Shown here one piece after another: positions 1 to 64,000 of a stretch of 64,000 bases of DNA; within the stretch, counting starts at the first letter, position 1; every line of letters begins with the position of its first letter. The DNA comes from Spirochaetota bacterium (GTDB lineage: Bacteria > Spirochaetota > UBA4802 > JAFGDQ01). Position numbers and translations under genes: made by a program. The stretch lies in the NCBI GenBank assembly GCA_034190085.1, contig JAXHTS010000015.1, forward strand, positions 1-64,000, read 5' to 3'. The notes beneath the pieces are model-generated. The model ran no database searches. It had not been told where the DNA came from and was given only the letters and a program-made list of their open reading frames with translations.

Positions 1-116
1 CTACTCAACGGGCAAAAAAGCTCCAATTTACATTCGGTTTTAACTGCATTGATTTATCTTAATCATCAATTACATAACAAAAATAAGTGTCTATAAAAAA
101 GTTTCTCTTATATTTA

Positions 117-350
117 TTCCCTGCCAGCGGGGTGAGAGACTACTCAGCTATAGTCATTCCCCTGTATTCACAGGGGCAGGCTCTGCGAATGCAGGAATCT
201 TATATGGTTACAAAACCCTACTAATAATTGCTTTAGATTTTGACATTCTACAACGCTATAGCCGGAATGACATAATTTAGACAATTCCAACTCATCTCCT
301 TTATACATTTTTTATCTAATAGTGTATATGAAAAAATATTTGAGTAGTTA
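117..350. repeat. composite dispersed palindromic repeat, copy A
   Basis: This gene-free stretch is built from modules found elsewhere in the window. Positions 117-152 (a GCGGGGTGAGAGACTACTC-type module) recur at about 44085-44121. Positions 153-205 hold a CATTCC...GGAATCT palindrome. Positions from about 185 to 350 match, in inverted orientation, 30620-30797. The rest of 1-413 shows no gene. A GGAGG ribosome binding site sits just before the ATG at 414. Confidence 0.75.
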
Positions 351-413
351 TGATATTGTTTATTATAAAAAAGTAATGAAAATATAAAAAAAATAATAAA
401 TGGAGGTAGCATA

Positions 414-2179
414 ATGAAACGGGGGAGATTTGTTTTACATTATCTTGCGTTAGGTGCTATTTGGATGTGCGCAGGCAATTATTTAGGATGCTCCTGCTCG
501 GATTCATCTAGCGATCCTGCCTTTTTCCCGCCGTCCGTAGTCGATACCATCGCTCCTACGCCAGGTAGTGCGGTGTCATTCAGCGCCTTTGGCGCCGCAA
601 TCAGGGTAAGCTGGGGAGAAGTGAGTGATGATTCCGGAAGCGATGGCCTAACCAATAAGCTCGTCAGGTCATCATCAGAGATCAGCATCATTGAAGAGGG
701 GGAATGTGTGGATACGGTGCAGGACTATGCTTCATACAGTGGCGTTCCGGTAGAGGAGACAATATTTATCGCAGGGACATATTTTTACAATGTATTAGTG
801 AAGGATGCTGCCGGCAACAGGGCTATATATACGGGCGATTCCTGCGCAATAGTAGATTTGATATATGTTAACATTGACAATGTCAGCGGAATAGAGGATG
901 GTACAAGGGATCATCCTTTTAACACAATTCAGGAGGGTGTTGACGCGGCCACTGAGGGCATGGTGGTTATTCGAGTGATTTTTTCGAGAGGAATAGATAT
1001 GAGCATGAGACTATCATTGTTGATACGAGCAGCCTTGGCGGTGATTTTGGAGCCCCGAATCGGGACGTGTATGGGAATAATAGCGTTATTGCTATAACAA
1101 ATGTTACTGTTGTCGATGGTTTTATTATTAGGGGAGGAGGAGAAGCTTCCTCCGCTATCTTTAATCTATACGATTCCTCCCCAACTATAAAAAATAACAT
1201 AATTGATGGGGGAGAATGTACCGGTTTGTCAGTTTGTGTATACAACGATGGTTCATCTCCAAGTATTTCTGGCAACTAAATAAATAGCGGAAGTGGAGGC
1301 AAATCTTCTGCCGGCATCTTCAATGCTGATTCATCCCCAGGTATTGCTGATAACGAAATAAATGGCGGAATTGGTGGTTTCTTATCTGCTGGTATTGTCA
1401 ACGATGATTCTTCGCCAAGTATTGATAGTAATGAGATTAATGGTGGAAGAGGCGTAGGATCTACGGGCATCTACAATACTAATGGTTCATCCCCAAGTAT
1501 CGCTGGCAACGAAATAGATGGCGGAAGCGGAGGTGAAGCTTCTATTGGTATTGGTAACGAAAGATCGAATTCAACAATACAGAACAATACTATTTTCGGT
1601 GGTAATGGAGGTGGGGAATCATGTGGTATTGCAAATTACGATAATCTCTCATTAACGATACGGAACAATACAATTGATGGAGGCAATGGGGGTAATGAAT
1701 GCCGAGCTATTCAAATCACTGATTCAGCTTCCATTGTAGAAAACAATATCATATTCACATCCGGCGGCGATTCAAGAATTGGCATACATGAAGACACTGA
1801 TGGTGGCGTTTTTCCAGATTCCGACCCATCGTCCCTGCGGAACAACAATATCTTCAATTGCCCAACAGCGCTTTATTGTGACGAAGATGCGACATTCATT
1901 ATCGGTATTGATGAAGTCAATGTCTTAGTCGATATTCCATCGAGCGGAAACATCAGCATTGATCCTGTTTTTGCGGATCGTCCGGGCGGTGATTGGCATC
2001 TAACCGGGAGTTCGCCTGTGGAAGCGCGTCAGGGCGGTCTTGATGGAGCGGCTGAGGGCTGGGGCTTCAGCGTTGATATGGATGGAAATACGCGGACTAA
2101 CCTTACTGAAGGGCCGGATGACTCACCTGTCAACGACGGGGCGGCGGGTTGGTCAATGGGCGCGTATGAGTTTGATTGA
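414..2179 (+). pseudogene. broken surface lipoprotein with right-handed beta-helix repeats
   Basis: The N-terminus is a lipoprotein signal peptide with a lipobox ending in a Cys near residue 26 (YLGC). It is followed by a Ser/Asp-rich linker, an Ig/FnIII-like segment, and a DUF1565-like stretch (DGTRDHPFNTIQEGVDAA) that normally opens a parallel beta-helix. The reading frame then slips near 975-985. The protein continues one frame over (EHETIIVDTSS) as repeated SSPSIxGNEIxGG units. An in-frame TAA at 1277-1279 sits where sister repeats have GAA, so it is a G-to-T nonsense change. Beyond it the frame is open to a TGA at 2177-2179, and the natural end is a GAYEFD-type motif. An intact gene would encode about 590 residues and an outer-membrane or surface beta-helix lipoprotein. 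Ligand unknown. A sequencing error could explain one lesion, but two lesions make decay more likely. Confidence 0.8.
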
Positions 2180-2243
2180 TGGCGCGCTGAGATTTCTATA
2201 AATCCACAGCAGCTTAGTTACATGAATTACAGAGCAAAGCTAA

Positions 2244-2269
2244 AGAGGGGCGCTTGGCCCCTCTTTTTT
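2244..2269 (+). terminator. Rho-independent terminator after the beta-helix gene
   Basis: An 8-bp GC-rich perfect stem (AGAGGGGC / GCCCCTCT) with a 5-nt loop is followed directly by a run of T. It lies about 65 nt beyond the end of the beta-helix reading frame. Confidence 0.85.
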
Positions 2270-2343
2270 CATTAGTTGGATGGTCATTGATGACAATTTC
2301 GTTTAAGTGTGACAAAGGCTTGGTTGTCAATTCTTAACAGAAG

Positions 2344-2370
2344 CAGATTCCTGCATCCGTAGGAATGACA
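2344..2370. repeat. short CATTCC-type palindromic repeat
   Basis: A single imperfect inverted repeat (ATTCCTGCAT...TAGGAATGACAT) of the family seen at 153-205, 30770-30797, 47515-47645 and elsewhere. The rest of 2270-2579 holds no recognisable gene. Confidence 0.6.
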
Positions 2371-2579
2371 TAGGGATTGCTTCTTTTCATTATCTTTCAC
2401 TGATTTTAGCCATGCTTATTTCGTGTAAAAGAAGCGGTTTAATATTTTTATGGAAATGACTCTGTTCCTGGATTGATTGTTATTTCTGCTACAATTTGAA
2501 GGGATATGGATGAAATATCCGATCATTAGGGAGATTAACAACATAAAACGAGAGGACCTAAGATCGTGTAAATAATTAT

Positions 2580-4406
2580 CTATTTTTTCACCTCTATTAC
2601 TTTAATCTCGACTCTTCTGTTTAATTTCCTTCCCTCTTCGGTCAGGTTTGAGGCTGCCTGATTAGCATAACCAAATCCCTTGACATGAGTCCTTTCTCTG
2701 GATATGCCTTTTCCCTTTAGATAATTTGCGATTGCATTAGCCCTCTGTTCAGATAGCCTTAGGTTAAATTCATAAGATCCTGTGCTATCAGTATAACCGG
2801 AAATTTGAATTACAACCTTTGGATTTCTCTTGAGAAAGTTGTAGATATTATGAATCTCATCATAGGAATTCTCTTTCAGTTTTGCTGATCCAATGTCAAA
2901 ATATATATTATTCGCAACAAACGAAAAGCCCTTTGTGACCCTCCCCTTTTTAAGATAGAAGTTTCTTTTCAGGTATTTCTGACCTGCTTTTACATTTACA
3001 TTTTTCCTGTAATAGAGATAATCCATAACGCTTATGGATACTATATACCTTGAGTTCTGCCTCAATGTCGCTCCAAGAAAGCCGTCCGCATAGGTACGCG
3101 TCCTTATTGTCCCCCTCAATTCCTGACCGCCAATCCTCATTATCCTGATTTCGGCCCCCTTTACAGGCTCCTTTGTCTCCTTATCATAGACATGACCTTC
3201 CAATAAGGAAACTGGTCTTGGTTTTACAATAAGATTTTTCACCCTGTATATATAGTTCTTATTGGCAACAGAAAGATTGTGAAATCCCATTTTCCCATTC
3301 CTCGCTATAAGAAGAGGGATATGCTCATTGCGGTATGTGTTTAAGGATTTTATGCTTATGGATTTAGTAGTAAGATATTCATTTTCCTTCCTGATTAGTC
3401 TGGTGCCGTAAATATCAAAGCCGCCCATCCCCTTCATACCATTTGATGAATAATATAGAGTTTCGCCGTCAGGATGTAGAAATAGTGAATACTCATCAAT
3501 AGGCGTGTTAATATTAGCAAGCTTCCTCGGTCTGCTCCACTGGCCGTCATCGCCTCTTGTAGTGGAGTAAATATCCAGACCGTTGTTCTTGTCCGCATCG
3601 GATGAAAAAATTACAGAACTCGCGTCGGAGGTAAAATTGCCATAGCTATTCCAGTCTCCGGGATTCATAGAGCTTATGAAGAGCCACTGAGACCACGTCT
3701 TTTTATGAACACTATATTGTCTCATAAGTACTTTAGCGTGATTCTCCCCTCTTTTTATGCTTGCAAGAGCCTCTCTTCCGTCTATTGAAATTGAAAAGAA
3801 GAGCAGTTCCTTCGCGTTTATTCCTGTCAAAAAGTCGGGTTCTTTATCCATAAGTTTGATTTTGCCCCTTGAAAATGAGTAGGAAAAATACCTCCCCATT
3901 TTCCTGTCATACCCGAGGATTTCCTTCCCATTATGATAAAAAGAGATTAGGATTTTTTCTTCGCTTAGGTTTATCATTTTTGCGTTAATTGGAAGCGGTT
4001 TTGTCTCTTTTAGCTTATCATATAACGCCATTTTGAGCATTATGAGTCTTTGCTCCCTGTTGCTGATTTTGTAGTTGTTAAGAAATTCATCGATCTCCTT
4101 TAACGCTTTTTTGTACATCTTGTTGTTGGCAAGGGATATTATTCTAATATAGGCAACCTCCTTATCCTTTTTTATGGATAGGTATTTTGATGCAATTCTT
4201 CTACTCGAACGGAAGTCCTCTTCCACAAAGTGGATCTTCAATAGCCTTTTCAGTGAGACCAGATCCTTTGGATCCTCCTTTAGCATTCGTTTTAAAATCT
4301 TCACATCATCAGTAAAATCCTCTGACTTGTGATATTCCGTTTCATTTACAGCAGCCTCTGCTGTAATGGAGAATATAATTATTAGCGATAATAGTCTTAA
4401 AAGCAT
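2580..4406 (-). CDS. OmpA-family protein with PD40 propeller and peptidoglycan-binding C-terminus
   Basis: 608 residues. Likely periplasmic, tethering the outer membrane to peptidoglycan. The N-terminus has a signal peptide (about residues 1-18) and a short helical, TPR-like region (about 25-115). Residues about 130-390 look like a TolB/PD40 WD40-like propeller (segments such as HPDGETLYYSSNGMKGMGG). Residues about 400-470 resemble a carboxypeptidase regulatory-like beta-sandwich. Residues about 490-605 are an OmpA C-terminal domain with FDIGSAKL, ISGYTDSTGS and LSEQRANAIANYL, including the conserved Asp and Arg that bind diaminopimelate. The start codon overlaps the end of the upstream TonB-dependent receptor by 10 bp, so the two are probably translationally coupled in a minus-strand operon. 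The combination of helical repeats, PD40 and OmpA is common in Bacteroidetes and spirochaete envelopes, often beside receptors. The partner is unknown. Confidence 0.85.
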   Translation of the reverse strand: MLLRLLSLIIIFSITAEAAVNETEYHKSEDFTDDVKILKRMLKEDPKDLVSLKRLLKIHFVEEDFRSSRRIASKYLSIKKDKEVAYIRIISLANNKMYKKALKEIDEFLNNYKISNREQRLIMLKMALYDKLKETKPLPINAKMINLSEEKILISFYHNGKEILGYDRKMGRYFSYSFSRGKIKLMDKEPDFLTGINAKELLFFSISIDGREALASIKRGENHAKVLMRQYSVHKKTWSQWLFISSMNPGDWNSYGNFTSDASSVIFSSDADKNNGLDIYSTTRGDDGQWSRPRKLANINTPIDEYSLFLHPDGETLYYSSNGMKGMGGFDIYGTRLIRKENEYLTTKSISIKSLNTYRNEHIPLLIARNGKMGFHNLSVANKNYIYRVKNLIVKPRPVSLLEGHVYDKETKEPVKGAEIRIMRIGGQELRGTIRTRTYADGFLGATLRQNSRYIVSISVMDYLYYRKNVNVKAGQKYLKRNFYLKKGRVTKGFSFVANNIYFDIGSAKLKENSYDEIHNIYNFLKRNPKVVIQISGYTDSTGSYEFNLRLSEQRANAIANYLKGKGISRERTHVKGFGYANQAASNLTEEGRKLNRRVEIKVIEVKK

Positions 4407-6652
4407 AACTCTATTCCCAACCAGACGAATACAGGCGGATAATCGGATTGAGATTCAGGATTATCCGGTCCATAAGGTTTATCCTCGTCAAACTTCTGGA
4501 ATAGACGATTCCCCTGATTATAGTAAAAGTTCCACACCTCAATATAGAACCTGCTGTTATTTTTATTTGTATATGTTAATTTCAGATCAAGCCTGTGATG
4601 CGCTGGAAATCTTTTGGCGTTATACACTCCATAGACTGCCTCATGCTCTCCGTTATCCTCTGTTGAACCGATAATGGGCGTGTAGGGAAGGGCGGAATAA
4701 TAATGAAAGATCATTGAGGGAGTCCAGTGGCCGAATGTTGATGCCAGCGTTAGTGTAAGGAGATGAGTCTGGTCGAAGTCGGAAAAATAATCATACTTAT
4801 TGTATCTTTCACTGCTTCTCTTGGAAATGGAATAAGCATAGCTGATCCATCCATAGTAATGTTTATGGCTCCCCTTTATTAGGAACTCAACTCCCTGTGA
4901 TTTTCCTTCCCCCTCAATAGAAAAGGGATTTATCTGTGTTATCTTCTTATATTCGCTGTCATTGATTATATCTGTATTTGCTGAAGATAGATTCTTGTAA
5001 TCATAATGGTACAACTCAACCTGCCCCGTTATTCCTGAGAATAGTCTCGATTTTATCCCCACAATTCCATTAAATGCCTGAGAGTCTGTAAATTTCGGTT
5101 CCGATTCTCCTATATAGTAGTACATATCCGGATGAGCGTGATAGACGCCTCCTCCAGTGTATACCGTGTTCCTTTTATTAATATCCAGTCCACACATACC
5201 CCTATATGAAAAGGATTTATTTGACAGGGGTCCATAGCGCTTATATTTAACTCCCAGGTTTATCCATAGAGGTTTATATTCCGCATAAAACTCAGAGAAA
5301 AGAGAATAGGATGCCCCCTCTATAGGGTATTCTTCTGTGATATTCATGCTGGTATTATCAAATATATCCAGATCTGGAATATCATTTAGGCTGACATTCC
5401 CCTCAATGCCGTCTTTATGAGCAATAATCTCAAAACCCGTTTTAATGTGATAATTCTTCAATTTCGCGTGAAGCGTATGAAATATTCTATATTGAGTTGG
5501 ATTGAACCTCAAAAGTACACCAACCATATCACGATAAACGTCCTCATTTTCAATATAATGTTCCATCTGGTGTATTGAAAGTAGGGTCTTTAAAAATATT
5601 TTTTTGTTTATTAGGTATTCCCATTTTAGGGCCTCAATATTATATCGACTCCTGGTAGTGTAGTCATCGATTGACAGATAATCATCAACGCCAAAGGCAA
5701 TGAAAAATAATCTATGCCTTGAAAAGAGGTTGTATGTTAACTTCAGATAATGATCCTGGAAATAGAGGTCAGTCTCTTCATAATCCGTTATCATATCAAC
5801 ATAAGACCTCCTCCCGGAGAACATGACACTGAGGTTGCTTGTTGGGACAATTGTTACGGATAGAGTGGGGAAAACCGGAATAGCAGGATCAAATATCGCC
5901 CTGCCATGAATGTTCATTTGTTGAGGATCTTTTGTCTTTATTTGAATGATGTTGCCAAGGTTGTCATCATAGAACATGGGGGAGAGCCCCTTAATAACAG
6001 ATGCCCTATCAATGATCTCTTCGTTGACTGATGATATCAGAGGAACGATTGAAGCTAAATAGTGATATGGAAAATCGACGGGCAGATCGTCTATATATAA
6101 CCTATCATGGAGCGGGTTGCCGCCCCTTATTATGGGCACTGTTGCAAGAGCAAATCCTCCACCAATGCCTGGGAGTGTCTGCAGAAGATGAAGGCTGTCA
6201 CCCGCTCCTCTCATGGGAAGGTCCTTTATGTTCTTCCCCATAATATGCTGCTCTCCGAATCTGTCTTCACGCCTGCTATAGTAGTTTTCTATTTTGTTCA
6301 ATGCATACGATGCCCCTTTTAGTTCAATATTGATATGGAAATTCCTCTTCAATCTTATAGGAATTATCTCTTCTTCATAAGTCGGATGTGAAAAACGCAG
6401 ATGGTATTTCCCCGGTCTAATGCTCTTGAAGACAAATCTGCCCTTTTTGTCTGAATAAGCGATTATCTTCAGTTCTTCTATGCCTACAGTTATCCCCTGC
6501 AGGGCCTTGCCAGATGCTTTATTAACTATGATGCCGGATATATTATAGGTGATATTCTCAGACATGCCTTTATTCCTATTCTCGCTTTCCTGGGATGCAT
6601 AAAGCTGAATCGAAAAGAGTAGACCTATCATGAGTACAATGATCTGCCTCAT
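4397..6652 (-). CDS. TonB-dependent outer-membrane receptor
   Basis: 751 residues. After a signal peptide (about 1-19), residues about 32-110 form a carboxypeptidase regulatory-like domain (ISGIIVNKASGKALQGITV). Residues about 125-230 form a plug domain (LPGIGGGFALATVPIIRGG). The remainder is rich in aromatic beta strands expected of a 22-strand barrel, and it ends in Phe, the usual C-terminal residue of outer-membrane barrels. The start overlaps the stop of the TonB-like gene by 4 bp (ATGA), and its end overlaps the OmpA gene. I see no Fur box, riboswitch or substrate-specific motif, so the ligand cannot be named. An N-terminal beta-sandwich is usual for SusC-like and related receptors, but no SusD-like partner is present. 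Confidence 0.88.
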   Translation of the reverse strand: MRQIIVLMIGLLFSIQLYASQESENRNKGMSENITYNISGIIVNKASGKALQGITVGIEELKIIAYSDKKGRFVFKSIRPGKYHLRFSHPTYEEEIIPIRLKRNFHINIELKGASYALNKIENYYSRREDRFGEQHIMGKNIKDLPMRGAGDSLHLLQTLPGIGGGFALATVPIIRGGNPLHDRLYIDDLPVDFPYHYLASIVPLISSVNEEIIDRASVIKGLSPMFYDDNLGNIIQIKTKDPQQMNIHGRAIFDPAIPVFPTLSVTIVPTSNLSVMFSGRRSYVDMITDYEETDLYFQDHYLKLTYNLFSRHRLFFIAFGVDDYLSIDDYTTRSRYNIEALKWEYLINKKIFLKTLLSIHQMEHYIENEDVYRDMVGVLLRFNPTQYRIFHTLHAKLKNYHIKTGFEIIAHKDGIEGNVSLNDIPDLDIFDNTSMNITEEYPIEGASYSLFSEFYAEYKPLWINLGVKYKRYGPLSNKSFSYRGMCGLDINKRNTVYTGGGVYHAHPDMYYYIGESEPKFTDSQAFNGIVGIKSRLFSGITGQVELYHYDYKNLSSANTDIINDSEYKKITQINPFSIEGEGKSQGVEFLIKGSHKHYYGWISYAYSISKRSSERYNKYDYFSDFDQTHLLTLTLASTFGHWTPSMIFHYYSALPYTPIIGSTEDNGEHEAVYGVYNAKRFPAHHRLDLKLTYTNKNNSRFYIEVWNFYYNQGNRLFQKFDEDKPYGPDNPESQSDYPPVFVWLGIELCF

Positions 6653-7104
6653 AATCTTTTTTTTCCGACAAAGGTGATTCGCACGTAGACTTCAGTCTTA
6701 TGGCTATATCCGGCGATATATCCGGGCTTCAATTTAATGCCTTTAAAAATCCTTTCTGCTATTTCGTCTAAACCCAATCCGGCCCTCTTAACTATTTTAT
6801 GTGAGTTGATCCTCCCTCTTTTGTCTAATTGAGCATGGATGATTGTCGTGCCCTCAATATTCGAGATAATATAGATATCGTCAATGTCATGAGTAACGGA
6901 TTCGATAATATGCGGTTTTTCAATCTCAATATGCAATCTGTAATGGGCATTTATGTTATCAATGGTATATTTTTTTGATGCATCCTCATAATTAAACATT
7001 GTGTTAACTGAGGTTCTATATGGGCGTTCTATTATTTCATCCTCTAATATAATGCTTTGCAGGGCGCAATTTCCGATAAATAATAATACCAATAGAATTC
7101 TCAT
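6649..7104 (-). CDS. small exported protein with TonB C-terminal-like domain
   Basis: 151 residues. The N-terminus is a hydrophobic signal or anchor (about 1-16). The C-terminal 80 residues (GTTIIHAQLDKRGRINSHKI ... GLDEIAERIFKGIKLKPGYI) follow the beta-alpha-beta pattern of TonB/TolA C-terminal domains, with the conserved KPG-like turn. Known TonB proteins carry a long proline-rich linker and need ExbB/ExbD. Here the linker is missing and neither ExbB nor ExbD lies nearby. It sits directly upstream of, and overlaps, the receptor gene, so it is probably dedicated to that receptor. Whether it transduces energy or only binds the receptor plug is not visible from sequence. Confidence 0.65.
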   Translation of the reverse strand: MRILLVLLFIGNCALQSIILEDEIIERPYRTSVNTMFNYEDASKKYTIDNINAHYRLHIEIEKPHIIESVTHDIDDIYIISNIEGTTIIHAQLDKRGRINSHKIVKRAGLGLDEIAERIFKGIKLKPGYIAGYSHKTEVYVRITFVGKKRL

Positions 7105-7122
7105 CTACGCTATTCCTCCCAT

Positions 7123-7971
7123 TCAATTATCCCTTAGGTTGTATTTAAAATTTGGCGGGTTATAAATAAACTCCAGTCCAATATAGGCGGCCCTGGTGGA
7201 TGCGCTGAGGTCTACATTGGCCCCTGCATAGTCGCCCTTATAGGTAATCTGATTAACTTCAGGGGCGAATTTTAAGAGACAGGATGCATTATATGGCTCA
7301 TACTGAATCCCGATCCCTACAGAAAAACCTGCGCTTATGGAATTATCCCTTTCCTTGTCAATTATTATGTCAGATGATAGATCGGTTATCTTATACATTC
7401 CCAGGAATAGGTCGTAATTAAAGGCAAATTCGAAATCGCTCCTTAAACGATAGCTATGAAATCCGTAATATCCAATAAGATAGCCTATTCCCCTTGCTTC
7501 CGTGCCGCTTATATCAAAATTGAGGCTCATCATCTTTCCGCCAATATAGAGCCAGCTAAAGGATGTGTCTCCTGATGAGCTAAATCTTTTGCCAATTTTT
7601 AGATCAAGGAATGTTGAATCACCGGATATTATAGTCCTTGAATATTGATTTGGCTCTTCAATCGTCTGATTTTTGATTGATGCTTTAAAGTAGCTGAATT
7701 CACTTTGAATGGACTTGTAAAAGTATCCAAGGGTGACTCTGTTTCCAGAATATGATTTCAGTGAATTATTATCCCCCTCATTGCTAGAGATGGATCCTAT
7801 CGCTCTTGAGCTATATGGAGCCTTTAGGTTTCCGAAGCCAAAGGGCGCATAGAAAAGTTTTAAAATTGGTCCGTGTTGACAAACAGGGCGTGCTGATAAA
7901 TCCAGCGTAGCTGCATGATAAATAATTATTATTGAATAGAATAATTTGTATTTTGAAATATGAATAGTCAT
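7123..7971 (-). CDS. putative outer-membrane beta-barrel protein
   Basis: 282 residues and not a family I can name. It has an N-terminal hydrophobic export signal (about residues 8-28), then alternating amphipathic, aromatic-rich strands separated by polar turns, as in 8- to 12-strand porin-like barrels. It is the first gene of the minus-strand envelope operon and ends 18 bp before the TonB-like gene. It could be the outer-membrane partner of the receptor and OmpA proteins or an independent small porin. Positions 7972-8222 upstream hold no gene. Confidence 0.6.
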   Translation of the reverse strand: MTIHISKYKLFYSIIIIYHAATLDLSARPVCQHGPILKLFYAPFGFGNLKAPYSSRAIGSISSNEGDNNSLKSYSGNRVTLGYFYKSIQSEFSYFKASIKNQTIEEPNQYSRTIISGDSTFLDLKIGKRFSSSGDTSFSWLYIGGKMMSLNFDISGTEARGIGYLIGYYGFHSYRLRSDFEFAFNYDLFLGMYKITDLSSDIIIDKERDNSISAGFSVGIGIQYEPYNASCLLKFAPEVNQITYKGDYAGANVDLSASTRAAYIGLEFIYNPPNFKYNLRDN

Positions 7972-8222
7972 AGGTTGGTAGTATGAGGGGCGAGCATTGT
8001 GTTAAATAAATTGAGGGGTATTATGCTAAATAGGTATCTGTTATTTGCCACCACAGTTGATGTTTATCAAATATATTTGATTGCGACTAAAATATCTATA
8101 TTCCTTGTAAGAAGATAAGCAGGGTGGAAATTATCAAAGTAAGAAAATATAGGGATTATACTATGATAATAATATTTGAGAAACTCCTTTTTGAGCGTGT
8201 AGCCATTGAACACAAAAGCCTG

Positions 8223-9167
8223 TTATTTCCGTCCTATAATGAGTTGCCATGTGGAATCTGATAGGTTCTCGACCCTTAAATCTCTAAATCCCGTCCCTTT
8301 AAGCCATTCATAATACTCTTCCCTTGAATATACATCTCCCTTAGGACTCTGTGTTATCATATGAAGAGCCAGGGTTGCTCCCCTATAACTCTCTCCCCTG
8401 AGATTGTCAAATATTACGATCAATCCTTTATCGTGAAGATGCTTATAACACATTTCAATTATTCTAACATTATCCTCAGGAGATTGACCATGGCATAGGT
8501 TGCCCAAAAAGGCAATATCATAGGGCCCTTTAGGTAATTCCTTAGTGGCATCACCGGTTTGCACTTCAATATTTGTGATCCGGGAAAGTTCATCGGCCAT
8601 TACCTGCATGGATTCCGGTAGATCATAAACTATTGTATTAATTCCTCTTTGAGCAAAGACCTTTGCGATCGTTCCAGGAGCCCCGCCAATATCCGCAACT
8701 ATTTTTGCTTCAGGCAGATTCTCAAGACAAATGTTCACCACTTCAGGAGCAATTCTCTTCTTCCAGGGTGAATCCATTCCTTTAATGAAGTCGCTTATTG
8801 AAAAGTTTTTATAGCTGGACTTATCAGGCTCCCCATGCTTTAAGACATATGGAAGAGTCTTCCATGGATTTATGAGATAAAGCAAAAAAAGCCAGAAATC
8901 CCCCTCATAATCCTGGCCCCCTTCATCAACTAATCGTTCATATATCTCATGTGGTACTGAATATACTCCATTATCTATTGTCAGATAACTCATCTCAGCA
9001 AGGGCCTCTAATAATACCCAGGTAGATCTTGCATCAAAATTCATCCTTTTTGCAATGCCCTCATAAGTGTCGGGTCTCTGGTGTAACTCTTTTATTATGC
9101 CGATCCTATGCGCTTGGCCTACAAATATGAGTTCTTCAAGATGTTTTTGGAGTTCTCTTATTCTCAC
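8223..9167 (-). CDS. SAM-dependent O-methyltransferase with winged-helix dimerisation domain
   Basis: 314 residues. Residues about 1-80 form a winged-helix dimerisation domain (IGIIKELHQRPDTYEGIAKR). Residues about 150-310 are a class I methyltransferase fold with motif I VADIGGAPGTIAKVF and a following acidic residue in IVYDLPESMQVM. This is the architecture of the acetylserotonin O-methyltransferase/CrtF/BchU group, which methylates hydroxyls of small aromatic or carotenoid-like compounds. The catalytic His seen in plant enzymes may correspond to the His in LGNLCHGQSPED. It neighbours a second methyltransferase and a glycosyltransferase on the same strand, suggesting tailoring of a glycosylated lipid or secondary metabolite. 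Substrate unknown. Confidence 0.82.
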   Translation of the reverse strand: MRIRELQKHLEELIFVGQAHRIGIIKELHQRPDTYEGIAKRMNFDARSTWVLLEALAEMSYLTIDNGVYSVPHEIYERLVDEGGQDYEGDFWLFLLYLINPWKTLPYVLKHGEPDKSSYKNFSISDFIKGMDSPWKKRIAPEVVNICLENLPEAKIVADIGGAPGTIAKVFAQRGINTIVYDLPESMQVMADELSRITNIEVQTGDATKELPKGPYDIAFLGNLCHGQSPEDNVRIIEMCYKHLHDKGLIVIFDNLRGESYRGATLALHMITQSPKGDVYSREEYYEWLKGTGFRDLRVENLSDSTWQLIIGRK

Positions 9168-9205
9168 GATTCTCCTTTTATGCTCTTTTGGTAGGATTTA
9201 ACAGA

Positions 9206-9910
9206 CTACTTTTTATAGGCATACACAACCATGCTCTTTGGGAAAAAAAAATCAAAAAAACTCTCTATTTTTTTCATTAAATTTGATTGCATGGTTAGGA
9301 CTAAAAAATTTTTATATGTCTTGGTAATAACATGATCTTCTAAATGAAGCCCCACAACACATCTGATCAGCCAATATATGGCATGAAAGGAATGTTTAAA
9401 TCTGATGTTGTATATCTCCAGATTATTATTCTTCATTATTTTTATAAGCTTTCCAGGAAGATACTTTCGTATATGCCCTCCTGGAGAGGTAAAATATTCA
9501 TCAGTTATTAGGCCATATAAGTATTCACTAAAGGTAGTAGGAACAGTTATGACAATTTTACCCCCATTCTTGAGGGTTCTAACGAGTTCCTTGCAAGCCA
9601 GATCGTCGTCAGTTACATGCTCCATTACCTCAGAACATATTATTCTATCAAATGTTTTTTCTTTAAATGGTAGATCTAATGCATTTCCAATATGGACCTG
9701 AAATCTACCACCATCTGATTTTCGATCTTTTTCATTTATATGGGTTAATGTATAGCGGGCTTTTCTCAAAGAGGCTAAATCTAGATCCATGCTGTAAACA
9801 TTTGCTCCCTGTAACACGCATTCAATGGAGTGACGACCTTCACCACATCCGGCATCAAGGATAACATCGCCTACATTGACATCGAATATGTCAAAATCCA
9901 CCGTTAGCAC
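9206..9910 (-). CDS. class I SAM-dependent methyltransferase (Methyltransf_11 type)
   Basis: 234 residues. Motif I is VILDAGCGEGRHSIE at about residues 16-30, followed by an acidic SAM-ribose binder in VYSMDLDLASL and the motif IV-like ICSEVMEHV. The C-terminal third is hydrophobic and basic, which is common in methyltransferases acting on membrane lipids or quinone precursors. The start overlaps the end of the upstream GT4 glycosyltransferase by 20 bp, so the two are translationally linked and probably modify the same glycan or glycolipid. The specific substrate cannot be read from the sequence. Confidence 0.82.
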   Translation of the reverse strand: MLTVDFDIFDVNVGDVILDAGCGEGRHSIECVLQGANVYSMDLDLASLRKARYTLTHINEKDRKSDGGRFQVHIGNALDLPFKEKTFDRIICSEVMEHVTDDDLACKELVRTLKNGGKIVITVPTTFSEYLYGLITDEYFTSPGGHIRKYLPGKLIKIMKNNNLEIYNIRFKHSFHAIYWLIRCVVGLHLEDHVITKTYKNFLVLTMQSNLMKKIESFFDFFFPKSMVVYAYKK

Positions 9911-11135
9911 CTATTACCTCCTCATAGACGTTAACCATCTCCTTTGCCGCATTCTCCCATGTAAATTTTTTTAACACTCTCTTGCGGGCTATTTTGCCCA
10001 TCTTTTTTCTAAATTGTGGATTCTCAATTAAGAAATCGATTGCCTTTGCTATTGCTCCAGCATCCCGTGGGGGAACAAGATATGCTGTCTCAAGGTGTTC
10101 TCCTATTACCTCTGGAAGGGCTCCTCCAGTTGTCGCTATTACTGGCAACTCACATGCCATTGCCTCAACAGCAGGAAAACCAAATCCCTCATAAAGGGAT
10201 GGACATACCGCAATTTCTGTCTGAGAATACAGCTCTACAAGTTTATCTATAGGGATCTTCCCAGTAAATTTCACTCTATCCTCAATGCCAAACTTTTTTA
10301 TCCAACGGGGCACGCTACTCCTGCTTGGTGTTCCGCCGTCAACTATTGTAAGATTCATCTTATGCTTTGTAAGGGTGAGCGCCTTTAAGAGATATATTAT
10401 TCCCTTTTTCCTATCTTCAACATTCCCGACAAAAATGAGGCTATTCTTCTTCTTCTTAATTCCCTTTATGGGGTAAAAGATGCTTGCGTCCATTCCATTA
10501 TAGATAATGCTCTGCTTGCTTAAAGGCACGCCAAATGCCTTGTTTATTTCAATCGAGGAGTCATGAGATACGGTTATTATTTTATTCATCCTATTAGATA
10601 CTATCTTCTGCATAAGAAGCGGGTAGTATAGTATCCTTTTTACTTTCAAACCAAAATTTGATGGATACTCAAACCAAATGCTCCTGTCTATTGATAGAGG
10701 ATGGTGAAGTGTGGAAATAAAGGGGATGCCAAATCTTTTCATTAGTAATAAGCCATACCCTAAACACTGATTGTCGTGTATTATATCAAAACTATTTTCT
10801 TTTAATAATTCCCGCAATTTAAGGTATGCCCTTAAGGAAAAAGTCTCCATCTCGGGAAATACGCCAAATTTGGAAGAAATAAATTCATAAAAGTTGAATG
10901 GCTGAAATGTAGAGAATGGTTTATGATTCTTAATGTAATTCTTCTTAACATTGAAATAATTATGATTACTCACCCTATGCAGGGTTACTCCCTCCATCTC
11001 AAAGGGATATGGAGGTCCAACTATTGCATGAACCTCATGTCCAAGCTTAACCAACTCACGAGCTACATACATTAAGTAAATTCCCTGCCCGCCACAATAT
11101 GGATTCCCTCTATAACTCAATAAACATATCTTCAT
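9891..11135 (-). CDS. GT4-family glycosyltransferase (GT-B fold)
   Basis: 414 residues. The N-terminal Rossmann half begins MKICLLSYRGNPYCGGQGIY with the usual glycine-rich turn. The C-terminal nucleotide-sugar half has the family signature PSLYEGFGFPAVEAMACELP followed by TTGGALPEV, including the E-x7-E arrangement of retaining GT4 enzymes. It should transfer a hexose from a nucleotide-sugar to a lipid or glycan at the cytoplasmic face of the membrane. Its 3' end overlaps a methyltransferase gene by 20 bp. The acceptor and sugar are unknown. Confidence 0.9.
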   Translation of the reverse strand: MKICLLSYRGNPYCGGQGIYLMYVARELVKLGHEVHAIVGPPYPFEMEGVTLHRVSNHNYFNVKKNYIKNHKPFSTFQPFNFYEFISSKFGVFPEMETFSLRAYLKLRELLKENSFDIIHDNQCLGYGLLLMKRFGIPFISTLHHPLSIDRSIWFEYPSNFGLKVKRILYYPLLMQKIVSNRMNKIITVSHDSSIEINKAFGVPLSKQSIIYNGMDASIFYPIKGIKKKKNSLIFVGNVEDRKKGIIYLLKALTLTKHKMNLTIVDGGTPSRSSVPRWIKKFGIEDRVKFTGKIPIDKLVELYSQTEIAVCPSLYEGFGFPAVEAMACELPVIATTGGALPEVIGEHLETAYLVPPRDAGAIAKAIDFLIENPQFRKKMGKIARKRVLKKFTWENAAKEMVNVYEEVIGANGGF

Positions 11136-11353
11136 TTTCTCTTCCCTATTTTCTTTGCTTTTGTAAAGCTTTGTGCTTTTATATAAAATAATCTATCCTT
11201 GGATTATTTTATGTTGATATATGTATATTTAAAAGATTATTAATTTATAATTATTATATGAAATTTTGTAGTGAGTACATTCTCTTTATGGATATATAAT
11301 AATCACTTACCACTCGCTCCCCTAACATCGAATAGAATAATCCTTGATTCCCT

Positions 11354-11818
11354 TTATTGCTTATTATCAGGTAATGTAGATCTGGTTAATATTATTGCAG
11401 TCCCTACCCAAAAGACCATGCCAAGGATAACCAGGGTCACTGTTGCGGCTGGTATAGCTAAGGACCAATAACTCTTTATATAAACCCCATATAGAAATAA
11501 AATTGCAAGCAATAGAGTAAAAAGACATAGGAAAAAGGCCTTTATTCTAGCGTAATCTTTCTTCTCTCCTAACTCTGGCATTGGCGGCACCACCTTGATC
11601 GATAAGATTGTCCATCCTATCCAAAAACCGAGACCCAATATAGAGAGTGTCACTAAAACAATTGGGACAGAGATGGAATAATATGAATAATTGTTTAAAT
11701 TCTCAATTTCTTTGACTGAAGAGTTTAATACACAAAAGAATGCATAATAAAAAAACAACAAACCAATAACTATTGATATTATACATGCAAGAAAGCCATA
11801 TATTTTCGCTCTCGACAT
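11354..11818 (-). CDS. small four-helix membrane protein with internal duplication
   Basis: 154 residues with four clear hydrophobic segments. The two halves are related: VTLSILGLGFWIGWTILS in the first half aligns with VTLVILGMVFWVGTAIIL in the second. This points to a tandem duplication of a two-helix unit. The gene starts 13 nt after the dehydrogenase stop codon, so it is likely co-transcribed with it. I do not recognise the family; no catalytic motif is visible. Confidence 0.65.
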   Translation of the reverse strand: MSRAKIYGFLACIISIVIGLLFFYYAFFCVLNSSVKEIENLNNYSYYSISVPIVLVTLSILGLGFWIGWTILSIKVVPPMPELGEKKDYARIKAFFLCLFTLLLAILFLYGVYIKSYWSLAIPAATVTLVILGMVFWVGTAIILTRSTLPDNKQ

Positions 11819-11831
11819 ACTATTTTCCTTG

Positions 11832-12785
11832 TTAAAACGTTAAAACCACCTTAATGACATTATCTAATCTATTTGTAGCTATTTCAAAGCCCTTCTGTAT
11901 CTCTTCAAATGGCAGTTCATGAGTTATTAAGGGGGTAACATCTATTGAATTTTTGAGGATCATATTAAGAGCATAGGGATAATCAACCATCACTTCAGGA
12001 CCTACAGAGGCGATCATCCTTAATTCCTTTCTGAAAAATATGTTGAAGTTTAATCTTGGAGATTCCTCAAGACAAATACCAAAAAATGCAATCTGTCCAT
12101 TATGACAGGATATGTCAAAGCATTGATTTATTGCTTCAACATCCTGCCCATATGCATCAATTACAATGTCAGCCATCTCTCCATTCGTAATTTCTGATAT
12201 TGAGTCTACAGCATTTCCCTCTTTTGGATTGATTATAAAATCCGCTCCCATCCTTTTAGCAACCTCAAGCCTATATTCAAGTGGGTCAATTACTATAATG
12301 GCATTTGCCCCAAGATTTTTCATCAGTGAGGTAAATAGCAATCCAACAGGCCCCTGACCCATTATAGCAACGCATTTCTTATAAGGTCGGTCGATTCTAA
12401 AGGCGCTATGCGCTACTGATCCGAGAATCTGGGTCATGGATAGTTTATTTAAATCACCTTCCTTTGGCAACATCTGTAGTCTTGAGGCATCTGTCAGATG
12501 ATATTCCTTAAATCCCTCTAAAGAGGTAGGGTAATACATTACTCTATCGCCAATCTTAAATTCATTATTTCGCGTCTCTTCTACTATTCCAAGGCATTCA
12601 TGACCAGGATAGCCAAGTGGGAAGGGATACGATTCCTTTTTGTAACTTACGCTGAAATATGGAATATCTGATCCGCAAATAACAGTCCTTAAAAGTCTTA
12701 CAAGGACTTTATCATCTTCCAAAGCCGGAATATCATCATCAACGATCTCATATCTTTTTGGAGAAATTATTCTCGCTGCTTTCAA
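11832..12785 (-). CDS. zinc-type medium-chain dehydrogenase (MDR/alcohol dehydrogenase family)
   Basis: 317 residues. The N-terminal GroES-like domain carries VICGSDIPYF (catalytic-zinc Cys) and GYPGHECLGIVEE (His-Glu pair). The Rossmann domain has GQGPVGLLF for NAD(P) binding and VIDPLEYRLEVAKRMGADF. It is shorter than typical 340-350-residue family members because the four-cysteine structural-zinc lobe after GHE is absent, with only a short loop through YYPTSLEGFKEYHL. The family oxidises alcohols or polyols or reduces aldehydes. No substrate can be assigned. It heads a two-gene unit with the small membrane protein. Confidence 0.87.
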   Translation of the reverse strand: MKAARIISPKRYEIVDDDIPALEDDKVLVRLLRTVICGSDIPYFSVSYKKESYPFPLGYPGHECLGIVEETRNNEFKIGDRVMYYPTSLEGFKEYHLTDASRLQMLPKEGDLNKLSMTQILGSVAHSAFRIDRPYKKCVAIMGQGPVGLLFTSLMKNLGANAIIVIDPLEYRLEVAKRMGADFIINPKEGNAVDSISEITNGEMADIVIDAYGQDVEAINQCFDISCHNGQIAFFGICLEESPRLNFNIFFRKELRMIASVGPEVMVDYPYALNMILKNSIDVTPLITHELPFEEIQKGFEIATNRLDNVIKVVLTF

Positions 12786-12924
12786 GGTAGGTAATCCTTA
12801 TCAATTAAGATAATCAAAAGTATTTCCACTATGTTAATTGTCAATATTTTTTTTCCAAAATCATAACAGTTGATATAACTTCTTTCCATAGAGCAAGCAT
12901 AATTTAATTCCCACCTCTGTTAGT

Positions 12925-13074
12925 ATGATAATGAAACATATTAATCCTGAAGATATCAGCATTTATGGAATTCACGCCCGTAATTAAAGGGATGGTGATG
13001 ATGAGATAGAGGGGATTGAACAAATCATCGAGTCTCGTAAAAACACTCTTGACTTACGAGAAGAATATTATTAA
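12925..13074 (+). other. possible broken 49-residue reading frame upstream of pth
   Basis: An ATG at 12925 opens a charged reading frame (KHINPEDISIYGIHARN) that stops at TAA 12985-12987. It then stays open in the same frame (DDEIEGIEQIIESRK) to TAA 13072-13074. The composition looks protein-like, but there is no convincing ribosome binding site and I recognise no family. It may be a decayed small gene or chance. Nothing else is visible in 12786-13113. Confidence 0.25.
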
Positions 13075-13113
13075 TCATAATATAAATAGTAAGGAAAGCG
13101 TGCATATAAAAGA

Positions 13114-13662
13114 ATGGTTATTGTCGCATGTTTAGGGAATCCAGGTAGCAGATATATAAAGAACAGGCATAATGCTGGCTTTATAATTGGAGATTATATC
13201 GCACGTAAATATAATATCCCCATAACATTGAAGACATTCTCCTCCCTATGTGGTAAGGGAAGAATTGAAGATAGAAATGTTCTTTTACTTCTACCACAAA
13301 CCTATATGAATAAGAGCGGCATTGCCGTTCAGGCTGCTATTCAATATTATAGGGAGGATCCGATGAATCTTATCGTGATACATGATGAGATTGAGATCCC
13401 CTTTGGGGAATTTGGAACCAAGTTTGGTGGAGGTCATAAGGGTCACAATGGATTAAGATCCATTATCCAGCATATTCAAACACCCGACTTCCATCGGATA
13501 CGCTTTGGAGTTGGTAGACCAGCAGATCCTGGAGTATCAGTAGCCGATTATCTGCTCTCCGACTTCAACAATAATGAGCTAACAAGGATTGAGGAGATTG
13601 CTCCAACAATACTAAAAGAAGCGTATCATATTATTACATCAGGGGAGATGCCTTTTCAATAA
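13114..13662 (+). CDS. pth: peptidyl-tRNA hydrolase
   Basis: 182 residues, the usual length. Pth releases tRNA from peptidyl-tRNAs that drop off the ribosome, an essential cytosolic recycling reaction. Signature motifs are present: GNPGSRYIKNRHNAGF with catalytic His19, LLPQTYMNKSG with the substrate-gating Asn, IVIHDEIEIPFGEF with the conserved Asp, and GGGHKGHNGLRSI. The start gives the standard short N-terminus before the first beta strand. It opens a plus-strand run that continues with a LolA-like gene. Spirochaetes and other bacteria often place pth near rplY, but no L25 gene lies upstream here. Confidence 0.96.
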   Translation: MVIVACLGNPGSRYIKNRHNAGFIIGDYIARKYNIPITLKTFSSLCGKGRIEDRNVLLLLPQTYMNKSGIAVQAAIQYYREDPMNLIVIHDEIEIPFGEFGTKFGGGHKGHNGLRSIIQHIQTPDFHRIRFGVGRPADPGVSVADYLLSDFNNNELTRIEEIAPTILKEAYHIITSGEMPFQ

Positions 13663-13711
13663 GAGAGGCGTATTATGACTTATAATATAGATATTACAAA
13701 ATGAGGTATTA

Positions 13712-14323
13712 ATGAGATATAAAAGGATGATCTGTTTTATTCTATTGCTCTCTATAATAGACGTTAGGGATGCGATGTCAATTAATGGAGATGAAGCCCT
13801 TGAATTATTTAAGACAAGGCTCTCCAGCATAAAAACAATAAAAGGGAAAGTAACATTATCATATAATATCGGAGAGGTATATATTGGGAGTTTAAAGTAT
13901 ATGTCTCCAGATAAGATACATGTAGAATTCCAGAAACCAAAGGGCAAGATTATTGTATGCAATGGAAAGAAACTTTGGGTATATGATTATTCAAGCAATG
14001 TCTGTGGCGTGCAGGATCTCGATAGAGAGAAATATAGCAATATAACCGAACTTCTTAGTTCATATATTGCAATTTTACTCTCCAAGGATAAATCAGGATA
14101 TAGGATTAGATTGACAAATTATATGCAGGAGTATTACGAGATAACACTCAGCATGGACACAACATTCTTCTTAAGGGAGGCTGTTTTTAAGAGCAGTCAG
14201 GTTGATGGTTTTACCCTTTCCCTAGCTGATGTAATAATCGATGAAAAAATGACACCTGGCATATTCGATTATGATGTTCCAGCTACAGCACTGGTGGGGA
14301 AAAACCCCCTTGATGTGAGATAG
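13712..14323 (+). CDS. LolA-like outer-membrane lipoprotein carrier
   Basis: 203 residues. An N-terminal signal peptide (about 1-22) is followed by a LolA-type half-barrel sequence: ALELFKTRLSSIKTIKGKVT, then SPDKIHVEFQKPKGKIIVCN and KKLWVYDY, the classic LolA edge strands. LolA carries lipoproteins through the periplasm, which fits the several lipoproteins in this window. Overall similarity is to the broad LolA/LolB superfamily, so a more specialised role is possible. It lies 50 bp after pth and 40 bp before an envelope protein gene, all on one strand. Confidence 0.8.
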   Translation: MRYKRMICFILLLSIIDVRDAMSINGDEALELFKTRLSSIKTIKGKVTLSYNIGEVYIGSLKYMSPDKIHVEFQKPKGKIIVCNGKKLWVYDYSSNVCGVQDLDREKYSNITELLSSYIAILLSKDKSGYRIRLTNYMQEYYEITLSMDTTFFLREAVFKSSQVDGFTLSLADVIIDEKMTPGIFDYDVPATALVGKNPLDVR

Positions 14324-14363
14324 GGATGCATCAATATCTTTTACACATATTCTGGAAGTAAGA

Positions 14364-14939
14364 ATGCGAAAGAAATTACTGTTATTATCATTTCTTCTGA
14401 TCACTCCTTCTGCCTCGAATTATGCTGATGAGCCTTTCTTCACCTATATTGGACCCACAATTGGAGGGGGTTTCAATAAAATTGAATACACCGATTGGTT
14501 GATTGACCGAAGATCGACCAAGGATGTAACAGGTAATTATTTATGTGGGGGATTTATCATTGATATTATTATTAAAAGGGTGATAGGAGAATTCTCGATC
14601 CAGTATATTTATAACAATAATAGCAGCACTCCGGATATATCAGTTCAGCATTTCATCTATACAGCATTAGGGAAGTATTCATATTCGCTAAGGGATGACC
14701 TTTCCCTTACCTCAGGATTGGGCCTGTATTTAGAGACTCCTCCAGCAAACAGAGGCTATGATGGGGGGGGTGGTTATATAATATCTATTGGCACAATATA
14801 CCGCATGAGTTGGGACTGGAACATTATCATCGATCTCATTGGAACATATGGACACTTTGGGATCGGTGAGGTGGGTACAAATACCAAGTTATCATCTGGA
14901 ATCAGGTTTGGACTGGTATACAAAATTGGACGAATATAG
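14364..14939 (+). CDS. putative outer-membrane beta-barrel protein
   Basis: 191 residues. It has a cleavable-looking signal peptide (about 1-21, ending near ASNYA) and then glycine- and aromatic-rich alternating strands (TYIGPTIGGGFNKIEY, VSVQHF, LSSGIRFGLVYKIGRI) typical of an 8-strand OmpX/OmpW-like barrel. The last strand ends close to the C-terminus, as expected for a barrel recognised by BAM. No family can be named. The next gene may begin inside its 3' end. Confidence 0.6.
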   Translation: MRKKLLLLSFLLITPSASNYADEPFFTYIGPTIGGGFNKIEYTDWLIDRRSTKDVTGNYLCGGFIIDIIIKRVIGEFSIQYIYNNNSSTPDISVQHFIYTALGKYSYSLRDDLSLTSGLGLYLETPPANRGYDGGGGYIISIGTIYRMSWDWNIIIDLIGTYGHFGIGEVGTNTKLSSGIRFGLVYKIGRI

Positions 14940-17007
14940 AAAAATTGGTCAGAATATCTTTATCCCATCTTTTTTAATACTACTCCTCTCTTCATCAGCA
15001 ATAATACTAACCTATGCCATAATTCAAGAGTCTACCCCTGAAATTATCACAGGAATAATCCTCTATTTATTTTCATTTTTTATTATAATTCCAATAATAA
15101 GATGTTCAGACTATAGAGAAGAGAATCTTGAGAGCGACTCACATGTTGTCAAAGGTTTGATAAATAAGAAACAAGGTTATTCATACATTAAAAAGATAAT
15201 ACTCCCTTCTATGCTCATTTCACTCTTCATACCAATAAGGATTATCTCAATAATGAAATCATATCCGGTCAATGACGAGTCCACGGTATTCTACGGCCAG
15301 GTTGAGAGTGTAAAATTGCTAAGATACACCAGGGAGGCTGTAATAATATTTTCAGATGGTTCAGGCAATGGTTCTTCTCATAGTAAAGAATATAATAGGG
15401 CTGTCAGTTATATTCCAGAAAGATTTCCCATTGATCGCGGCGATATAATAGAGATACATACAAGACCGAAAGAGATTGATATAAATAAATCCAATAATTC
15501 CTCCTTTTTGAAGAAACAGTTGAGAAGGGGTTTTAGCTTTATATTCTATCTTAATGAGAATAACTTCACTATTGTAAAGGAGGTTCCCATCTCTTTTAAA
15601 GAGAGTATTCGAAGGGGAATAGATGAGAATGTATCCACTCTCTTTAACGGAAAGACTGCTTCAATAATAAAGGCTCTATACTTTGGCAATAAAAAATATA
15701 TTGATAAGGCAACTATCCTTGATTTTAAGAGGGCCGGCGTGCTGCATATCCTTGCCGCAAGCGGACTGCATGTTGGAATACTATCCACAATACCGATCTT
15801 TATCCTTGGCACTCTCAGGATCAATCGAAAGATAATATTGCTAGCCACTGTCGCTGTTGTCTATTTTTATCTTTATATAACCGATATTCCTGTCTCTCTA
15901 TTGCGAGCATTTATTATGTTATCCCTCTATTCTGTTCAGTATATCTTTGATCTGGAAAGGAACATATTGAATACGCTCTTTCTTACAGCTATTATAATAC
16001 TAATGATTTATCCTAATGATCTCTACAGTTTAGGTTTCCAATTATCCTTTGGCGCAACCCTTGGAATAATCCTATTCCTCAATTTTTACAGCAATGCTCT
16101 CTCAACCCTTCCATCTCCTATAGCGAAATCATTATCCCTAACACTTTCAGCCCAAATCCTGGTGATTCCCGTCATCTTTCTTCACCTAAGGGAGATTAAC
16201 CTTATAGGCGTAATCTCAAATATAATGATTGTTCCGGGAATGGCCTTAACCCTAATCTTCTCCTTAATAGCAAATGTTGTCTTCCCAATATCAAATCATA
16301 TAGGAATGTTCTTTGCTCTCATTACAGAATTCATATTCAGCCTTAATCTCCAGATTGTAGAGTTGTTTTCTGGAATAGATGGACACTTCATTGTTGAGGA
16401 AATAAGCTATATTCTGGTGATATCTACTATTCTCCTATTTTTACCTGTACTCCTTTGCAATAAAAATCAGAAGGTATTGGCAATATCAATCCTTTTAGCC
16501 CTTGTTTCAGCTTGGTTTTATCTCTCCGATAATCGGGTTTTTAATGAGAATCAAATAGCTGTACTAAATCATGACAATACAGATGTTATTATCCTTACAA
16601 GGGGAAGGGAAACGATTGTATTTGGCAAAATAGGAAACATTGTGCATGCTAGGACTATTGCTCGATATATGGATGTGAATGGAATCAAGAATATAACACT
16701 CTGTATCCCTGTTGCGGATTATAGAAACATTAAGAACTATACACATATAGTCAAGAATTCAATTGTATCGAGGTGTTATCTGTCATCCAATTTTTCATTT
16801 TCACCCGTTCTTAAAAGATTATGTGAAATCCTTGATGCCGATAGAGTTGAGTTGAAGATAAGAGAATTCAGAGGATCATCAGAGAACATTGACATGGCAT
16901 TAAGAAAGCCCTTTGCGAATATATCCTATATCCATAATTATATATTGAACAATCCAAAACCGGATATCGCTGTAATTCATAATAAATACTCGATTATAGA
17001 CTTATAG
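14839..17007 (+). CDS. ComEC/Rec2-family membrane protein
   Basis: Up to 722 residues. The competence domain carries the hallmark VLHILAASGLHVGIL near residue 300 and many membrane helices between about 290 and 560, as in the channel that carries single-stranded DNA into the cell. Upstream is a soluble OB-like (DUF4131) region. The C-terminal 150 residues occupy the place of the metallo-beta-lactamase domain, but no HxHxDH metal motif is visible, so any nuclease activity is probably lost. The start is uncertain. The first ATG lies 100 bp inside the previous gene, and the segment encoded there looks like an overlap artefact. A non-ATG start near 14940 may be real. Confidence 0.82.
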   Translation: MEHMDTLGSVRWVQIPSYHLESGLDWYTKLDEYRKIGQNIFIPSFLILLLSSSAIILTYAIIQESTPEIITGIILYLFSFFIIIPIIRCSDYREENLESDSHVVKGLINKKQGYSYIKKIILPSMLISLFIPIRIISIMKSYPVNDESTVFYGQVESVKLLRYTREAVIIFSDGSGNGSSHSKEYNRAVSYIPERFPIDRGDIIEIHTRPKEIDINKSNNSSFLKKQLRRGFSFIFYLNENNFTIVKEVPISFKESIRRGIDENVSTLFNGKTASIIKALYFGNKKYIDKATILDFKRAGVLHILAASGLHVGILSTIPIFILGTLRINRKIILLATVAVVYFYLYITDIPVSLLRAFIMLSLYSVQYIFDLERNILNTLFLTAIIILMIYPNDLYSLGFQLSFGATLGIILFLNFYSNALSTLPSPIAKSLSLTLSAQILVIPVIFLHLREINLIGVISNIMIVPGMALTLIFSLIANVVFPISNHIGMFFALITEFIFSLNLQIVELFSGIDGHFIVEEISYILVISTILLFLPVLLCNKNQKVLAISILLALVSAWFYLSDNRVFNENQIAVLNHDNTDVIILTRGRETIVFGKIGNIVHARTIARYMDVNGIKNITLCIPVADYRNIKNYTHIVKNSIVSRCYLSSNFSFSPVLKRLCEILDADRVELKIREFRGSSENIDMALRKPFANISYIHNYILNNPKPDIAVIHNKYSIIDL

Positions 17008-17137
17008 TAGTCTCAGTACAATTTTATTCAAATTATCGTAAAATTTGAATATTGAAAAACGCTTTACATTTTTAATAATCTTAGACGATAATTAAAGACA
17101 TAGATTATGACACCATTGACAAACTAAAGGAAACCTT

Positions 17138-18607
17138 ATGCCCAGACAGATTAATACAAAAGAACTCTACTCTCAGATTGAAAAAGAGAATAAGCTTAAT
17201 ATTTCATTCCATTTCCATACTGATACAGTAATTAAACTGTTGAACGCAATTTACGCCAAGCTGTTGTCAAGTATGGACAACCTCTACCTGCTAGATGCTG
17301 TAGTCACCATTATTAAGGAGCTTATTGCGAATGCGGTTAAAGCCAATGCCAAAAGGTTATATTTCCAAAAGTTGAATCTCGATATCAATGATCTCGATAG
17401 CTACCAAAAGGGGATGGATCGCTTTAAAGAGGAGCTGACAGGCAACATCTTCAGCCTTGAGCAGGAATTGAAGGAGAGTGAATACAGGATAAGTGTAATA
17501 ATGACAAAGACTAAAGATGGGCTTAAGACTGTTATTACTAATAATGCACCAATACTACCAGAAGAATTAAATAGAATAAATACCAGAATAGAGAAGGCAA
17601 AGACATATAATGATTTTTCAGATGCCTATGAAGATATATATGATGATACAGAAGGCGCGGGGCTAGGTATAGTTCTAACGACTCTTCTTTTAAGGAATTC
17701 CGGTATAGGAGAAAATTCATATACAATAGATTCTGATGGGAAGGTTACTACATCTCAATTTTGCATCCCCTATAAAACGAAACCCTCCAGCCTGACAACA
17801 GATCTAAAGCAACAGATTGTTAATGAGGTCAGCGGTCTTCCCTCATTTCCAGATCACATTATAGAACTGCAAAGGCTATGCAAGGAGCCCGATGTCACTA
17901 TAGATGAGATTGTCAAAAAAATAATGTTAGATCCGGCCCTTACTTCAGATATTCTTAAGCTTTCCAATTCAGCAGGTTTTATTAGAGCAAAGCGCGTGGA
18001 GAATATAAGTGATGCGGTTATGGTTATTGGTTTTAAAAACCTCAATGATATACTCACAGTTAATGCCACTAGAATGATACTGGATAAGAGATATAAAAAA
18101 TTTCAAGAGATATGGGATCACTGTAAAAAGGTCGCCTTCTATGCTACAAATATTGCATCTAAATATGGGCTAAAGAAATATATTGAAAAGGCGTATTTAG
18201 CCGGATTATTGCACGATATCGGGAAGATTGTTCTCCTCTCTGCTGATGTAAAGCTCGTTAATCGGATTTCCGAAATTATTAAGAACAGGAAAATGAGAAC
18301 ATCAACAATAATGGAAGAGATATCAATTGGAATAAGTCACTCAAGCATAGGAGAGTTGATGGCAAACAAATGGCATTTCCCTGAATATCTAATCGATACA
18401 ATTAAATATCACCATTCTCCTCTCTCTTTAAACAATGATTCAAAAGAACTCTGCTATATCACTTATCTGGCAAACATGCTCTGTGGAATTGAGAATAGAA
18501 AATATCAATTCTACTATATTGAAGAGGACGTTCTTGAGAGATTTAAAATTTTTAATGAATCACAATTTGAACAACTTCACAACGAATTGAAAGAGATGTA
18601 CAATTAA
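17138..18607 (+). CDS. HDOD-domain signalling protein with N-terminal histidine-kinase-like ATPase fold
   Basis: 489 residues. Residues about 45-210 resemble a GHKL ATPase: an N-box ELIANAVKANAK near residue 62 and a glycine-rich GAGLGIVLTTLLL near 173. No phospho-acceptor His domain is visible. Residues about 225-470 form an HDOD domain (SGLPSFPDHIIELQRLCKEP, LSNSAGFIR, LLHDIGKIVLL). HDOD proteins act as output or scaffold modules in bacterial signalling and usually lack phosphodiesterase activity. The HD pair is retained here. The combination resembles spirochaete and deltaproteobacterial regulators of motility or stress. It is 53 bp upstream of the DUF115 gene and probably co-transcribed with it. 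Confidence 0.85.
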   Translation: MPRQINTKELYSQIEKENKLNISFHFHTDTVIKLLNAIYAKLLSSMDNLYLLDAVVTIIKELIANAVKANAKRLYFQKLNLDINDLDSYQKGMDRFKEELTGNIFSLEQELKESEYRISVIMTKTKDGLKTVITNNAPILPEELNRINTRIEKAKTYNDFSDAYEDIYDDTEGAGLGIVLTTLLLRNSGIGENSYTIDSDGKVTTSQFCIPYKTKPSSLTTDLKQQIVNEVSGLPSFPDHIIELQRLCKEPDVTIDEIVKKIMLDPALTSDILKLSNSAGFIRAKRVENISDAVMVIGFKNLNDILTVNATRMILDKRYKKFQEIWDHCKKVAFYATNIASKYGLKKYIEKAYLAGLLHDIGKIVLLSADVKLVNRISEIIKNRKMRTSTIMEEISIGISHSSIGELMANKWHFPEYLIDTIKYHHSPLSLNNDSKELCYITYLANMLCGIENRKYQFYYIEEDVLERFKIFNESQFEQLHNELKEMYN

Positions 18608-18660
18608 TTCATCTACCTGCCCCTTACAGGAATGGCTTTTGCCAATCGCGTCACTGAAAA

Positions 18661-20385
18661 ATGATAATGGGTAAATATAAACTAAAGGATACGCCATCTG
18701 GGTTGAAGACCCTTATCTATACTAATTCAAGAGAGATTAAACTCCATTCCGCATACAATCCAATGGGGGAAGCTCAAAGATCAGTCGATTCCTTTCAAAT
18801 TGGAAGGGCCAATTTGATACTGGTCTGCGGTCTTGGGCTGGGATTTCATATTCAACAATTGAGACAGCGATTCTCTGATTGCACAATAGTCGTTGTAGAG
18901 AGAGATAAGAGGGTAATTGATATTGTCCTTTCAACCTATCCTGAATTTATTGAAAATCTGTTAATTATAAACACAAACCTCGACATGGAAGTTGTTTTTG
19001 AAGTAATTGATGTTACATCAATCAGGGGCGTCACTACATATTATCATAGACCATCATATATGATTCATAAGGATTATTATGATACATTTTTAGTTGATAT
19101 AAATAAGTATATATCGTCAAAGCTTAGCGATCTTTTAACCAGATTCGAATTTGAAGAGAAATGGATACATAACATTCTGGAAAATATTACAAAGATATTG
19201 AACTCAATCCCAGTCAAAAGCCTCTTTAATAAATTCAGGAACTATCCCGGAGTTATAGTGTCAGGTGGTCCAACCCTAAGAAAGAACCTTCATGTGCTCA
19301 GATGCATGAGAGATAGAGCCCTCATCGTCTGTGTGGATACAGCCTTTAAGGTTTTACAAAAGAATCAGATCAGCCCTCATCTTGTGATGACTATTGACTC
19401 TCAGAAGCATAGTCTTAAGCACTTCCTTGGAATAAGGGATGAGAGTGCCATACTCATTGCTGATGTTGTAAGTTTCCCAAGGGTAATTGATTATTATGGT
19501 GGTAATAAAATCTTTAGCTCCACATCAAAATACTATAGCGATGAAGAAGGAAACATAAAGAGGGAGACTACGCCTCTAATGGATTGGGTTGAGGATTTTA
19601 TTCCTCCAATTGGTGATATTCAATCAGGTGGTTCTGTTGCTACCAGCGCCTTTGATCTTCTCCTAAATCTCGGCTGCAATCCCATTATTCTGGTTGGACA
19701 GGATTTAGCATATACTGGAAGAGAGATCCATTGTAGCGGGACCTGTCATAATGACGAATGGCTTCCTAAAACAACGAGATTCATGAATCTTGAAACATTC
19801 AATCAGAATATCATTAGAAAAAGAAAGATAAAATATGTAGAAGCATATGGAGGGGAAGGGGAGGTCATCTCTGATTTTGTGTTTGATCTATACAGGCGCT
19901 GGTTTGAAGACTCTTCAAATAAGGTAGGAATCCCTGTAATTAATGCCACTGAGGGTGGAGCTAGAATTATAAACACTGATGAGTGCTCCCTTGAGTCGCT
20001 TTTAGATAGGATTCCAATACGAGAGAGAAGGCCAGATGAAATACTGAAAGGTTTAATATCCCAGAATGTAGTCAATAATCCTGAGTCCCTCTACAAGGGG
20101 GTGTTATCTGCCATTAAAGGGATCAGCGAGATTAAACATCTATCGGAGGATTTCATAAATGAAAAGGCGAAGTTGAATGATAAAATATTTCAGATAATCA
20201 ATGAGGAGAACATCTCTAAGGTTATTACGCCTTTTCTAAAAAAGACCTATGTTTATCTATCAAGACATCCTGAGATATGTGAAAAAAGGGCAACGAAAAT
20301 GTTTATTACAGATATCGCTGCCGCTTCTAATAAGGTATTAAAATTACTCAATGAGAGTAAAAGAAGGCTTGAAATAATCCGATAA
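18661..20385 (+). CDS. DUF115 / 6-hydroxymethylpterin pyrophosphokinase MptE-like protein
   Basis: 574 residues. The central DUF115 domain (about residues 195-430) has VIVSGGPTLRKNLHVL, VCVDTAFKVL, VMTIDSQKHSLKHF and PIILVGQDLAYTGREIHCSG. In archaea this fold is the pterin pyrophosphokinase MptE. In bacteria DUF115 proteins include the flagellin glycosylation (Maf-type motility accessory) factors. The N-terminal 150 residues carry a nucleotide-binding-like LILVCGLGLGFHIQQL. In a probable motile spirochaete a flagellin or glycan modification role is more likely than pterin synthesis, but this is inference. A second in-frame ATG at 18667 is an alternative start. No flagellin gene is nearby. Confidence 0.8.
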   Translation: MIMGKYKLKDTPSGLKTLIYTNSREIKLHSAYNPMGEAQRSVDSFQIGRANLILVCGLGLGFHIQQLRQRFSDCTIVVVERDKRVIDIVLSTYPEFIENLLIINTNLDMEVVFEVIDVTSIRGVTTYYHRPSYMIHKDYYDTFLVDINKYISSKLSDLLTRFEFEEKWIHNILENITKILNSIPVKSLFNKFRNYPGVIVSGGPTLRKNLHVLRCMRDRALIVCVDTAFKVLQKNQISPHLVMTIDSQKHSLKHFLGIRDESAILIADVVSFPRVIDYYGGNKIFSSTSKYYSDEEGNIKRETTPLMDWVEDFIPPIGDIQSGGSVATSAFDLLLNLGCNPIILVGQDLAYTGREIHCSGTCHNDEWLPKTTRFMNLETFNQNIIRKRKIKYVEAYGGEGEVISDFVFDLYRRWFEDSSNKVGIPVINATEGGARIINTDECSLESLLDRIPIRERRPDEILKGLISQNVVNNPESLYKGVLSAIKGISEIKHLSEDFINEKAKLNDKIFQIINEENISKVITPFLKKTYVYLSRHPEICEKRATKMFITDIAAASNKVLKLLNESKRRLEIIR

Positions 20386-20550
20386 TCAATTGAGGGTATA
20401 AGAATAAAGACTGTTACAGCTTAACTTAATAATAGAGCAATTGAGTATCACTCAATTTATGTGGCAATCCACAATCATCAGGACCCCAGAGTGTGTTTTG
20501 GTCTCATAACAGATAGTTAGAAGAAGCATGGAGCACAGATTAAAGGAAAT

Positions 20551-21399
20551 ATGAGAGATAAGATATCTTTACCAATTTTAGCATTATTGTTTCTGATTAT
20601 ACTTCTCCAACCGCTTTTTGCAGACTATATAACCCGAACAAGGAAGGTCTCTATAAACTGGTCAAAGGGGCGTATCATCTCTAGGGGAAGCTCTTCGATA
20701 AAAATTGAACCCCATGGTTCTCCAATTGATTATCACAATAATAGCTCAACATCCATTAACAGAGCGAGAGCGGATGCTTATACCCTGGCCAGAGAGGAAG
20801 CAATTGTGAATATCTATGAGGCAATTAAAGAGATTAGAATTGATGTTGGGAATACTGTTCGTGATCTTATTAAGGATAATAAGTATATTCAAACAAGACT
20901 ATCTGCTCTAATAGAATACTCAATCTCAGAGAATGAATATCCAGTCGATTTCTTCACTACTCAATGTGAGATTAAATTAAGAATGTCCGACATCATTGCC
21001 TCAATACCCTTTGATTTTCCTTTCCAAAATTTTCCCTTGAGGGATGATACGCCTATTTCGACCTATTATAGCGGATTGATTGTTGATGGAAGGGGCCTGA
21101 ATATAAAACCCATGCTCTTCCCATCGATATATAATGACAATGGACTTGAAATTTATGGAAGATACTACATCAAAAGTCAATTTGCCTGTAATTTCGGTAT
21201 GGTTTCCTATTGCTATTCAGAGGAGGAGGCTTTTAACGATAAAAGGGCGGGAAAGAATCCCTACTTTACTGTAGCATTAAAGGAGATAAAGGGATGCCCT
21301 GTCCTCTCTGATAAGGATGCTAGAAGGATATTTAGCGATAAAGAAACAATCAATAATCTGGCTGAATGCAGGGTAATATTTATCCTTGATCGAGGATGA
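20551..21399 (+). CDS. exported protein of the LPP20/FlgT-like class
   Basis: 282 residues. A signal peptide (about 1-24) precedes a domain in which residues about 65-150 (RARADAYTLAREEAIVNIYE) match the helical part of LPP20/FlgT-N-like lipoproteins. Residues about 165-215 (YYSGLIVDGRGLNIKPMLFP) match the conserved strand of the same proteins in deltaproteobacteria and spirochaetes. An AAAGGA ribosome binding site precedes the ATG. It is followed by a membrane protein and a TPR protein, forming a three-gene envelope unit. A role in flagellar or outer-membrane assembly is plausible but unproven. Confidence 0.6.
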   Translation: MRDKISLPILALLFLIILLQPLFADYITRTRKVSINWSKGRIISRGSSSIKIEPHGSPIDYHNNSSTSINRARADAYTLAREEAIVNIYEAIKEIRIDVGNTVRDLIKDNKYIQTRLSALIEYSISENEYPVDFFTTQCEIKLRMSDIIASIPFDFPFQNFPLRDDTPISTYYSGLIVDGRGLNIKPMLFPSIYNDNGLEIYGRYYIKSQFACNFGMVSYCYSEEEAFNDKRAGKNPYFTVALKEIKGCPVLSDKDARRIFSDKETINNLAECRVIFILDRG

Positions 21400-21451
21400 T
21401 CGTTTATACAATTAATTAACTTTTGGGGATTAATAACTATAAGAATGCGAT

Positions 21452-22162
21452 ATGAATCCGATTGTTAATATTCTTACAAAGATCATAATTCAAATTAATA
21501 AGATTATCGATAGCATAAATATTAAGACTATTGAGACTATAAAGCAGGTATTCTATTTATCTGTCTTTATCTTTGTGATCCTTGGAATAATTATCGGTTA
21601 TTATTATGGGAAAGACTCTGCTGAAATTCATGGTACTCCTATTGCCGGTTCCACAAATGAGGTTTTTCAGATTGATATAAAAAGAGAACGTAAGGATGGG
21701 AATTTTCGTACTATGCTTGAAACTGAGATACTAGGCAAAAACAAACTATCGAAGCAGGATAAGATCAGATTTCCATCAAATGAGAAGCTTGAACTATATC
21801 TCAACAATAGAATCGCTGAACCTGATGATATGATTAATAAGATAAAACCGCCACCCTTAATTGATTCGAGGGATCGATTATCCAAGGTACAGAGAATAGA
21901 TGAGGTAGGTACTAGGGCTGAGATTGAAGAGTTGAAGAGGCGAGGACATTATACTGATGAGAGGAATAGGGGTGAGATCCTTCGAGAGAAAAGGGAAGGG
22001 ATGATATTGGAGGGTGATAAACCTGAGGTTAAACCGAGTTTAAACTCGGATTCAGGAATTGTTATTAGAAAAAAAACCAGACAAAAGGGAATAAATGATA
22101 AAATGAAAGAGGGGAGTGTTCCACAATTAATAAAGAGGGGTAGAGGTATCATCGATAGATGA
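21452..22162 (+). CDS. single-pass membrane protein with long charged tail
   Basis: 236 residues; no family recognised. One strong membrane helix lies at about residues 32-52 (FYLSVFIFVILGIIIGYYYG). The remaining 180 residues are highly charged, rich in Arg, Lys, Glu and Ile and probably disordered, on the far side of the membrane. Its stop overlaps the start of the next gene by 4 bp (ATGA), so it is co-translated with the TPR protein. A 16-nt perfect palindrome sits inside it at 22034-22049 and may be incidental. Confidence 0.6.
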   Translation: MNPIVNILTKIIIQINKIIDSINIKTIETIKQVFYLSVFIFVILGIIIGYYYGKDSAEIHGTPIAGSTNEVFQIDIKRERKDGNFRTMLETEILGKNKLSKQDKIRFPSNEKLELYLNNRIAEPDDMINKIKPPPLIDSRDRLSKVQRIDEVGTRAEIEELKRRGHYTDERNRGEILREKREGMILEGDKPEVKPSLNSDSGIVIRKKTRQKGINDKMKEGSVPQLIKRGRGIIDR

Positions 22163-23073
22163 AAAGGATTTCGGCCATATTATTATTTTGTATAATATTC
22201 AGCACGCCCTCTTACTCCCGAGATATGAGGGGTCTTGAAGATATCATTAAGAGTATCTTGGATAGCGAAATAGAGGGGAGTATAGAAGAAAAAGAAGAGG
22301 AAACCAAGAAGCCTTTAGGAGAAGAATCTTCTTCTCAATATATGACAAACAGGGCTGATAATGAAAAGATGGAAGAGAAGAAGGAGCAGATATCTATCCC
22401 ATCACTTGATAGGACTCTTCTAGAGACAGGATTGGAACTCTTTAATGCCCATAATTATGATCATGCCTTGAGCAAATTCAAGGAATTGAAAATGAAATAT
22501 CCACAAAGTCCATTGATGGATAGCTCAACAATCTGGATTGCTAAGATATACATTGATACAAATAAATGGGATGATGCTAGGGATGAACTCCTTTCCATTA
22601 GTGAGAATTCAGGGGAGTATCCGACAGCAGTTTTCCAGATGGGAGAGATAGAAATGAAGAGGGGTTATCCTTCAGCAGCTATTGAATTCTACTATCGAGT
22701 ATCATCTCAATTCCCTAATCATCATCTTGCAGATGATGCTCTACTAGTTCTTGGGAATATTTATATAAATGAAAAGAAGGGCAATAAGGCGCTGCAAACT
22801 CTAATGAGATTGATCAAATACTACAGAGATCGTGAAACGATTGATGATGCCTACTTTTATCTTGGAAAGTTATTTGAAAGGGATTTAATGTTAAGGGATT
22901 TTGAGATTGCTATAAAACTTTATAAACTCTTTCTCAAGAAATCAAATGAGGAAAGGGCCTTACATTTTCGATATTCCCCTTTAAAAGAGAGGGTTGAAGG
23001 GAATTTGAAACAATTAGAGGCTATTTTAATGCCACATTCATCTCAAGCGAGCCAACAGTACTATAGAGATTGA
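22159..23073 (+). CDS. exported tetratricopeptide-repeat protein (YbgF/BamD-like)
   Basis: 304 residues. A signal peptide (about 1-20) and an acidic linker precede TPR-like helices from about residue 90 (FNAHNYDHALSKFKELKMKY, AAIEFYYRVSSQFPNHHLAD, DDAYFYLGKLFERD). This pattern is typical of CpoB/YbgF or BamD proteins, which coordinate envelope assembly. No lipobox Cys is apparent. It overlaps its upstream neighbour by 4 bp. Its last 53 bp overlap, tail to tail, the cheX gene on the other strand. Confidence 0.78.
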   Translation: MKRISAILLFCIIFSTPSYSRDMRGLEDIIKSILDSEIEGSIEEKEEETKKPLGEESSSQYMTNRADNEKMEEKKEQISIPSLDRTLLETGLELFNAHNYDHALSKFKELKMKYPQSPLMDSSTIWIAKIYIDTNKWDDARDELLSISENSGEYPTAVFQMGEIEMKRGYPSAAIEFYYRVSSQFPNHHLADDALLVLGNIYINEKKGNKALQTLMRLIKYYRDRETIDDAYFYLGKLFERDLMLRDFEIAIKLYKLFLKKSNEERALHFRYSPLKERVEGNLKQLEAILMPHSSQASQQYYRD

Positions 23074-23485
23074 TAGCAAGGGTTGTCTGTTGAATTGCTG
23101 TAATAGTGAAATCCTTGCCGTGAATCACTGTAGGGGTTGTAACTTCAACGCCTTTGTCGATATTTGAAAAGAGGTTCATTGCGTTTCCAGTTATCATATT
23201 AGCAAGCTCCCCAATAATATCTTTATATTCCACATCAATTTGCTCTTTGCTCAAACCAGGGGCAAGTATATCAGCAATCTTATAGACCATACTGTATCCC
23301 AAACTATAAATAACTACTCCATGAATGTCTCCAGTTATACCGATCATTATAGCCACATCATGAGATGGTTCAGGATATTGTTTAATTGTTAGCTTTCCTC
23401 TTTTTAAATCGATACCAACTACAGTTTTAAATATTGAACTTGCAGATTCCAAAAAGGGATTAACGTACTCAGCATTGATATGCAT
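23021..23485 (-). CDS. cheX: CheX-family chemotaxis phosphatase
   Basis: 154 residues. The protein follows the CheX fold from MHINAEYVNPFLESASSIFK to the C-terminal strand. It carries the catalytic E-x-x-N motif at Glu93 and Asn96 within IIGELANMITGNAM. CheX dephosphorylates CheY-P and resets the flagellar switch, and it is the usual CheY phosphatase of spirochaetes. It stands alone, convergent with and overlapping the TPR gene by 53 bp. No other chemotaxis gene is in the window. Some CheX-like proteins serve other receiver domains. Confidence 0.85.
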   Translation of the reverse strand: MHINAEYVNPFLESASSIFKTVVGIDLKRGKLTIKQYPEPSHDVAIMIGITGDIHGVVIYSLGYSMVYKIADILAPGLSKEQIDVEYKDIIGELANMITGNAMNLFSNIDKGVEVTTPTVIHGKDFTITAIQQTTLAINLYSTVGSLEMNVALK

Positions 23486-23589
23486 ATTGTATCCTCTATT
23501 GAATTATTAGATAATAATCAACTATTAAAATATTGAGTCAGGGTTGTTTATTAATTGATAAAAAAAGTATAACATAGTTATGTTATATA

Positions 23590-24729
23590 TCAATCAAATT
23601 TCATGTTTTTTGTTATTTTTGATTTTTCTTTGTAAGAGGAGATCATTGATATTAACATAGCCCGCTCTCTCTCCCTTATTAATTTTTGATGAATGGAAGT
23701 AAATTTAGATGAGGAGGGTTTTGTGAAGCCTATATCCTTTTTTACAGGTGTAAAGACATAAAGACCTTCAAAGGAACTAATTACTCTGGATGTTTTACCT
23801 ACACCTAAAGCTAAACAATCATTCCTGAAGATTGTTGAATTATTGATTGAATGAATTGTCTTTCCCTTCTTGCCACTTCCCTTAATTGGACTGCCAATTT
23901 TAAACTGATTCGAATAAAATATTTTTCCGCCAAGTTTTTTCGCCGCCATATTAAAGGACTTGTCATTTTTTGCTAACTCATTTATTTCTCTTGTTAGCTC
24001 TCGCTTAACGCTCTCAAATTTTTTATTCACAAGTTTATTCTTTAATCTGTTACGATCAGTCTTGGGGTCTTTCACCTCTTTTCGATTCTTTTTTAATTCT
24101 TCATCGATTTCATTTTCGCTAACTTTAATTTTATTGCCAAATCTCTTCTTCAGTTCCTTATTGGATGCGAAGCAATATTTGATCTGAATTTTAGAGTTAT
24201 CAATTATATGTTGAGTATTAACCTCATCTTCTGTGATCCCTATTCCCATATTTATCATATTCATCATTTTTATGTTTATCAAATCCTCTTTTACCATCAG
24301 CATGAAATCAGATAAACTATAGTGAAAATAATTAAGATAATTTTGAAAATATTCATTATTAAAATTCCCGGATTTATCCTTAAATATCTGCATTTTCTTT
24401 ATGGAACTCTTAACATTTTCCTCTGAGACCTTTATTCCCATCTCATCGGCCATTTGAAGTTGCAGTCTATATCTAATTAATGCATCCAGAATATATTTCT
24501 GCATATCCTTATCGTTTGCATTCTTCATGTAACGAGCAAAATTGTCCCTATAGTGCAAAAAATCTAAATAACTTATCTCCTCGCCATTTACAGTTGCAAC
24601 AACGTTCTGGTTCATTCCAAGCCTGGATAAAAAATCAGGCATTCCAAAGGATATAATAATGATTATTGTAAAAAAACCAATTATAATATATCCTATAACC
24701 TTTACTGCTTTTGACCTCGAATCGAACAT
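23590..24729 (-). CDS. SurA-N/PpiD-like periplasmic folding factor
   Basis: 379 residues. An N-terminal membrane helix (about 9-31) anchors a periplasmic SurA_N_3-type chaperone domain (VVATVNGEEISYLDFLHYRD then LIRYRLQLQMADEMGIKVSE). PpiD and SurA normally add one or two parvulin domains. Here the middle is a Lys/Glu-rich helix and no parvulin core with its His and Phe/Met active site is visible. It may therefore be a chaperone without isomerase activity. A weak EGLYVFTPVKKD near the end resembles the last parvulin strand. It assists outer-membrane or exported protein folding by family analogy. It is transcribed alone. Confidence 0.75.
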   Translation of the reverse strand: MFDSRSKAVKVIGYIIIGFFTIIIIISFGMPDFLSRLGMNQNVVATVNGEEISYLDFLHYRDNFARYMKNANDKDMQKYILDALIRYRLQLQMADEMGIKVSEENVKSSIKKMQIFKDKSGNFNNEYFQNYLNYFHYSLSDFMLMVKEDLINIKMMNMINMGIGITEDEVNTQHIIDNSKIQIKYCFASNKELKKRFGNKIKVSENEIDEELKKNRKEVKDPKTDRNRLKNKLVNKKFESVKRELTREINELAKNDKSFNMAAKKLGGKIFYSNQFKIGSPIKGSGKKGKTIHSINNSTIFRNDCLALGVGKTSRVISSFEGLYVFTPVKKDIGFTKPSSSKFTSIHQKLIRERERAMLISMISSYKEKSKITKNMKFD

Positions 24730-24927
24730 ATTACATCCTTTATTATAAAAAGATATCGAACTGCCTATCTAAAACGGAACTGAGGATAAAAAGGGTTTCA
24801 CATTGCCTCAGCTGCATCCACTTGTTGCTTCGTACTCTGAGAAAAAAGGCAAATGGCTATTCCAAATAGAATATCATGTATTGAACCTACGATAATATGT
24901 TGATAAATTACTGATATTGAAATTCAC

Positions 24928-25092
24928 TCAATCTATTTCAGCTTCATCAACAAGCATAATCGGAATGCCATCATTTATCGGATATTTCCTTCTGCACTCA
25001 GTGCAAATGAGTTTTTCGTTTTTTGTATCATATTTCACATCTCCCTTACAAGCGGGACATGCGAGTATATCCAATAACTTAGTATCAATCAT
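24928..25092 (-). CDS. Trm112-like zinc-ribbon small protein (YcaR family)
   Basis: 54 residues, a length typical of the family. It begins MIDTKLLDILACPACKGDV and carries two Cys pairs (CPAC and CTEC) that bind zinc. It ends GIPIMLVDEAEID, the conserved YcaR/UPF0434 C-terminus. Proteins of this family partner with methyltransferases or accompany lipid A genes (lpxK/kdsB). No such gene is adjacent here. The start ATG at 25092 gives the standard N-terminus. Confidence 0.88.
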   Translation of the reverse strand: MIDTKLLDILACPACKGDVKYDTKNEKLICTECRRKYPINDGIPIMLVDEAEID

Positions 25093-25783
25093 AGATCTTC
25101 CTTCAACATTAATATATATGATAGTGCAAAAAGCGCTATTTATTTTCTGGTTTGTTTAATTGCATGATCTTTAATTAAGATAGGTGTTCTCTCGAATATA
25201 AATTATTTACATTCTCCTATAATCCGAGATAGATAAGCGATCATTATTCCTTTTGTATCGAAACCTTGATTTTATAGACTGTTATGAAACTTAATTATCT
25301 ATCAAGCTGAACTGTGTCAATTACATTTCCTGATATTAGTACCTTAACAATAAGGTCCTTATTCTTAAGGCAAGACTTTTTAAAGGATTAGAAGTGATTA
25401 CAGGATAAACCGGGTAAAGAATTTTGTAAATCCAAATTCCTCATTTCTTAAGAAAAAGCTTGAATAATATAGAATTTCTTTAATTTTAGACCTGCAGGAA
25501 TAATTTCAATGCCATATTTTGTTGAACAAAATTTATAACTGTTATACACTTTATTAATAAGTCCCTGCACATTGAATTTAATTCAGCAAGCTTACAATTT
25601 AAATCTCAAAAAATCCATAACATTGAATTACAATAACACAATCGTTGGTGAATTATCTCCTATGCATAGGAAAACCTGTTGGATTGATAGAAAAATTTTG
25701 AGAACTAATTGTTGATGCAGAAAGGAAATCAAAGGCTTTAGAAATATGGATTTATAGAAAAAAATAATCTAACCCTGTATAAT
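25093..25783. other. 690-bp stretch with no gene recognised
   Basis: AT-rich sequence. Frames on both strands are short and broken. I see no repeat of the palindromic family, no RNA gene and no clear terminator. Confidence 0.5.
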
Positions 25784-25844
25784 TCTTTTCTTTACTTCAT
25801 CAGGCCTAGTATATATTTGGTTTCTACTTTGCCGAGTTAGGGAT
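25784..25844 (-). repeat. coding-derived repeat, copy 1 (partner near 35015-35080)
   Basis: Read on the minus strand, this segment encodes LTRQSRNQIYTRPDEVKKRI. The segment near 35015-35080 encodes LTRQGKNQIYAEAAEVKKRI. Conservation at amino-acid level suggests both are C-terminal remnants of one gene family, each sitting directly downstream of an intact gene. The family is not recognised. Confidence 0.55.
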
Positions 25845-27875
25845 TTAGTGTATAATTTGTTTTAAAGCTTCATTTACATCAGTAACTGGAAATCTGCAAA
25901 CCCTGTTTTGGCATATATAAATGGTGGTTTGTCCTTCTATAAGTCTATTGTCAAGCAGCGGCAATGTCCCTTCACCAATTCCGCCAGAGAGAAATGTATT
26001 AGGTAAATAATGCTTGTCAAAGTCTTTTCGCATAGCATCACACTCTACGCCTAAAATAGACACTTCATAAGGATCATCAGCAAACCAAGTCATTAATATG
26101 TCCCAATTTGCATAGTAAGCTCCGCCATTAAACGCATTTTTCTTTACATTGTTTATCATTCTCTTTGAGTGATGGATATAATCATCGTTATAAAAATATT
26201 GTCCAAGTATAAATAAATTTTTCCCCATCTGTGAATTTGCCGATGGAATAACATTATCAGTCACATCGATTTTTCGGGCTATTAATGCTGGATCAATATC
26301 AGAAGTATAGAAAAACATTCCGCTGTTATTATCATAAAAATGAGCAATCGAATAATCAGTTAATTGCAGCGCCTTTAGTAACCATTTTTCATCAAAAGTG
26401 GCTTGATATAAGGAGATAAATGCATCAATAGTAAAGGAATAATCATCTATAAATGCGTTAATTGAAGCCCTTCCATTATTATAGCATCTATATAATCTAT
26501 TTTCAGGTGTAATAATATTTGTATTCAAAAATTCAGCATTTTTCAGGGCAGCATCTAAATATTCTTTGTAGTCAAAAATCCTATAGGCATCAACATATGC
26601 CTTTAGCATAAGCGCATTCCATGATGTAATAATTTTATTATCAAGTCCCGGTTGAACTCGTTTGACTCTTTCTCTCAATAAAATCTGTTTTGCCTCTAAT
26701 ACTCGTTTTGTCAATTCATCCTCAGTGATTTTATATTTATCCGCTATTTGTTTATCGCTTAACGTCTTGAATAAAATATTCTGCTCCCTTAGCCAGTTTC
26801 CATTTTCAGTTACACTGTAATAATCAATAATTACATCTGCTTCATTGCCTAATGTTTTAAGTAATTCGCTTTTTGTCCATAGGTAATACTTTCCCTCTTC
26901 TCCTTCACTATCAGCATCTAGTGAAGAATAGAAGCCACCCTCTTGTGATGTTAATTCTCTTTGTATAAAATTTAGGGTTTCGCTCACAATTAGTTTATAT
27001 TTTGAATCTTTGGTTAGTTGGTAGCCAGCAGAGTACAAACTAACAAGTTGTGCATTATCATACAGCATTTTTTCAAAATGGGGCACTTTCCAATAGGAAT
27101 CTGTGGAATATCGAGCAAAACCACCGCCGATTTGGTCGTAAATGCCTCCATCAGCCATTTTATTTAAAGTTGTTGTAACGCTTTGCAATGCATCTGCATT
27201 TCCAGTTAAATAATAATAGTGCAGTAAAAATTGATAACCTATGGGCAATGGAAATTTAGGAGCTCCCTTTTGCCCGCCATTAGTGTAATCTATATTGTTT
27301 TCCCAAATAGTAAAAATACGATTCAATTCGTTTAATGTAAATTCTGGCTTTTCAGTATTCTCATAAATCATTTCACTGGATTGCACACCCTGCGTGAGTA
27401 ATTGTGCTTGATGTTCTGCCCTATTTGGATTTTCCATAACAAAATTAGACACATGTTTAAGCATTTCAATCCATTGTGATTTTGGGAAATAGGTGCCGCC
27501 ATATATGGGTCGGCCATCGGGTAAGGCTATACAGTTTAATGGCCAACCTCCTGATCCTGTAATCAATAGCACAGCATTCATATACACTTGGTCAATGTCT
27601 GGCCTTTCCTCTCTATCAACTTTAATGGCCACGAAATTATCGTTCATCAATTGCGCGACCTTTTCGTCTTCAAAGCTCTCCTGTTCCATAACATGACACC
27701 AATGACAAGCCGCATAACCAATGCTCACAATGATAAGTTTGTTTTCATTCTGGGCTTTATCCAAAGCCTCTTCTCCCCAGGGATACCAATCTACTGGATT
27801 GTGAGCATGCTGCAACAGATAAGGACTGGTCTCATGAATAAGGTTGTTTGTATATTTGTGTTCCGGATGACTCAT
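25845..27875 (-). CDS. thioredoxin-fold protein of the YyaL/DUF255 (SSP411) family
   Basis: 676 residues. The N-terminal DUF255 thioredoxin-like domain (about 5-165) has the family signature [16 protein letters not shown], the CHWC active-site-like motif in [14 protein letters not shown], and [15 protein letters not shown]. The remainder is an alpha/alpha-barrel similar to N-acylglucosamine 2-epimerase or glycoside hydrolases ([31 protein letters not shown]). The family is widespread and cytosolic, and its biochemical function is unsettled. Length and motifs are complete. It is monocistronic and ends next to the coding-derived repeat. Confidence 0.93.
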
Positions 27876-28225
27876 AGCTCCCCCTTATAATACATTATCA
27901 TAACATTTCATATTCTAATCTCTCGGTAGTATCTGAATAATCCATTATGTCACTACTCAAGTTGTCGATTTCCCACCGTATAACATACTCTCCTAACACA
28001 GCGGATAAAGCTATCTAAAAATTACTACTAATTATTTTTTGGAGTATTCATCAACACAACTTGACTATGTTTTATTTATAATGCTGGAAAAAGACAAATA
28101 AAAAAAGCAAAACTCCTCATGAAATAGGTGATCAAATCTTCCTTAGGGTAATTTTTACATGTATGTTTAGAATCATGTGCTTCCCTCTGCAATAGATAGC
28201 ATTTTGTTCTTTGATATTGGATTAA
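27876..28225. other. 350-bp AT-rich gap before the Rhs fragment
   Basis: No reading frame, repeat or RNA is recognised. The Rhs-like frame begins abruptly at 28226 after a stop codon at 28223, without any start codon or ribosome binding site. A truncation junction therefore probably lies in or near this stretch. Confidence 0.45.
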
Positions 28226-28351
28226 GCTAACCTAAATCCAACAAAGATAACTGAATTCCATAGAAATCCTGATGATAATGATAAGCTTATCGGCCAATAT
28301 TGGTATGATGATCAAGGGTTCCGGGTACGCAAGCTTGCTAACAGGCAGATT

Positions 28352-29503
28352 GTGGGTGAAACCCGTCAGGTTGAGATTCTTTATCCTTCTATGTACTTTG
28401 GCATCGAAAAACATAGGGACGAACAGGGTATGCTTATTGATGATACTACCTATGCTGTTAACAATATCTACCTGAACGGCGTGCGTGTTGCTGCTGTTAT
28501 TCCATCCGGCGATGCCAGATATTATTTGACTGATCAGGTTGACTCCGTTAAGGTTATTGTTGATGACAACGGTTTGCCTGTAACACGCATGGAGTACCTG
28601 CCTTACGGCGAGACTTGGTTCCAGGAAGGGGATGAGAATAATGCGCCAAAGTACAATTCGCAGGAGCTGGATAAAGAAACCGGGTATTATTTCTACAATG
28701 CAAGGCACTATGATCCGGAGATCGTGCGGTTTGTTACGTCGGATACGGCGATTGATGGAGTGTTTGATACGCAGGGGTGGAATAGATTTTCTTACACTAA
28801 AGGCAATCCTATCCTATACAAAGATCCTACCGGACATTTTTCAATACTTGCAGTGCTTGTGATAGGTGATTCGATTTCTAAAGGAGTCTCAAAAGACATT
28901 TATGCTGCTAATGCAGGCAGTGACAGCGGAGATCCTGCAAAAGCAAATGTTGAGAATGATTTACAAAAAGCAAAGGGCAGTGGTGATAGAACAACTGGAA
29001 ATTCTGCGGGGAAGGAACCTGATGTAACTGTAACAAGTACGATTGAAGGGAATTTGTATGATGATAGCGGTAATGTGGTTGGAATGTATGGGAAGCAGGA
29101 AATATTTTATCGCAACAGAGCGGGTGAAATTGAAACTGATGTAGTTGATTATGTTGAATGGAGAGAGGACAATCCTAATGCAATTGAAGAAGAAAAACAG
29201 CAAAAACCTTATGAGCATCCGGCAGCACCCGGAATATATAAAATGAAAGAAGCAAAATATGGAAATAAAATTGAAATTGAACATCCAGAGGATCCTGGAG
29301 ATGATCCAAAACTAAAAGTAAAATGGCATAGATATGGTAGATCAGAAGGTTGCATAATAAGTTCTGATACAGACGCGGGAGATCAAATACGAGAAGATGT
29401 TAAAAATAGGGTTAAAGAAGGTGAAAATTTGACAATTCAATTAGAGGTTATTGATAAAAGAAATGAATTTATTGAAAAGTTGGAGGCTCCGTTGCCTTAT
29501 TAA
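28352..29503 (+). CDS. truncated Rhs/YD-repeat protein with C-terminal candidate peptidoglycan-acting toxin domain
   Basis: 383 residues from a GTG. The homologous frame is open upstream to 28226, so the gene is a 5'-truncated tail of a normally 1000+ residue Rhs protein. YD-type sequence (IGQYWYDDQGFRVRKL upstream, then YYLTDQVDSVKVIVDD) leads to the Rhs core end RFVTSDTAIDGVFDTQGWNR, GNPILYKDPTG. After this junction the sequence is polymorphic, as in Rhs toxin tips. The last 110 residues (HPAAPGIYKMKE ... WHRYGRSEGCIIS) resemble L,D-transpeptidase/Tlde1 (DUF2778) domains, whose catalytic Cys lies in S-x-G-C-I. The toxin assignment is inference. A candidate immunity gene follows 31 bp later. 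Without its N-terminus and a signal the fragment may be a silent tip cassette. Confidence 0.7.
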   Translation: MGETRQVEILYPSMYFGIEKHRDEQGMLIDDTTYAVNNIYLNGVRVAAVIPSGDARYYLTDQVDSVKVIVDDNGLPVTRMEYLPYGETWFQEGDENNAPKYNSQELDKETGYYFYNARHYDPEIVRFVTSDTAIDGVFDTQGWNRFSYTKGNPILYKDPTGHFSILAVLVIGDSISKGVSKDIYAANAGSDSGDPAKANVENDLQKAKGSGDRTTGNSAGKEPDVTVTSTIEGNLYDDSGNVVGMYGKQEIFYRNRAGEIETDVVDYVEWREDNPNAIEEEKQQKPYEHPAAPGIYKMKEAKYGNKIEIEHPEDPGDDPKLKVKWHRYGRSEGCIISSDTDAGDQIREDVKNRVKEGENLTIQLEVIDKRNEFIEKLEAPLPY

Positions 29504-29534
29504 AATTAATCGAACTAAGTGGAGAGGTAGATAG

Positions 29535-30041
29535 ATGAGAAAATTATTAATTGTATTATCACTATTTATAACATATATGATATATATTGACTGTCAAATA
29601 TTAAGTTCGGTGGAAAAAATAATTTGGAAACATGGCATAGCTATAATTAATGATAAAGCAAAATATATTGATGCAATAAGATTAGACCAACGAACTATGG
29701 TATTAACAAAAGACTATATCAATAAAGGTAATAAGACTTTCACAAAAAATATATTAAAGTTTGGTCAACTTTGTTGGCGTTCAAGTAATAAGCTTATAGT
29801 ATATGATACAGAAAAAGATAATCCTTTTGATTCAATAACAGGTGATAAATATAGCTATAAAATTAAAAACAATACAATGTATATAACAAAAAATAATAAG
29901 GAATGGGATAAATTAGAGATTAAAATTATTAATGAAAAACCTCAACAAGTACCGAAATGGGGAGTTCCTATATATATGACAATACATCTAAAATGTAAAT
30001 GGTTTGAAGGTGAATATGCAATAATAGGAACTACTGGATAA
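29535..30041 (+). CDS. exported protein, candidate immunity factor for the Rhs tip
   Basis: 168 residues; no family recognised. It has an N-terminal signal peptide (about 1-20) with a Cys at residue 20 that could be a lipidation site, then a compact beta-rich, Lys-rich domain. A good GGAGAGG ribosome binding site precedes the ATG. Its place, 31 bp after the variable toxin tip on the same strand, is where Rhs immunity genes sit. Export to the periplasm would fit a toxin that attacks peptidoglycan. Both points are inference from position and signal peptide. Confidence 0.5.
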   Translation: MRKLLIVLSLFITYMIYIDCQILSSVEKIIWKHGIAIINDKAKYIDAIRLDQRTMVLTKDYINKGNKTFTKNILKFGQLCWRSSNKLIVYDTEKDNPFDSITGDKYSYKIKNNTMYITKNNKEWDKLEIKIINEKPQQVPKWGVPIYMTIHLKCKWFEGEYAIIGTTG

Positions 30042-30109
30042 ATATAATTTACTCCCACATCTCCGTTGAAGCTGAAGTACTTTTAGGCATTTGCGTGTAG
30101 CAGTTAACG

Positions 30110-30196
30110 TAGGTTGGTTTTTAGCGTCTCAACAGCACAAACAATCATAATTCGTCTAGCATTGATAAACATGCAGATAATGAAGCGTAACCCAAC
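30110..30196. repeat. TAGGTTGG...AACCCAACA dispersed element, copy 1
   Basis: An 87-nt segment bounded by a TAGGTTGG-type left end and an inverted AACCCAACA right end. It is similar along its length to 30357-30458. Between the copies lies a CCCCCGAAGGGGG hairpin near 30236. This looks like a REP- or MITE-type palindromic element. Confidence 0.6.
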
Positions 30197-30356
30197 AATC
30201 ATTGAAACATCGAGCCAGCCAAAACACCCTCTGCTCCCTGACCCCCGAAGGGGGGACAAGAGGCTGTCTGGTGTTTGTTTATAGGGGTTGGGGATAAATT
30301 TTAAGAAGAAGATAAGAAATGGTTAATATTGAATTGTTAATTTTTTGTAGTAAACA

Positions 30357-30458
30357 TAGGTTGGGTTATAGCGTCTTAACATCACATACAATCATTATTC
30401 ATTTACCATTGATGGAGGCATAGATTATTTGAGAAATAAAATCAAGCATAATCCAACA
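30357..30458. repeat. TAGGTTGG...CCAACA dispersed element, copy 2
   Basis: A diverged direct copy of 30110-30196, including the shared TTAGCGTC- and CAATCATNATTC-like interior and the inverted right end. No gene is seen between 30042 and 31158. Confidence 0.6.
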
Positions 30459-30619
30459 TATATTGTAATATCATAACCATGCGATACATACGCGCACAAA
30501 TAAAAGGAGGAACTTTTTACTTTCATTGGGAGTCATGCAGAGTAGAACAAAGTCGGAATCGCATAATCAAGGGAAGAATCTATAGATTTTTTTACGATGC
30601 AGGAATCTTACAATAAAGG

Positions 30620-30797
30620 AAACTACTCAGATATTTTTTTCATATACACTATAAAATAAAAAATGTATTAAGGAGATGAGTTGGGATTCTCTAAAGTATG
30701 TCATTCCGGCTGTAGCGTAGCGGAATGCCGGAATCTAATGTAAATATTAAGAGGGTTTTGTAAACATTAAAGATTCCTGCATTCGCAGGAATGACAT
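30620..30797. repeat. composite dispersed palindromic repeat, copy B (inverted relative to copy A)
   Basis: The reverse complement of this stretch matches about 185-350 closely. It includes the CATTCC palindromes at both ends and the conserved middle (CAACTCATCTCCTT, ATACATTTTTTAT, AGTGTATATGAAAAAA). Confidence 0.78.
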
Positions 30798-31158
30798 TTT
30801 CACCAACCTTAACTCTTTCTACCTGTATTTTTAGTAAAATAAATATTATTGTATCCATTAAGTAGTTACCAATAAAGACTGTATTATTGTTGAAAAACAA
30901 ACCCAATCGATAGTTTCCAATTATTATACGATAGTGTTTCTTGGTCCTTTCCATTTTATGAATATGTATTATTTCTCTAGTAAACTTAGCTCGTTGAATG
31001 TTTTCGATAGTATCATAAACAGATTTAAGGATTTATTATTATATATTTTTTCAATATCGTTACTGAAATTTTTCTTAATATCAATATTCATGGGGTTATT
31101 GAATTCGGTATCTGAGTTTTTTAAAAAGCCATTTTCATTGATCGAGTCTCTCTATGGT

Positions 31159-32219
31159 CTAAAAATATTCCTTCAATTTCATTGATTCCCAGAAATCATG
31201 CCATCTATCTTCAAAATATTTACATCTCAGCCATGTCATTGAATTTGCATGAGACAGTGTCCATCTCATTCCAGCCTCTTTTCATCTATTGGCAACAATA
31301 TATGTATTTGCACTTTCAATAGTTCCACTTCCAATATAATAATCATTTTCTCTAAACTTATCATATCGCATAGAATTTTTATTGTTAAAAAAAATATCCC
31401 CTCAATTCCCATATTGCTGTCTGATTACGTTTTCTTGACATCCCTTCTTTATCCAGAAATTTTATCACTTCAACTACTTTGCCATCCCATAATTGTTCTT
31501 TATAGGGAACCTCTATTAATTAAAAATATTTTGTTGCCAGCCTGTGCAAACACCTGATTCCACAGGGTTTGTGAATAAGGGTATTGTTAGAAATTTAATT
31601 AATAGAGGTTCCCTATAGTTATTTACCTACTTCTTCGCATTTCAAGGTATTCTTTTCTCTGAAAAGAGCATTCGTCGTTTTACAGAGGTAATCAACCATC
31701 ATGTACCAATCAAGTATATGAATCGCCTTTGAGAAATATTCTTCTTTAATTTTACTGATCCAGGTTGCTCTATCTGTTAAAAGAATAACCTTTTTGGCTG
31801 AATGATATTCCTTCTTTTTAGCCTGGGCATAAAACATCTTTTTAAAATTTTCCACTCCTTCTCCTATTGAAGCAGTAAATCGTTTATTCTTTAATTCTAT
31901 TTTTTCTTTTCCATTTTTCGATATTTTCTGTACAATATCATCCCTTGTGTGCACTAAACTAGACTTCATCTCTTTGAAATCACGCTCGCCATCCCCCTTT
32001 ATTGGAACCATTGAGCTAACAACATGCAGATATAATCTTTCTATATCTCTTTTTTCTTTCTCAACTGATTCAGATCTCCTTTCTTTTTTTGCTGCTTTTT
32101 ATACTATTTTGTCCCAATTCGATGAGTCATATCATTTAAACAGGTCTCAGTTATTTCGACAGATAATGTATTATGTAAAAATTCCCGCGCATGTTCAAAG
32201 GGCATAAATATGCCAAATT
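31159..32219 (-). pseudogene. ISKra4-like transposase, decayed and split by a MITE
   Basis: Minus-strand pieces fit an ISKra4-family transposase. The N-terminal piece near 32030-32215 reads MPFEHAREFLHNTLSVEITE. The longest intact piece (31619-32011) contains VILLTDRATWISKIKEEYFS and AIHILDWYMMVDYL. The C-terminal piece near 31200-31350 reads YYIGSGTIESANTYIVANR, then a TGA, then AGMRWTLSHANS. Frameshifts and stops separate the pieces. A 109-bp MITE at 31505-31613 interrupts the gene; removing it restores a frame reading YKEQLWDGKVVEVIKFL. No IS ends were identified. The copy is non-functional. Confidence 0.8.
31504..31614. mobile_element. 109-bp MITE, copy 1, inside the transposase pseudogene
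   Basis: The element is 31505-31613, with 20-bp perfect terminal inverted repeats beginning GGGAACCTCTATTAATTAAA. It is flanked on both sides by TATA (31501-31504 and 31614-31617), a 4-bp target duplication. The interior matches the copy at 35937-36045, with no difference that I could find. It has no coding capacity, so it must have been moved by a transposase in trans. Confidence 0.9.
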
Positions 32220-32328
32220 GATTTGCTACCATATATTATATTGAGTTATGTTAAATTAATGTTGATTTTTACTATGTTTCAATTAAATTTGGACGGATTC
32301 ATTTATAAATAATTATATTGGGAGGTAT

Positions 32329-33474
32329 ATGATGATTAGACGATTCTTTATCGTGTTGCTGATATCTGTCATTGGATGTAGTGCAACGCAAACATCACAC
32401 AAGTCTCAAGCAGTAAGCCAATCTAAACAGACAGAAAACCCAAAGCTCGGATTACCGGTTTTAGATATTCCATCGGATAACCCTATCACAAAAGAAAAGG
32501 TTAAACTTGGGGAGAGATTGTTCAACGATACTAGATTTAGCTCAACAGGGAAGATTTCATGCGCGACCTGTCACAGTGCAGACAAGGCCTTTACGGATAG
32601 TCCGTTACCAGTTTCAAAAGGCATCAATGATTTAACTGGCACTCGAAATGCTCCAACCATCATCAATTCTGCCTATAATCAAACACAGTTCTGGGATGGA
32701 CGCTCGCCCGATTTAGAAGATCAGTCATTGCATCCCTTTGTTAATCCTGTTGAGATGGGACTAAAGAATCACGAACCCATCTTAAAGATTATACGAACAG
32801 ATCAAGAGTATATTGAAGCCTTTAAAAGGGTATTCAAAAAATCAAAGGAAAAGATTACAATGAGGGAGGTTACCAAAGCCATTGCGGCTTTTGAACGAAC
32901 CCAAATCTCCGCAAATAGTCGCTTTGATCGTTGGTATTTTATAGGGGAACCAACATTAACCAAGAAGGAAATAAAGGGATTTGAGGTCTATATTGGGAAT
33001 GGTCGATGCGTTTCATGTCATGTGATTGAACATACAACAGCACTGTTTACTGATAATAAGTTTCACAATGTTGGCGTTGGTATTAACATGCTTGCTCAGA
33101 AGGATATTGATCGATTGGCTAGTGAATTCATGTCAGCAAAATATAATAAGGAAGAGGTAGATGTAAAGGTATTAGCGGATACAAAAACCTCAGAGTTGGG
33201 ACGGTTTGCAATAACGCGAAATCTTACTGAGCTTGGCGCCTTCAAAACACCAACTCTGCGCAACATTGCTTTAACAGCGCCCTATATGCATGATGGTAGT
33301 CTTGCAACCTTGGAGGAGGTGGTTGATCATTATAACAGAGGCGGCGCTAGTTCAGATGAGGAAAAGATAAATGACTTTGTGAGTGGGGGTATGCGGCAGC
33401 TTGATTTGAGTGATGAAGAGAAGAGTAACTTAGTTGCATTTATGGAAACCTTAACGAGCAAAGAATTTGAGTGA
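32329..33474 (+). CDS. di-haem cytochrome c peroxidase (CcpA/MauG family) lipoprotein
   Basis: 381 residues. A lipoprotein signal with Cys near residue 17 (VIGCSAT) places it in the periplasm on a membrane. Two c-type haem sites are visible: CATCH near residue 78 and CVSCH near 227. The family sequences TGTRNAPTIINSAYNQTQFWDGRSPDLEDQ and FKTPTLRNIALTAPYMHDG appear in pieces. The enzyme reduces hydrogen peroxide using electrons from a small cytochrome c. A GGGAGG ribosome binding site precedes the ATG. A Tat-exported phosphoesterase and a mono-haem cytochrome c follow within 20 bp each, so the cytochrome may be its electron donor. Confidence 0.93.
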   Translation: MMIRRFFIVLLISVIGCSATQTSHKSQAVSQSKQTENPKLGLPVLDIPSDNPITKEKVKLGERLFNDTRFSSTGKISCATCHSADKAFTDSPLPVSKGINDLTGTRNAPTIINSAYNQTQFWDGRSPDLEDQSLHPFVNPVEMGLKNHEPILKIIRTDQEYIEAFKRVFKKSKEKITMREVTKAIAAFERTQISANSRFDRWYFIGEPTLTKKEIKGFEVYIGNGRCVSCHVIEHTTALFTDNKFHNVGVGINMLAQKDIDRLASEFMSAKYNKEEVDVKVLADTKTSELGRFAITRNLTELGAFKTPTLRNIALTAPYMHDGSLATLEEVVDHYNRGGASSDEEKINDFVSGGMRQLDLSDEEKSNLVAFMETLTSKEFE

Positions 33475-33492
33475 TAAGTGAGGAGGTGACTT

Positions 33493-34563
33493 ATGAAGAA
33501 TATAACAAGACGGGATTTTATAAAAAGATCATCGGCCATTGCCATTGGATCGACTTTGCCTGTAGGTGTTATTCAGCTTGGATTTGGGAGCACAAAGGAG
33601 GATTTTACATTTGCATATATATCGGACTCTCATATTCAGCATATCAAGGGCAACAAATTTGTTCGAAATTGGGATCATGGTTTGAAACGCGCAGTGGCTG
33701 AAACAAATCTGCTTATCCCTAAACCAGACTTTGTAATGTTTGGTGGTGATCTTGCTCAACTGGGGACTAAAGAAGAGCTTGATCACGGAGCGGAAATTAT
33801 GTCCGCCCTGCGTCACAAAACTCGTTATGTGATGGGAGAACACGATTATTATCTCGATCTTGGGGAATATTGGGAAAAGCTGTTTGGACCTCAATATTAC
33901 AGTTTTGACCATAAGGGTGTGCATTTTGTCGTTTTGAACAGCATTCTAACTTTCGATGAGTGGACGCATAATCGTTGGCCAAGCGCGGAGCAGAGAATGC
34001 TGGAGATGGCTGGATTGGACAATCCCAATGGCTCTCCTTTTATGGTTGGGGCAAAACAGAGGGGGTGGCTTAAAAAAGATTTATCTACAGTCAATAAAAA
34101 TACCCCTGTAGTTGTTTTTTCTCATTCACCTCTTCAGAAGATCTACAAAGGATGGAACTTCTGGACTGATGATGCAGAACAGGTGTTGGCATTACTTAAA
34201 CCATTCAAAAAAGTGAATATTATCTATGGCCATGTTCATCAAATCCAGTACAATCAGATTGGGAATATCTCCTTTAACTCGGTAATGGCAACCGCATGGC
34301 CTTGGCCATATCCACAATCCTATTCGCAGGCCAAAAGCTATTTGCCGGCCATGACAGTGCCCATGAATCGAGCGGATCCCTTCTTTGAGCGGGATGCAAC
34401 AGGCTGGCAATTCATTTCAATGAATAAAGGCAGGGTGACAATGGATTATTTATTGCCAAATAATACCAACAGAACCATTGCTTTCAATAGGAAAAAGGGC
34501 AGGCCAGAGGACACCAAGTATCAGAATAAACGTAAGCGATTGCCAGCTCAAATCCACTATTAA
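33493..34563 (+). CDS. Tat-exported calcineurin-like metallophosphoesterase
   Basis: 356 residues. A twin-arginine signal (TRRDFIKRSSAIAIGSTLPV) directs export. The metallophosphoesterase motifs are in order: SDSHIQH (about residue 43), FGGDLAQLG (about 83), GEHDYY (about 115), FSHSPL (about 211) and GHVHQIQ (about 243). In the second and third motifs the usual GNHD is GEHD, so the Asn that ligates metal and phosphate is changed. It sits between a peroxidase and a cytochrome c in one operon with strong ribosome binding sites. The substrate is unknown. Confidence 0.9.
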   Translation: MKNITRRDFIKRSSAIAIGSTLPVGVIQLGFGSTKEDFTFAYISDSHIQHIKGNKFVRNWDHGLKRAVAETNLLIPKPDFVMFGGDLAQLGTKEELDHGAEIMSALRHKTRYVMGEHDYYLDLGEYWEKLFGPQYYSFDHKGVHFVVLNSILTFDEWTHNRWPSAEQRMLEMAGLDNPNGSPFMVGAKQRGWLKKDLSTVNKNTPVVVFSHSPLQKIYKGWNFWTDDAEQVLALLKPFKKVNIIYGHVHQIQYNQIGNISFNSVMATAWPWPYPQSYSQAKSYLPAMTVPMNRADPFFERDATGWQFISMNKGRVTMDYLLPNNTNRTIAFNRKKGRPEDTKYQNKRKRLPAQIHY

Positions 34564-34598
34564 TAATTGAGACTATGTTTAACAGGAGGAAAAGGTTT

Positions 34599-34997
34599 AT
34601 GAGGTTATTCACTACTATTATTACTATTGTTATTGCTCTAATATCCCTAGCTGTTTTAGCTGATGAGTTTACAAAAAAGGACTTAGATCGGTATCAGAAG
34701 GAATTTGAAGCCGCTGCCAAGTATGGACGTGAATTATGGGTTGGCACAGAATTGAGTACAAATGGTGTTTCCTGTGCTCAGTGTCACCCCAATGCAGCAA
34801 ACACCCATCCGGAAACCTATCCCAAATTTCAAAAACAGATTGGTCGTGTGATTACCCTTGGGGAGATGATAAATTGGTGCATCCGTAATCCATTGGAGGG
34901 TAAACCGCTAAAGTTGGATTCAAAGGAAATGATCGCCATGTTGGCCTACATCGTTTCGGAGAGACGAGGAGTGAAACTAAATCCCGGAAAGCATTAG
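34599..34997 (+). CDS. small c-type cytochrome
   Basis: 132 residues from the ATG at 34599. This start is chosen because an AGGAGG box lies 9 nt upstream; an earlier in-frame ATG at 34575 has no such box. A signal peptide (about 1-21) is followed by one haem-binding CAQCH near residue 58. The sequence resembles SoxA/SoxX-like cytochromes with a long pre-haem helix, and a distal Met that could be the sixth ligand occurs in MINW or MIAML. It is probably the periplasmic electron carrier for the peroxidase encoded upstream. Confidence 0.88.
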   Translation: MRLFTTIITIVIALISLAVLADEFTKKDLDRYQKEFEAAAKYGRELWVGTELSTNGVSCAQCHPNAANTHPETYPKFQKQIGRVITLGEMINWCIRNPLEGKPLKLDSKEMIAMLAYIVSERRGVKLNPGKH

Positions 34998-35014
34998 TAT
35001 TTAAACTATAAGGT

Positions 35015-35080
35015 CTTAATTCTTTTCTTTACTTCGGCAGCTTCAGCATATATTTGGTTCTTGCCTTGTCGGGTTAGACT
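35015..35080 (-). repeat. coding-derived repeat, copy 2
   Basis: The minus strand encodes LTRQGKNQIYAEAAEVKKRI and then a stop. It is similar in protein and DNA to the minus-strand segment at 25784-25844. The source gene is unknown. Confidence 0.55.
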
Positions 35081-35261
35081 TATATGAGTCAATCCACCAA
35101 GCAAGATATAACAGAATGCAAATAAAAGCAGAAGATTGCCAATGTTTTTTTATTTCGGTATCCTTATTATTAAGGATGGCCTGTTTCAATTAATTTAGTT
35201 CTGGATTCATTTCTTCTTAATCAGTTAGAGTAGATGGAGAAGGGGATACAAGAGATGGAAG

Positions 35262-35933
35262 ATAAAATAACCCCTCCATGTATTATTTTGGCGCAATTTA
35301 TGTAAAATTCAATAAATTACATCCGTGTAATTTATTGAATTTCCGATGCGCTAAGATTTGCATAATAGCTTCAGAATATATATAAAATAGATAGATTTAT
35401 TAACAAGCATGAAAGGTATCAGTGTGATGATAGCCATTCCGATAATAAGCGCTCCTGGAATTGATAGTACAAGGAGACTGTGAAGGCAACAAGGACGACC
35501 AAATTTGGAAGAAAGCTTTCAGTGACATTACTTTCACAATCGTTGAATCATTTTCAAAATTCCAATCCCAAGCTTAACCATTAGTATGATAAAACAATAT
35601 TATCACATAGTAAAGGGAAAATAAGAATGGCGCTGTACCAAAAAGGGGCGCAGAAATATATCAGATGCTTAAAAAGAGGAATATCAATATTCAGAGATTC
35701 AAGGTTTCATAATAAACAGATGGGTGAGTATTACAGCTTTCTAATGAAAAATGGGATTCTTTTATAGAAAAGTGCTCGAAATCTTTTCTCATAGACGAGA
35801 TAAGTGTATCTTACTATTATCAAATAACCGAATTGTATTTTAGCCCATCGGAATTTTGAAAAATTACAAGGATGTGATTCTTCAAAATTAACATCATTAC
35901 GCGCCAAAATGATTCACGGATGGGTTATTTTAT
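35262..35933. mobile_element. 670-bp non-coding element with about 33-bp terminal inverted repeats
   Basis: The left end (from 35262, ATAAAATAACCC...TTTTGGCGC) and the inverted right end (to 35933) agree at about 29 of 33 positions. A 17-bp perfect stem-loop at 35305-35342 lies just inside the left end. Interior frames are broken; the longest (ATG at 35627, 46 codons) is not recognised. This is probably a deleted IS or a large MITE. MITE copy 2 has landed at its right edge. Confidence 0.6.
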
Positions 35934-35935
35934 AA

Positions 35936-36046
35936 AGGGAACCTCTATTAATTAAAAATATTTTGTTGCCAGCCTGTGCAAACACCTGATTCCACAGGGT
36001 TTGTGAATAAGGGTATTGTTAGAAATTTAATTAATAGAGGTTCCCT
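35936..36046. mobile_element. 109-bp MITE, copy 2
   Basis: The element is 35937-36045, matching 31505-31613 with no difference found. It is flanked by TAAA on both sides (35933-35936 and 36046-36049), a 4-bp target duplication. The high identity of the two copies and the clear duplications indicate recent movement. The rest of 36047-36180 holds no gene. Confidence 0.9.
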
Positions 36047-36180
36047 AAATATTTAAAAAAGTATTGCTTCTTATAAGTACATCTTCTATCGTTAACCTCC
36101 TCAAGAGAAAAATGAATTTAACTTTTAATATCCAATCTTTTTAAAATGATAAATTCTTTAATTCATAATCGGAGTAGAAT

Positions 36181-37497
36181 ATGCCAACACATGAACAAAA
36201 AATAGATAGGCTTGTCAAACAATTAAAAAACCGTAAAAGCACTAAACCATTGTCAATAAAGAAGAAGGCTGTTTCTCATGAAGTCCCGAAACTAAATGAT
36301 CAAAGATATTCGGATGAGAAGATTGACCTCACTGATTTAAACGAAATTATCCATATCGATCCAGAGAAGGGAATCTGTATAGCTGAGCCTGGCATCACCT
36401 TTGTTGATTTGGTAACAGCAACGATGAAATACAACCTTGTTCCCATTATTGTGCCGGAACTCAAAACCATTACAATCGGAGGAGCTGTTGCAGGCTGTTC
36501 CATAGAATCAATGTCATACAAGCACGGCGGATTTCATGATACTTGCCTTGAATATGAAATAATCACTGCAAAAGGTGACGTTCTAATTTGTACACCTGAT
36601 AATGAGAATAATCTATTATTCCAGATGATACACGGCACATTCGGAACCCTTGGCATTATCTCGCAACTAACTTTTAAATTGATACCAGCCAGGCCATTCG
36701 TGAAAGTGACTTATGAGAAATATAATAATATTGAAGATTATAAATCAGCCATATGGGCACACTACGAGGATCAAGATGTCGATTTTATGGATGGAATCAT
36801 TCATTCCCCAAGGGAATTAGTGCTGAGCTTAGCAAATTTTGTTGATGAAGCGCCCTATACGCATAATTATGACTGGATGAGGGTCTACTATCTAAGCACA
36901 AAAAAACGAAAAGAAGATTATCTCAAAACACCTGACTACTTCTTCAGGTATGACAAAGGTGTAACTAATGTAACTCCTAAATTCTTCTTAACCAGGCTAA
37001 TCTTCGGAAAGTTCATAAACTCTTCAAGCACACTAAAATTAGTTGAAAAGTTTCGCAGGTTAATTCCAGATAAAAAAATTCCTATCACAGTTGATGTATT
37101 CATACCATTTTCGAAAGTCAGCAATTTTATAGAATGGTATACAAAAGAAGTAAATCATTTCCCATTATGGTGTGTGCCATACAAAATCGTCAGGGACTAT
37201 GAATGGATAACAACTGATTTACTGCGTAAGACTAAGGATAAACTTTTCATTGATCTGGCCATCTATGGAATGAATAAGAAGGATGATAAGAATTATTACA
37301 AGATCATAGAAGATGAACTAATGAATATCGGGGGGCTTAAAACCCTCATCTCTAACAACTACTACACTGAATTAGACTTCTGGAAGACATGGAATAAGGA
37401 AAATTACTACAAGGTAAAGCGCCAAACTGATCCAACCAATATTTTTCGCGACCTTTACACAAAGACATGTAAAACAATGATGGGATTAGAGAATTGA
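36181..37497 (+). CDS. FAD-linked oxidoreductase of the DHCR24/D-lactate dehydrogenase class
   Basis: 438 residues. Residues about 55-180 form a PCMH-type FAD-binding domain: IAEPGITFVDLVTATMKYN, VPIIVPELKTITIGGAVAGC, SIESMSYKHGGFHDT. The combination of VPEL with ESMSYKHG-type sequence is closest to delta-24 sterol reductase (DHCR24/DWF1) and its bacterial relatives rather than to glycolate or lactate oxidases. The usual His for covalent FAD attachment is not obvious. These enzymes reduce or oxidise a C=C or C-OH in lipids. It precedes the acyl-CoA dehydratase activase gene by about 70 bp, so a lipid or acyl-CoA pathway is plausible. Confidence 0.8.
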   Translation: MPTHEQKIDRLVKQLKNRKSTKPLSIKKKAVSHEVPKLNDQRYSDEKIDLTDLNEIIHIDPEKGICIAEPGITFVDLVTATMKYNLVPIIVPELKTITIGGAVAGCSIESMSYKHGGFHDTCLEYEIITAKGDVLICTPDNENNLLFQMIHGTFGTLGIISQLTFKLIPARPFVKVTYEKYNNIEDYKSAIWAHYEDQDVDFMDGIIHSPRELVLSLANFVDEAPYTHNYDWMRVYYLSTKKRKEDYLKTPDYFFRYDKGVTNVTPKFFLTRLIFGKFINSSSTLKLVEKFRRLIPDKKIPITVDVFIPFSKVSNFIEWYTKEVNHFPLWCVPYKIVRDYEWITTDLLRKTKDKLFIDLAIYGMNKKDDKNYYKIIEDELMNIGGLKTLISNNYYTELDFWKTWNKENYYKVKRQTDPTNIFRDLYTKTCKTMMGLEN

Positions 37498-37570
37498 TGT
37501 AACATCCAAAAAATCCGAATTACAGTTATAGAAATTCATTGTTAATACTAATATGTACAGGAGCCATAAG

Positions 37571-40500
37571 ATGTATAGCTTAGGAATTAATATCGGTTCA
37601 TCAAGCATTAAAGCGGTTTTAATCAACGAAAATAATATTATATGGAGTGAGATGCTCTCACATGATGGGGATCTTATCAGCTCATTAAGGAAAGTGTTTG
37701 AGACAAACCAGATCCCAAATAATTTCCAGGCTCTTGTAACTGGAAATGAAGGGAGATACCTTCTAAATATCAATAATGCAATTGAACCAATTTGTATTGA
37801 AGAAGCAATAAAAAATTATAGTATTGATTTTGATGCTGTTGTTTCTCTGGGCGGGGAGAATCTAATTGTATACAGGCTAAATGATAATAAGATCATATCA
37901 AATCTATCCGGGAACAAATGCGCATCAGGAACAGGCGAATTCTTTAAACAACAACTTGGAAGAATGGACATGCAGCTTGAAGATATACATTCAATCTCTC
38001 CAAATAGTAAAGTTATGAAGCTGTCTTCACGATGTTCAGTTTTTATGAAAAGCGATTGTACTCATAAACTAAATAAAGGCGAAGCAACTAGAGATGATAT
38101 AGTTGTTTCATTGAGCGATGTTATGGCTACTAAAGTTGTTGACTTTTTAAAAAGGGCAAAAATTACAAAAGGAAATGTACTGCTTACCGGAGGGGTTACC
38201 AATAATCCATATATTTTGAACTTTATCAAAGAGAAACTCCCTGAAATTAACTTTATCTGCCCTGATGAGGCTTCATATTTTGAGGCATACGGCGCTGCCC
38301 TTTTAGCCAGAGATATCGGGACTCAAATTAAAAATCCTAAAACCATCTTTAAGGAAAACAGAGTAAAGTTCGATAGATTTCAATGTTTAAAAGAATCTGA
38401 GGGAAGGGTTGTCTATATTGACTCAAAGAAGGGGAAAGTAAAACATGACAGAGAATATATACTTGGTGTCGACGGCGGCTCCACAACAACAAAGGCCTGT
38501 CTGATTGATATAGAGACAGATGAAGTCGTTGCCTCTTTTTATGGAAGAACCCATGGCGATCCAGTAAGCGCCTTGAAGAAATGTCTAATCGAAATAAAAA
38601 AGCAATTAGAAGAGGAGCTCGGGAATAAAGAGATAAAAATATCACTTGCATCAACAACAGGGTCGTCAAGGGAAATTCTAGGAGTTTTTTTAGAAACACC
38701 AGCCGTTTATAATGAAATTATCGCACACTCTGTTGGGACAACCTTTTATAAAAATGATATTGATACAATCTTTGAAATTGGTGGTCAGGATGCAAAATAT
38801 GTATTTTTAAAAAATGGCGTTCCTATCGATTATGCCATGAATGAGGCATGCTCTGCAGGAACAGGATCATTTCTTGAGGAGTCATCTCAGGGAGATCTCA
38901 ACATCAAGCATGCTTGGGAAATTGGCGATATTGCTATAGCTGCGAAAAGGCCATTAAAATTTGGTGAGCACTGTTCAGCCTTTATCAACTCGGATATACG
39001 TAAGGCGATTCAACAGAATGCATCGAGAGAAGATATTACAGCAGGTCTTGTAACCTCCATTGTATCAAATTATCTTAACAGGGTTGTCTGTAATAGAACG
39101 ATTGGGAACAGTATAGTTCTGCAGGGGGGAGTTGCCAAGAATAAGGCTATCCCGCTTGCCTTTGCCATGCTACTAAATAAAGATATTATTGTTCCCCCTG
39201 ATCCAGAATTAATGGGCTGTTTCGGAGTTGGAATTCTTGCAAAACAAAAACTGACAGAAGGCCTCATCGAAAAATCATCCTATAATATTGATGATATAAT
39301 AGCATCAGATATTATCTATGAAAGAGAATTCAAATGTAAGGCCTGTGATAATCAATGCCCAATACGTGTGCTGAAAGTTAATGAGCATAAGTATATGTTT
39401 GGAGGTAGATGCAATAAATACACTAATATACGGAAGAAAAAAACTAGCGATGAATCAGAAGTCTTTGATTATATTGCAATCAAGAATAAACTTATGTTTG
39501 AAGAATTCGCTCCATCAATTGAAAGCTTTATACAAAAAAGTGATTATCTTGTTGGAATCCCGAATTGTCTTTCTGTTTATACATTATGGCCTCTCTACTC
39601 ATGGTTTTTCCACTCACTTGGAGTAAGGGCTATACTCTCAAATGAAATTGCAAAAGAAGGCGTGGCGCGAGTAGAAAGCAGCTATTGCTTCCCTGCTGAG
39701 ATAGCTCATGGGGCTGTTCAAAATATCTGGGAACAGAATATAGATTATATTTTCCTTCCTCACCTGAAAAATATGGATACTCTTGAAAAAGGCACAGATG
39801 CAAATTTATGTCCAATTACACAAAGTCTGCCATATTATATAAACAAAGCTTTTCCAGAGATCCCGAAGGAGAAATACCTTGCGCCAATTATAGGATTTTC
39901 AGACGGGGAAAACACAGTACGCGACTCATTTATTGAAATCGGTTATAAACTCGGTTTCTCAAAACAGGAAGCCATAAAGGCATTTAATATAGCGCTTGAA
40001 AAACAGCAGGAATATTTTCAAAGCGCAATTAAACTTGGGGAGAAGGCGATTGAGGATTCCAGAAAATCCAAAAAGCCTGTAATCGCTTTACTGGGCAGAC
40101 CCTACAATGCTTTTACTCCTGATGCAAATATGGGGATTCCAAAAAAATTTACAAGTAGAGGATATTCTATTATCCCATTTGATATCCTTCCTTTTGATGA
40201 TAAAAAAATCTTCCCAAATATGTACTGGTATTACGGCCAGCAGGATATGAAATCAAGCGTTCTCCTAAAAGACGAGGACAATATATTTATTACTTTTATA
40301 TCAAATTTTTCCTGTGCTCCTGACTCATTTATGCTTCACTATGTAAAATGGATCATGGGAACAAAACCATTTCTTATTCTTGAGTTGGATTCCCATACAG
40401 CAGATGCGGGTATAGATACAAGGGTTGAGGCATTTCTTGATATAATCGACGGTTACAGACTTAAACTCAGAAATATTAAAGAAACTCGATATGACAATAA

Positions 40501-41884
40501 TCTACGATTTATTAATAATGGGAGTGATGACTTTTATATCAAGAATATTCACACAGGAGAAAAGATACAGATTCGCAATAATCCCAAGGTAAAGCTGCTT
40601 CTTTCGAATATGGGGAGACTTACTGCAGAGCTTATGTCTGCAGCCATACGCTCATTCGGTATTAATTGTGAAGCAATGCCTCTGCCTGATATGCAAACTC
40701 TACAGCTTGCGAGGAATCATGTTTCCGGGAAAGAATGTCTTCCATCACATCTTGTTCTGGGAAGCATTCTTCAGTATCTAAACTCTGATAAGTATCGGAA
40801 GGACGAACTATACCTGCTTTTTGTTCCAACAACAACGGGCCCCTGCAGAACCGGACAATACTTTGTGTTCTACGAAAATCTTTTTAAAGATCTTAGAATT
40901 GAAAACCTTCTGGTTTTAACCCTTGATTCAGATAATTCCTATTCTGAACTTGGTCCTGGCTTTTCAAAATGCGGGTGGTGGGGCCTTATGATTGCTGATT
41001 ACATGAAAGATATTGAAACCTCTTTAAGAACATGTGCTGAAAATCCTATTGAAGCAATGCAGATTTATGATAAACTCTGGCATCAGATGATAGCAGTTGC
41101 TGAGAAGGATATACGGAACATCCCGCCGATGCTAAAATCAATTGCTAAAAGCATATCAGAAATCCCATTAAAACGAAAAATTGATGAATGCCCCCGCGTA
41201 CTTATTGTAGGCGAAATTTACGTTAGGCGGGATGACTTTGCAGTTGATGAATTGATACAGAATTTCAGTGAAAAGGGGATAATAGGCAAGGTATCCACTG
41301 TTACGGAATGGATTTACTATTGCGATTTTATTCGCTATTATATTATTAAAAAAAATCTTCAGAATATGCCATTTTATAAAAGATATTTTTCAAAAACATT
41401 TAGAGAATTATTAACATGGAAAATCGAGCAGTGGTATAAGAGAAGAGTTGATAAAAAAATCAAAGATATTCTGAAGACAACAAAACTTATACCAGATACT
41501 CCCCACAATATGAAAAGAATTACGGATAACGCTGAAGAAATCTTTGTAAGCAATGAACTCTATTCTGAAATTACTGTATCATGCGGCGCTACAGCAACTG
41601 CAATGATGGACGGCTATTCCGGTATTGTAAATATATCACCCTTTGCATGCCTTATCGGGCGCGTGATTGAAGGTCTCATTACACCATGGTCACGAAAACA
41701 GGGTTATCCCGTAATGTCTATAGAGATTGATGGAAATCTCTTGCCTCCAAATATAATCAGTAATCTGGAGATTTTTATGCTGAATGTGAAAAGATACAGG
41801 GACAATCCGGATATCAGTATGCTTATCCATAATAATGATGAAGAGAGTATCTCCATTGAGCGTAAAATAATAAGAGATAAATAG
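37571..41884 (+). CDS. giant 2-hydroxyacyl-CoA dehydratase activase/dehydratase fusion
   Basis: 1437 residues from the ATG at 37571, which has an AGGAGC box 6 nt upstream; an earlier in-frame ATG at 37553 lacks one. Two BcrAD/BadFG (HgdC-like) ASKHA ATPase domains lie in tandem: SLGINIGSSSIKAVL with CASGTGEFF, then GVDGGSTTTKACLI with ACSAGTGSFLEE. Each contributes a cluster-binding Cys. A Cys-rich CKACDNQCPI...GGRCNK element follows. After it come a DUF2229 region (ALLGRPYNAFTPDANMG) and a HgdB/HgdA-like dehydratase domain. The C-terminus is SCGATATAMMDGYSGIVN. By family knowledge these proteins use ATP to push an electron onto a dehydratase or reductase. The substrate is not known for the fused class. 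Confidence 0.9.
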   Translation: MYSLGINIGSSSIKAVLINENNIIWSEMLSHDGDLISSLRKVFETNQIPNNFQALVTGNEGRYLLNINNAIEPICIEEAIKNYSIDFDAVVSLGGENLIVYRLNDNKIISNLSGNKCASGTGEFFKQQLGRMDMQLEDIHSISPNSKVMKLSSRCSVFMKSDCTHKLNKGEATRDDIVVSLSDVMATKVVDFLKRAKITKGNVLLTGGVTNNPYILNFIKEKLPEINFICPDEASYFEAYGAALLARDIGTQIKNPKTIFKENRVKFDRFQCLKESEGRVVYIDSKKGKVKHDREYILGVDGGSTTTKACLIDIETDEVVASFYGRTHGDPVSALKKCLIEIKKQLEEELGNKEIKISLASTTGSSREILGVFLETPAVYNEIIAHSVGTTFYKNDIDTIFEIGGQDAKYVFLKNGVPIDYAMNEACSAGTGSFLEESSQGDLNIKHAWEIGDIAIAAKRPLKFGEHCSAFINSDIRKAIQQNASREDITAGLVTSIVSNYLNRVVCNRTIGNSIVLQGGVAKNKAIPLAFAMLLNKDIIVPPDPELMGCFGVGILAKQKLTEGLIEKSSYNIDDIIASDIIYEREFKCKACDNQCPIRVLKVNEHKYMFGGRCNKYTNIRKKKTSDESEVFDYIAIKNKLMFEEFAPSIESFIQKSDYLVGIPNCLSVYTLWPLYSWFFHSLGVRAILSNEIAKEGVARVESSYCFPAEIAHGAVQNIWEQNIDYIFLPHLKNMDTLEKGTDANLCPITQSLPYYINKAFPEIPKEKYLAPIIGFSDGENTVRDSFIEIGYKLGFSKQEAIKAFNIALEKQQEYFQSAIKLGEKAIEDSRKSKKPVIALLGRPYNAFTPDANMGIPKKFTSRGYSIIPFDILPFDDKKIFPNMYWYYGQQDMKSSVLLKDEDNIFITFISNFSCAPDSFMLHYVKWIMGTKPFLILELDSHTADAGIDTRVEAFLDIIDGYRLKLRNIKETRYDNNLRFINNGSDDFYIKNIHTGEKIQIRNNPKVKLLLSNMGRLTAELMSAAIRSFGINCEAMPLPDMQTLQLARNHVSGKECLPSHLVLGSILQYLNSDKYRKDELYLLFVPTTTGPCRTGQYFVFYENLFKDLRIENLLVLTLDSDNSYSELGPGFSKCGWWGLMIADYMKDIETSLRTCAENPIEAMQIYDKLWHQMIAVAEKDIRNIPPMLKSIAKSISEIPLKRKIDECPRVLIVGEIYVRRDDFAVDELIQNFSEKGIIGKVSTVTEWIYYCDFIRYYIIKKNLQNMPFYKRYFSKTFRELLTWKIEQWYKRRVDKKIKDILKTTKLIPDTPHNMKRITDNAEEIFVSNELYSEITVSCGATATAMMDGYSGIVNISPFACLIGRVIEGLITPWSRKQGYPVMSIEIDGNLLPPNIISNLEIFMLNVKRYRDNPDISMLIHNNDEESISIERKIIRDK

Positions 41885-42038
41885 AAGTACATTTGATAAA
41901 TTTATCGCCTGAGCTGAGGGGTAGGGCAACGATGAGCGAGTGCTTTAGAAGAAGCCGTTAACTTTCGAAAAAAAACCTTTCAGAAACGGTATGGCTTTGC
42001 CCTGTTCCTCTTCAGCGATATGATAAGTGACTTGCCTG

Positions 42039-42545
42039 CTAACTTTCCTTTGTGAAAAAGTATGTCATCCTGGCCTTCATCGAAAGTTTGAACAAACCCA
42101 TGTTCATTACCCGCGTGAGGATGTCTTGCTCTTTCATGTAGTGATCACTAAAGGATACAGTACCATCAGACTTTTGCACACTATACAGTTCTCGCAGCAC
42201 ATCATCGGGTTGAGAAAGATTATGAAAAGTGTCGTACAGCAAAAAACCACGTCTATACTGTTGTCTGGGAGTCCAGTGTCATAATCAGACTCAATTATTC
42301 TCACATTTGTTATTTCTTTTTGTGAAGCTATCTTCTGGACTTCCTTTATTGCGATCGAATGTATGTCTAGAGCTTAGATTTCCCCTGAGTAACCCACCAG
42401 TTGTGCAAGCAGTGGAATGTAATTGCCGGGACCACAATCGTAATATTGAACGCTGAATCCAGGTTTTATTCCAATTTCCTTCAATAAATTGACGTGCGGC
42501 CGCAAGAAATTACTGACTCGTAAACAGTGAGCATATAGATGATAA
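42039..42545 (-). pseudogene. broken class I methyltransferase
   Basis: The minus strand encodes RVSNFLRPHVNLLKEIGIKP, then a degenerate motif I (YYDCGPGNYIPLLAQLVG), an in-frame TAA at 42374-42376, and an otherwise good continuation (DYDTGLPDNSIDVVFC). After a frameshift near 42240 it reads LYDTFHNLSQPDDVLRELY to a C-terminal FSDHYMKEQDILTRV. This is a small SAM methyltransferase (Methyltransf_11 type) with two lesions. It has no intact start. The rest of 41885-43107 shows nothing recognisable. Confidence 0.75.
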
Positions 42546-43107
42546 TCCTTTCAATCCGTCAATGAAGGTACACTTCAGGAAGCCTTAATTATACGCTTCT
42601 ATACTATATTGATTGAACAAAAGCTCAGGAATTAAAATTGTTCTGAGAAAAGCTTAATCCATTACAAGCAGGGAATCCTTTGAGAATTATTAAACTAATA
42701 CACATCATGAAGAATAATAGAACCATAAAGAGCACTCACCCTAAAAATGAAACTTAATATGAAGTGTTAAATTGTTGCTGTGGTGTATCCAAAGAGATTT
42801 GTATGTAGATAACGCTGAATGATGACTCAATATCAATGCTAAATCTATTCAAGAATTCCTTTAGTCATAATTGTGGATTACAAAGTAAACTATGCCTAAC
42901 TATGGTATTCTGATTTTGTAATCTTTTTATCATTGACATGTTGTAAATTGATTATTATCACAAATAATCAATATTCTTTAGTATCTCGCTTAGCACATCT
43001 AAATCTTGAATAATTTTTTCTGTGCCCGAATGTGACACTTTAATGTGATAACAGAGGATCGATGCTTTAGGCTTAATACAAACATAATTTAAAAGGGGAA
43101 GATAAAC

Positions 43108-44034
43108 ATGAATAAAAATATAGGAGAGACCCAAGGGAACATCGCTATAGAAGACGCAGTCTTCTATAGCAAGGGGATCAAGTGTTCAGGGAGGTTATAT
43201 CGCCCTCGCAAAGCAAAAAAACCTCCGGTTGTTATCATGGCTCATGGCTTTGCAGCGGAAATGATATTTGGTCTCCCCCCATATGCAGACATATTTTCTG
43301 AGAAAGGGATGGCTGTATTTCTCTTTGATTATCGATGTTTCGGAAAAAGTGAAGGTAAACCAAGAAACCTTGTCAGCCCATCGCGTCATCTCCAGGACTG
43401 GCAGGCGGCTATTGAATATGTGCGCACCTTGAAGGACATCGATTCAGACAAAATCGCATTATGGGGCTCATCCTTCAGCGGGGGACATGTTATTGTTACA
43501 GCAGCAAAAAACCCAAGTGTGCGGGCAATTGTAGCACAGGTGCCCTTTGTTGGAGGCATCTCCTCTGCCGCTTCTTCAGCCCTAAATTTAAAAGTAATCA
43601 TCAAGGCCCTGATCTCAGCGTTAAGTGACGTGTTGAGGGTCGTCACATTCAGAGAACCAAATTATGTGCCAGTAGTTGGAAAACCCGGCACACTCGCTGT
43701 AATGAATACACCTGACGCATTTTCGGGCTATATGGCCCTTGTGCCGAAGGACTATGCATTCGCAAATGAATGTCCGGCCAGGATTTTCCTGACTGCTCCT
43801 TTATATATGCCAATAAAGTATGCGAAAAGGGTTCAATGCCCCACACTGGTAGTAATGGCAGAAAATGATTCACTAATAAACCCGAAAGGCATCAAAAAAG
43901 CGGTATCTTTGATGGGTAATGCAACCCTTAAAGGTGTGCCACTTGGTCACTTTGATGTTTATGTGGGGGATGCTTTTAAAGAGGTGGTAAAGTTAGAATG
44001 TGACTTCTTAAAGAAACATTTAATGGAAAATTAA
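43108..44034 (+). CDS. alpha/beta hydrolase
   Basis: 308 residues, cytosolic (no signal peptide). The fold runs from PPVVIMAHGFAAEMIFGLPP (oxyanion-hole HG motif) through FLFDYRCFGKSEGKPRN to the nucleophile elbow in LWGSSFSGGHVIV. There the usual G-x-S-x-G reads G-S-S-F-S. The catalytic Asp is in VMAENDSLINP and the His in PLGHFDVY. It belongs to the dienelactone-hydrolase / Xaa-Pro peptidase-like branch. The substrate is unknown. A purine-rich AAAAGGGGAAG box precedes the ATG. It could act on esters or acyl-CoA related to the neighbouring lipid-type genes, but it is transcribed separately. Confidence 0.88.
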   Translation: MNKNIGETQGNIAIEDAVFYSKGIKCSGRLYRPRKAKKPPVVIMAHGFAAEMIFGLPPYADIFSEKGMAVFLFDYRCFGKSEGKPRNLVSPSRHLQDWQAAIEYVRTLKDIDSDKIALWGSSFSGGHVIVTAAKNPSVRAIVAQVPFVGGISSAASSALNLKVIIKALISALSDVLRVVTFREPNYVPVVGKPGTLAVMNTPDAFSGYMALVPKDYAFANECPARIFLTAPLYMPIKYAKRVQCPTLVVMAENDSLINPKGIKKAVSLMGNATLKGVPLGHFDVYVGDAFKEVVKLECDFLKKHLMEN

Positions 44035-44084
44035 AGGTAACTTCCAAGTAAATCCTCAATTTTTGAGAACTTACTCATTCAATT

Positions 44085-44121
44085 ATTCCCCGCCAGCGGG
44101 GTGAGAGACTACTCAGCTATG
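44085..44121. repeat. GCGGGGTGAGAGACTACTC module, second copy
   Basis: It nearly matches positions 117-155, here without the CATTCC palindrome that follows there. It is part of the composite repeat family. Confidence 0.65.
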
Positions 44122-44255
44122 GATAAAATAATATTGAGTTTACTAAAAAACAAGTAGAATGAGTTGAGGTTAATAAAATATCATACCCCAGTATGCACCT
44201 GACATCTACCCACAAATTAGTGTAAAATAGGGGATAAGGGGATTATAGAGATAAG

Positions 44256-44630
44256 GTGATTGAATATAAAAAAGATAAACTAACTGAATTAATAATAAGG
44301 TCTATTATTAAGGTTCATAATACTCTTGGTCCAGGATTTTTGGAAAGTATTTATAGAAAGGCATTATTAATTGAGTTAAACAATTGAAATATTACAACAG
44401 AAAACAAAAAGGAAGTTATTATCTTTTATCAAGATGAACAAATTGGCTGTCATAGGCTTGATATTCTTGTAGAAAATAGAATTATTATTGAACTTAAGAC
44501 TGTTGAAAATCTTAGTAAATCACATTATACTCAAATTCCTTCATATTTAAAAGCAACCTGACTAAAAGTTGGTATTCTTGTTAACTTTGCTAAGGAGAGG
44601 GCAGATTTTAGAAGAATAGAAATTGATTAA
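44256..44630 (+). pseudogene. GxxExxY-family protein with two nonsense codons
   Basis: From a GTG the single frame is 125 codons and reads LIIRSIIKVHNTLGPGFLES, then IYRKALLIELNN and TGA (44385-44387). It continues HRLDILVENRIIIELKTVEN, YLKAT, TGA (44559-44561) and LKVGILVNF. This is the PD-(D/E)XK-like GxxExxY family. At the second stop relatives have Gly (GGA), so a G-to-T change is likely. Both lesions lie in otherwise intact sequence, so inactivation looks recent. Recoding of TGA is unlikely because intact genes here end in TGA. Confidence 0.8.
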
Positions 44631-44689
44631 ATATCACCATATCTCTTTAATCCCCACATCTCCTTGCTTTACACAAAAAAATGTGGGTA

Positions 44690-44960
44690 GAAGTTAGAGT
44701 ATGCACAGGGTCAGGTTCTGTGAATACAGGGGTCTCAATCATGATTTTATTATAGAGAGGCTCCTGCATACGCAGTTGTGACCTTTGACAAGTAACTGTT
44801 GCCCTATGTCATTACTGCGAATGCCGGACTCTTCTGAATATATATTTTTCCGTGAGATTCCGGCACTCGCTTCGCTTCACTACGCACGGCCGGAATGACA
44901 GGTATAACATGTGGGAAACATGGAATAGGAGTAATCCCTATGTCATTACTGCGCCCACAG
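44690..44960. repeat. cluster of CATTCC-type palindromic repeats
   Basis: Several imperfect palindromes, each marked by GTCATT...GGAATG/CCGGAAT and tgtgaataCAGGG-like modules. They fill the gap before the KAP/FGE gene. No coding frame is convincing. Confidence 0.6.
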
Positions 44961-45055
44961 AGTATTCCCCTGTGAATACAAGGAAACCACAGCATCTGAT
45001 TTTTAACTTTACACACAATTTACAACCACACTCAGATTATTAGGAGGGAGAACGA

Positions 45056-47083
45056 ATGACAGACAAAAAAACTCACAAGCCTGTCTACATTATAAGCGAC
45101 AGTCCGAAAATGAATTCCGACCAATTTGGTTTTAACGCCTATTCCAAAACTATTGCGGAGCTTATCGCAAATAAAGATAATAAGACACCGCTTGTTATCG
45201 GCATTTACGGACCCTGGGGATCAGGCAAAACAACATTGATGCAGACCACCAGATACCGACTTGATCCAAGGAATGAAAAGAATAAAAGATTAGAAAAAAA
45301 TAATGAATTCAAAGATAAAAAAATTTATCGAAAATGCAGAACTGTCTGGTTTCAGGCATGGAAATATAAAAATGAAGATGAAATACTGGCTGCATTGATT
45401 GAAGAGATATTCAAAACCATGGAGCAGGATAATTTCTTTCAATTATGCAAAGCAAAAATTCAAGAACTTACTGACAGGATTAAAACATCTAAAATTACAG
45501 GAGATTTGTCAAAACTTGTTGCAGGAGTTAATATATCGGAATTTTTTTCGGAAATGAAATATAAAGAAAAACTCGGTTTTTATGATATATTTCAGGAGTT
45601 CTTTGACGACCTCCTTTGGACATATCTGAATTGGAGACCGAAAGGAAAAGAATCAGAAAAGCCGGATGATACCAAAGCTGCGCTGATTATTTTCATTGAT
45701 GACCTTGACCGCTGCCCTGAACCGAGAATTCTGAACGTGCTTGAGACCATCAAGTTATTCATGGATAAAAAGGGATGCGTGTTTGTAATTGGCGCTGATA
45801 ACGATATTATTGAAAAAGCTCTCAAAAAAACTTATGATAGCGATGCGGTAAAATTTATGGATAAGATCGTTCAGGTAACCTTCAACCTGCCGAAGTTTAC
45901 AAATATTGATTTTGAGTTATTCTTGGAAAAACTTGTTCTTGCTAATATGGATGATGTAACGCCGCATCTTCCGCTCATTCTGCCTGCAATGCAGGATAAC
46001 CCGCGACGACTTAAGCGTTTCTTGAATAATCTGAATCTGGTTGCTGGTCTCTTAAGAAACAGAAATATCGATGATATTGAGTTTAGACATGTGCTGTTCT
46101 GGAATATTATTGATTACCGCTACCCACGTCTTAGGGATGATATTAGAGGTAATCCTGATAATTTAGATGAACTCAAAAAAGAGATTAAGAGGGTTCAAGA
46201 AGCGCTCGGAGACGATACAGAGCGCTGGATTATTCCATCAGAGATTCCTGAAAAGGCTCCCTCCTCACTTCAGCAGTATATTAATCAGAAGGTTCTGGTT
46301 GATATTATACTCAAATTTGACATTGAAAGGGATAAGCTTGTACAATTGATAACCATGAGCGGAGTTGTCGAGAGCGCAAAATATAATGAGGATAAGAAAG
46401 ACACTGAAGACCAGTTTGATTTCGGCATAATGGCAAAAATAGATGCTGCTACTTTCAAATATGGAGATGATAAGAGAGAAAAAAAGATTGATCAACCTTA
46501 CGAGATTGATATCTATTCTGTTACCAATGCGCAATATGAAGAATTTATTAAGGCTGGAGGATATAGAAATGACAAATACTGGAGTGAAGAAGGATTTAAT
46601 TGGAGGAATCGCGGTAATGTTATCCAACCAAAATATTGGAATGATCCAAAATGGAGCCAAGCGGACTGCCCTGTTGTAGGGGTAAACTTTTACGAGGCTG
46701 AGGCATATGCAAAATGGGCGCATAAAAGGCTGCCAACGGAGATAGAGTGGGAGCGCGCTGCCAGAGGGACCGACGGCCGGGAATATCCATGGGGAGACGA
46801 ATTTGATCGTGAGCTTTGCAATACACGAGAGTCTGGTCATGGGAAGACAACGAGAGTGACACTTTATCCAAAAGGCAGAAGCCCGGCAGGCTGTTATGAC
46901 ATGGCCGGTAATGTCTGGGAGTGGACGTCAAGCTGGTCTGACAAGGATAAAGATAGCTATGCCTTGCGCGGTGGCTCGTGGAGCGGTGGGCAGGGCGACT
47001 GTCGCTGTGCAGCTCGCCTCGACGGCGTCCCGCTCGATAGGTACATCGTTGTTGGATTTCGTTGCGCCAGGGCTCAATTGTAA
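45056..47083 (+). CDS. KAP-family P-loop NTPase fused to an FGE/C-type-lectin-like domain; putative DGR target protein
   Basis: 675 residues, with an AGGAGGG box 8 nt before the ATG. Residues about 20-340 form a KAP NTPase: Walker A GPWGSGKTT (52-60), Walker B FIDDLDRCPE with Asp215/Asp216, and the KAP-type FVIGADNDIIEKAL. No membrane helices are seen. After a helical linker (about 340-455), residues about 455-675 are a formylglycine-generating-enzyme (FGE-sulfatase) domain (YDMAGNVWEWTSSW, RLPTEIEWERAARG). That fold serves as the C-type-lectin-like variable domain of many DGR target proteins. The last 40 codons (46961-47080) are adenine-poor and GC-rich and carry the signature of a variable repeat. 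A hairpin and an avd-like gene follow. By family inference this is a diversified recognition receptor with an NTPase effector, probably cytosolic. Confidence 0.85.
   Translation: MTDKKTHKPVYIISDSPKMNSDQFGFNAYSKTIAELIANKDNKTPLVIGIYGPWGSGKTTLMQTTRYRLDPRNEKNKRLEKNNEFKDKKIYRKCRTVWFQAWKYKNEDEILAALIEEIFKTMEQDNFFQLCKAKIQELTDRIKTSKITGDLSKLVAGVNISEFFSEMKYKEKLGFYDIFQEFFDDLLWTYLNWRPKGKESEKPDDTKAALIIFIDDLDRCPEPRILNVLETIKLFMDKKGCVFVIGADNDIIEKALKKTYDSDAVKFMDKIVQVTFNLPKFTNIDFELFLEKLVLANMDDVTPHLPLILPAMQDNPRRLKRFLNNLNLVAGLLRNRNIDDIEFRHVLFWNIIDYRYPRLRDDIRGNPDNLDELKKEIKRVQEALGDDTERWIIPSEIPEKAPSSLQQYINQKVLVDIILKFDIERDKLVQLITMSGVVESAKYNEDKKDTEDQFDFGIMAKIDAATFKYGDDKREKKIDQPYEIDIYSVTNAQYEEFIKAGGYRNDKYWSEEGFNWRNRGNVIQPKYWNDPKWSQADCPVVGVNFYEAEAYAKWAHKRLPTEIEWERAARGTDGREYPWGDEFDRELCNTRESGHGKTTRVTLYPKGRSPAGCYDMAGNVWEWTSSWSDKDKDSYALRGGSWSGGQGDCRCAARLDGVPLDRYIVVGFRCARAQL
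46961..47080 (+). other. candidate DGR variable repeat (VR) in the FGE domain
   Basis: Fifteen positions in residues 643-665 (643-645, 647-648, 653, 655-658, 660-661, 663-665) sit where FGE-type DGR proteins vary. Fourteen of these codons end in C or T. That is the pattern expected if a template carries AAC/AAT codons whose adenines have been replaced. From 46970 to 47080 (111 nt) I count 13 A and 71 G+C (64%), against an AT-rich surrounding. Framework codons (GGS W, C-R-C, R, P, GFR) are retained. No template copy is visible in this window. Confidence 0.75.
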
Positions 47084-47115
47084 CACTTTATACTTTTACT
47101 TTTTTACACTTTTTT

Positions 47116-47130
47116 ACCGCCGAAGGCGGT
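47116..47130 (+). promoter_or_regulatory. GC hairpin just after the VR, possible target-recognition stem-loop
   Basis: A perfect 6-bp stem ACCGCC/GGCGGT with a GAA loop lies 33 nt after the stop codon, in AT-rich flanks. DGR targets often have such a hairpin shortly after the VR. It could equally be a transcription terminator (an A/T run follows on one side), so the role is open. Confidence 0.5.
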
Positions 47131-47164
47131 CGAAAAAATTTTTAAATCACAATATAATCTAAAT

Positions 47165-47410
47165 ATGGCAAAAGAGATTAAAAAAATCAACGCGCTAACA
47201 AAAGTTTACTATCTGCTGTTATGGATAATCCCTGTTCTTGAGTGCTTCCCCAGAAGCCAGCGTTTTCTGCTCGGCAACAGAATTGAGGAGTCGTTGCTCG
47301 ATATTATAGATTTAATTATTCAGACAGTTTACACAAGCGAGAAGAAGGAATTCCTTGCTGTATGCTCATGGTCGAACAAATTATTAAACACGCTGCCCCG
47401 GGGTGGGTAG
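47165..47410 (+). CDS. avd: Avd-like (DGR accessory variability determinant) protein, short
   Basis: 81 residues. The sequence runs INALTKVYYLLLWIIPVLEC, FPRSQRFLLGNRIEESLLDI, IDLIIQTVYTSEKKEF. That is the four-helix bundle signature of Avd proteins (FPR, RF-LG, RIE, L-D, LI-A-Y). Avd forms a pentamer that binds the DGR reverse transcriptase and its template RNA. Typical members have about 110-130 residues. This one lacks the last helix and ends LNTLPRGG after an odd AVCSWSNK stretch, so the 3' part may be lost by deletion or frameshift. It follows the VR gene by 81 bp on the same strand, the standard DGR position. Confidence 0.72.
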   Translation: MAKEIKKINALTKVYYLLLWIIPVLECFPRSQRFLLGNRIEESLLDIIDLIIQTVYTSEKKEFLAVCSWSNKLLNTLPRGG

Positions 47411-47514
47411 CAACCTGGATGTGAAAACTCCGGGGAGGCGATTAACTTAAATAGTTCTTAATGAATAGTAAATGCTCATAAAGTGAGGGGTGGAGAAATG
47501 GACTATTATCTGCA

Positions 47515-47645
47515 TGTCATTCCTGTATCAGTATGTCATTCCTGCGAATGCAGGAATCTCGTCATGTTTCAATATAATATAGACTCCTGCATTTGCAGGA
47601 GTGACAGTTGGCAGTCGTTATTCCTGTGAATACAGGAATCTCATT
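47515..47645. repeat. tandem cluster of CATTCC-type palindromic repeats
   Basis: Four or more imperfect palindromes of the form GTCATTCCTGCGAATGCAGG or AGACTCCTGCATTTGCAGGA. No coding frame. The gap 47411-47943 therefore contains these repeats and the hairpin at 47700-47734, but no reverse transcriptase gene or template repeat. Confidence 0.7.
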
Positions 47646-47699
47646 TTGCCCCTCAATTTATATGGCAGTGAACTAAGCCCACTAGCGAGAAGTAATAAT

Positions 47700-47734
47700 C
47701 AGAGTAAGCCCTTAAAGATTAAGGGCTTACTCTG
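47700..47734. other. long perfect hairpin in a non-coding gap
   Basis: A 15-bp perfect stem (CAGAGTAAGCCCTTA and its complement) has a 5-nt loop. No U-rich tail follows on the plus strand. It could act as a bidirectional transcription barrier. Confidence 0.6.
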
Positions 47735-47943
47735 AAGTTACAAATACCGATGCTTGAGAATATCTTTTTATATTGACAAACTTCTGAATGCATTTTTCTA
47801 TGATTCAATCATATTAAATAAGTGGAGTTGATTGATAATTAATAATCAATCTATATATCTCATAGGTTAAAAATTTCTACCATTTTTGATAGTATTTATT
47901 ATAATCGCTAAGATCAGGCATAATTTCAATAGGGGGCAAGGGG

Positions 47944-49017
47944 ATGAGAAAAATTATAGCGCTTTCTGTTTTAATTTTTATTGGATTAGGAATGTCTTTT
48001 ACGGTAATTGAAGCAGAAGATGGGGTAAAGTATAAGAAAAGAAAACCAGCAAAAATCAGAATAAAACTGGCTACCATAGCCCCGCAGGGGTCTATGGCGA
48101 TGAATTATATGGAGAAGATCAGGACAGAGATTAGAACCAAGACGAATAATGAGGTTGATTTTATTGTATATTGGGGCGGCGTTCAGGGAGATGAAAGAAA
48201 TGTTTTACGCAAAATACGTTTGCGGCAACTGCATGGCGGCGCATTTTCCGGATCAGGTCTTGGGCAGATCGTTCCTGAGGTGAGGATCACAGAAATCCCC
48301 TACATGTTTAGAAATTCTGATGAGGTCGCATACGTTCGGAATAAACTGACGGATAACCTGAACAAGTATTTTGAAAAGAAGGGCTTTATTATGTTGGGGT
48401 ACAATGAGGTTGGATTTTTATATAACTTCTCCAAGGAACCCCTTACCTCGATTGAAATACTAAAGAAACAGAAGCATTGGATGCCTACTGACGATCCCTT
48501 GGTTGTTGAAGTTTATAAGGCCTTTGATATTACACCTATTCCGCTATCAGTTACGGACGTTATGACCTCAGTTTCCACAAATCTCATAAATTCTGCCAGT
48601 ATGACTACCTTTTTTGCGATGGGATTTCGATGGTATACAAGGTTTCCATATGTGTCCGATTTTCCTTCAATGAATCTATTGGGAGCACTGCTCGTAACAA
48701 AGAGTATCTGGAACAAAATATCGCCAACCAGCAGAAAGATAGTTCAAGAGATCGCAAAATATCATAATGATAAGCTATCCAATGCCATGAGAGATGTGAA
48801 TAATCGAAGCGCGCAGCTTTTGAAGGACGCTGGCGTAAAGATTGTGCATGTTGATCCTGACGGAGAATTTGGAAAGTATCTTATAAAGGCCGGGATTACT
48901 GCGAGAGAAAACCTTGTGGGAAAGCTCTACTCTAAAGAACTCCTGAACCAGGCTTTATCTCTGCTTGATGAATATAGAAGACTTCATCCGGAAAGCGCCT
49001 GGGAATTAATCAAATAG
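47944..49017 (+). CDS. dctP: TRAP transporter substrate-binding protein (DctP)
   Basis: 357 residues. The signal peptide is about residues 1-24. The mature periplasmic protein starts KIRIKLATIAPQGSMAMNYM and contains VRITEIPYMFRNSDEVAYVR, typical of DctP solute receptors. The conserved Arg that pairs with a carboxylate ligand was not located with certainty. A GGGGGCAAGGGG-like ribosome binding site precedes the ATG. It is followed by DctQ and DctM in order, forming a complete TRAP system. The substrate is not predictable; carboxylates or sialic-like sugars are usual. Confidence 0.9.
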   Translation: MRKIIALSVLIFIGLGMSFTVIEAEDGVKYKKRKPAKIRIKLATIAPQGSMAMNYMEKIRTEIRTKTNNEVDFIVYWGGVQGDERNVLRKIRLRQLHGGAFSGSGLGQIVPEVRITEIPYMFRNSDEVAYVRNKLTDNLNKYFEKKGFIMLGYNEVGFLYNFSKEPLTSIEILKKQKHWMPTDDPLVVEVYKAFDITPIPLSVTDVMTSVSTNLINSASMTTFFAMGFRWYTRFPYVSDFPSMNLLGALLVTKSIWNKISPTSRKIVQEIAKYHNDKLSNAMRDVNNRSAQLLKDAGVKIVHVDPDGEFGKYLIKAGITARENLVGKLYSKELLNQALSLLDEYRRLHPESAWELIK

Positions 49018-49027
49018 GAGCAATAAT

Positions 49028-49588
49028 ATGCGCTGTCAAAGATGTGGTGTGGGGCTTGAGGAAAGCGCAAAGGCATGTCCTGAATGCGGCGCTTGTGAAG
49101 AGGTTTCAAATACAATTCTTGATAGGCTGGTGAAAATTGAGGAGGCGCTTCTTTCAACCCTTTTGGGATTAATGGTTATTCTGGTTTTAATTCAGCTTGT
49201 ATTGAGAAATGTCTTTCACACCGGCATTATTGGCGGAGATTCAATTGTGAAGCACCTGCTTCTCTGGATAGTATTTGTTGGGGCAGGGCTTGCAGCTAAA
49301 GAGGGTTCTCATATTAGAATTGATGTGGCCTTAAAGATTTTACCTGAAAAGTGGAGACAGCTTGTTGAAACTACAGTAACTATATTTTCTGTTCTAATTT
49401 GTTGTGTCATTGTGTATGCATCCTGCTACTTCGTTTACATGGAGTATGAAGGTCAGGAGAGATTGCCCTTTTATGATATCCCCTTATGGATAATTGAAAT
49501 GATCATCCCTATTGGTTATTCCGTTATAGCCCTGCGTTTTGCTGCCAGCGGCTTGTCTAATATAATTAAATTGTCAAAGGCAAAATAA
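49028..49588 (+). CDS. dctQ: TRAP small permease (DctQ) with N-terminal zinc ribbon
   Basis: 186 residues. Four membrane helices (about 37-60, 75-95, 115-140, 150-175) fit DctQ. The N-terminus is unusual: MRCQRCGVGLEESAKACPEC is a CxxC...CxxC zinc-ribbon knuckle fused before the first helix. In DctQ the N-terminus normally faces the cytoplasm, so the ribbon may be a cytosolic regulatory or interaction element. The ATG lies 10 bp after dctP, and the stop is immediately followed by the dctM start. Confidence 0.88.
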   Translation: MRCQRCGVGLEESAKACPECGACEEVSNTILDRLVKIEEALLSTLLGLMVILVLIQLVLRNVFHTGIIGGDSIVKHLLLWIVFVGAGLAAKEGSHIRIDVALKILPEKWRQLVETTVTIFSVLICCVIVYASCYFVYMEYEGQERLPFYDIPLWIIEMIIPIGYSVIALRFAASGLSNIIKLSKAK

Positions 49589-49589
49589 A

Positions 49590-50867
49590 TTGATTCTACT
49601 GGCAATAATATTTATAGTAATAATAGCCCTGTTGGGCGCTCCAATTTTTGTGGTTGTATCCTCTTTTGCCATACTCGGATTCCTTTCCGCTGATATCCAT
49701 CTATCCGCAATAGTGGTTGATGTATACAATAATTTTGCCAATACACCCCTGCTTTACACAATCCCGCTCTTTGCCTTTACCGGATACATCCTTGCTGAAA
49801 GCAAGACCTCTACGAGGATTATCAACGTCTCAAAGGCATTAGTAGGCTGGATGCCGGGGGGCCTTGCCATTGTATCCCTGGTTACATGCGCATTCTTTAC
49901 AGCCTTTACCGGCGCCTCAGGGGTTACAATCATTGCATTAGGGGGAATTCTTTATCCCTCGCTCATAAAGGAAAGATATCCTGAAAAGTTTTCATTGGGT
50001 TTGCTTACCTCTTCCGGAAGTTTAGGGCTACTCTTCGCGCCCAGTCTTCCCATAATTATGTATGGCGCTGTTTCTGAGACAAACATTATCCATCTTTTTG
50101 TGGCAGGCCTAATACCTGGAATTCTGCTTATAATTATTCTCTCAATCTACAGCACCTATACAGCCAAAATGAACAGGCTTCCTAAGGCGAAAGTCTCCTT
50201 TATGCAGGTTGTCAAAGCTGTAAATGAGGCCAAATGGGAGTTGGTAATTCCTGTTATCATAATCGTTGGAATCTTCGGCGGCTTTGTTACGCTTGGCGAG
50301 GTTGCTGCCATTACTATAGCATATTCGCTTATTATTGAGATCTATATTTATAAGGATATTAAACTCAAGAACATTCCCCTCATAATGAAACAGAGCATGA
50401 TACTTGTTGGTGGAATACTCATAATCATGGGTTCTGCCTATGGCCTTACAAACTATATGGTCGATGCAGAGATACCAATGGTAATACTGAATTTTATGAG
50501 GACATATATTACCTCAAAGATTGTTTTTCTGATAATTCTGAATATTTTTCTTTTGATTGTGGGATGTCTGCTGGATATCTATTCCGCAATATTGGTCGTT
50601 GTTCCGCTGATTTTGCCCATTGCAAAGAGCTATGGGGTGGACCCAGTCCATCTGGGAATAATATTCTTAACAAACCTGGAGATCGGCTACTCCACGCCCC
50701 CGGTTGGGATGAATCTATTTATTTCCAGTTTCAGGTTTAAGAAGTCTATCATCTCGTTATATGGAGCCGCTATTCCCTTTTTGGGTTTATTGCTAATAGG
50801 ACTTCTAATAATAACCTATGTCCCACAGTTAAGCTTAGGTCTTATCGACTTTTTGGGGATAAAGTAG
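49590..50867 (+). CDS. dctM: TRAP large permease (DctM)
   Basis: 425 residues from a TTG start that directly follows the dctQ stop. It has about a dozen membrane helices and the DctM motifs GASGVTIIALGGILYPSLIKE, LGLLFAPSLPIIMYG and STPPVGMNLFISSF. It is the Na+-driven transport subunit. Together with dctP and dctQ it makes a complete system. The TTG is chosen because no ATG lies near the natural N-terminus of this family. Confidence 0.93.
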   Translation: MILLAIIFIVIIALLGAPIFVVVSSFAILGFLSADIHLSAIVVDVYNNFANTPLLYTIPLFAFTGYILAESKTSTRIINVSKALVGWMPGGLAIVSLVTCAFFTAFTGASGVTIIALGGILYPSLIKERYPEKFSLGLLTSSGSLGLLFAPSLPIIMYGAVSETNIIHLFVAGLIPGILLIIILSIYSTYTAKMNRLPKAKVSFMQVVKAVNEAKWELVIPVIIIVGIFGGFVTLGEVAAITIAYSLIIEIYIYKDIKLKNIPLIMKQSMILVGGILIIMGSAYGLTNYMVDAEIPMVILNFMRTYITSKIVFLIILNIFLLIVGCLLDIYSAILVVVPLILPIAKSYGVDPVHLGIIFLTNLEIGYSTPPVGMNLFISSFRFKKSIISLYGAAIPFLGLLLIGLLIITYVPQLSLGLIDFLGIK

Positions 50868-50904
50868 ACTGCTGGTGTTTTAATTTATCGAAAATATCAT
50901 TTCT

Positions 50905-51010
50905 AATGTCATTCACCTGTATGCACAGGTGCAGGCTCTGCGAAAGCAGGAATCATCTGACAATGAGATTCCTGCATTCGCCTCGTTCCACTACACTCGG
51001 TTGGAATTAT
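50905..51010. repeat. CATTCC-type repeats between dctM and the NamZ gene
   Basis: Modules GTCATTCACCTG...CACAGGTGCAGGCTCTGCG (as at 153-190) and ATTCCTGCATTCGCCTCG. The rest of the 490-bp gap is AT-rich with no recognised gene. Confidence 0.6.
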
Positions 51011-51358
51011 AAACGATAATTTAATAATTCGGTACATTCATACACTACCGGTAGACATTTTGTAATTCGAGTTTGGTCTTCCTGGTGAGTTATAATGATT
51101 TAAAGCAAATCCCTCACATCCAGGCTCTTCATTAAACTTTTATCCCTCCATACAATTGTTATTCACTATGAATTGTGGCATCAAAATTGTGATCTCATTT
51201 TATTGGAATGTTTTTCAAGTGAAGATTAAGATAAGCGATATTATTAGTAGCATTATTTTAAAATCTATTCTATACTATTAGTATCATAATTGAACGCATC
51301 TCTAACAGGCGCGAATGTGTATCGAGTATAGAATAATAGAATAAAGGATAGGGCTATC

Positions 51359-52600
51359 ATGAGAAGGTTTCAGGTGATAATTCTAGCGTTTTGCATAATT
51401 TTTTCCTTCTGCTCTTCAGGGAAGAGGTATTATCATATACCGGCAAAAAACGAGAGGAGGGTATACTCAGGTTTAGAGTACTTTATTGAAAAATATGCAC
51501 ATGCCTATAAAAAGAGGAGCGCGGTTGTTGTTACAAATCATTCCGGTTTAGATTACTATCTTCAAAGGAATATTGATCTCTTTAGGGATAATGGAATTGA
51601 GATTGCATTCATCCTGGTGCCGGAACATGGACTGTATGGATATCAGAACGATTATGATAAAGAGATGTATAATGTTTCTGAAGAGCTTAACGCTATTGTG
51701 TACAACATGCACAAATTAAACAAGGCATCTCTTAAAAGCCTTTTGAGCATTGCGGACATTGTTATATTTGACATTCAGGATATGGGAATGAGGTGTTACA
51801 CCTACATCTCAAACCTAAAGTTTGTCATGGATGTCTTAAATGGAGAAGATAAGGAGTTGATTGTGCTTGATAGGCCTAATCCCATTGGATTTCTGGGTGT
51901 TGATGGATCATACTTAGATGAAAAATTCTTTTCGCGGTACATCAGCGCCTTCCCTGTCCCCTTCATATATGGGATGACCATAGGCGAGTCAGCGCTATAT
52001 TACAAGGGTGAATTTGTTAAGGATGTTATGCTAAATGTAATCCCCTTAGTTAACTATGATAGGGATATGCTCTATAATGAGACCATGCTTCCATGGGTGC
52101 CGCCTTCCCCGAATCTTCCAACATTTGAGTCCTCTGTTGTTTATTCGGCGGTTGTGCTGTTAGAGGGAATCAACATCTCTCTTGGCAGAGGCACTACAAA
52201 GCCCTTTGAATACCTAGGCGCGCCGTGGATTGAACCAATCTCATTCTGTGAAGGACTAAAGGGATTGGGTTTGTGTAATTTTAATTTTAGGCCCATCTGT
52301 TTCAAGCCTACATTTTCGAAGCATAAGGATGAAAAATGTGGCGGCGTTCACATACTATATATGGGGGGAAGGTTCAGCCCAACGGAGGTGTCATACAGAC
52401 TGATCAGGTATATTATGGAAACCTATAAGGAGTGTAAATGGGAGAAATACAGAGATGGATTCGATATTGATTATCTTGCAGGAACAGATAAATTGAGGGA
52501 GGCTATAACTAGAGGCATGGATTACAGGGATTTTTATGATGAGATTAAAGATGAGATTGAAAATTATAGAAAGGTGAGGGCCAAATATCTCCTTTACTAA
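51359..52600 (+). CDS. exo-beta-N-acetylmuramidase NamZ-like lipoprotein (DUF1343)
   Basis: 413 residues. The signal peptide ends with a lipobox-like FSFCSSG at Cys18, so an outer- or inner-membrane lipoprotein. DUF1343 motifs are plain: VVVTNHSGLDYYL, VPEHGLYGYQ, DIQDMGMRCYTYISNL, DRPNPIGFLG, WVPPSPNLPTFES and EGINISLGRGTTKPFEYLG. In Bacillus and Bacteroidetes this family removes N-acetylmuramic acid from peptidoglycan fragments for recycling. Length and motifs are complete. It is transcribed alone, and no muropeptide transporter is adjacent. Confidence 0.9.
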   Translation: MRRFQVIILAFCIIFSFCSSGKRYYHIPAKNERRVYSGLEYFIEKYAHAYKKRSAVVVTNHSGLDYYLQRNIDLFRDNGIEIAFILVPEHGLYGYQNDYDKEMYNVSEELNAIVYNMHKLNKASLKSLLSIADIVIFDIQDMGMRCYTYISNLKFVMDVLNGEDKELIVLDRPNPIGFLGVDGSYLDEKFFSRYISAFPVPFIYGMTIGESALYYKGEFVKDVMLNVIPLVNYDRDMLYNETMLPWVPPSPNLPTFESSVVYSAVVLLEGINISLGRGTTKPFEYLGAPWIEPISFCEGLKGLGLCNFNFRPICFKPTFSKHKDEKCGGVHILYMGGRFSPTEVSYRLIRYIMETYKECKWEKYRDGFDIDYLAGTDKLREAITRGMDYRDFYDEIKDEIENYRKVRAKYLLY

Positions 52601-53010
52601 TGATATTATTTGTCACGGCTTTGCCACATTTTTACATCCCCTCTGCTTCAGAAAAACGTTTTAAACCCATTAACCGACACATAAAAATGGAGAAATCCAT
52701 TATGGTAGCAATTTTTAATTATAGGATTAGACTAATCCTATTTTTTTATTATTGATCACAATCTTGCAGAAATTCACATTATTCGCTTAATGAGCTAAAA
52801 TTATTGTCCAAAGTTTGCCATCTTTTCACCAAAACTCCTATAAATCAGACGACTTTCAGAAGTGTAAATTTTAATAGAATTTTAATAATTTCACAAACTC
52901 AATTCAACTGAGTATAAATCATAATACTGGAATGAATTAAACACACGAAAATGTGAGGAAAATATAGTTTATTCCACATTTTCATATATACTGACCGGTC
53001 ACTGAGGTGA
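52601..53010. other. 410-bp stretch with no gene recognised
   Basis: AT-rich, with no clear frame or repeat. A GACCGGTC palindrome sits near 52993, close to the 3' end of the RND gene; its role is unknown. Confidence 0.4.
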
Positions 53011-56000
53011 TTATGACCGTCCATTTCTGATAAAGATCGATCTAATATCGACAAAGATATTATATAGCAAAGGAGTTACAATCAGAGTGACCAGTGTTCC
53101 AAAGGCCAATCCCCAAGACATGGATATAGCCATTGGTTTTAGGAATGGATCATCACCACCAATACCATATGCTGTAGGCAAGAGCCCACAAAATGTGGTT
53201 ATAGTAGTAAGGAAGATAGGGCGCAATCTATTTGCTCCGGCCTTCAGGGATGATTCTAATGATGATAGTCCTTGTTCTCGACCCTTATTAATAAAATCAA
53301 TATAAATAATGGAATCGTTTACAACAACTCCGGTTAAACCAACAACGCCCATAATTGCTAAAAATGAGAGGGGAAGCCCATGAAAATAGAAGGCCCAGAT
53401 GACTCCGGTTAGTGTAAGAGGAATAACTCCCATTATGACAATAGGGTGAATTAAGGATCTAAAAAGCGCAACCATTATGATGTAAATAATCATAGCTGCA
53501 ATAATGAAGGATTTCGTGAGACTCTCAATTGATTCCTCTGTATCCTTAAATTCTCCCTCATAATTAACTGAATATCCCGGATATCGCTCCTCAATTTCAG
53601 AGAATTCCTTTTGTAATTGTCTATTAATAGAGACTGATGTGATATCTTTTGCTTCTTCATCAATATCCGCAGTAACGGTAATAGCCCTTCTCCAATCCTT
53701 TCTGTTGATTAACGAAATTCCACTATCCCTTTCAAATCTTGTTATCGAGATTAGGGGTATAAGATTACCCATTTTATTTGCTATCTTTATCTTTTTCATA
53801 CTCTCAATGGTATTTCGAAGGCTTTTGGGAAAGATGACTCTTATATCAATCTCTTCATTAGTCTTCTTTATGCTTGTGGCAACAATCCCTTCATAACAAG
53901 ACCTTATGGTTGATGCAACATCATACACGCTTATGCCTGCCAGTGCAGCGGTCTTCTCATTCACATATACCCTCAACTCCTCTTTATCCGTCTCAAAATT
54001 ATCCTTAATATCTTTTATTCCCTCTATATTTGATAGATATTTTTTATATTCTTCTGCCATTTGAGAGAGTGTTGTAAAATTATTTCCCTTTAGTACTATT
54101 GATACTGGTTTTCCTACTGGTGGACCACCCTGAATATATTTGAATTCAAGCTTTTCAAATTCTTTGATCCCTTTACATCTCTCCCTTATTGAATTCATGA
54201 TTTCATCTGCCTTTCTCTCCCTATCCTGAGTAGGGGTGAGATATACAATTATTACACCATATCTTGATCCTATTTTAGTAAAGGGATCATTCGTCTCCTC
54301 CTGAACAATGCCTGCTCTGGATGTAAAGCTATCAAGTTCTTCTGTCGGTAGTTCGGAGATGATCTTCTCAATTGATGAGAGTCTTTTACTCATTGATTCT
54401 ATCCCTGTACCTGATGGCGCTTCTGCCTTTACTACAAATATTTCTATTCCACCAGCAGGAAAGAGGATAAATTTTACTTTAAAAGCTGCAAAAACAAGGG
54501 ATCCTATAAATATGAATATTACAGCCACTAAAAAGATATATTTGTGTGTTATTACAATTTTTAGAGTACTCATATATTTGTTTTTAATCAAATGAAGGAG
54601 GTTGTTGCCTTTTCCATTAGTCTCTGATTTGATTTCCTTCCTCCCCCTCTCAATATCCATTATGTGAGAGGGGAGAATAAACATGGACTCAACCCAGGAT
54701 GATACCAGAGCAACTGAAACAACTGCTGGCAGAGTCCACATAAATTTTCCCATGATTCCAGACATAAACATCAATGGAGCGAAAGCAGCAATTGTTGTAA
54801 GGATAGTCCCTGCTACAGGAATAATCACCTCGGATACTCCATAAATAACCGCATCTTTGATTCCCTCTCCCTCTTCAATATGTCTATAGACGTTCTCTGC
54901 TACTATAATAGCATCATCAACAAGCATACCAAGAACCATAATCAACCCAAACATGGACATCAGGTTTATGCTGACATCATAATAAGCCATCCAGATGAAT
55001 GTTCCTGCAAAGGCGAGGGGAAGCCCTAAGGCAGTGACCACTGATATTCTCCATCCCAGGGCAATAAATAATGAGATAACAACGAGAATTATCCCAATCA
55101 TTCCATTGTTCGTTAACACATCCAACCTTCTTTGAACATAGAAAGAGAGGTCATTTGTTATCACCAGTTGGTAGTTTTCAGGGATTATTTTTTTTATTAT
55201 ATCAAGATCTCGGTTAATCCTTTCAACGAGGTCAATAATATCTGCTGAATCCTTTTTTATGATTGTAAGGGTAATTGACCTCTTCCCAACTGTTTTATTG
55301 ATGATCTTCTCCTCTTCAAAGGAATCCTTTACCCTTGCTACATCGCCAATCTTAACCCAGTTGCCCATATCATTTGCTCTAATAAGAACATTGGTTATAT
55401 CTTTGACTGTCTCTACTTCTCCGATTGTTCTAAGTAAGACTTCAGTGTTTTTATCGTTGATTAGGCCACCAGGGAAGTTTAGATTTTTTTTAGAAAGAGC
55501 CATAATGATATCGTTCATTGCAATATGGTATTCATCAAGAAGGGTAGGATTTACCTCAACGATCATCTCCCTGTCTCTATATCCTTTTTTATCGATTTTT
55601 GCTACACCTTGAATATTGAGGATTTTATCCTTGATGATTTCTGCATATTTACGCAGCTCAAATTCCTCTTGGTCGTTATGGATATCATTTTTGTTTATTA
55701 TTGCGATATCCAGCACTGGTTGTTGTCGGGTATTGAGTTCGACAATCATCGGATCTTCTGCGTCTTCTGGGAGTTCGTCTATTCTGTCAATGGCATTGGT
55801 GATATCGGTTACAGTCTTATCCTTATTCTCTATATTCGGATCGAGTTTTATTACAACAACTGATCTGTTTTCCAGTGAATCTGAAATCAACTCATCAATA
55901 CCATCTACCTCACGCAGTTCATCCTCAATGGATAATGTAATATGCTTTTCAACATCCTCCGCAGTAGCTCCGGGATAAATTGTTGTCACTATTATATAGT

Positions 56001-56130
56001 AGAAATCTATATTAGGGAATGCTTCCCTTTTGGCAGTATAGCTCAAAACGATTCCAGTAAGCAAAATGCCGATAGAAATGAGATTAACGATTAGGGATTG
56101 ATTTGCGAAGTATGTTACGATCCTTTTCAT
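53011..56130 (-). CDS. RND-family efflux transporter (AcrB/HAE1-type)
   Basis: 1039 residues. It has the two-repeat RND layout: helix near residue 13, large periplasmic loop, GLIMVLGMLVDDAIIVAENV (TM4 with paired Asp for proton relay), second loop and final helices (GVVGLTGVVVNDSIIYIDFI). The first loop carries VDGIDELISDSLENRSVVVI, as in AcrB porter domains. It exports drugs or lipids by proton motive force. It lies about 100 bp downstream of a TolC-family gene on the same strand. No membrane-fusion protein gene is present between or beside them, which is unusual for tripartite pumps. Confidence 0.93.
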   Translation of the reverse strand: MKRIVTYFANQSLIVNLISIGILLTGIVLSYTAKREAFPNIDFYYIIVTTIYPGATAEDVEKHITLSIEDELREVDGIDELISDSLENRSVVVIKLDPNIENKDKTVTDITNAIDRIDELPEDAEDPMIVELNTRQQPVLDIAIINKNDIHNDQEEFELRKYAEIIKDKILNIQGVAKIDKKGYRDREMIVEVNPTLLDEYHIAMNDIIMALSKKNLNFPGGLINDKNTEVLLRTIGEVETVKDITNVLIRANDMGNWVKIGDVARVKDSFEEEKIINKTVGKRSITLTIIKKDSADIIDLVERINRDLDIIKKIIPENYQLVITNDLSFYVQRRLDVLTNNGMIGIILVVISLFIALGWRISVVTALGLPLAFAGTFIWMAYYDVSINLMSMFGLIMVLGMLVDDAIIVAENVYRHIEEGEGIKDAVIYGVSEVIIPVAGTILTTIAAFAPLMFMSGIMGKFMWTLPAVVSVALVSSWVESMFILPSHIMDIERGRKEIKSETNGKGNNLLHLIKNKYMSTLKIVITHKYIFLVAVIFIFIGSLVFAAFKVKFILFPAGGIEIFVVKAEAPSGTGIESMSKRLSSIEKIISELPTEELDSFTSRAGIVQEETNDPFTKIGSRYGVIIVYLTPTQDRERKADEIMNSIRERCKGIKEFEKLEFKYIQGGPPVGKPVSIVLKGNNFTTLSQMAEEYKKYLSNIEGIKDIKDNFETDKEELRVYVNEKTAALAGISVYDVASTIRSCYEGIVATSIKKTNEEIDIRVIFPKSLRNTIESMKKIKIANKMGNLIPLISITRFERDSGISLINRKDWRRAITVTADIDEEAKDITSVSINRQLQKEFSEIEERYPGYSVNYEGEFKDTEESIESLTKSFIIAAMIIYIIMVALFRSLIHPIVIMGVIPLTLTGVIWAFYFHGLPLSFLAIMGVVGLTGVVVNDSIIYIDFINKGREQGLSSLESSLKAGANRLRPIFLTTITTFCGLLPTAYGIGGDDPFLKPMAISMSWGLAFGTLVTLIVTPLLYNIFVDIRSIFIRNGRS

Positions 56131-56232
56131 AATTAGCTCCTCTCCAGATTTAGACGTAAACTATTCTGCCTTTACTATCTTTCGAATGACGTGAGTTCGA
56201 ATGTTTAATTTTATCAATGCATTGAAAAAAAG

Positions 56233-57804
56233 TTAATTTAAGAATGAATCGATATTGATATTAAAATTTTTAAATATAACACTTCTAGCAAGATCCCTTC
56301 TTAACAAACTAATGTTATAATCCACTAAACTCTTCAGTTCCTGTTGACGTAAATTTATATAATTATCAAGGGAAAGTTTAAGCTTCACTGCATCGTATCT
56401 GCCCTGTTTGAATTTTTTAAATACCTGATTATAGTAACTTTTGGAATATTCAGATGATTTTTTGGTCTTTTGGTATACAGAAAACATTACCTCACACTCT
56501 TTTACAAGAGAATCAATCTGATCCTTAATCTCCTTTTCAAGTTGTTTTAATTCAATGTAACCCCTTTTATAATTCAACATAGCCTTTGTCATTGTTGCCT
56601 CTGACTCATTATTGCCCAATGGATAGGTTAATTCAAAGCCTAGTGACCATTGTCTGTTTATATCATTATAAGTAGAACTGTAGCTATTTTCACTATAATC
56701 AACACTCCCTGCGCTTAACTTCATCTTTAGCGCAGGTTCCATATTGCATGAGGCTATCTTACACTCAAGTTCAAAATTTTTCAGATTTGATCTCAGATTT
56801 GCAAGATCAGCTCTATTTAAGAGGGCATCCTTTAATGCAACTTGAACTTTTACTTCCGGAGCGGTGGTGCTAAATGTTTGAACAATATCGAAATCTGTGC
56901 TTTCTTCAAGATTAAGGGTCCTTAATACAGCTTGTCGTGCATCAAAAAGATTCTTCTGGGCTATTTCTAAACGATTTGTACTCTGTAATACCTTGCTATT
57001 CCAATCAAGAAGCTCCTCTTTTTCAGAGAGGCCCAAAGTCTGTTTCCTTATAACAAGATCTCTAATGTCTATTGTGCTTTTAAGGCTAATTTTTACAGTT
57101 TCGAGGTTATCCTCGGCAATTAGCACATTCCAATATCCAACAAGCGCTTCAACAAGCAGATTAGCAAGATAATGCTTAACAAGCCTTTTATTCGATTCAT
57201 TATTGTTGGCTAATATCTTTTCATTTAATCGATCTGAAACTCCAAACATATTCTTTAAAAGTTCCTGGCTAATTGAAACCATAAATCCAGATTGATAACC
57301 CTTGCCACCAAGATCATAGCTTCCCATAGATGAATCAATCTCAGCTCCCATAACATTTTGGTAGATACCATTGATGCCTATTTGTACTCTTGTTCCTGTT
57401 CTAAATTTTCTGAATATACCAGCATCAACATTAAATCTCTCTGTTTTGGTTCCCTGAAATATTGAAGCAGGATTATCCGGAGAGTTTTCGACTGACGAAT
57501 AGTCGGGGTTTATAAAAAGGGAATAATCAAACTTGCTTCGGTATTTTTTTAACGCAATTTCCGATTCTTTATAATTAAGCAATGCTTTTTTCACATCCAG
57601 ATTGTTTCTTAAAACAAGGTATAATAACCTTTCGAGATCTAATTCTAATTTTTCATTTTTTTTTAGTCTTTCTTTTATGGTCTCTTCATTTTGCATACTT
57701 TTTTTGTCCATTCCTGGCTTATTATTTTGTGAAAAAGCCATACTCGAAATGAATATAAAAAAACATATAAACATCCATTTATACATCATTAATGGTTTTC
57801 GCAT
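56233..57804 (-). CDS. TolC-family outer-membrane efflux protein
   Basis: 523 residues. A signal peptide (about 1-25) is followed by two TolC-type repeats of long helices and beta strands. They include ALLNYKESEIALKKYRSKFD, NKRLVKHYLANLLVEALVGY and the C-terminal KFKQGRYDAVKLKLSLDNYI. It should form a trimeric outer-membrane channel and pair with the RND pump encoded 100 bp downstream. The pair may use an adaptor encoded elsewhere. Start: the ATG at 57804 gives a complete signal peptide. Confidence 0.87.
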   Translation of the reverse strand: MRKPLMMYKWMFICFFIFISSMAFSQNNKPGMDKKSMQNEETIKERLKKNEKLELDLERLLYLVLRNNLDVKKALLNYKESEIALKKYRSKFDYSLFINPDYSSVENSPDNPASIFQGTKTERFNVDAGIFRKFRTGTRVQIGINGIYQNVMGAEIDSSMGSYDLGGKGYQSGFMVSISQELLKNMFGVSDRLNEKILANNNESNKRLVKHYLANLLVEALVGYWNVLIAEDNLETVKISLKSTIDIRDLVIRKQTLGLSEKEELLDWNSKVLQSTNRLEIAQKNLFDARQAVLRTLNLEESTDFDIVQTFSTTAPEVKVQVALKDALLNRADLANLRSNLKNFELECKIASCNMEPALKMKLSAGSVDYSENSYSSTYNDINRQWSLGFELTYPLGNNESEATMTKAMLNYKRGYIELKQLEKEIKDQIDSLVKECEVMFSVYQKTKKSSEYSKSYYNQVFKKFKQGRYDAVKLKLSLDNYINLRQQELKSLVDYNISLLRRDLARSVIFKNFNINIDSFLN

Positions 57805-58274
57805 AAAATCCTCTCAATTTTAACTTTTTTATCCATTTGCTTGTGAATTCATTTATTAGATAGATTAAGGTGTTTATAGCGTGGTTTCAGATTTAATTAT
57901 ACTATGATTGTATTGGTCTAAAACTCCTATTCGCTAAATGGAAGTTGCTAATTAGTGTGAATGCCAAGATATATTTTTTTTCATCATGATGCAATTAAAT
58001 AATCAGCAGGCAATGAGGATCAGATGTAAAAAAACATAAACAAACTGTTTGTTGATCCCTTATAATTTTTGGCGAATTCAGTTTTGATGGAATAACATTA
58101 ACCTCATGATATTCAAACCTTTTTTTGAAGTAATCACTATCTCATTTTATTTAAAATTTACTATTTCCTTATTCGTAATTAACAGGCTGTGTGTTTTATT
58201 TTACTGTATTTTCCGGAAAAATATTAAAGCAGTGTGTATACTACTAATAACCTAAATCTTTTTATTAACTCAGT
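57805..58274. other. 470-bp AT-rich gap upstream of the TolC gene
   Basis: Contains no convincing gene, regulator or repeat. The promoter of the TolC/RND unit should lie in its left part, but I could not identify the elements. Confidence 0.4.
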
Positions 58275-59449
58275 AATGGTATAAAAGATAATGGTTATAA
58301 AGGTCTGTATGGATTATGCGTTTCAAATGGCAAAGAGGTTGTCAAAACAAATGGATTAGGATATTATTCTTTACCCGCTTATGATGAGATGATTGTTTTT
58401 GTAAGTAAGCCAAGATGTTTTCAGTCCCCTCTAAATGAAAAAAGGATTCCTAAATTCTTCTATATTCATCAGGTGATTATAAAACCTATCATGGTGAAAT
58501 TGATGCAAAACAGATGGAATGACTAAAAAATGAACTTAAATTTGTTCCGATGGATCATCTAATAGTTTTAAATATGCATATACCAATTGTATCGCATTGC
58601 GACAACCAAGCTCAGCAACATCAGTTGAAGAATTGAGAAAAATTATATCAGCTGCTCGAAGGGAGAAAAGCTATATCATTAGGCGGGCATTCACATACTC
58701 TTGAACATTTTTTGCCAGGGGATGAAGAGGACGGCTGGGGACAACCAACGCCAATTCGTCAAATAATTGTCAGCGCTGCTTGCTGTTCTTGGTGGTCAGG
58801 TGACGTTGATGATGCTGGTATACCAATGGCATATCAAGGAGGTGGAGCACCACGAGGTTACATGGTGTTTAATTTTAGGCAAAACACCTATATTGATGAA
58901 TATAAAGCAACGGGTGAATGCAAAAACAGGCAGATGAATATTTCCTTCATGACACCATCTTTTCAGGGTTGGTATGATCAGTTATGGGATTGGGTAAATA
59001 TTGATCCTGCTATCAGATCGCCAAGTCCGCCTGTGACGATTAACGATCTGAATAGTCCGAATTTGCTTGCCAAGTCCGATCTGGATAGCACAATACTAGT
59101 AGCTAATGTTTGGAATGGATCTAGGGATTCTATTGTTAAATGCAAAATTGATAATCGTAAACCCATTACTTTAATGAGAGATAGTGAATATCCTGATCCT
59201 TACGCGTTTCGACTACATGCATATGTTTATCGTTATGCAGCAGGATTTGAGCTATGGACAGGAGCACAGTATGGTCCAGCAGACCCTCAGCCATTAGATC
59301 CATGGCTGCATGCGAGAAGATCAACACATGTTTGCAAAGCTGCTATACCGACTGATCTTGAGGTGGGTATGCATAATTTAAAGGTTATTACAAAGGATAT
59401 GAACGGAAATAGATACGTTGAAAAAATGACTTTTGAAGTAATTGAATAA
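58275..59449 (+). pseudogene. decayed calcineurin-like phosphoesterase with deleted catalytic core
   Basis: The N-terminal Ig-like part (GLCVSNGKEVVKTNGLGYYS ... PKFFYIHQ) ends near 58480. In another frame the late part of the phosphoesterase domain begins: LKNELKFVPMDHLIVLNMHI, then LGGHSHTLEHF. The segment that should hold the first metal motifs is missing between them. Two TGA codons (58520-58522, at a Trp position, and 58634-58636) interrupt the frame. From 58712 the frame is open to 59449 and encodes the family's C-terminal domain (CSWWSGDVDDAGIPMAYQGG). Probably non-functional. Confidence 0.8.
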
Positions 59450-59494
59450 TCATCAAAACTGGTCTAGTCAGAACGATAATTATTTACATGGCTA

Positions 59495-59535
59495 TCAGGA
59501 TAGAAGGGGATTTTTTTAATCCCCTTCTATCCTGA
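59495..59535. terminator. 17-bp hairpin between convergent genes
   Basis: A perfect 17-bp stem (TCAGGATAGAAGGGGAT and its complement) with a T-rich 7-nt loop lies between the convergent phosphoesterase and flavodoxin genes. It is probably a transcription barrier for one or both strands. No T tail follows on the plus strand. Confidence 0.5.
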
Positions 59536-59675
59536 GATTCAGAAGGTAAAAATATATATTCGATTTTGTTGTTAAATTAGTGAAAATTCATATTTAGCTC
59601 TTTGAAGGTTAGCGACCCTACCTTTGCATATGGGTGAATTGTCTCATGCTTACTGATTTATTGTATAAAATTTTA

Positions 59676-60191
59676 TTATGCTTTTGATAATACATCTTTA
59701 GCAAAGGCTTTAGCATTACCCTCATCATCACTGTTAGGGTGAGAATCAGATTGTGCCATTCTCTCAGACCATTCTTCATCCGATAGTCCTCGAGACTGTT
59801 TCACTATGTCATGAAGCTCTGGTGTAAGACGTCCCTGACAATCAAAGCAACCAAGGTATTTTATACCCTTTTCCTTGGTTACTTCATCTAAAGTCTTTAG
59901 GCCTACTTCAAAGCTAGTTTTTTCAAAAGCTGGAGAAGCATGAGTGACAAATCCGGCTAATTTTAATGATCCGGAAAAGGACTCTAAAAATTCCTTGGCA
60001 TTAGCAGAAATTCCGCCTGCGTGTATTGGGGTTCCCAAAAAGACTAAATCATAATCACTCACATTGCTGACATTAGTCTCTTCGAGTTTCTGTAAAACTG
60101 CATCATTGGACTGTGATGCTTCCTGATGAATTGCCTTAGCAATCTGTTCAGTGTTTCCGGTTTGACTGAAGTAAGTGACTAGTACTTTCAT
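59676..60191 (-). CDS. flavodoxin-fold protein
   Basis: 171 residues. The FMN phosphate-binding loop is SQTGNTEQIAKA near residues 9-20. The family continues with DYDLVFLGTPIHAGGIS. It resembles flavodoxin/WrbA-type proteins that hold FMN and pass electrons. A helical, acidic C-terminal tail (about 125-171) is longer than in classical flavodoxins. Cytosolic. Transcribed alone; no clear redox partner is adjacent. Confidence 0.87.
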   Translation of the reverse strand: MKVLVTYFSQTGNTEQIAKAIHQEASQSNDAVLQKLEETNVSNVSDYDLVFLGTPIHAGGISANAKEFLESFSGSLKLAGFVTHASPAFEKTSFEVGLKTLDEVTKEKGIKYLGCFDCQGRLTPELHDIVKQSRGLSDEEWSERMAQSDSHPNSDDEGNAKAFAKDVLSKA

Positions 60192-60577
60192 TTTATACCT
60201 CCCTTTAAATTATTCAATATTATAATGATGCTGATACACAACAGCATTAAATTCAATCTATACCTTTTCGTTAGTCATAGTGAAAATTAGGCTATCAATA
60301 TACTTACTGTTAATAAGTGTCAATAAAATGATGTTATTCGTGATGCGATTAAAAAAAATCAATATTAAGAAAAGACAAAACTTAATCTTATAAGCGAAGC
60401 AATGTCGTTGCTTCTTTAAACTTGGATATTTAAGAAATAAACCCTGGTGATAATCTAATATAATTGCAACCCTTTTTTTATTATTTTATCCAATGGGGGT
60501 AGCAAATTGATTTTACTGCCCATTGTGGAGCAAAATTGATAAACAGGTGGGCTTGCCCCACAATTACGGATACATAG

Positions 60578-60981
60578 TTAAGCAACATATTTCATTATTG
60601 AATCAGATGACTCATATTCTTCTGGACTTTTATAGTCAAGAAAAGAATGAATCCTCTGTCCATTATAAAAGACTTCAATATATTCAAAAATAGATTCCTG
60701 TGCTTCTTTTCTGGTCTTATAATTTCTTTATAGACTCCCTCCATCTTTAATGTTGAGAAAAAACTGTCAGCACATGCATTATCCCAGCAATCCCCCTTTC
60801 TACTCATGCTCTGAACCATTATATATGTTTTCAAATCCTCTCTAAATGATTCAGATGCATACTGAATTCCTCTATCTGAATGAAAAATCAATCCAGGATT
60901 TGGTTTCCTATGAGCAACAGTCATAGTCAGTGCATTTATAGCAAGATCAGATCTAAAACAGCGAAATATCACAAGACGCAA
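60578..60981 (-). pseudogene. IS3-family transposase (orfB) remnant
   Basis: The minus strand encodes the IS3 integrase core PGLIFHSDRGIQYASESF, then SRKGDCWDNACADSFFSTLK, with the DDE residues Asp and Glu in place. A one-base shift near 60722 changes the frame. The correct continuation is [35 protein letters not shown], ending at a TAA (60578-60580). The 5' half of orfB and orfA are absent. Non-functional. Confidence 0.85.
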
Positions 60982-61144
60982 CTCGAATAGGGTGTAAATC
61001 CCATGATCTCGTTATCAATATATATTTTTAAACGCCTTTTAAACAGAGATAACTCAAATCCTAATTGGTTTTTATTGATAATGGATGTCTATTTCATGAT
61101 GTAACGGATATCTGTTTCTATCTTTTGCACAATTGAGGTATTCG

Positions 61145-61190
61145 CAAGGTTTTGTAAAATTTAAGATTCCGGCACTCCGCCCGGAATGAT
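61145..61190. repeat. partial copy of the composite repeat
   Basis: GGTTTTGTAAA...AGATTCCGGCACTCC is similar to 30752-30790 of copy B. Confidence 0.55.
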
Positions 61191-61242
61191 ATACAATATA
61201 GCTTATTATATCATTTTTTTTTGGTAAAACAGAGAATACAGG

Positions 61243-61284
61243 GTTCATATTAGGGGCGAAGGGCCCTTCGCCCCTAATATGAAC
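61243..61284. repeat. 42-nt perfect palindrome
   Basis: Each 21-nt half is the exact reverse complement of the other (GTTCATATTAGGGGCGAAGG...). The centre is GGGCCC with no loop. It lies in non-coding sequence between two pseudogenes. It may be a protein-binding site, a replication-related cruciform or an assembly artefact. Confidence 0.85.
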
Positions 61285-61520
61285 TTATGGCTTTTCACTT
61301 AACTCCTTGAATCCTCTTTACCACGAAGTCACATACATTTTGTTCCTTATAGTGCATATCCTTTTCAACTTAAATTTAATGGCATAGAGAAGAGCATTAA
61401 CAAGCCCTAAAGGTAGTCATTCAGGTCGCTGAAAGCTGCGCTTTCATTCCGCTACAGGCGTTCGCGAGAAGCCTTTATATTTTCCCCGGTGCCGAATCTC
61501 AGGTGCTGGAAAGAGCATTG

Positions 61521-62548
61521 TTACTGGAAACGGCCGGTTGTTACGATAGACACGGGACGTTCTCCCACAGCCACAGTGGGGATTACCATTGGAGTCAGCG
61601 CCCCGTCTGCGCCTATGGTGTATTGCGAGACATCAAAATCAATGTTATAACTGGCCACATAGGCATATTTAGGGACAGCGACAAAGGCGCTGTTCCACTA
61701 ACAAAGGCGATGAATGCAGGCACGCTAACTGTAGCAATGGTGGCAGGCGCAATAGGTGTCAGTGTCCCGTCAGGCTCTATGGTGTATTGCGAAATACTAT
61801 TGTCGACAAAATTAGCCACGTAGGCATAGCTGCTCGATGGATCAACGATGACGGATCGGGGACTATCACCCGCAGCCACGGTGGGAAGCGCCATTGGAGT
61901 CAGCGTCCCGTCAGGCTCTATGGTGTATTGCGAAACACTATTGCCCAAAAAATTAGCCACATAGGCATAGCTGCCCGATGGGTCAACGGTGACGGAAACG
62001 GGCAAATCTTCCGTCCCTACTTTACCCTAGTAGCGAAACCGGCCAGTATCGTTTTCGACCGCATAGGTTGACACGGAATTATTGCCCATATTGACAACGT
62101 AGGCAAAACGTGGATAAGCAGTATCAGTTGTAAAATTCCATTCATAATTACTATTCAGAGGATTGCCCGCCAGATCCTCCGCACCAGAGGTGATAGTGGC
62201 TGTGTATGTTGTATCGTAAGCCAGAAATCCTGAAGGCTGGAATGTTGCTGTCATCGTAGCCGCTTCATAAGTAACACTTCCTGCAAGGCCGCTAACTGTG
62301 AATGTTGAATCATTGATCGATACGGGATTCATCTCTTCGCTGAATGTTACAGTTATGGAGGTGTTGACAGCCACATCGCCAACTCCATCCTCCGGAAACA
62401 CGAGGGTAATGACAGGCGGTGTGGTGTCGATTGGGAAATATCCATCGCCTCCATTATCATCGTCATTGCATCCGCATCCAGATATCAAACAAAGCATAAA
62501 GGATATTACTAAAGTTATAACTTTTTCCTTCATAAATAACCTCCCCAA
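61521..62548 (-). pseudogene. broken lipoprotein with Big-like domain and beta-propeller repeats
   Basis: The N-terminus is a lipoprotein signal (SFMLCLISGCGCND). It is followed by a Big_5-type (SbsA Ig-like) domain (ITLVFPEDGVGDVAVNTSI, NPLNSNYEWNFTT) and then a YncE-like propeller whose repeats read DPSGSYAYVANFLGNSVSQY. An in-frame TAG at 62027-62029 interrupts GRFRY-GKVGTEDLPVSV. A frameshift near 61670 puts the last repeat (YAYVASYNIDFDVSQYTIG) in another frame, ending GRFQ at 61521. An intact gene would encode about 340 residues. Like the beta-helix lipoprotein at 414-2179, it is a decayed surface lipoprotein. Confidence 0.8.
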
Positions 62549-63146
62549 ATATCTTACTATATATTAAATTTATATTTATAATAATGCTTTAGATAAGACA
62601 TCCAGTCGCTAGTATTAAACTGAGGTTGGATACCTCAATAATGTTTAATTCATAACAAATTGTACAACAAATGTATAAGCTGAATTGTATATTGGTATTG
62701 ATTAATTATTTTAACTGTAGCTTAATTTATAATGTGTAATGGTATGAAAGAAAATTAATTTGAAATGGTTTATTTTGTAAATTTCAATTATCTAATGAAT
62801 AGATAATCATTTTTCCAATAAATGTCTATTGAAAGTGATGAAATTTTGTCATTAAAGAAAAAGCAGGGTTATTCAGTAAAAATGTTTCATCAAGCAGTAA
62901 TTTTTTCTGAATTTTAGCAAATAGTCAACTGCCACCTGCTTATAGGTTGTTTGATCGGCCCCGGAAGAGCGATAATAAAAAGTGTTTATTGATCACAGCT
63001 ATAAGCAGTAGTTTTAATAGAATAAATCCCCGAATTCAAATTCGGATTTTTTGTAAAATTTATCATAAGTTGAGGATTTATATTTGACATCTGCTATAGT
63101 CTCAACTCCCAATTATAATTGGGAACAAAGCGAGGAGGGAGATAAA
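62549..63146. other. 600-bp AT-rich gap upstream of a membrane protein gene
   Basis: No gene, repeat or RNA is recognised. A GGAGGGA ribosome binding site lies just before the ATG at 63147. Confidence 0.4.
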
Positions 63147-63875
63147 ATGAACAAAGAAAATATCATCAGTAACAAAAGGAGAATCAGGCCTATAGATATT
63201 ATGATTGCTATTATAATCCTTGGTTCTCTCTGGGGTTTTTTATCGGAGTTAGCGTTAAACACCATGGCAATAATTAAAGGTCTTCCCTACAAAGGGGGTA
63301 CAGCAGGCATTTCAATTGGTCTCGGGATAGGCATAATGGGTATTGCTGTCGGTATCTTCAGAAATCTATCAATACTGCCGAAGGGTTTGCCTATAGTTTT
63401 ACTTGGTATTCCCTTCATAGCAATTTTAAGCAAACTGCTAATAATAACAATCCTGGATATCACGTCATTTGGGAAAATAAATCCATACCTGGCTATACTC
63501 TGGGGAGGGCTTTCCCTGACAGGGATTGTGTCCATCATTGGTAATAAAATACACAGCAGCAACCTGCTTCGAATAACCTGCGGCATGCTGGCTGGTTTTC
63601 TAGCAGCCGGGGTTTTCTATGTTGTCGGTATCCAAATAATGCCATGTCCCTATCTTCTATCCTTTAACAATATGGGATCATTCATTATTTCCCATGGTCT
63701 GGTATGGTCGTTAATTTCGGGTATACTCTTCAATACAGGATATTTAACAGGAACAGCTCTTAAAAAGATTCTTGTTAAGGACAGGGTAAAACCACTGTTT
63801 TATTATACTGCTTCGATTTTACTTATGATTTCCTGCTGGGCTGGCATAACATTCTTTGTTGCATCAGCATCATAA
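63147..63875 (+). CDS. polytopic membrane protein, unknown function
   Basis: 242 residues from the ATG at 63147, chosen for the GGAGGGA box 6 nt upstream; an in-frame start at 63084 has none. Six to eight hydrophobic segments alternate with short loops (IDIMIAIIILGSLWGFLSEL, GISIGLGIGIMGIAVGIF). No family or catalytic motif is recognised. It resembles small energy-coupling or ECF-like membrane proteins only in length and hydrophobicity. Confidence 0.7.
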   Translation: MNKENIISNKRRIRPIDIMIAIIILGSLWGFLSELALNTMAIIKGLPYKGGTAGISIGLGIGIMGIAVGIFRNLSILPKGLPIVLLGIPFIAILSKLLIITILDITSFGKINPYLAILWGGLSLTGIVSIIGNKIHSSNLLRITCGMLAGFLAAGVFYVVGIQIMPCPYLLSFNNMGSFIISHGLVWSLISGILFNTGYLTGTALKKILVKDRVKPLFYYTASILLMISCWAGITFFVASAS

Positions 63876-63958
63876 ACCGAAATAATTAAAATTTCTATGA
63901 TTAAGATCTAATCGCCTCGGTTGAACAATTGCTACAAATCATTTCAAAAGGGGGAACC

Positions 63959-64000
63959 ATGAAATTTGTAAACATTAGATTCTCCATTTTACTCTTTGGT
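63959..64000 (+). CDS. 5' end of an exported protein gene, cut by the window edge
   Basis: An ATG follows an AAAGGGGG ribosome binding site. The first 14 codons (MKFVNIRFSILLF) look like the start of a signal peptide. Product unknown. Confidence 0.55.
   Translation, partial: MKFVNIRFSILLFG

What the first reader, a model, noticed from the sequence alone, without database searches (positions are those of the whole stretch)
28226..30041. Orphan Rhs tip with candidate L,D-transpeptidase-like toxin and exported immunity protein
The Rhs frame has no start, so only the tip remains. Its last 110 residues carry an S-E-G-C-I motif and a PAAPGIY motif like Tlde1/DUF2778 domains, which act on peptidoglycan. 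The next gene encodes a signal-peptide-bearing protein of unknown family, where an immunity protein belongs. A periplasmic immunity protein fits a peptidoglycan target. The toxin-immunity match is my inference.
Basis: partly seen in the sequence, partly recalled or inferred. Interest (0 to 1): 0.6.

Follow-up and report, generated by a model that had tools for sequence, protein, structure and literature searches.

The report
Orphan Rhs wall-cutting toxin with immunity
A spirochaete genome carries a cut-off Rhs gene end whose last 167 amino acids look like a distant relative of bacterial cell-wall cysteine enzymes, paired with an exported protein that recurs beside the same toxin elsewhere and most likely protects the cell; it is a new variant of a known kind of bacterial weapon.

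Summary
A 425-codon Rhs frame (28226-29503) starts abruptly inside the Rhs core and is the only Rhs core found in this Spirochaetota genome. A sister genus has a full-length version (2,824 aa) with a 73% identical core.

The last 167 residues form a discrete toxin domain with four relatives, all in Spirochaetota genomes, on different carriers: another Rhs tip, a short non-Rhs toxin, a 3,539-residue frame and a 309-residue frame. EHP and H-x4-S-x-G-C are invariant, and the Cys is the only one in each domain.

The next gene is a new exported family. Homologues lie directly behind the toxin in two other genomes, which upgrades toxin-immunity from inference to conserved linkage.

The L,D-transpeptidase reading is supported but should be refined. 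His-Cys spacing (8), no Arg after the Cys, profile comparison and the best PDB match point to the DpaA/YafK hydrolase branch. Tlde1 has spacing 10 and SHGC, and its model scores below cut-off. The domain most likely hydrolyses a bond in peptidoglycan stem peptides. Here it is probably silent unless recombined.

Rhs L,D-peptidase toxins were described in 2012, so this is a new variant of a known kind. Activity is untested.

The parts
28226..28999 (+). 5'-truncated Rhs core plus linker (homologous core 28265-28837, DPTG junction about 28826-28837)
   Evidence: TIGR03696 1.4e-18 and 28595-28837; 73% identity over 191 aa to residues 2367-2557 of a 2824-aa protein in a sister genus
29000..29503 (+). 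C-terminal toxin domain (167 aa), distant YkuD/DpaA-like
   Evidence: four relatives on different carriers; hhalign and Foldseek results
29213..29221 (+). invariant EHP of the toxin family
   Evidence: alignment of five members
29327..29329 (+). predicted catalytic His110 of the domain
   Evidence: invariant in five members; aligns with the His of DpaA/YafK-type, DUF5675 and YkuD proteins
29342..29353 (+). S-E-G-C with predicted nucleophile Cys118, the only Cys in the domain
   Evidence: S, G and C invariant, single Cys in each member
29521..29527 (+). ribosome-binding site GGAGAGG, 7 bases before the immunity ATG
   Evidence: read directly
29535..30041 (+). exported immunity protein candidate (168 aa), new family
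   Evidence: homologues adjacent to the toxin in G013 and G069, orphan in G006 and G011
29535..29603 (+). predicted N-terminal export signal of the immunity protein
   Evidence: hydrophobic N-terminus in all five homologues, a lipobox LSSC in L004; helix 2-23 in the model

Best explanation
This is an orphan polymorphic-toxin cassette: a displaced Rhs C-terminus with its own immunity gene. The last 167 residues form a cysteine hydrolase with a divergent L,D-transpeptidase (YkuD) fold of the DpaA/YafK type. Shown: a single invariant Cys118 and an invariant His110 with DpaA-like spacing, and a conserved partner gene. Inferred: when carried outside by a full-length Rhs protein, the domain reaches the periplasm of a neighbouring cell and breaks an amide bond at the third residue of peptidoglycan stem peptides or an attached protein, weakening the wall. 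The exported immunity protein is inferred to bind and block it in the periplasm of the owner. In this genome the toxin fragment has no N-terminus or signal, so it is inferred to be silent until it recombines with a full-length gene, while the immunity gene can be translated by itself.
For: Truncated Rhs core, the only one found in the genome. Toxin domain found on several different carriers, as expected of a C-terminal cassette. Immunity homologue directly behind the toxin in G013 and G069, orphan copies in G006 and G011. All five immunity homologues have N-terminal signals, one a lipobox. H-x4-S-x-G-C with one Cys per domain; same spacing in DpaA, IHGDCVSIGC. hhalign to two YafK-type spirochaete proteins: probability 64, E 6.6e-5, no shuffle of 100 as high. 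The toxin profile also picks out a YafK-type protein, L082, weakly. AlphaFold pLDDT 76.8, pTM 0.77, with DpaA as best PDB match (E 0.011, probability 0.95) and a DUF5675 phage protein at 2.8e-4. One sister member, L004, matches YkuD at 0.0052. In G069 the toxin lies in an array with two M74 murein endopeptidase tips. No Arg follows the Cys, as in DpaA and unlike many transpeptidases (PMC10653827). Orphan Rhs toxins that need recombination are documented (PMC3967940).
Against: No family model reaches its cut-off on the window domain. Structural match TM-scores are low (0.36 to DpaA, 0.42 to DUF5675). The alignments are shallow (4-5 sequences). Parts of the domain (residues 62-68, 99-105) are predicted with low confidence. 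No substrate evidence exists. The genome shows no full-length Rhs with which to recombine, although it is only about 96% complete.
Confidence: 0.7

Rival explanations
1. Same fold and pairing, but the domain acts as a transpeptidase or exchanger (as Tlde1a does with D-amino acids), blocking wall cross-linking without hydrolysing bonds as its main activity.
For: Weak PF10908 matches centred on the motif in two members. Tlde1a has both carboxypeptidase and exchange activities (PMC9638812).
Against: His-Cys spacing 8, not 10; SEGC, not SHGC; no Arg after the Cys; profile and fold closest to the hydrolase DpaA.
Confidence: 0.15
2. The tip is a decaying relic with no future use; only the immunity gene is kept, to protect against neighbours that still deploy the toxin. 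(This concerns the present use of the fragment and can be true together with the best explanation of what the domain is.)
For: No start or export signal; no full-length Rhs found in this genome; orphan immunity homologues without a toxin exist in G006 and G011.
Against: The 425-codon frame is intact and all family-invariant residues are kept.
Confidence: 0.25
3. The domain is a cysteine enzyme of another kind that happens to carry S-E-G-C, for example a periplasmic protease of proteins.
For: Family models fail on the window domain; TM-scores are low.
Against: The His-Cys register aligns with three YkuD-like or related families, each above 95-100 shuffles; secondary structure after the Cys (strand, helix, strand) fits.
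Confidence: 0.1

Closest known systems
L,D-peptidase Rhs polymorphic toxins (Zhang et al. 2012, PMC3482391)
   Same: Rhs carrier, C-terminal L,D-peptidase (YkuD-like) domain, linked immunity gene, peptidoglycan as proposed target
   Different: I could not compare sequences directly. The window domain scores below every current YkuD-type model, and its immunity family has no Pfam entry.
DpaA / YafK / LdtF (YkuD family amidase)
   Same: H-x4-S-x-G-C spacing, no Arg after the Cys, best PDB fold match, best profile comparison
   Different: DpaA is a housekeeping periplasmic enzyme that detaches Braun's lipoprotein (PMC8263019). This is a toxin tip with an immunity gene; SIGC is SEGC; the EHP motif is a family feature here.
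Tlde1 / DUF2778 (PF10908)
   Same: Antibacterial L,D-transpeptidase-fold toxin with a secreted immunity protein; weak local similarity around the motif
   Different: Spacing 10 and SHGC in Tlde1a; T6SS delivery; model far below cut-off here
DUF5675 (PF18925)
   Same: Foldseek match 2.8e-4; His and Cys align
   Different: Longer His-Cys spacing (H-x-G-N...T-x-G-C); not a toxin tip in the examples seen; only two papers that merely mention it were found
Orphan Rhs toxin-immunity modules (Koskiniemi et al. 2014, PMC3967940)
   Same: Rhs fragment with part of the core, no start, linked immunity gene
   Different: There the orphan lies downstream of a main rhs gene; here no main gene is found in the genome.

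Membership tests
Polymorphic toxin, orphan Rhs cassette | Rhs-associated core ending at a junction after which sequence is variable | tested here: met
   TIGR03696 1.4e-18; the core aligns to DPTGH, then diverges from the sister-genus protein
Polymorphic toxin, orphan Rhs cassette | Toxin domain occurs on unrelated carriers | tested here: met
   Rhs tips, a non-Rhs 428-aa protein, a 3539-aa frame and a 309-aa frame
Polymorphic toxin, orphan Rhs cassette | Dedicated immunity gene immediately downstream, co-inherited | tested here: met
   Homologue adjacent in three genomes including this one
Polymorphic toxin, orphan Rhs cassette | Toxicity and specific neutralisation | not testable with these tools
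   Needs expression assays
YkuD / L,D-transpeptidase superfamily | Curated model PF03734 over its cut-off | tested here: not met
   No match for the window domain; sister member L004 17.8 bits against 23.4
YkuD / L,D-transpeptidase superfamily | Catalytic His and [S/T]-x-G-C Cys, both conserved | tested here: met
   Invariant in five members, one Cys each
YkuD / L,D-transpeptidase superfamily | YkuD fold | tested here: inconclusive
   Model pTM 0.77; DpaA top hit, E 0.011, TM 0.36
DpaA/YafK branch | H-x4-S-x-G-C spacing with no Arg after the Cys | tested here: met
DpaA/YafK branch | NF040599 model match | tested here: not met
   No hit for the window toxin domain or for three relatives
Tlde1 (PF10908) | Model over its cut-off of 30.1 bits | tested here: not met
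   15.0 bits
Tlde1 (PF10908) | H121...SHGC131 signature (spacing 10, second His) | tested here: not met
   Spacing 8, Glu or Lys in place of the second His (PMC9638812)
Tlde1 (PF10908) | Delivery by T6SS | not tested
   T6SS genes were not searched; the related full-length carrier has a lipoprotein-like N-terminus and SpvB/FG-GAP/TcdB-mid domains

The most novel reading that the evidence does not exclude
A YafK/DpaA-type amide hydrolase has been turned into an interbacterial toxin family specific to Spirochaetota, with its own lipoprotein or periplasmic immunity family. Its substrate is not the classic L,D bond but the link between the third stem residue and an attached protein or cross-link.
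Probability: 0.3. Interest if true: 0.55.

Novelty: new variant of a known kind. Interest (0 to 1): 0.38.

Why it matters
Toxins aimed at peptidoglycan with the L,D-transpeptidase fold are known mainly as Tlde1 in proteobacteria, plus a brief 2012 note on Rhs proteins. This family shows a different branch of that fold (DpaA-like spacing) used as a mobile toxin tip in spirochaetes. It also brings an unnamed immunity family that can be tested directly. Current family models miss both proteins, so similar pairs in other genomes will be annotated as hypothetical.

Tried and rejected
The PDB sequence search with the toxin profile gave only pesticin, E 0.4, by non-catalytic similarity. The immunity profile against the PDB gave only ribosomal proteins at chance level, and its fold search gave nothing below 0.1 (best potempin E, 0.11). 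Viral contigs and plasmids held no relative. In the genome-contig scan, L009 is the same contig as L003, and the planctomycete hit L010 is a chance match inside an FG-GAP-type protein. Profile hits L014/L083 are a sugar transferase, a chance match. Tlde1 members were not found in 198 spirochaete genomes, but no control rang either, so that absence proves nothing. PAAPGIY was rejected as a family motif.

Full report
What is in the sequence. The window is positions 1-64000 of a 121-kb contig in a 4.27-Mb genome. A genome of the same order, G013, is identified through its matching 4,899-base contig as Spirochaetia bacterium UBA2205, so the organism belongs to the Spirochaetota. The frame 28226-29503 is open for 425 codons but has no 5' end. 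It carries a Rhs-associated core (TIGR03696, 1.4e-18). It is the only such core found in the genome, and nothing Rhs-like lies elsewhere in the window. A genome of the same family, G001, has a 2,824-residue protein whose core is 73% identical over 191 residues, beginning at window position 28265 and ending at the DPTGH junction. That protein begins with a lipoprotein-like signal and carries SpvB, FG-GAP and TcdB-mid domains, so the parental carrier is of the SpvB/TcdB type. Tips without a long carrier are frequent in the order.

The toxin domain. After the core and a linker, residues 259-425 (29000-29500) form a separate domain. Searches of the phylum gave four relatives: G013 (43% identity, another Rhs tip), G069 (a 428-residue protein with a different N-terminus), G042 (the end of a 3,539-residue frame) and G045 (a 309-residue frame). 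G045's profile E-value of 0.009 per genome is not significant by itself over 251 genomes; I accept it because it keeps every invariant motif and sits before two exported proteins. Thirteen columns are invariant, among them EHP and H-x4-S-x-G-C. Each domain has exactly one Cys.

What fold and activity. Pfam gives only sub-threshold matches: Tlde1_dom 15.0 bits (cut-off 30.1) for the window domain and YkuD 17.8 bits (cut-off 23.4) for the G069 member. I therefore compared profiles. Against two YafK-type proteins from spirochaetes (L071, which matches the DpaA/YafK model NF040599 at 5e-23; and L082, at 2.3e-7; both below that equivalog model's own cut-off) hhalign gives probability 64 and E 6.6e-5. 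Against DUF5675 it gives E 0.0013 and against ordinary YkuD proteins 0.0028. None of 95-100 column-shuffled controls reached the real score in any of the three, and His110 and Cys118 fall on the catalytic His and Cys. The spacing is the clearest guide to the sub-type. DpaA has IHGDCVSIGC, His to Cys 8; all five toxins have 8; Tlde1a has H121 and C131, 10 apart, with SHGC (PMC9638812). The Arg that many transpeptidases carry after the Cys is missing, as in DpaA (PMC10653827). AlphaFold gives pLDDT 76.8 and pTM 0.77. The best PDB match is DpaA (E 0.011, probability 0.95, TM 0.36) and the best viral match a DUF5675 protein (E 2.8e-4). These are suggestive, not conclusive. I infer a cysteine hydrolase of peptidoglycan stem peptides.

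The partner gene. The ORF 29535-30041 starts 31 bases after the toxin stop, behind GGAGAGG. Homologues follow the toxin directly in G013 and G069, two different carrier contexts, and stand alone in G006 and G011. All five have a hydrophobic N-terminal signal, in G069 with a lipobox. The G045 toxin is followed by two tandem lipoproteins that look like another family. In G069 the toxin sits in an array with two M74 murein endopeptidase tips. Exported partners and wall-enzyme neighbours fit a periplasmic peptidoglycan target. The family has no Pfam entry, and its model (pLDDT 75.4) has no confident structural match.

How it probably works here. Known orphan Rhs toxins lack initiation and export signals and must recombine with a full-length gene to be deployed (PMC3967940). 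By analogy this copy is silent, and only the immunity gene is likely to be made. No recipient gene was found in this genome, which is about 96% complete.

Relation to what is known. Zhang et al. (2012) already reported L,D-peptidase domains on RHS proteins with linked immunity genes (PMC3482391). The finding is thus a divergent, DpaA-like variant of a known kind with a new immunity family. Toxicity, target and neutralisation remain untested.

Noticed in passing
L049 (G069:C1:395000-412000): Array of short toxins, two of which share the N-terminus M[RG]EEEKVETWNTL, interleaved with exported proteins; two tips match Peptidase_M74 and another ends in a second Cys motif, HIGGPDNTWSKGC.
   Followed up: partly
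L084:1078-3144: A relative of the toxin followed by two tandem, similar lipoproteins unrelated by eye to the immunity family studied here.
   Followed up: partly
L042 (G001:C46:21000-32500), 1708-10179: Full-length 2824-aa lipoprotein-like SpvB/FG-GAP/TcdB-mid/Rhs protein; its own C-terminus has a WCN...GHGHVG pattern with no Pfam match.
   Followed up: partly
L047 (G006:C95:94000-112000), 4343-7669: Run of small genes around an orphan immunity homologue, several with export signals or membrane helices, resembling a polyimmunity locus.
   Followed up: no
window 31501-31617: Perfect 24-base inverted repeat with 69 bases between the arms, in the AT-rich stretch downstream of the cassette.
   Followed up: no
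window 45056-47083: Fusion of a KAP P-loop NTPase with a sulfatase-modifying-factor (FGE) domain.
   Followed up: partly
window 60595-60981: Fragment of an IS transposase with an rve integrase core.
   Followed up: no
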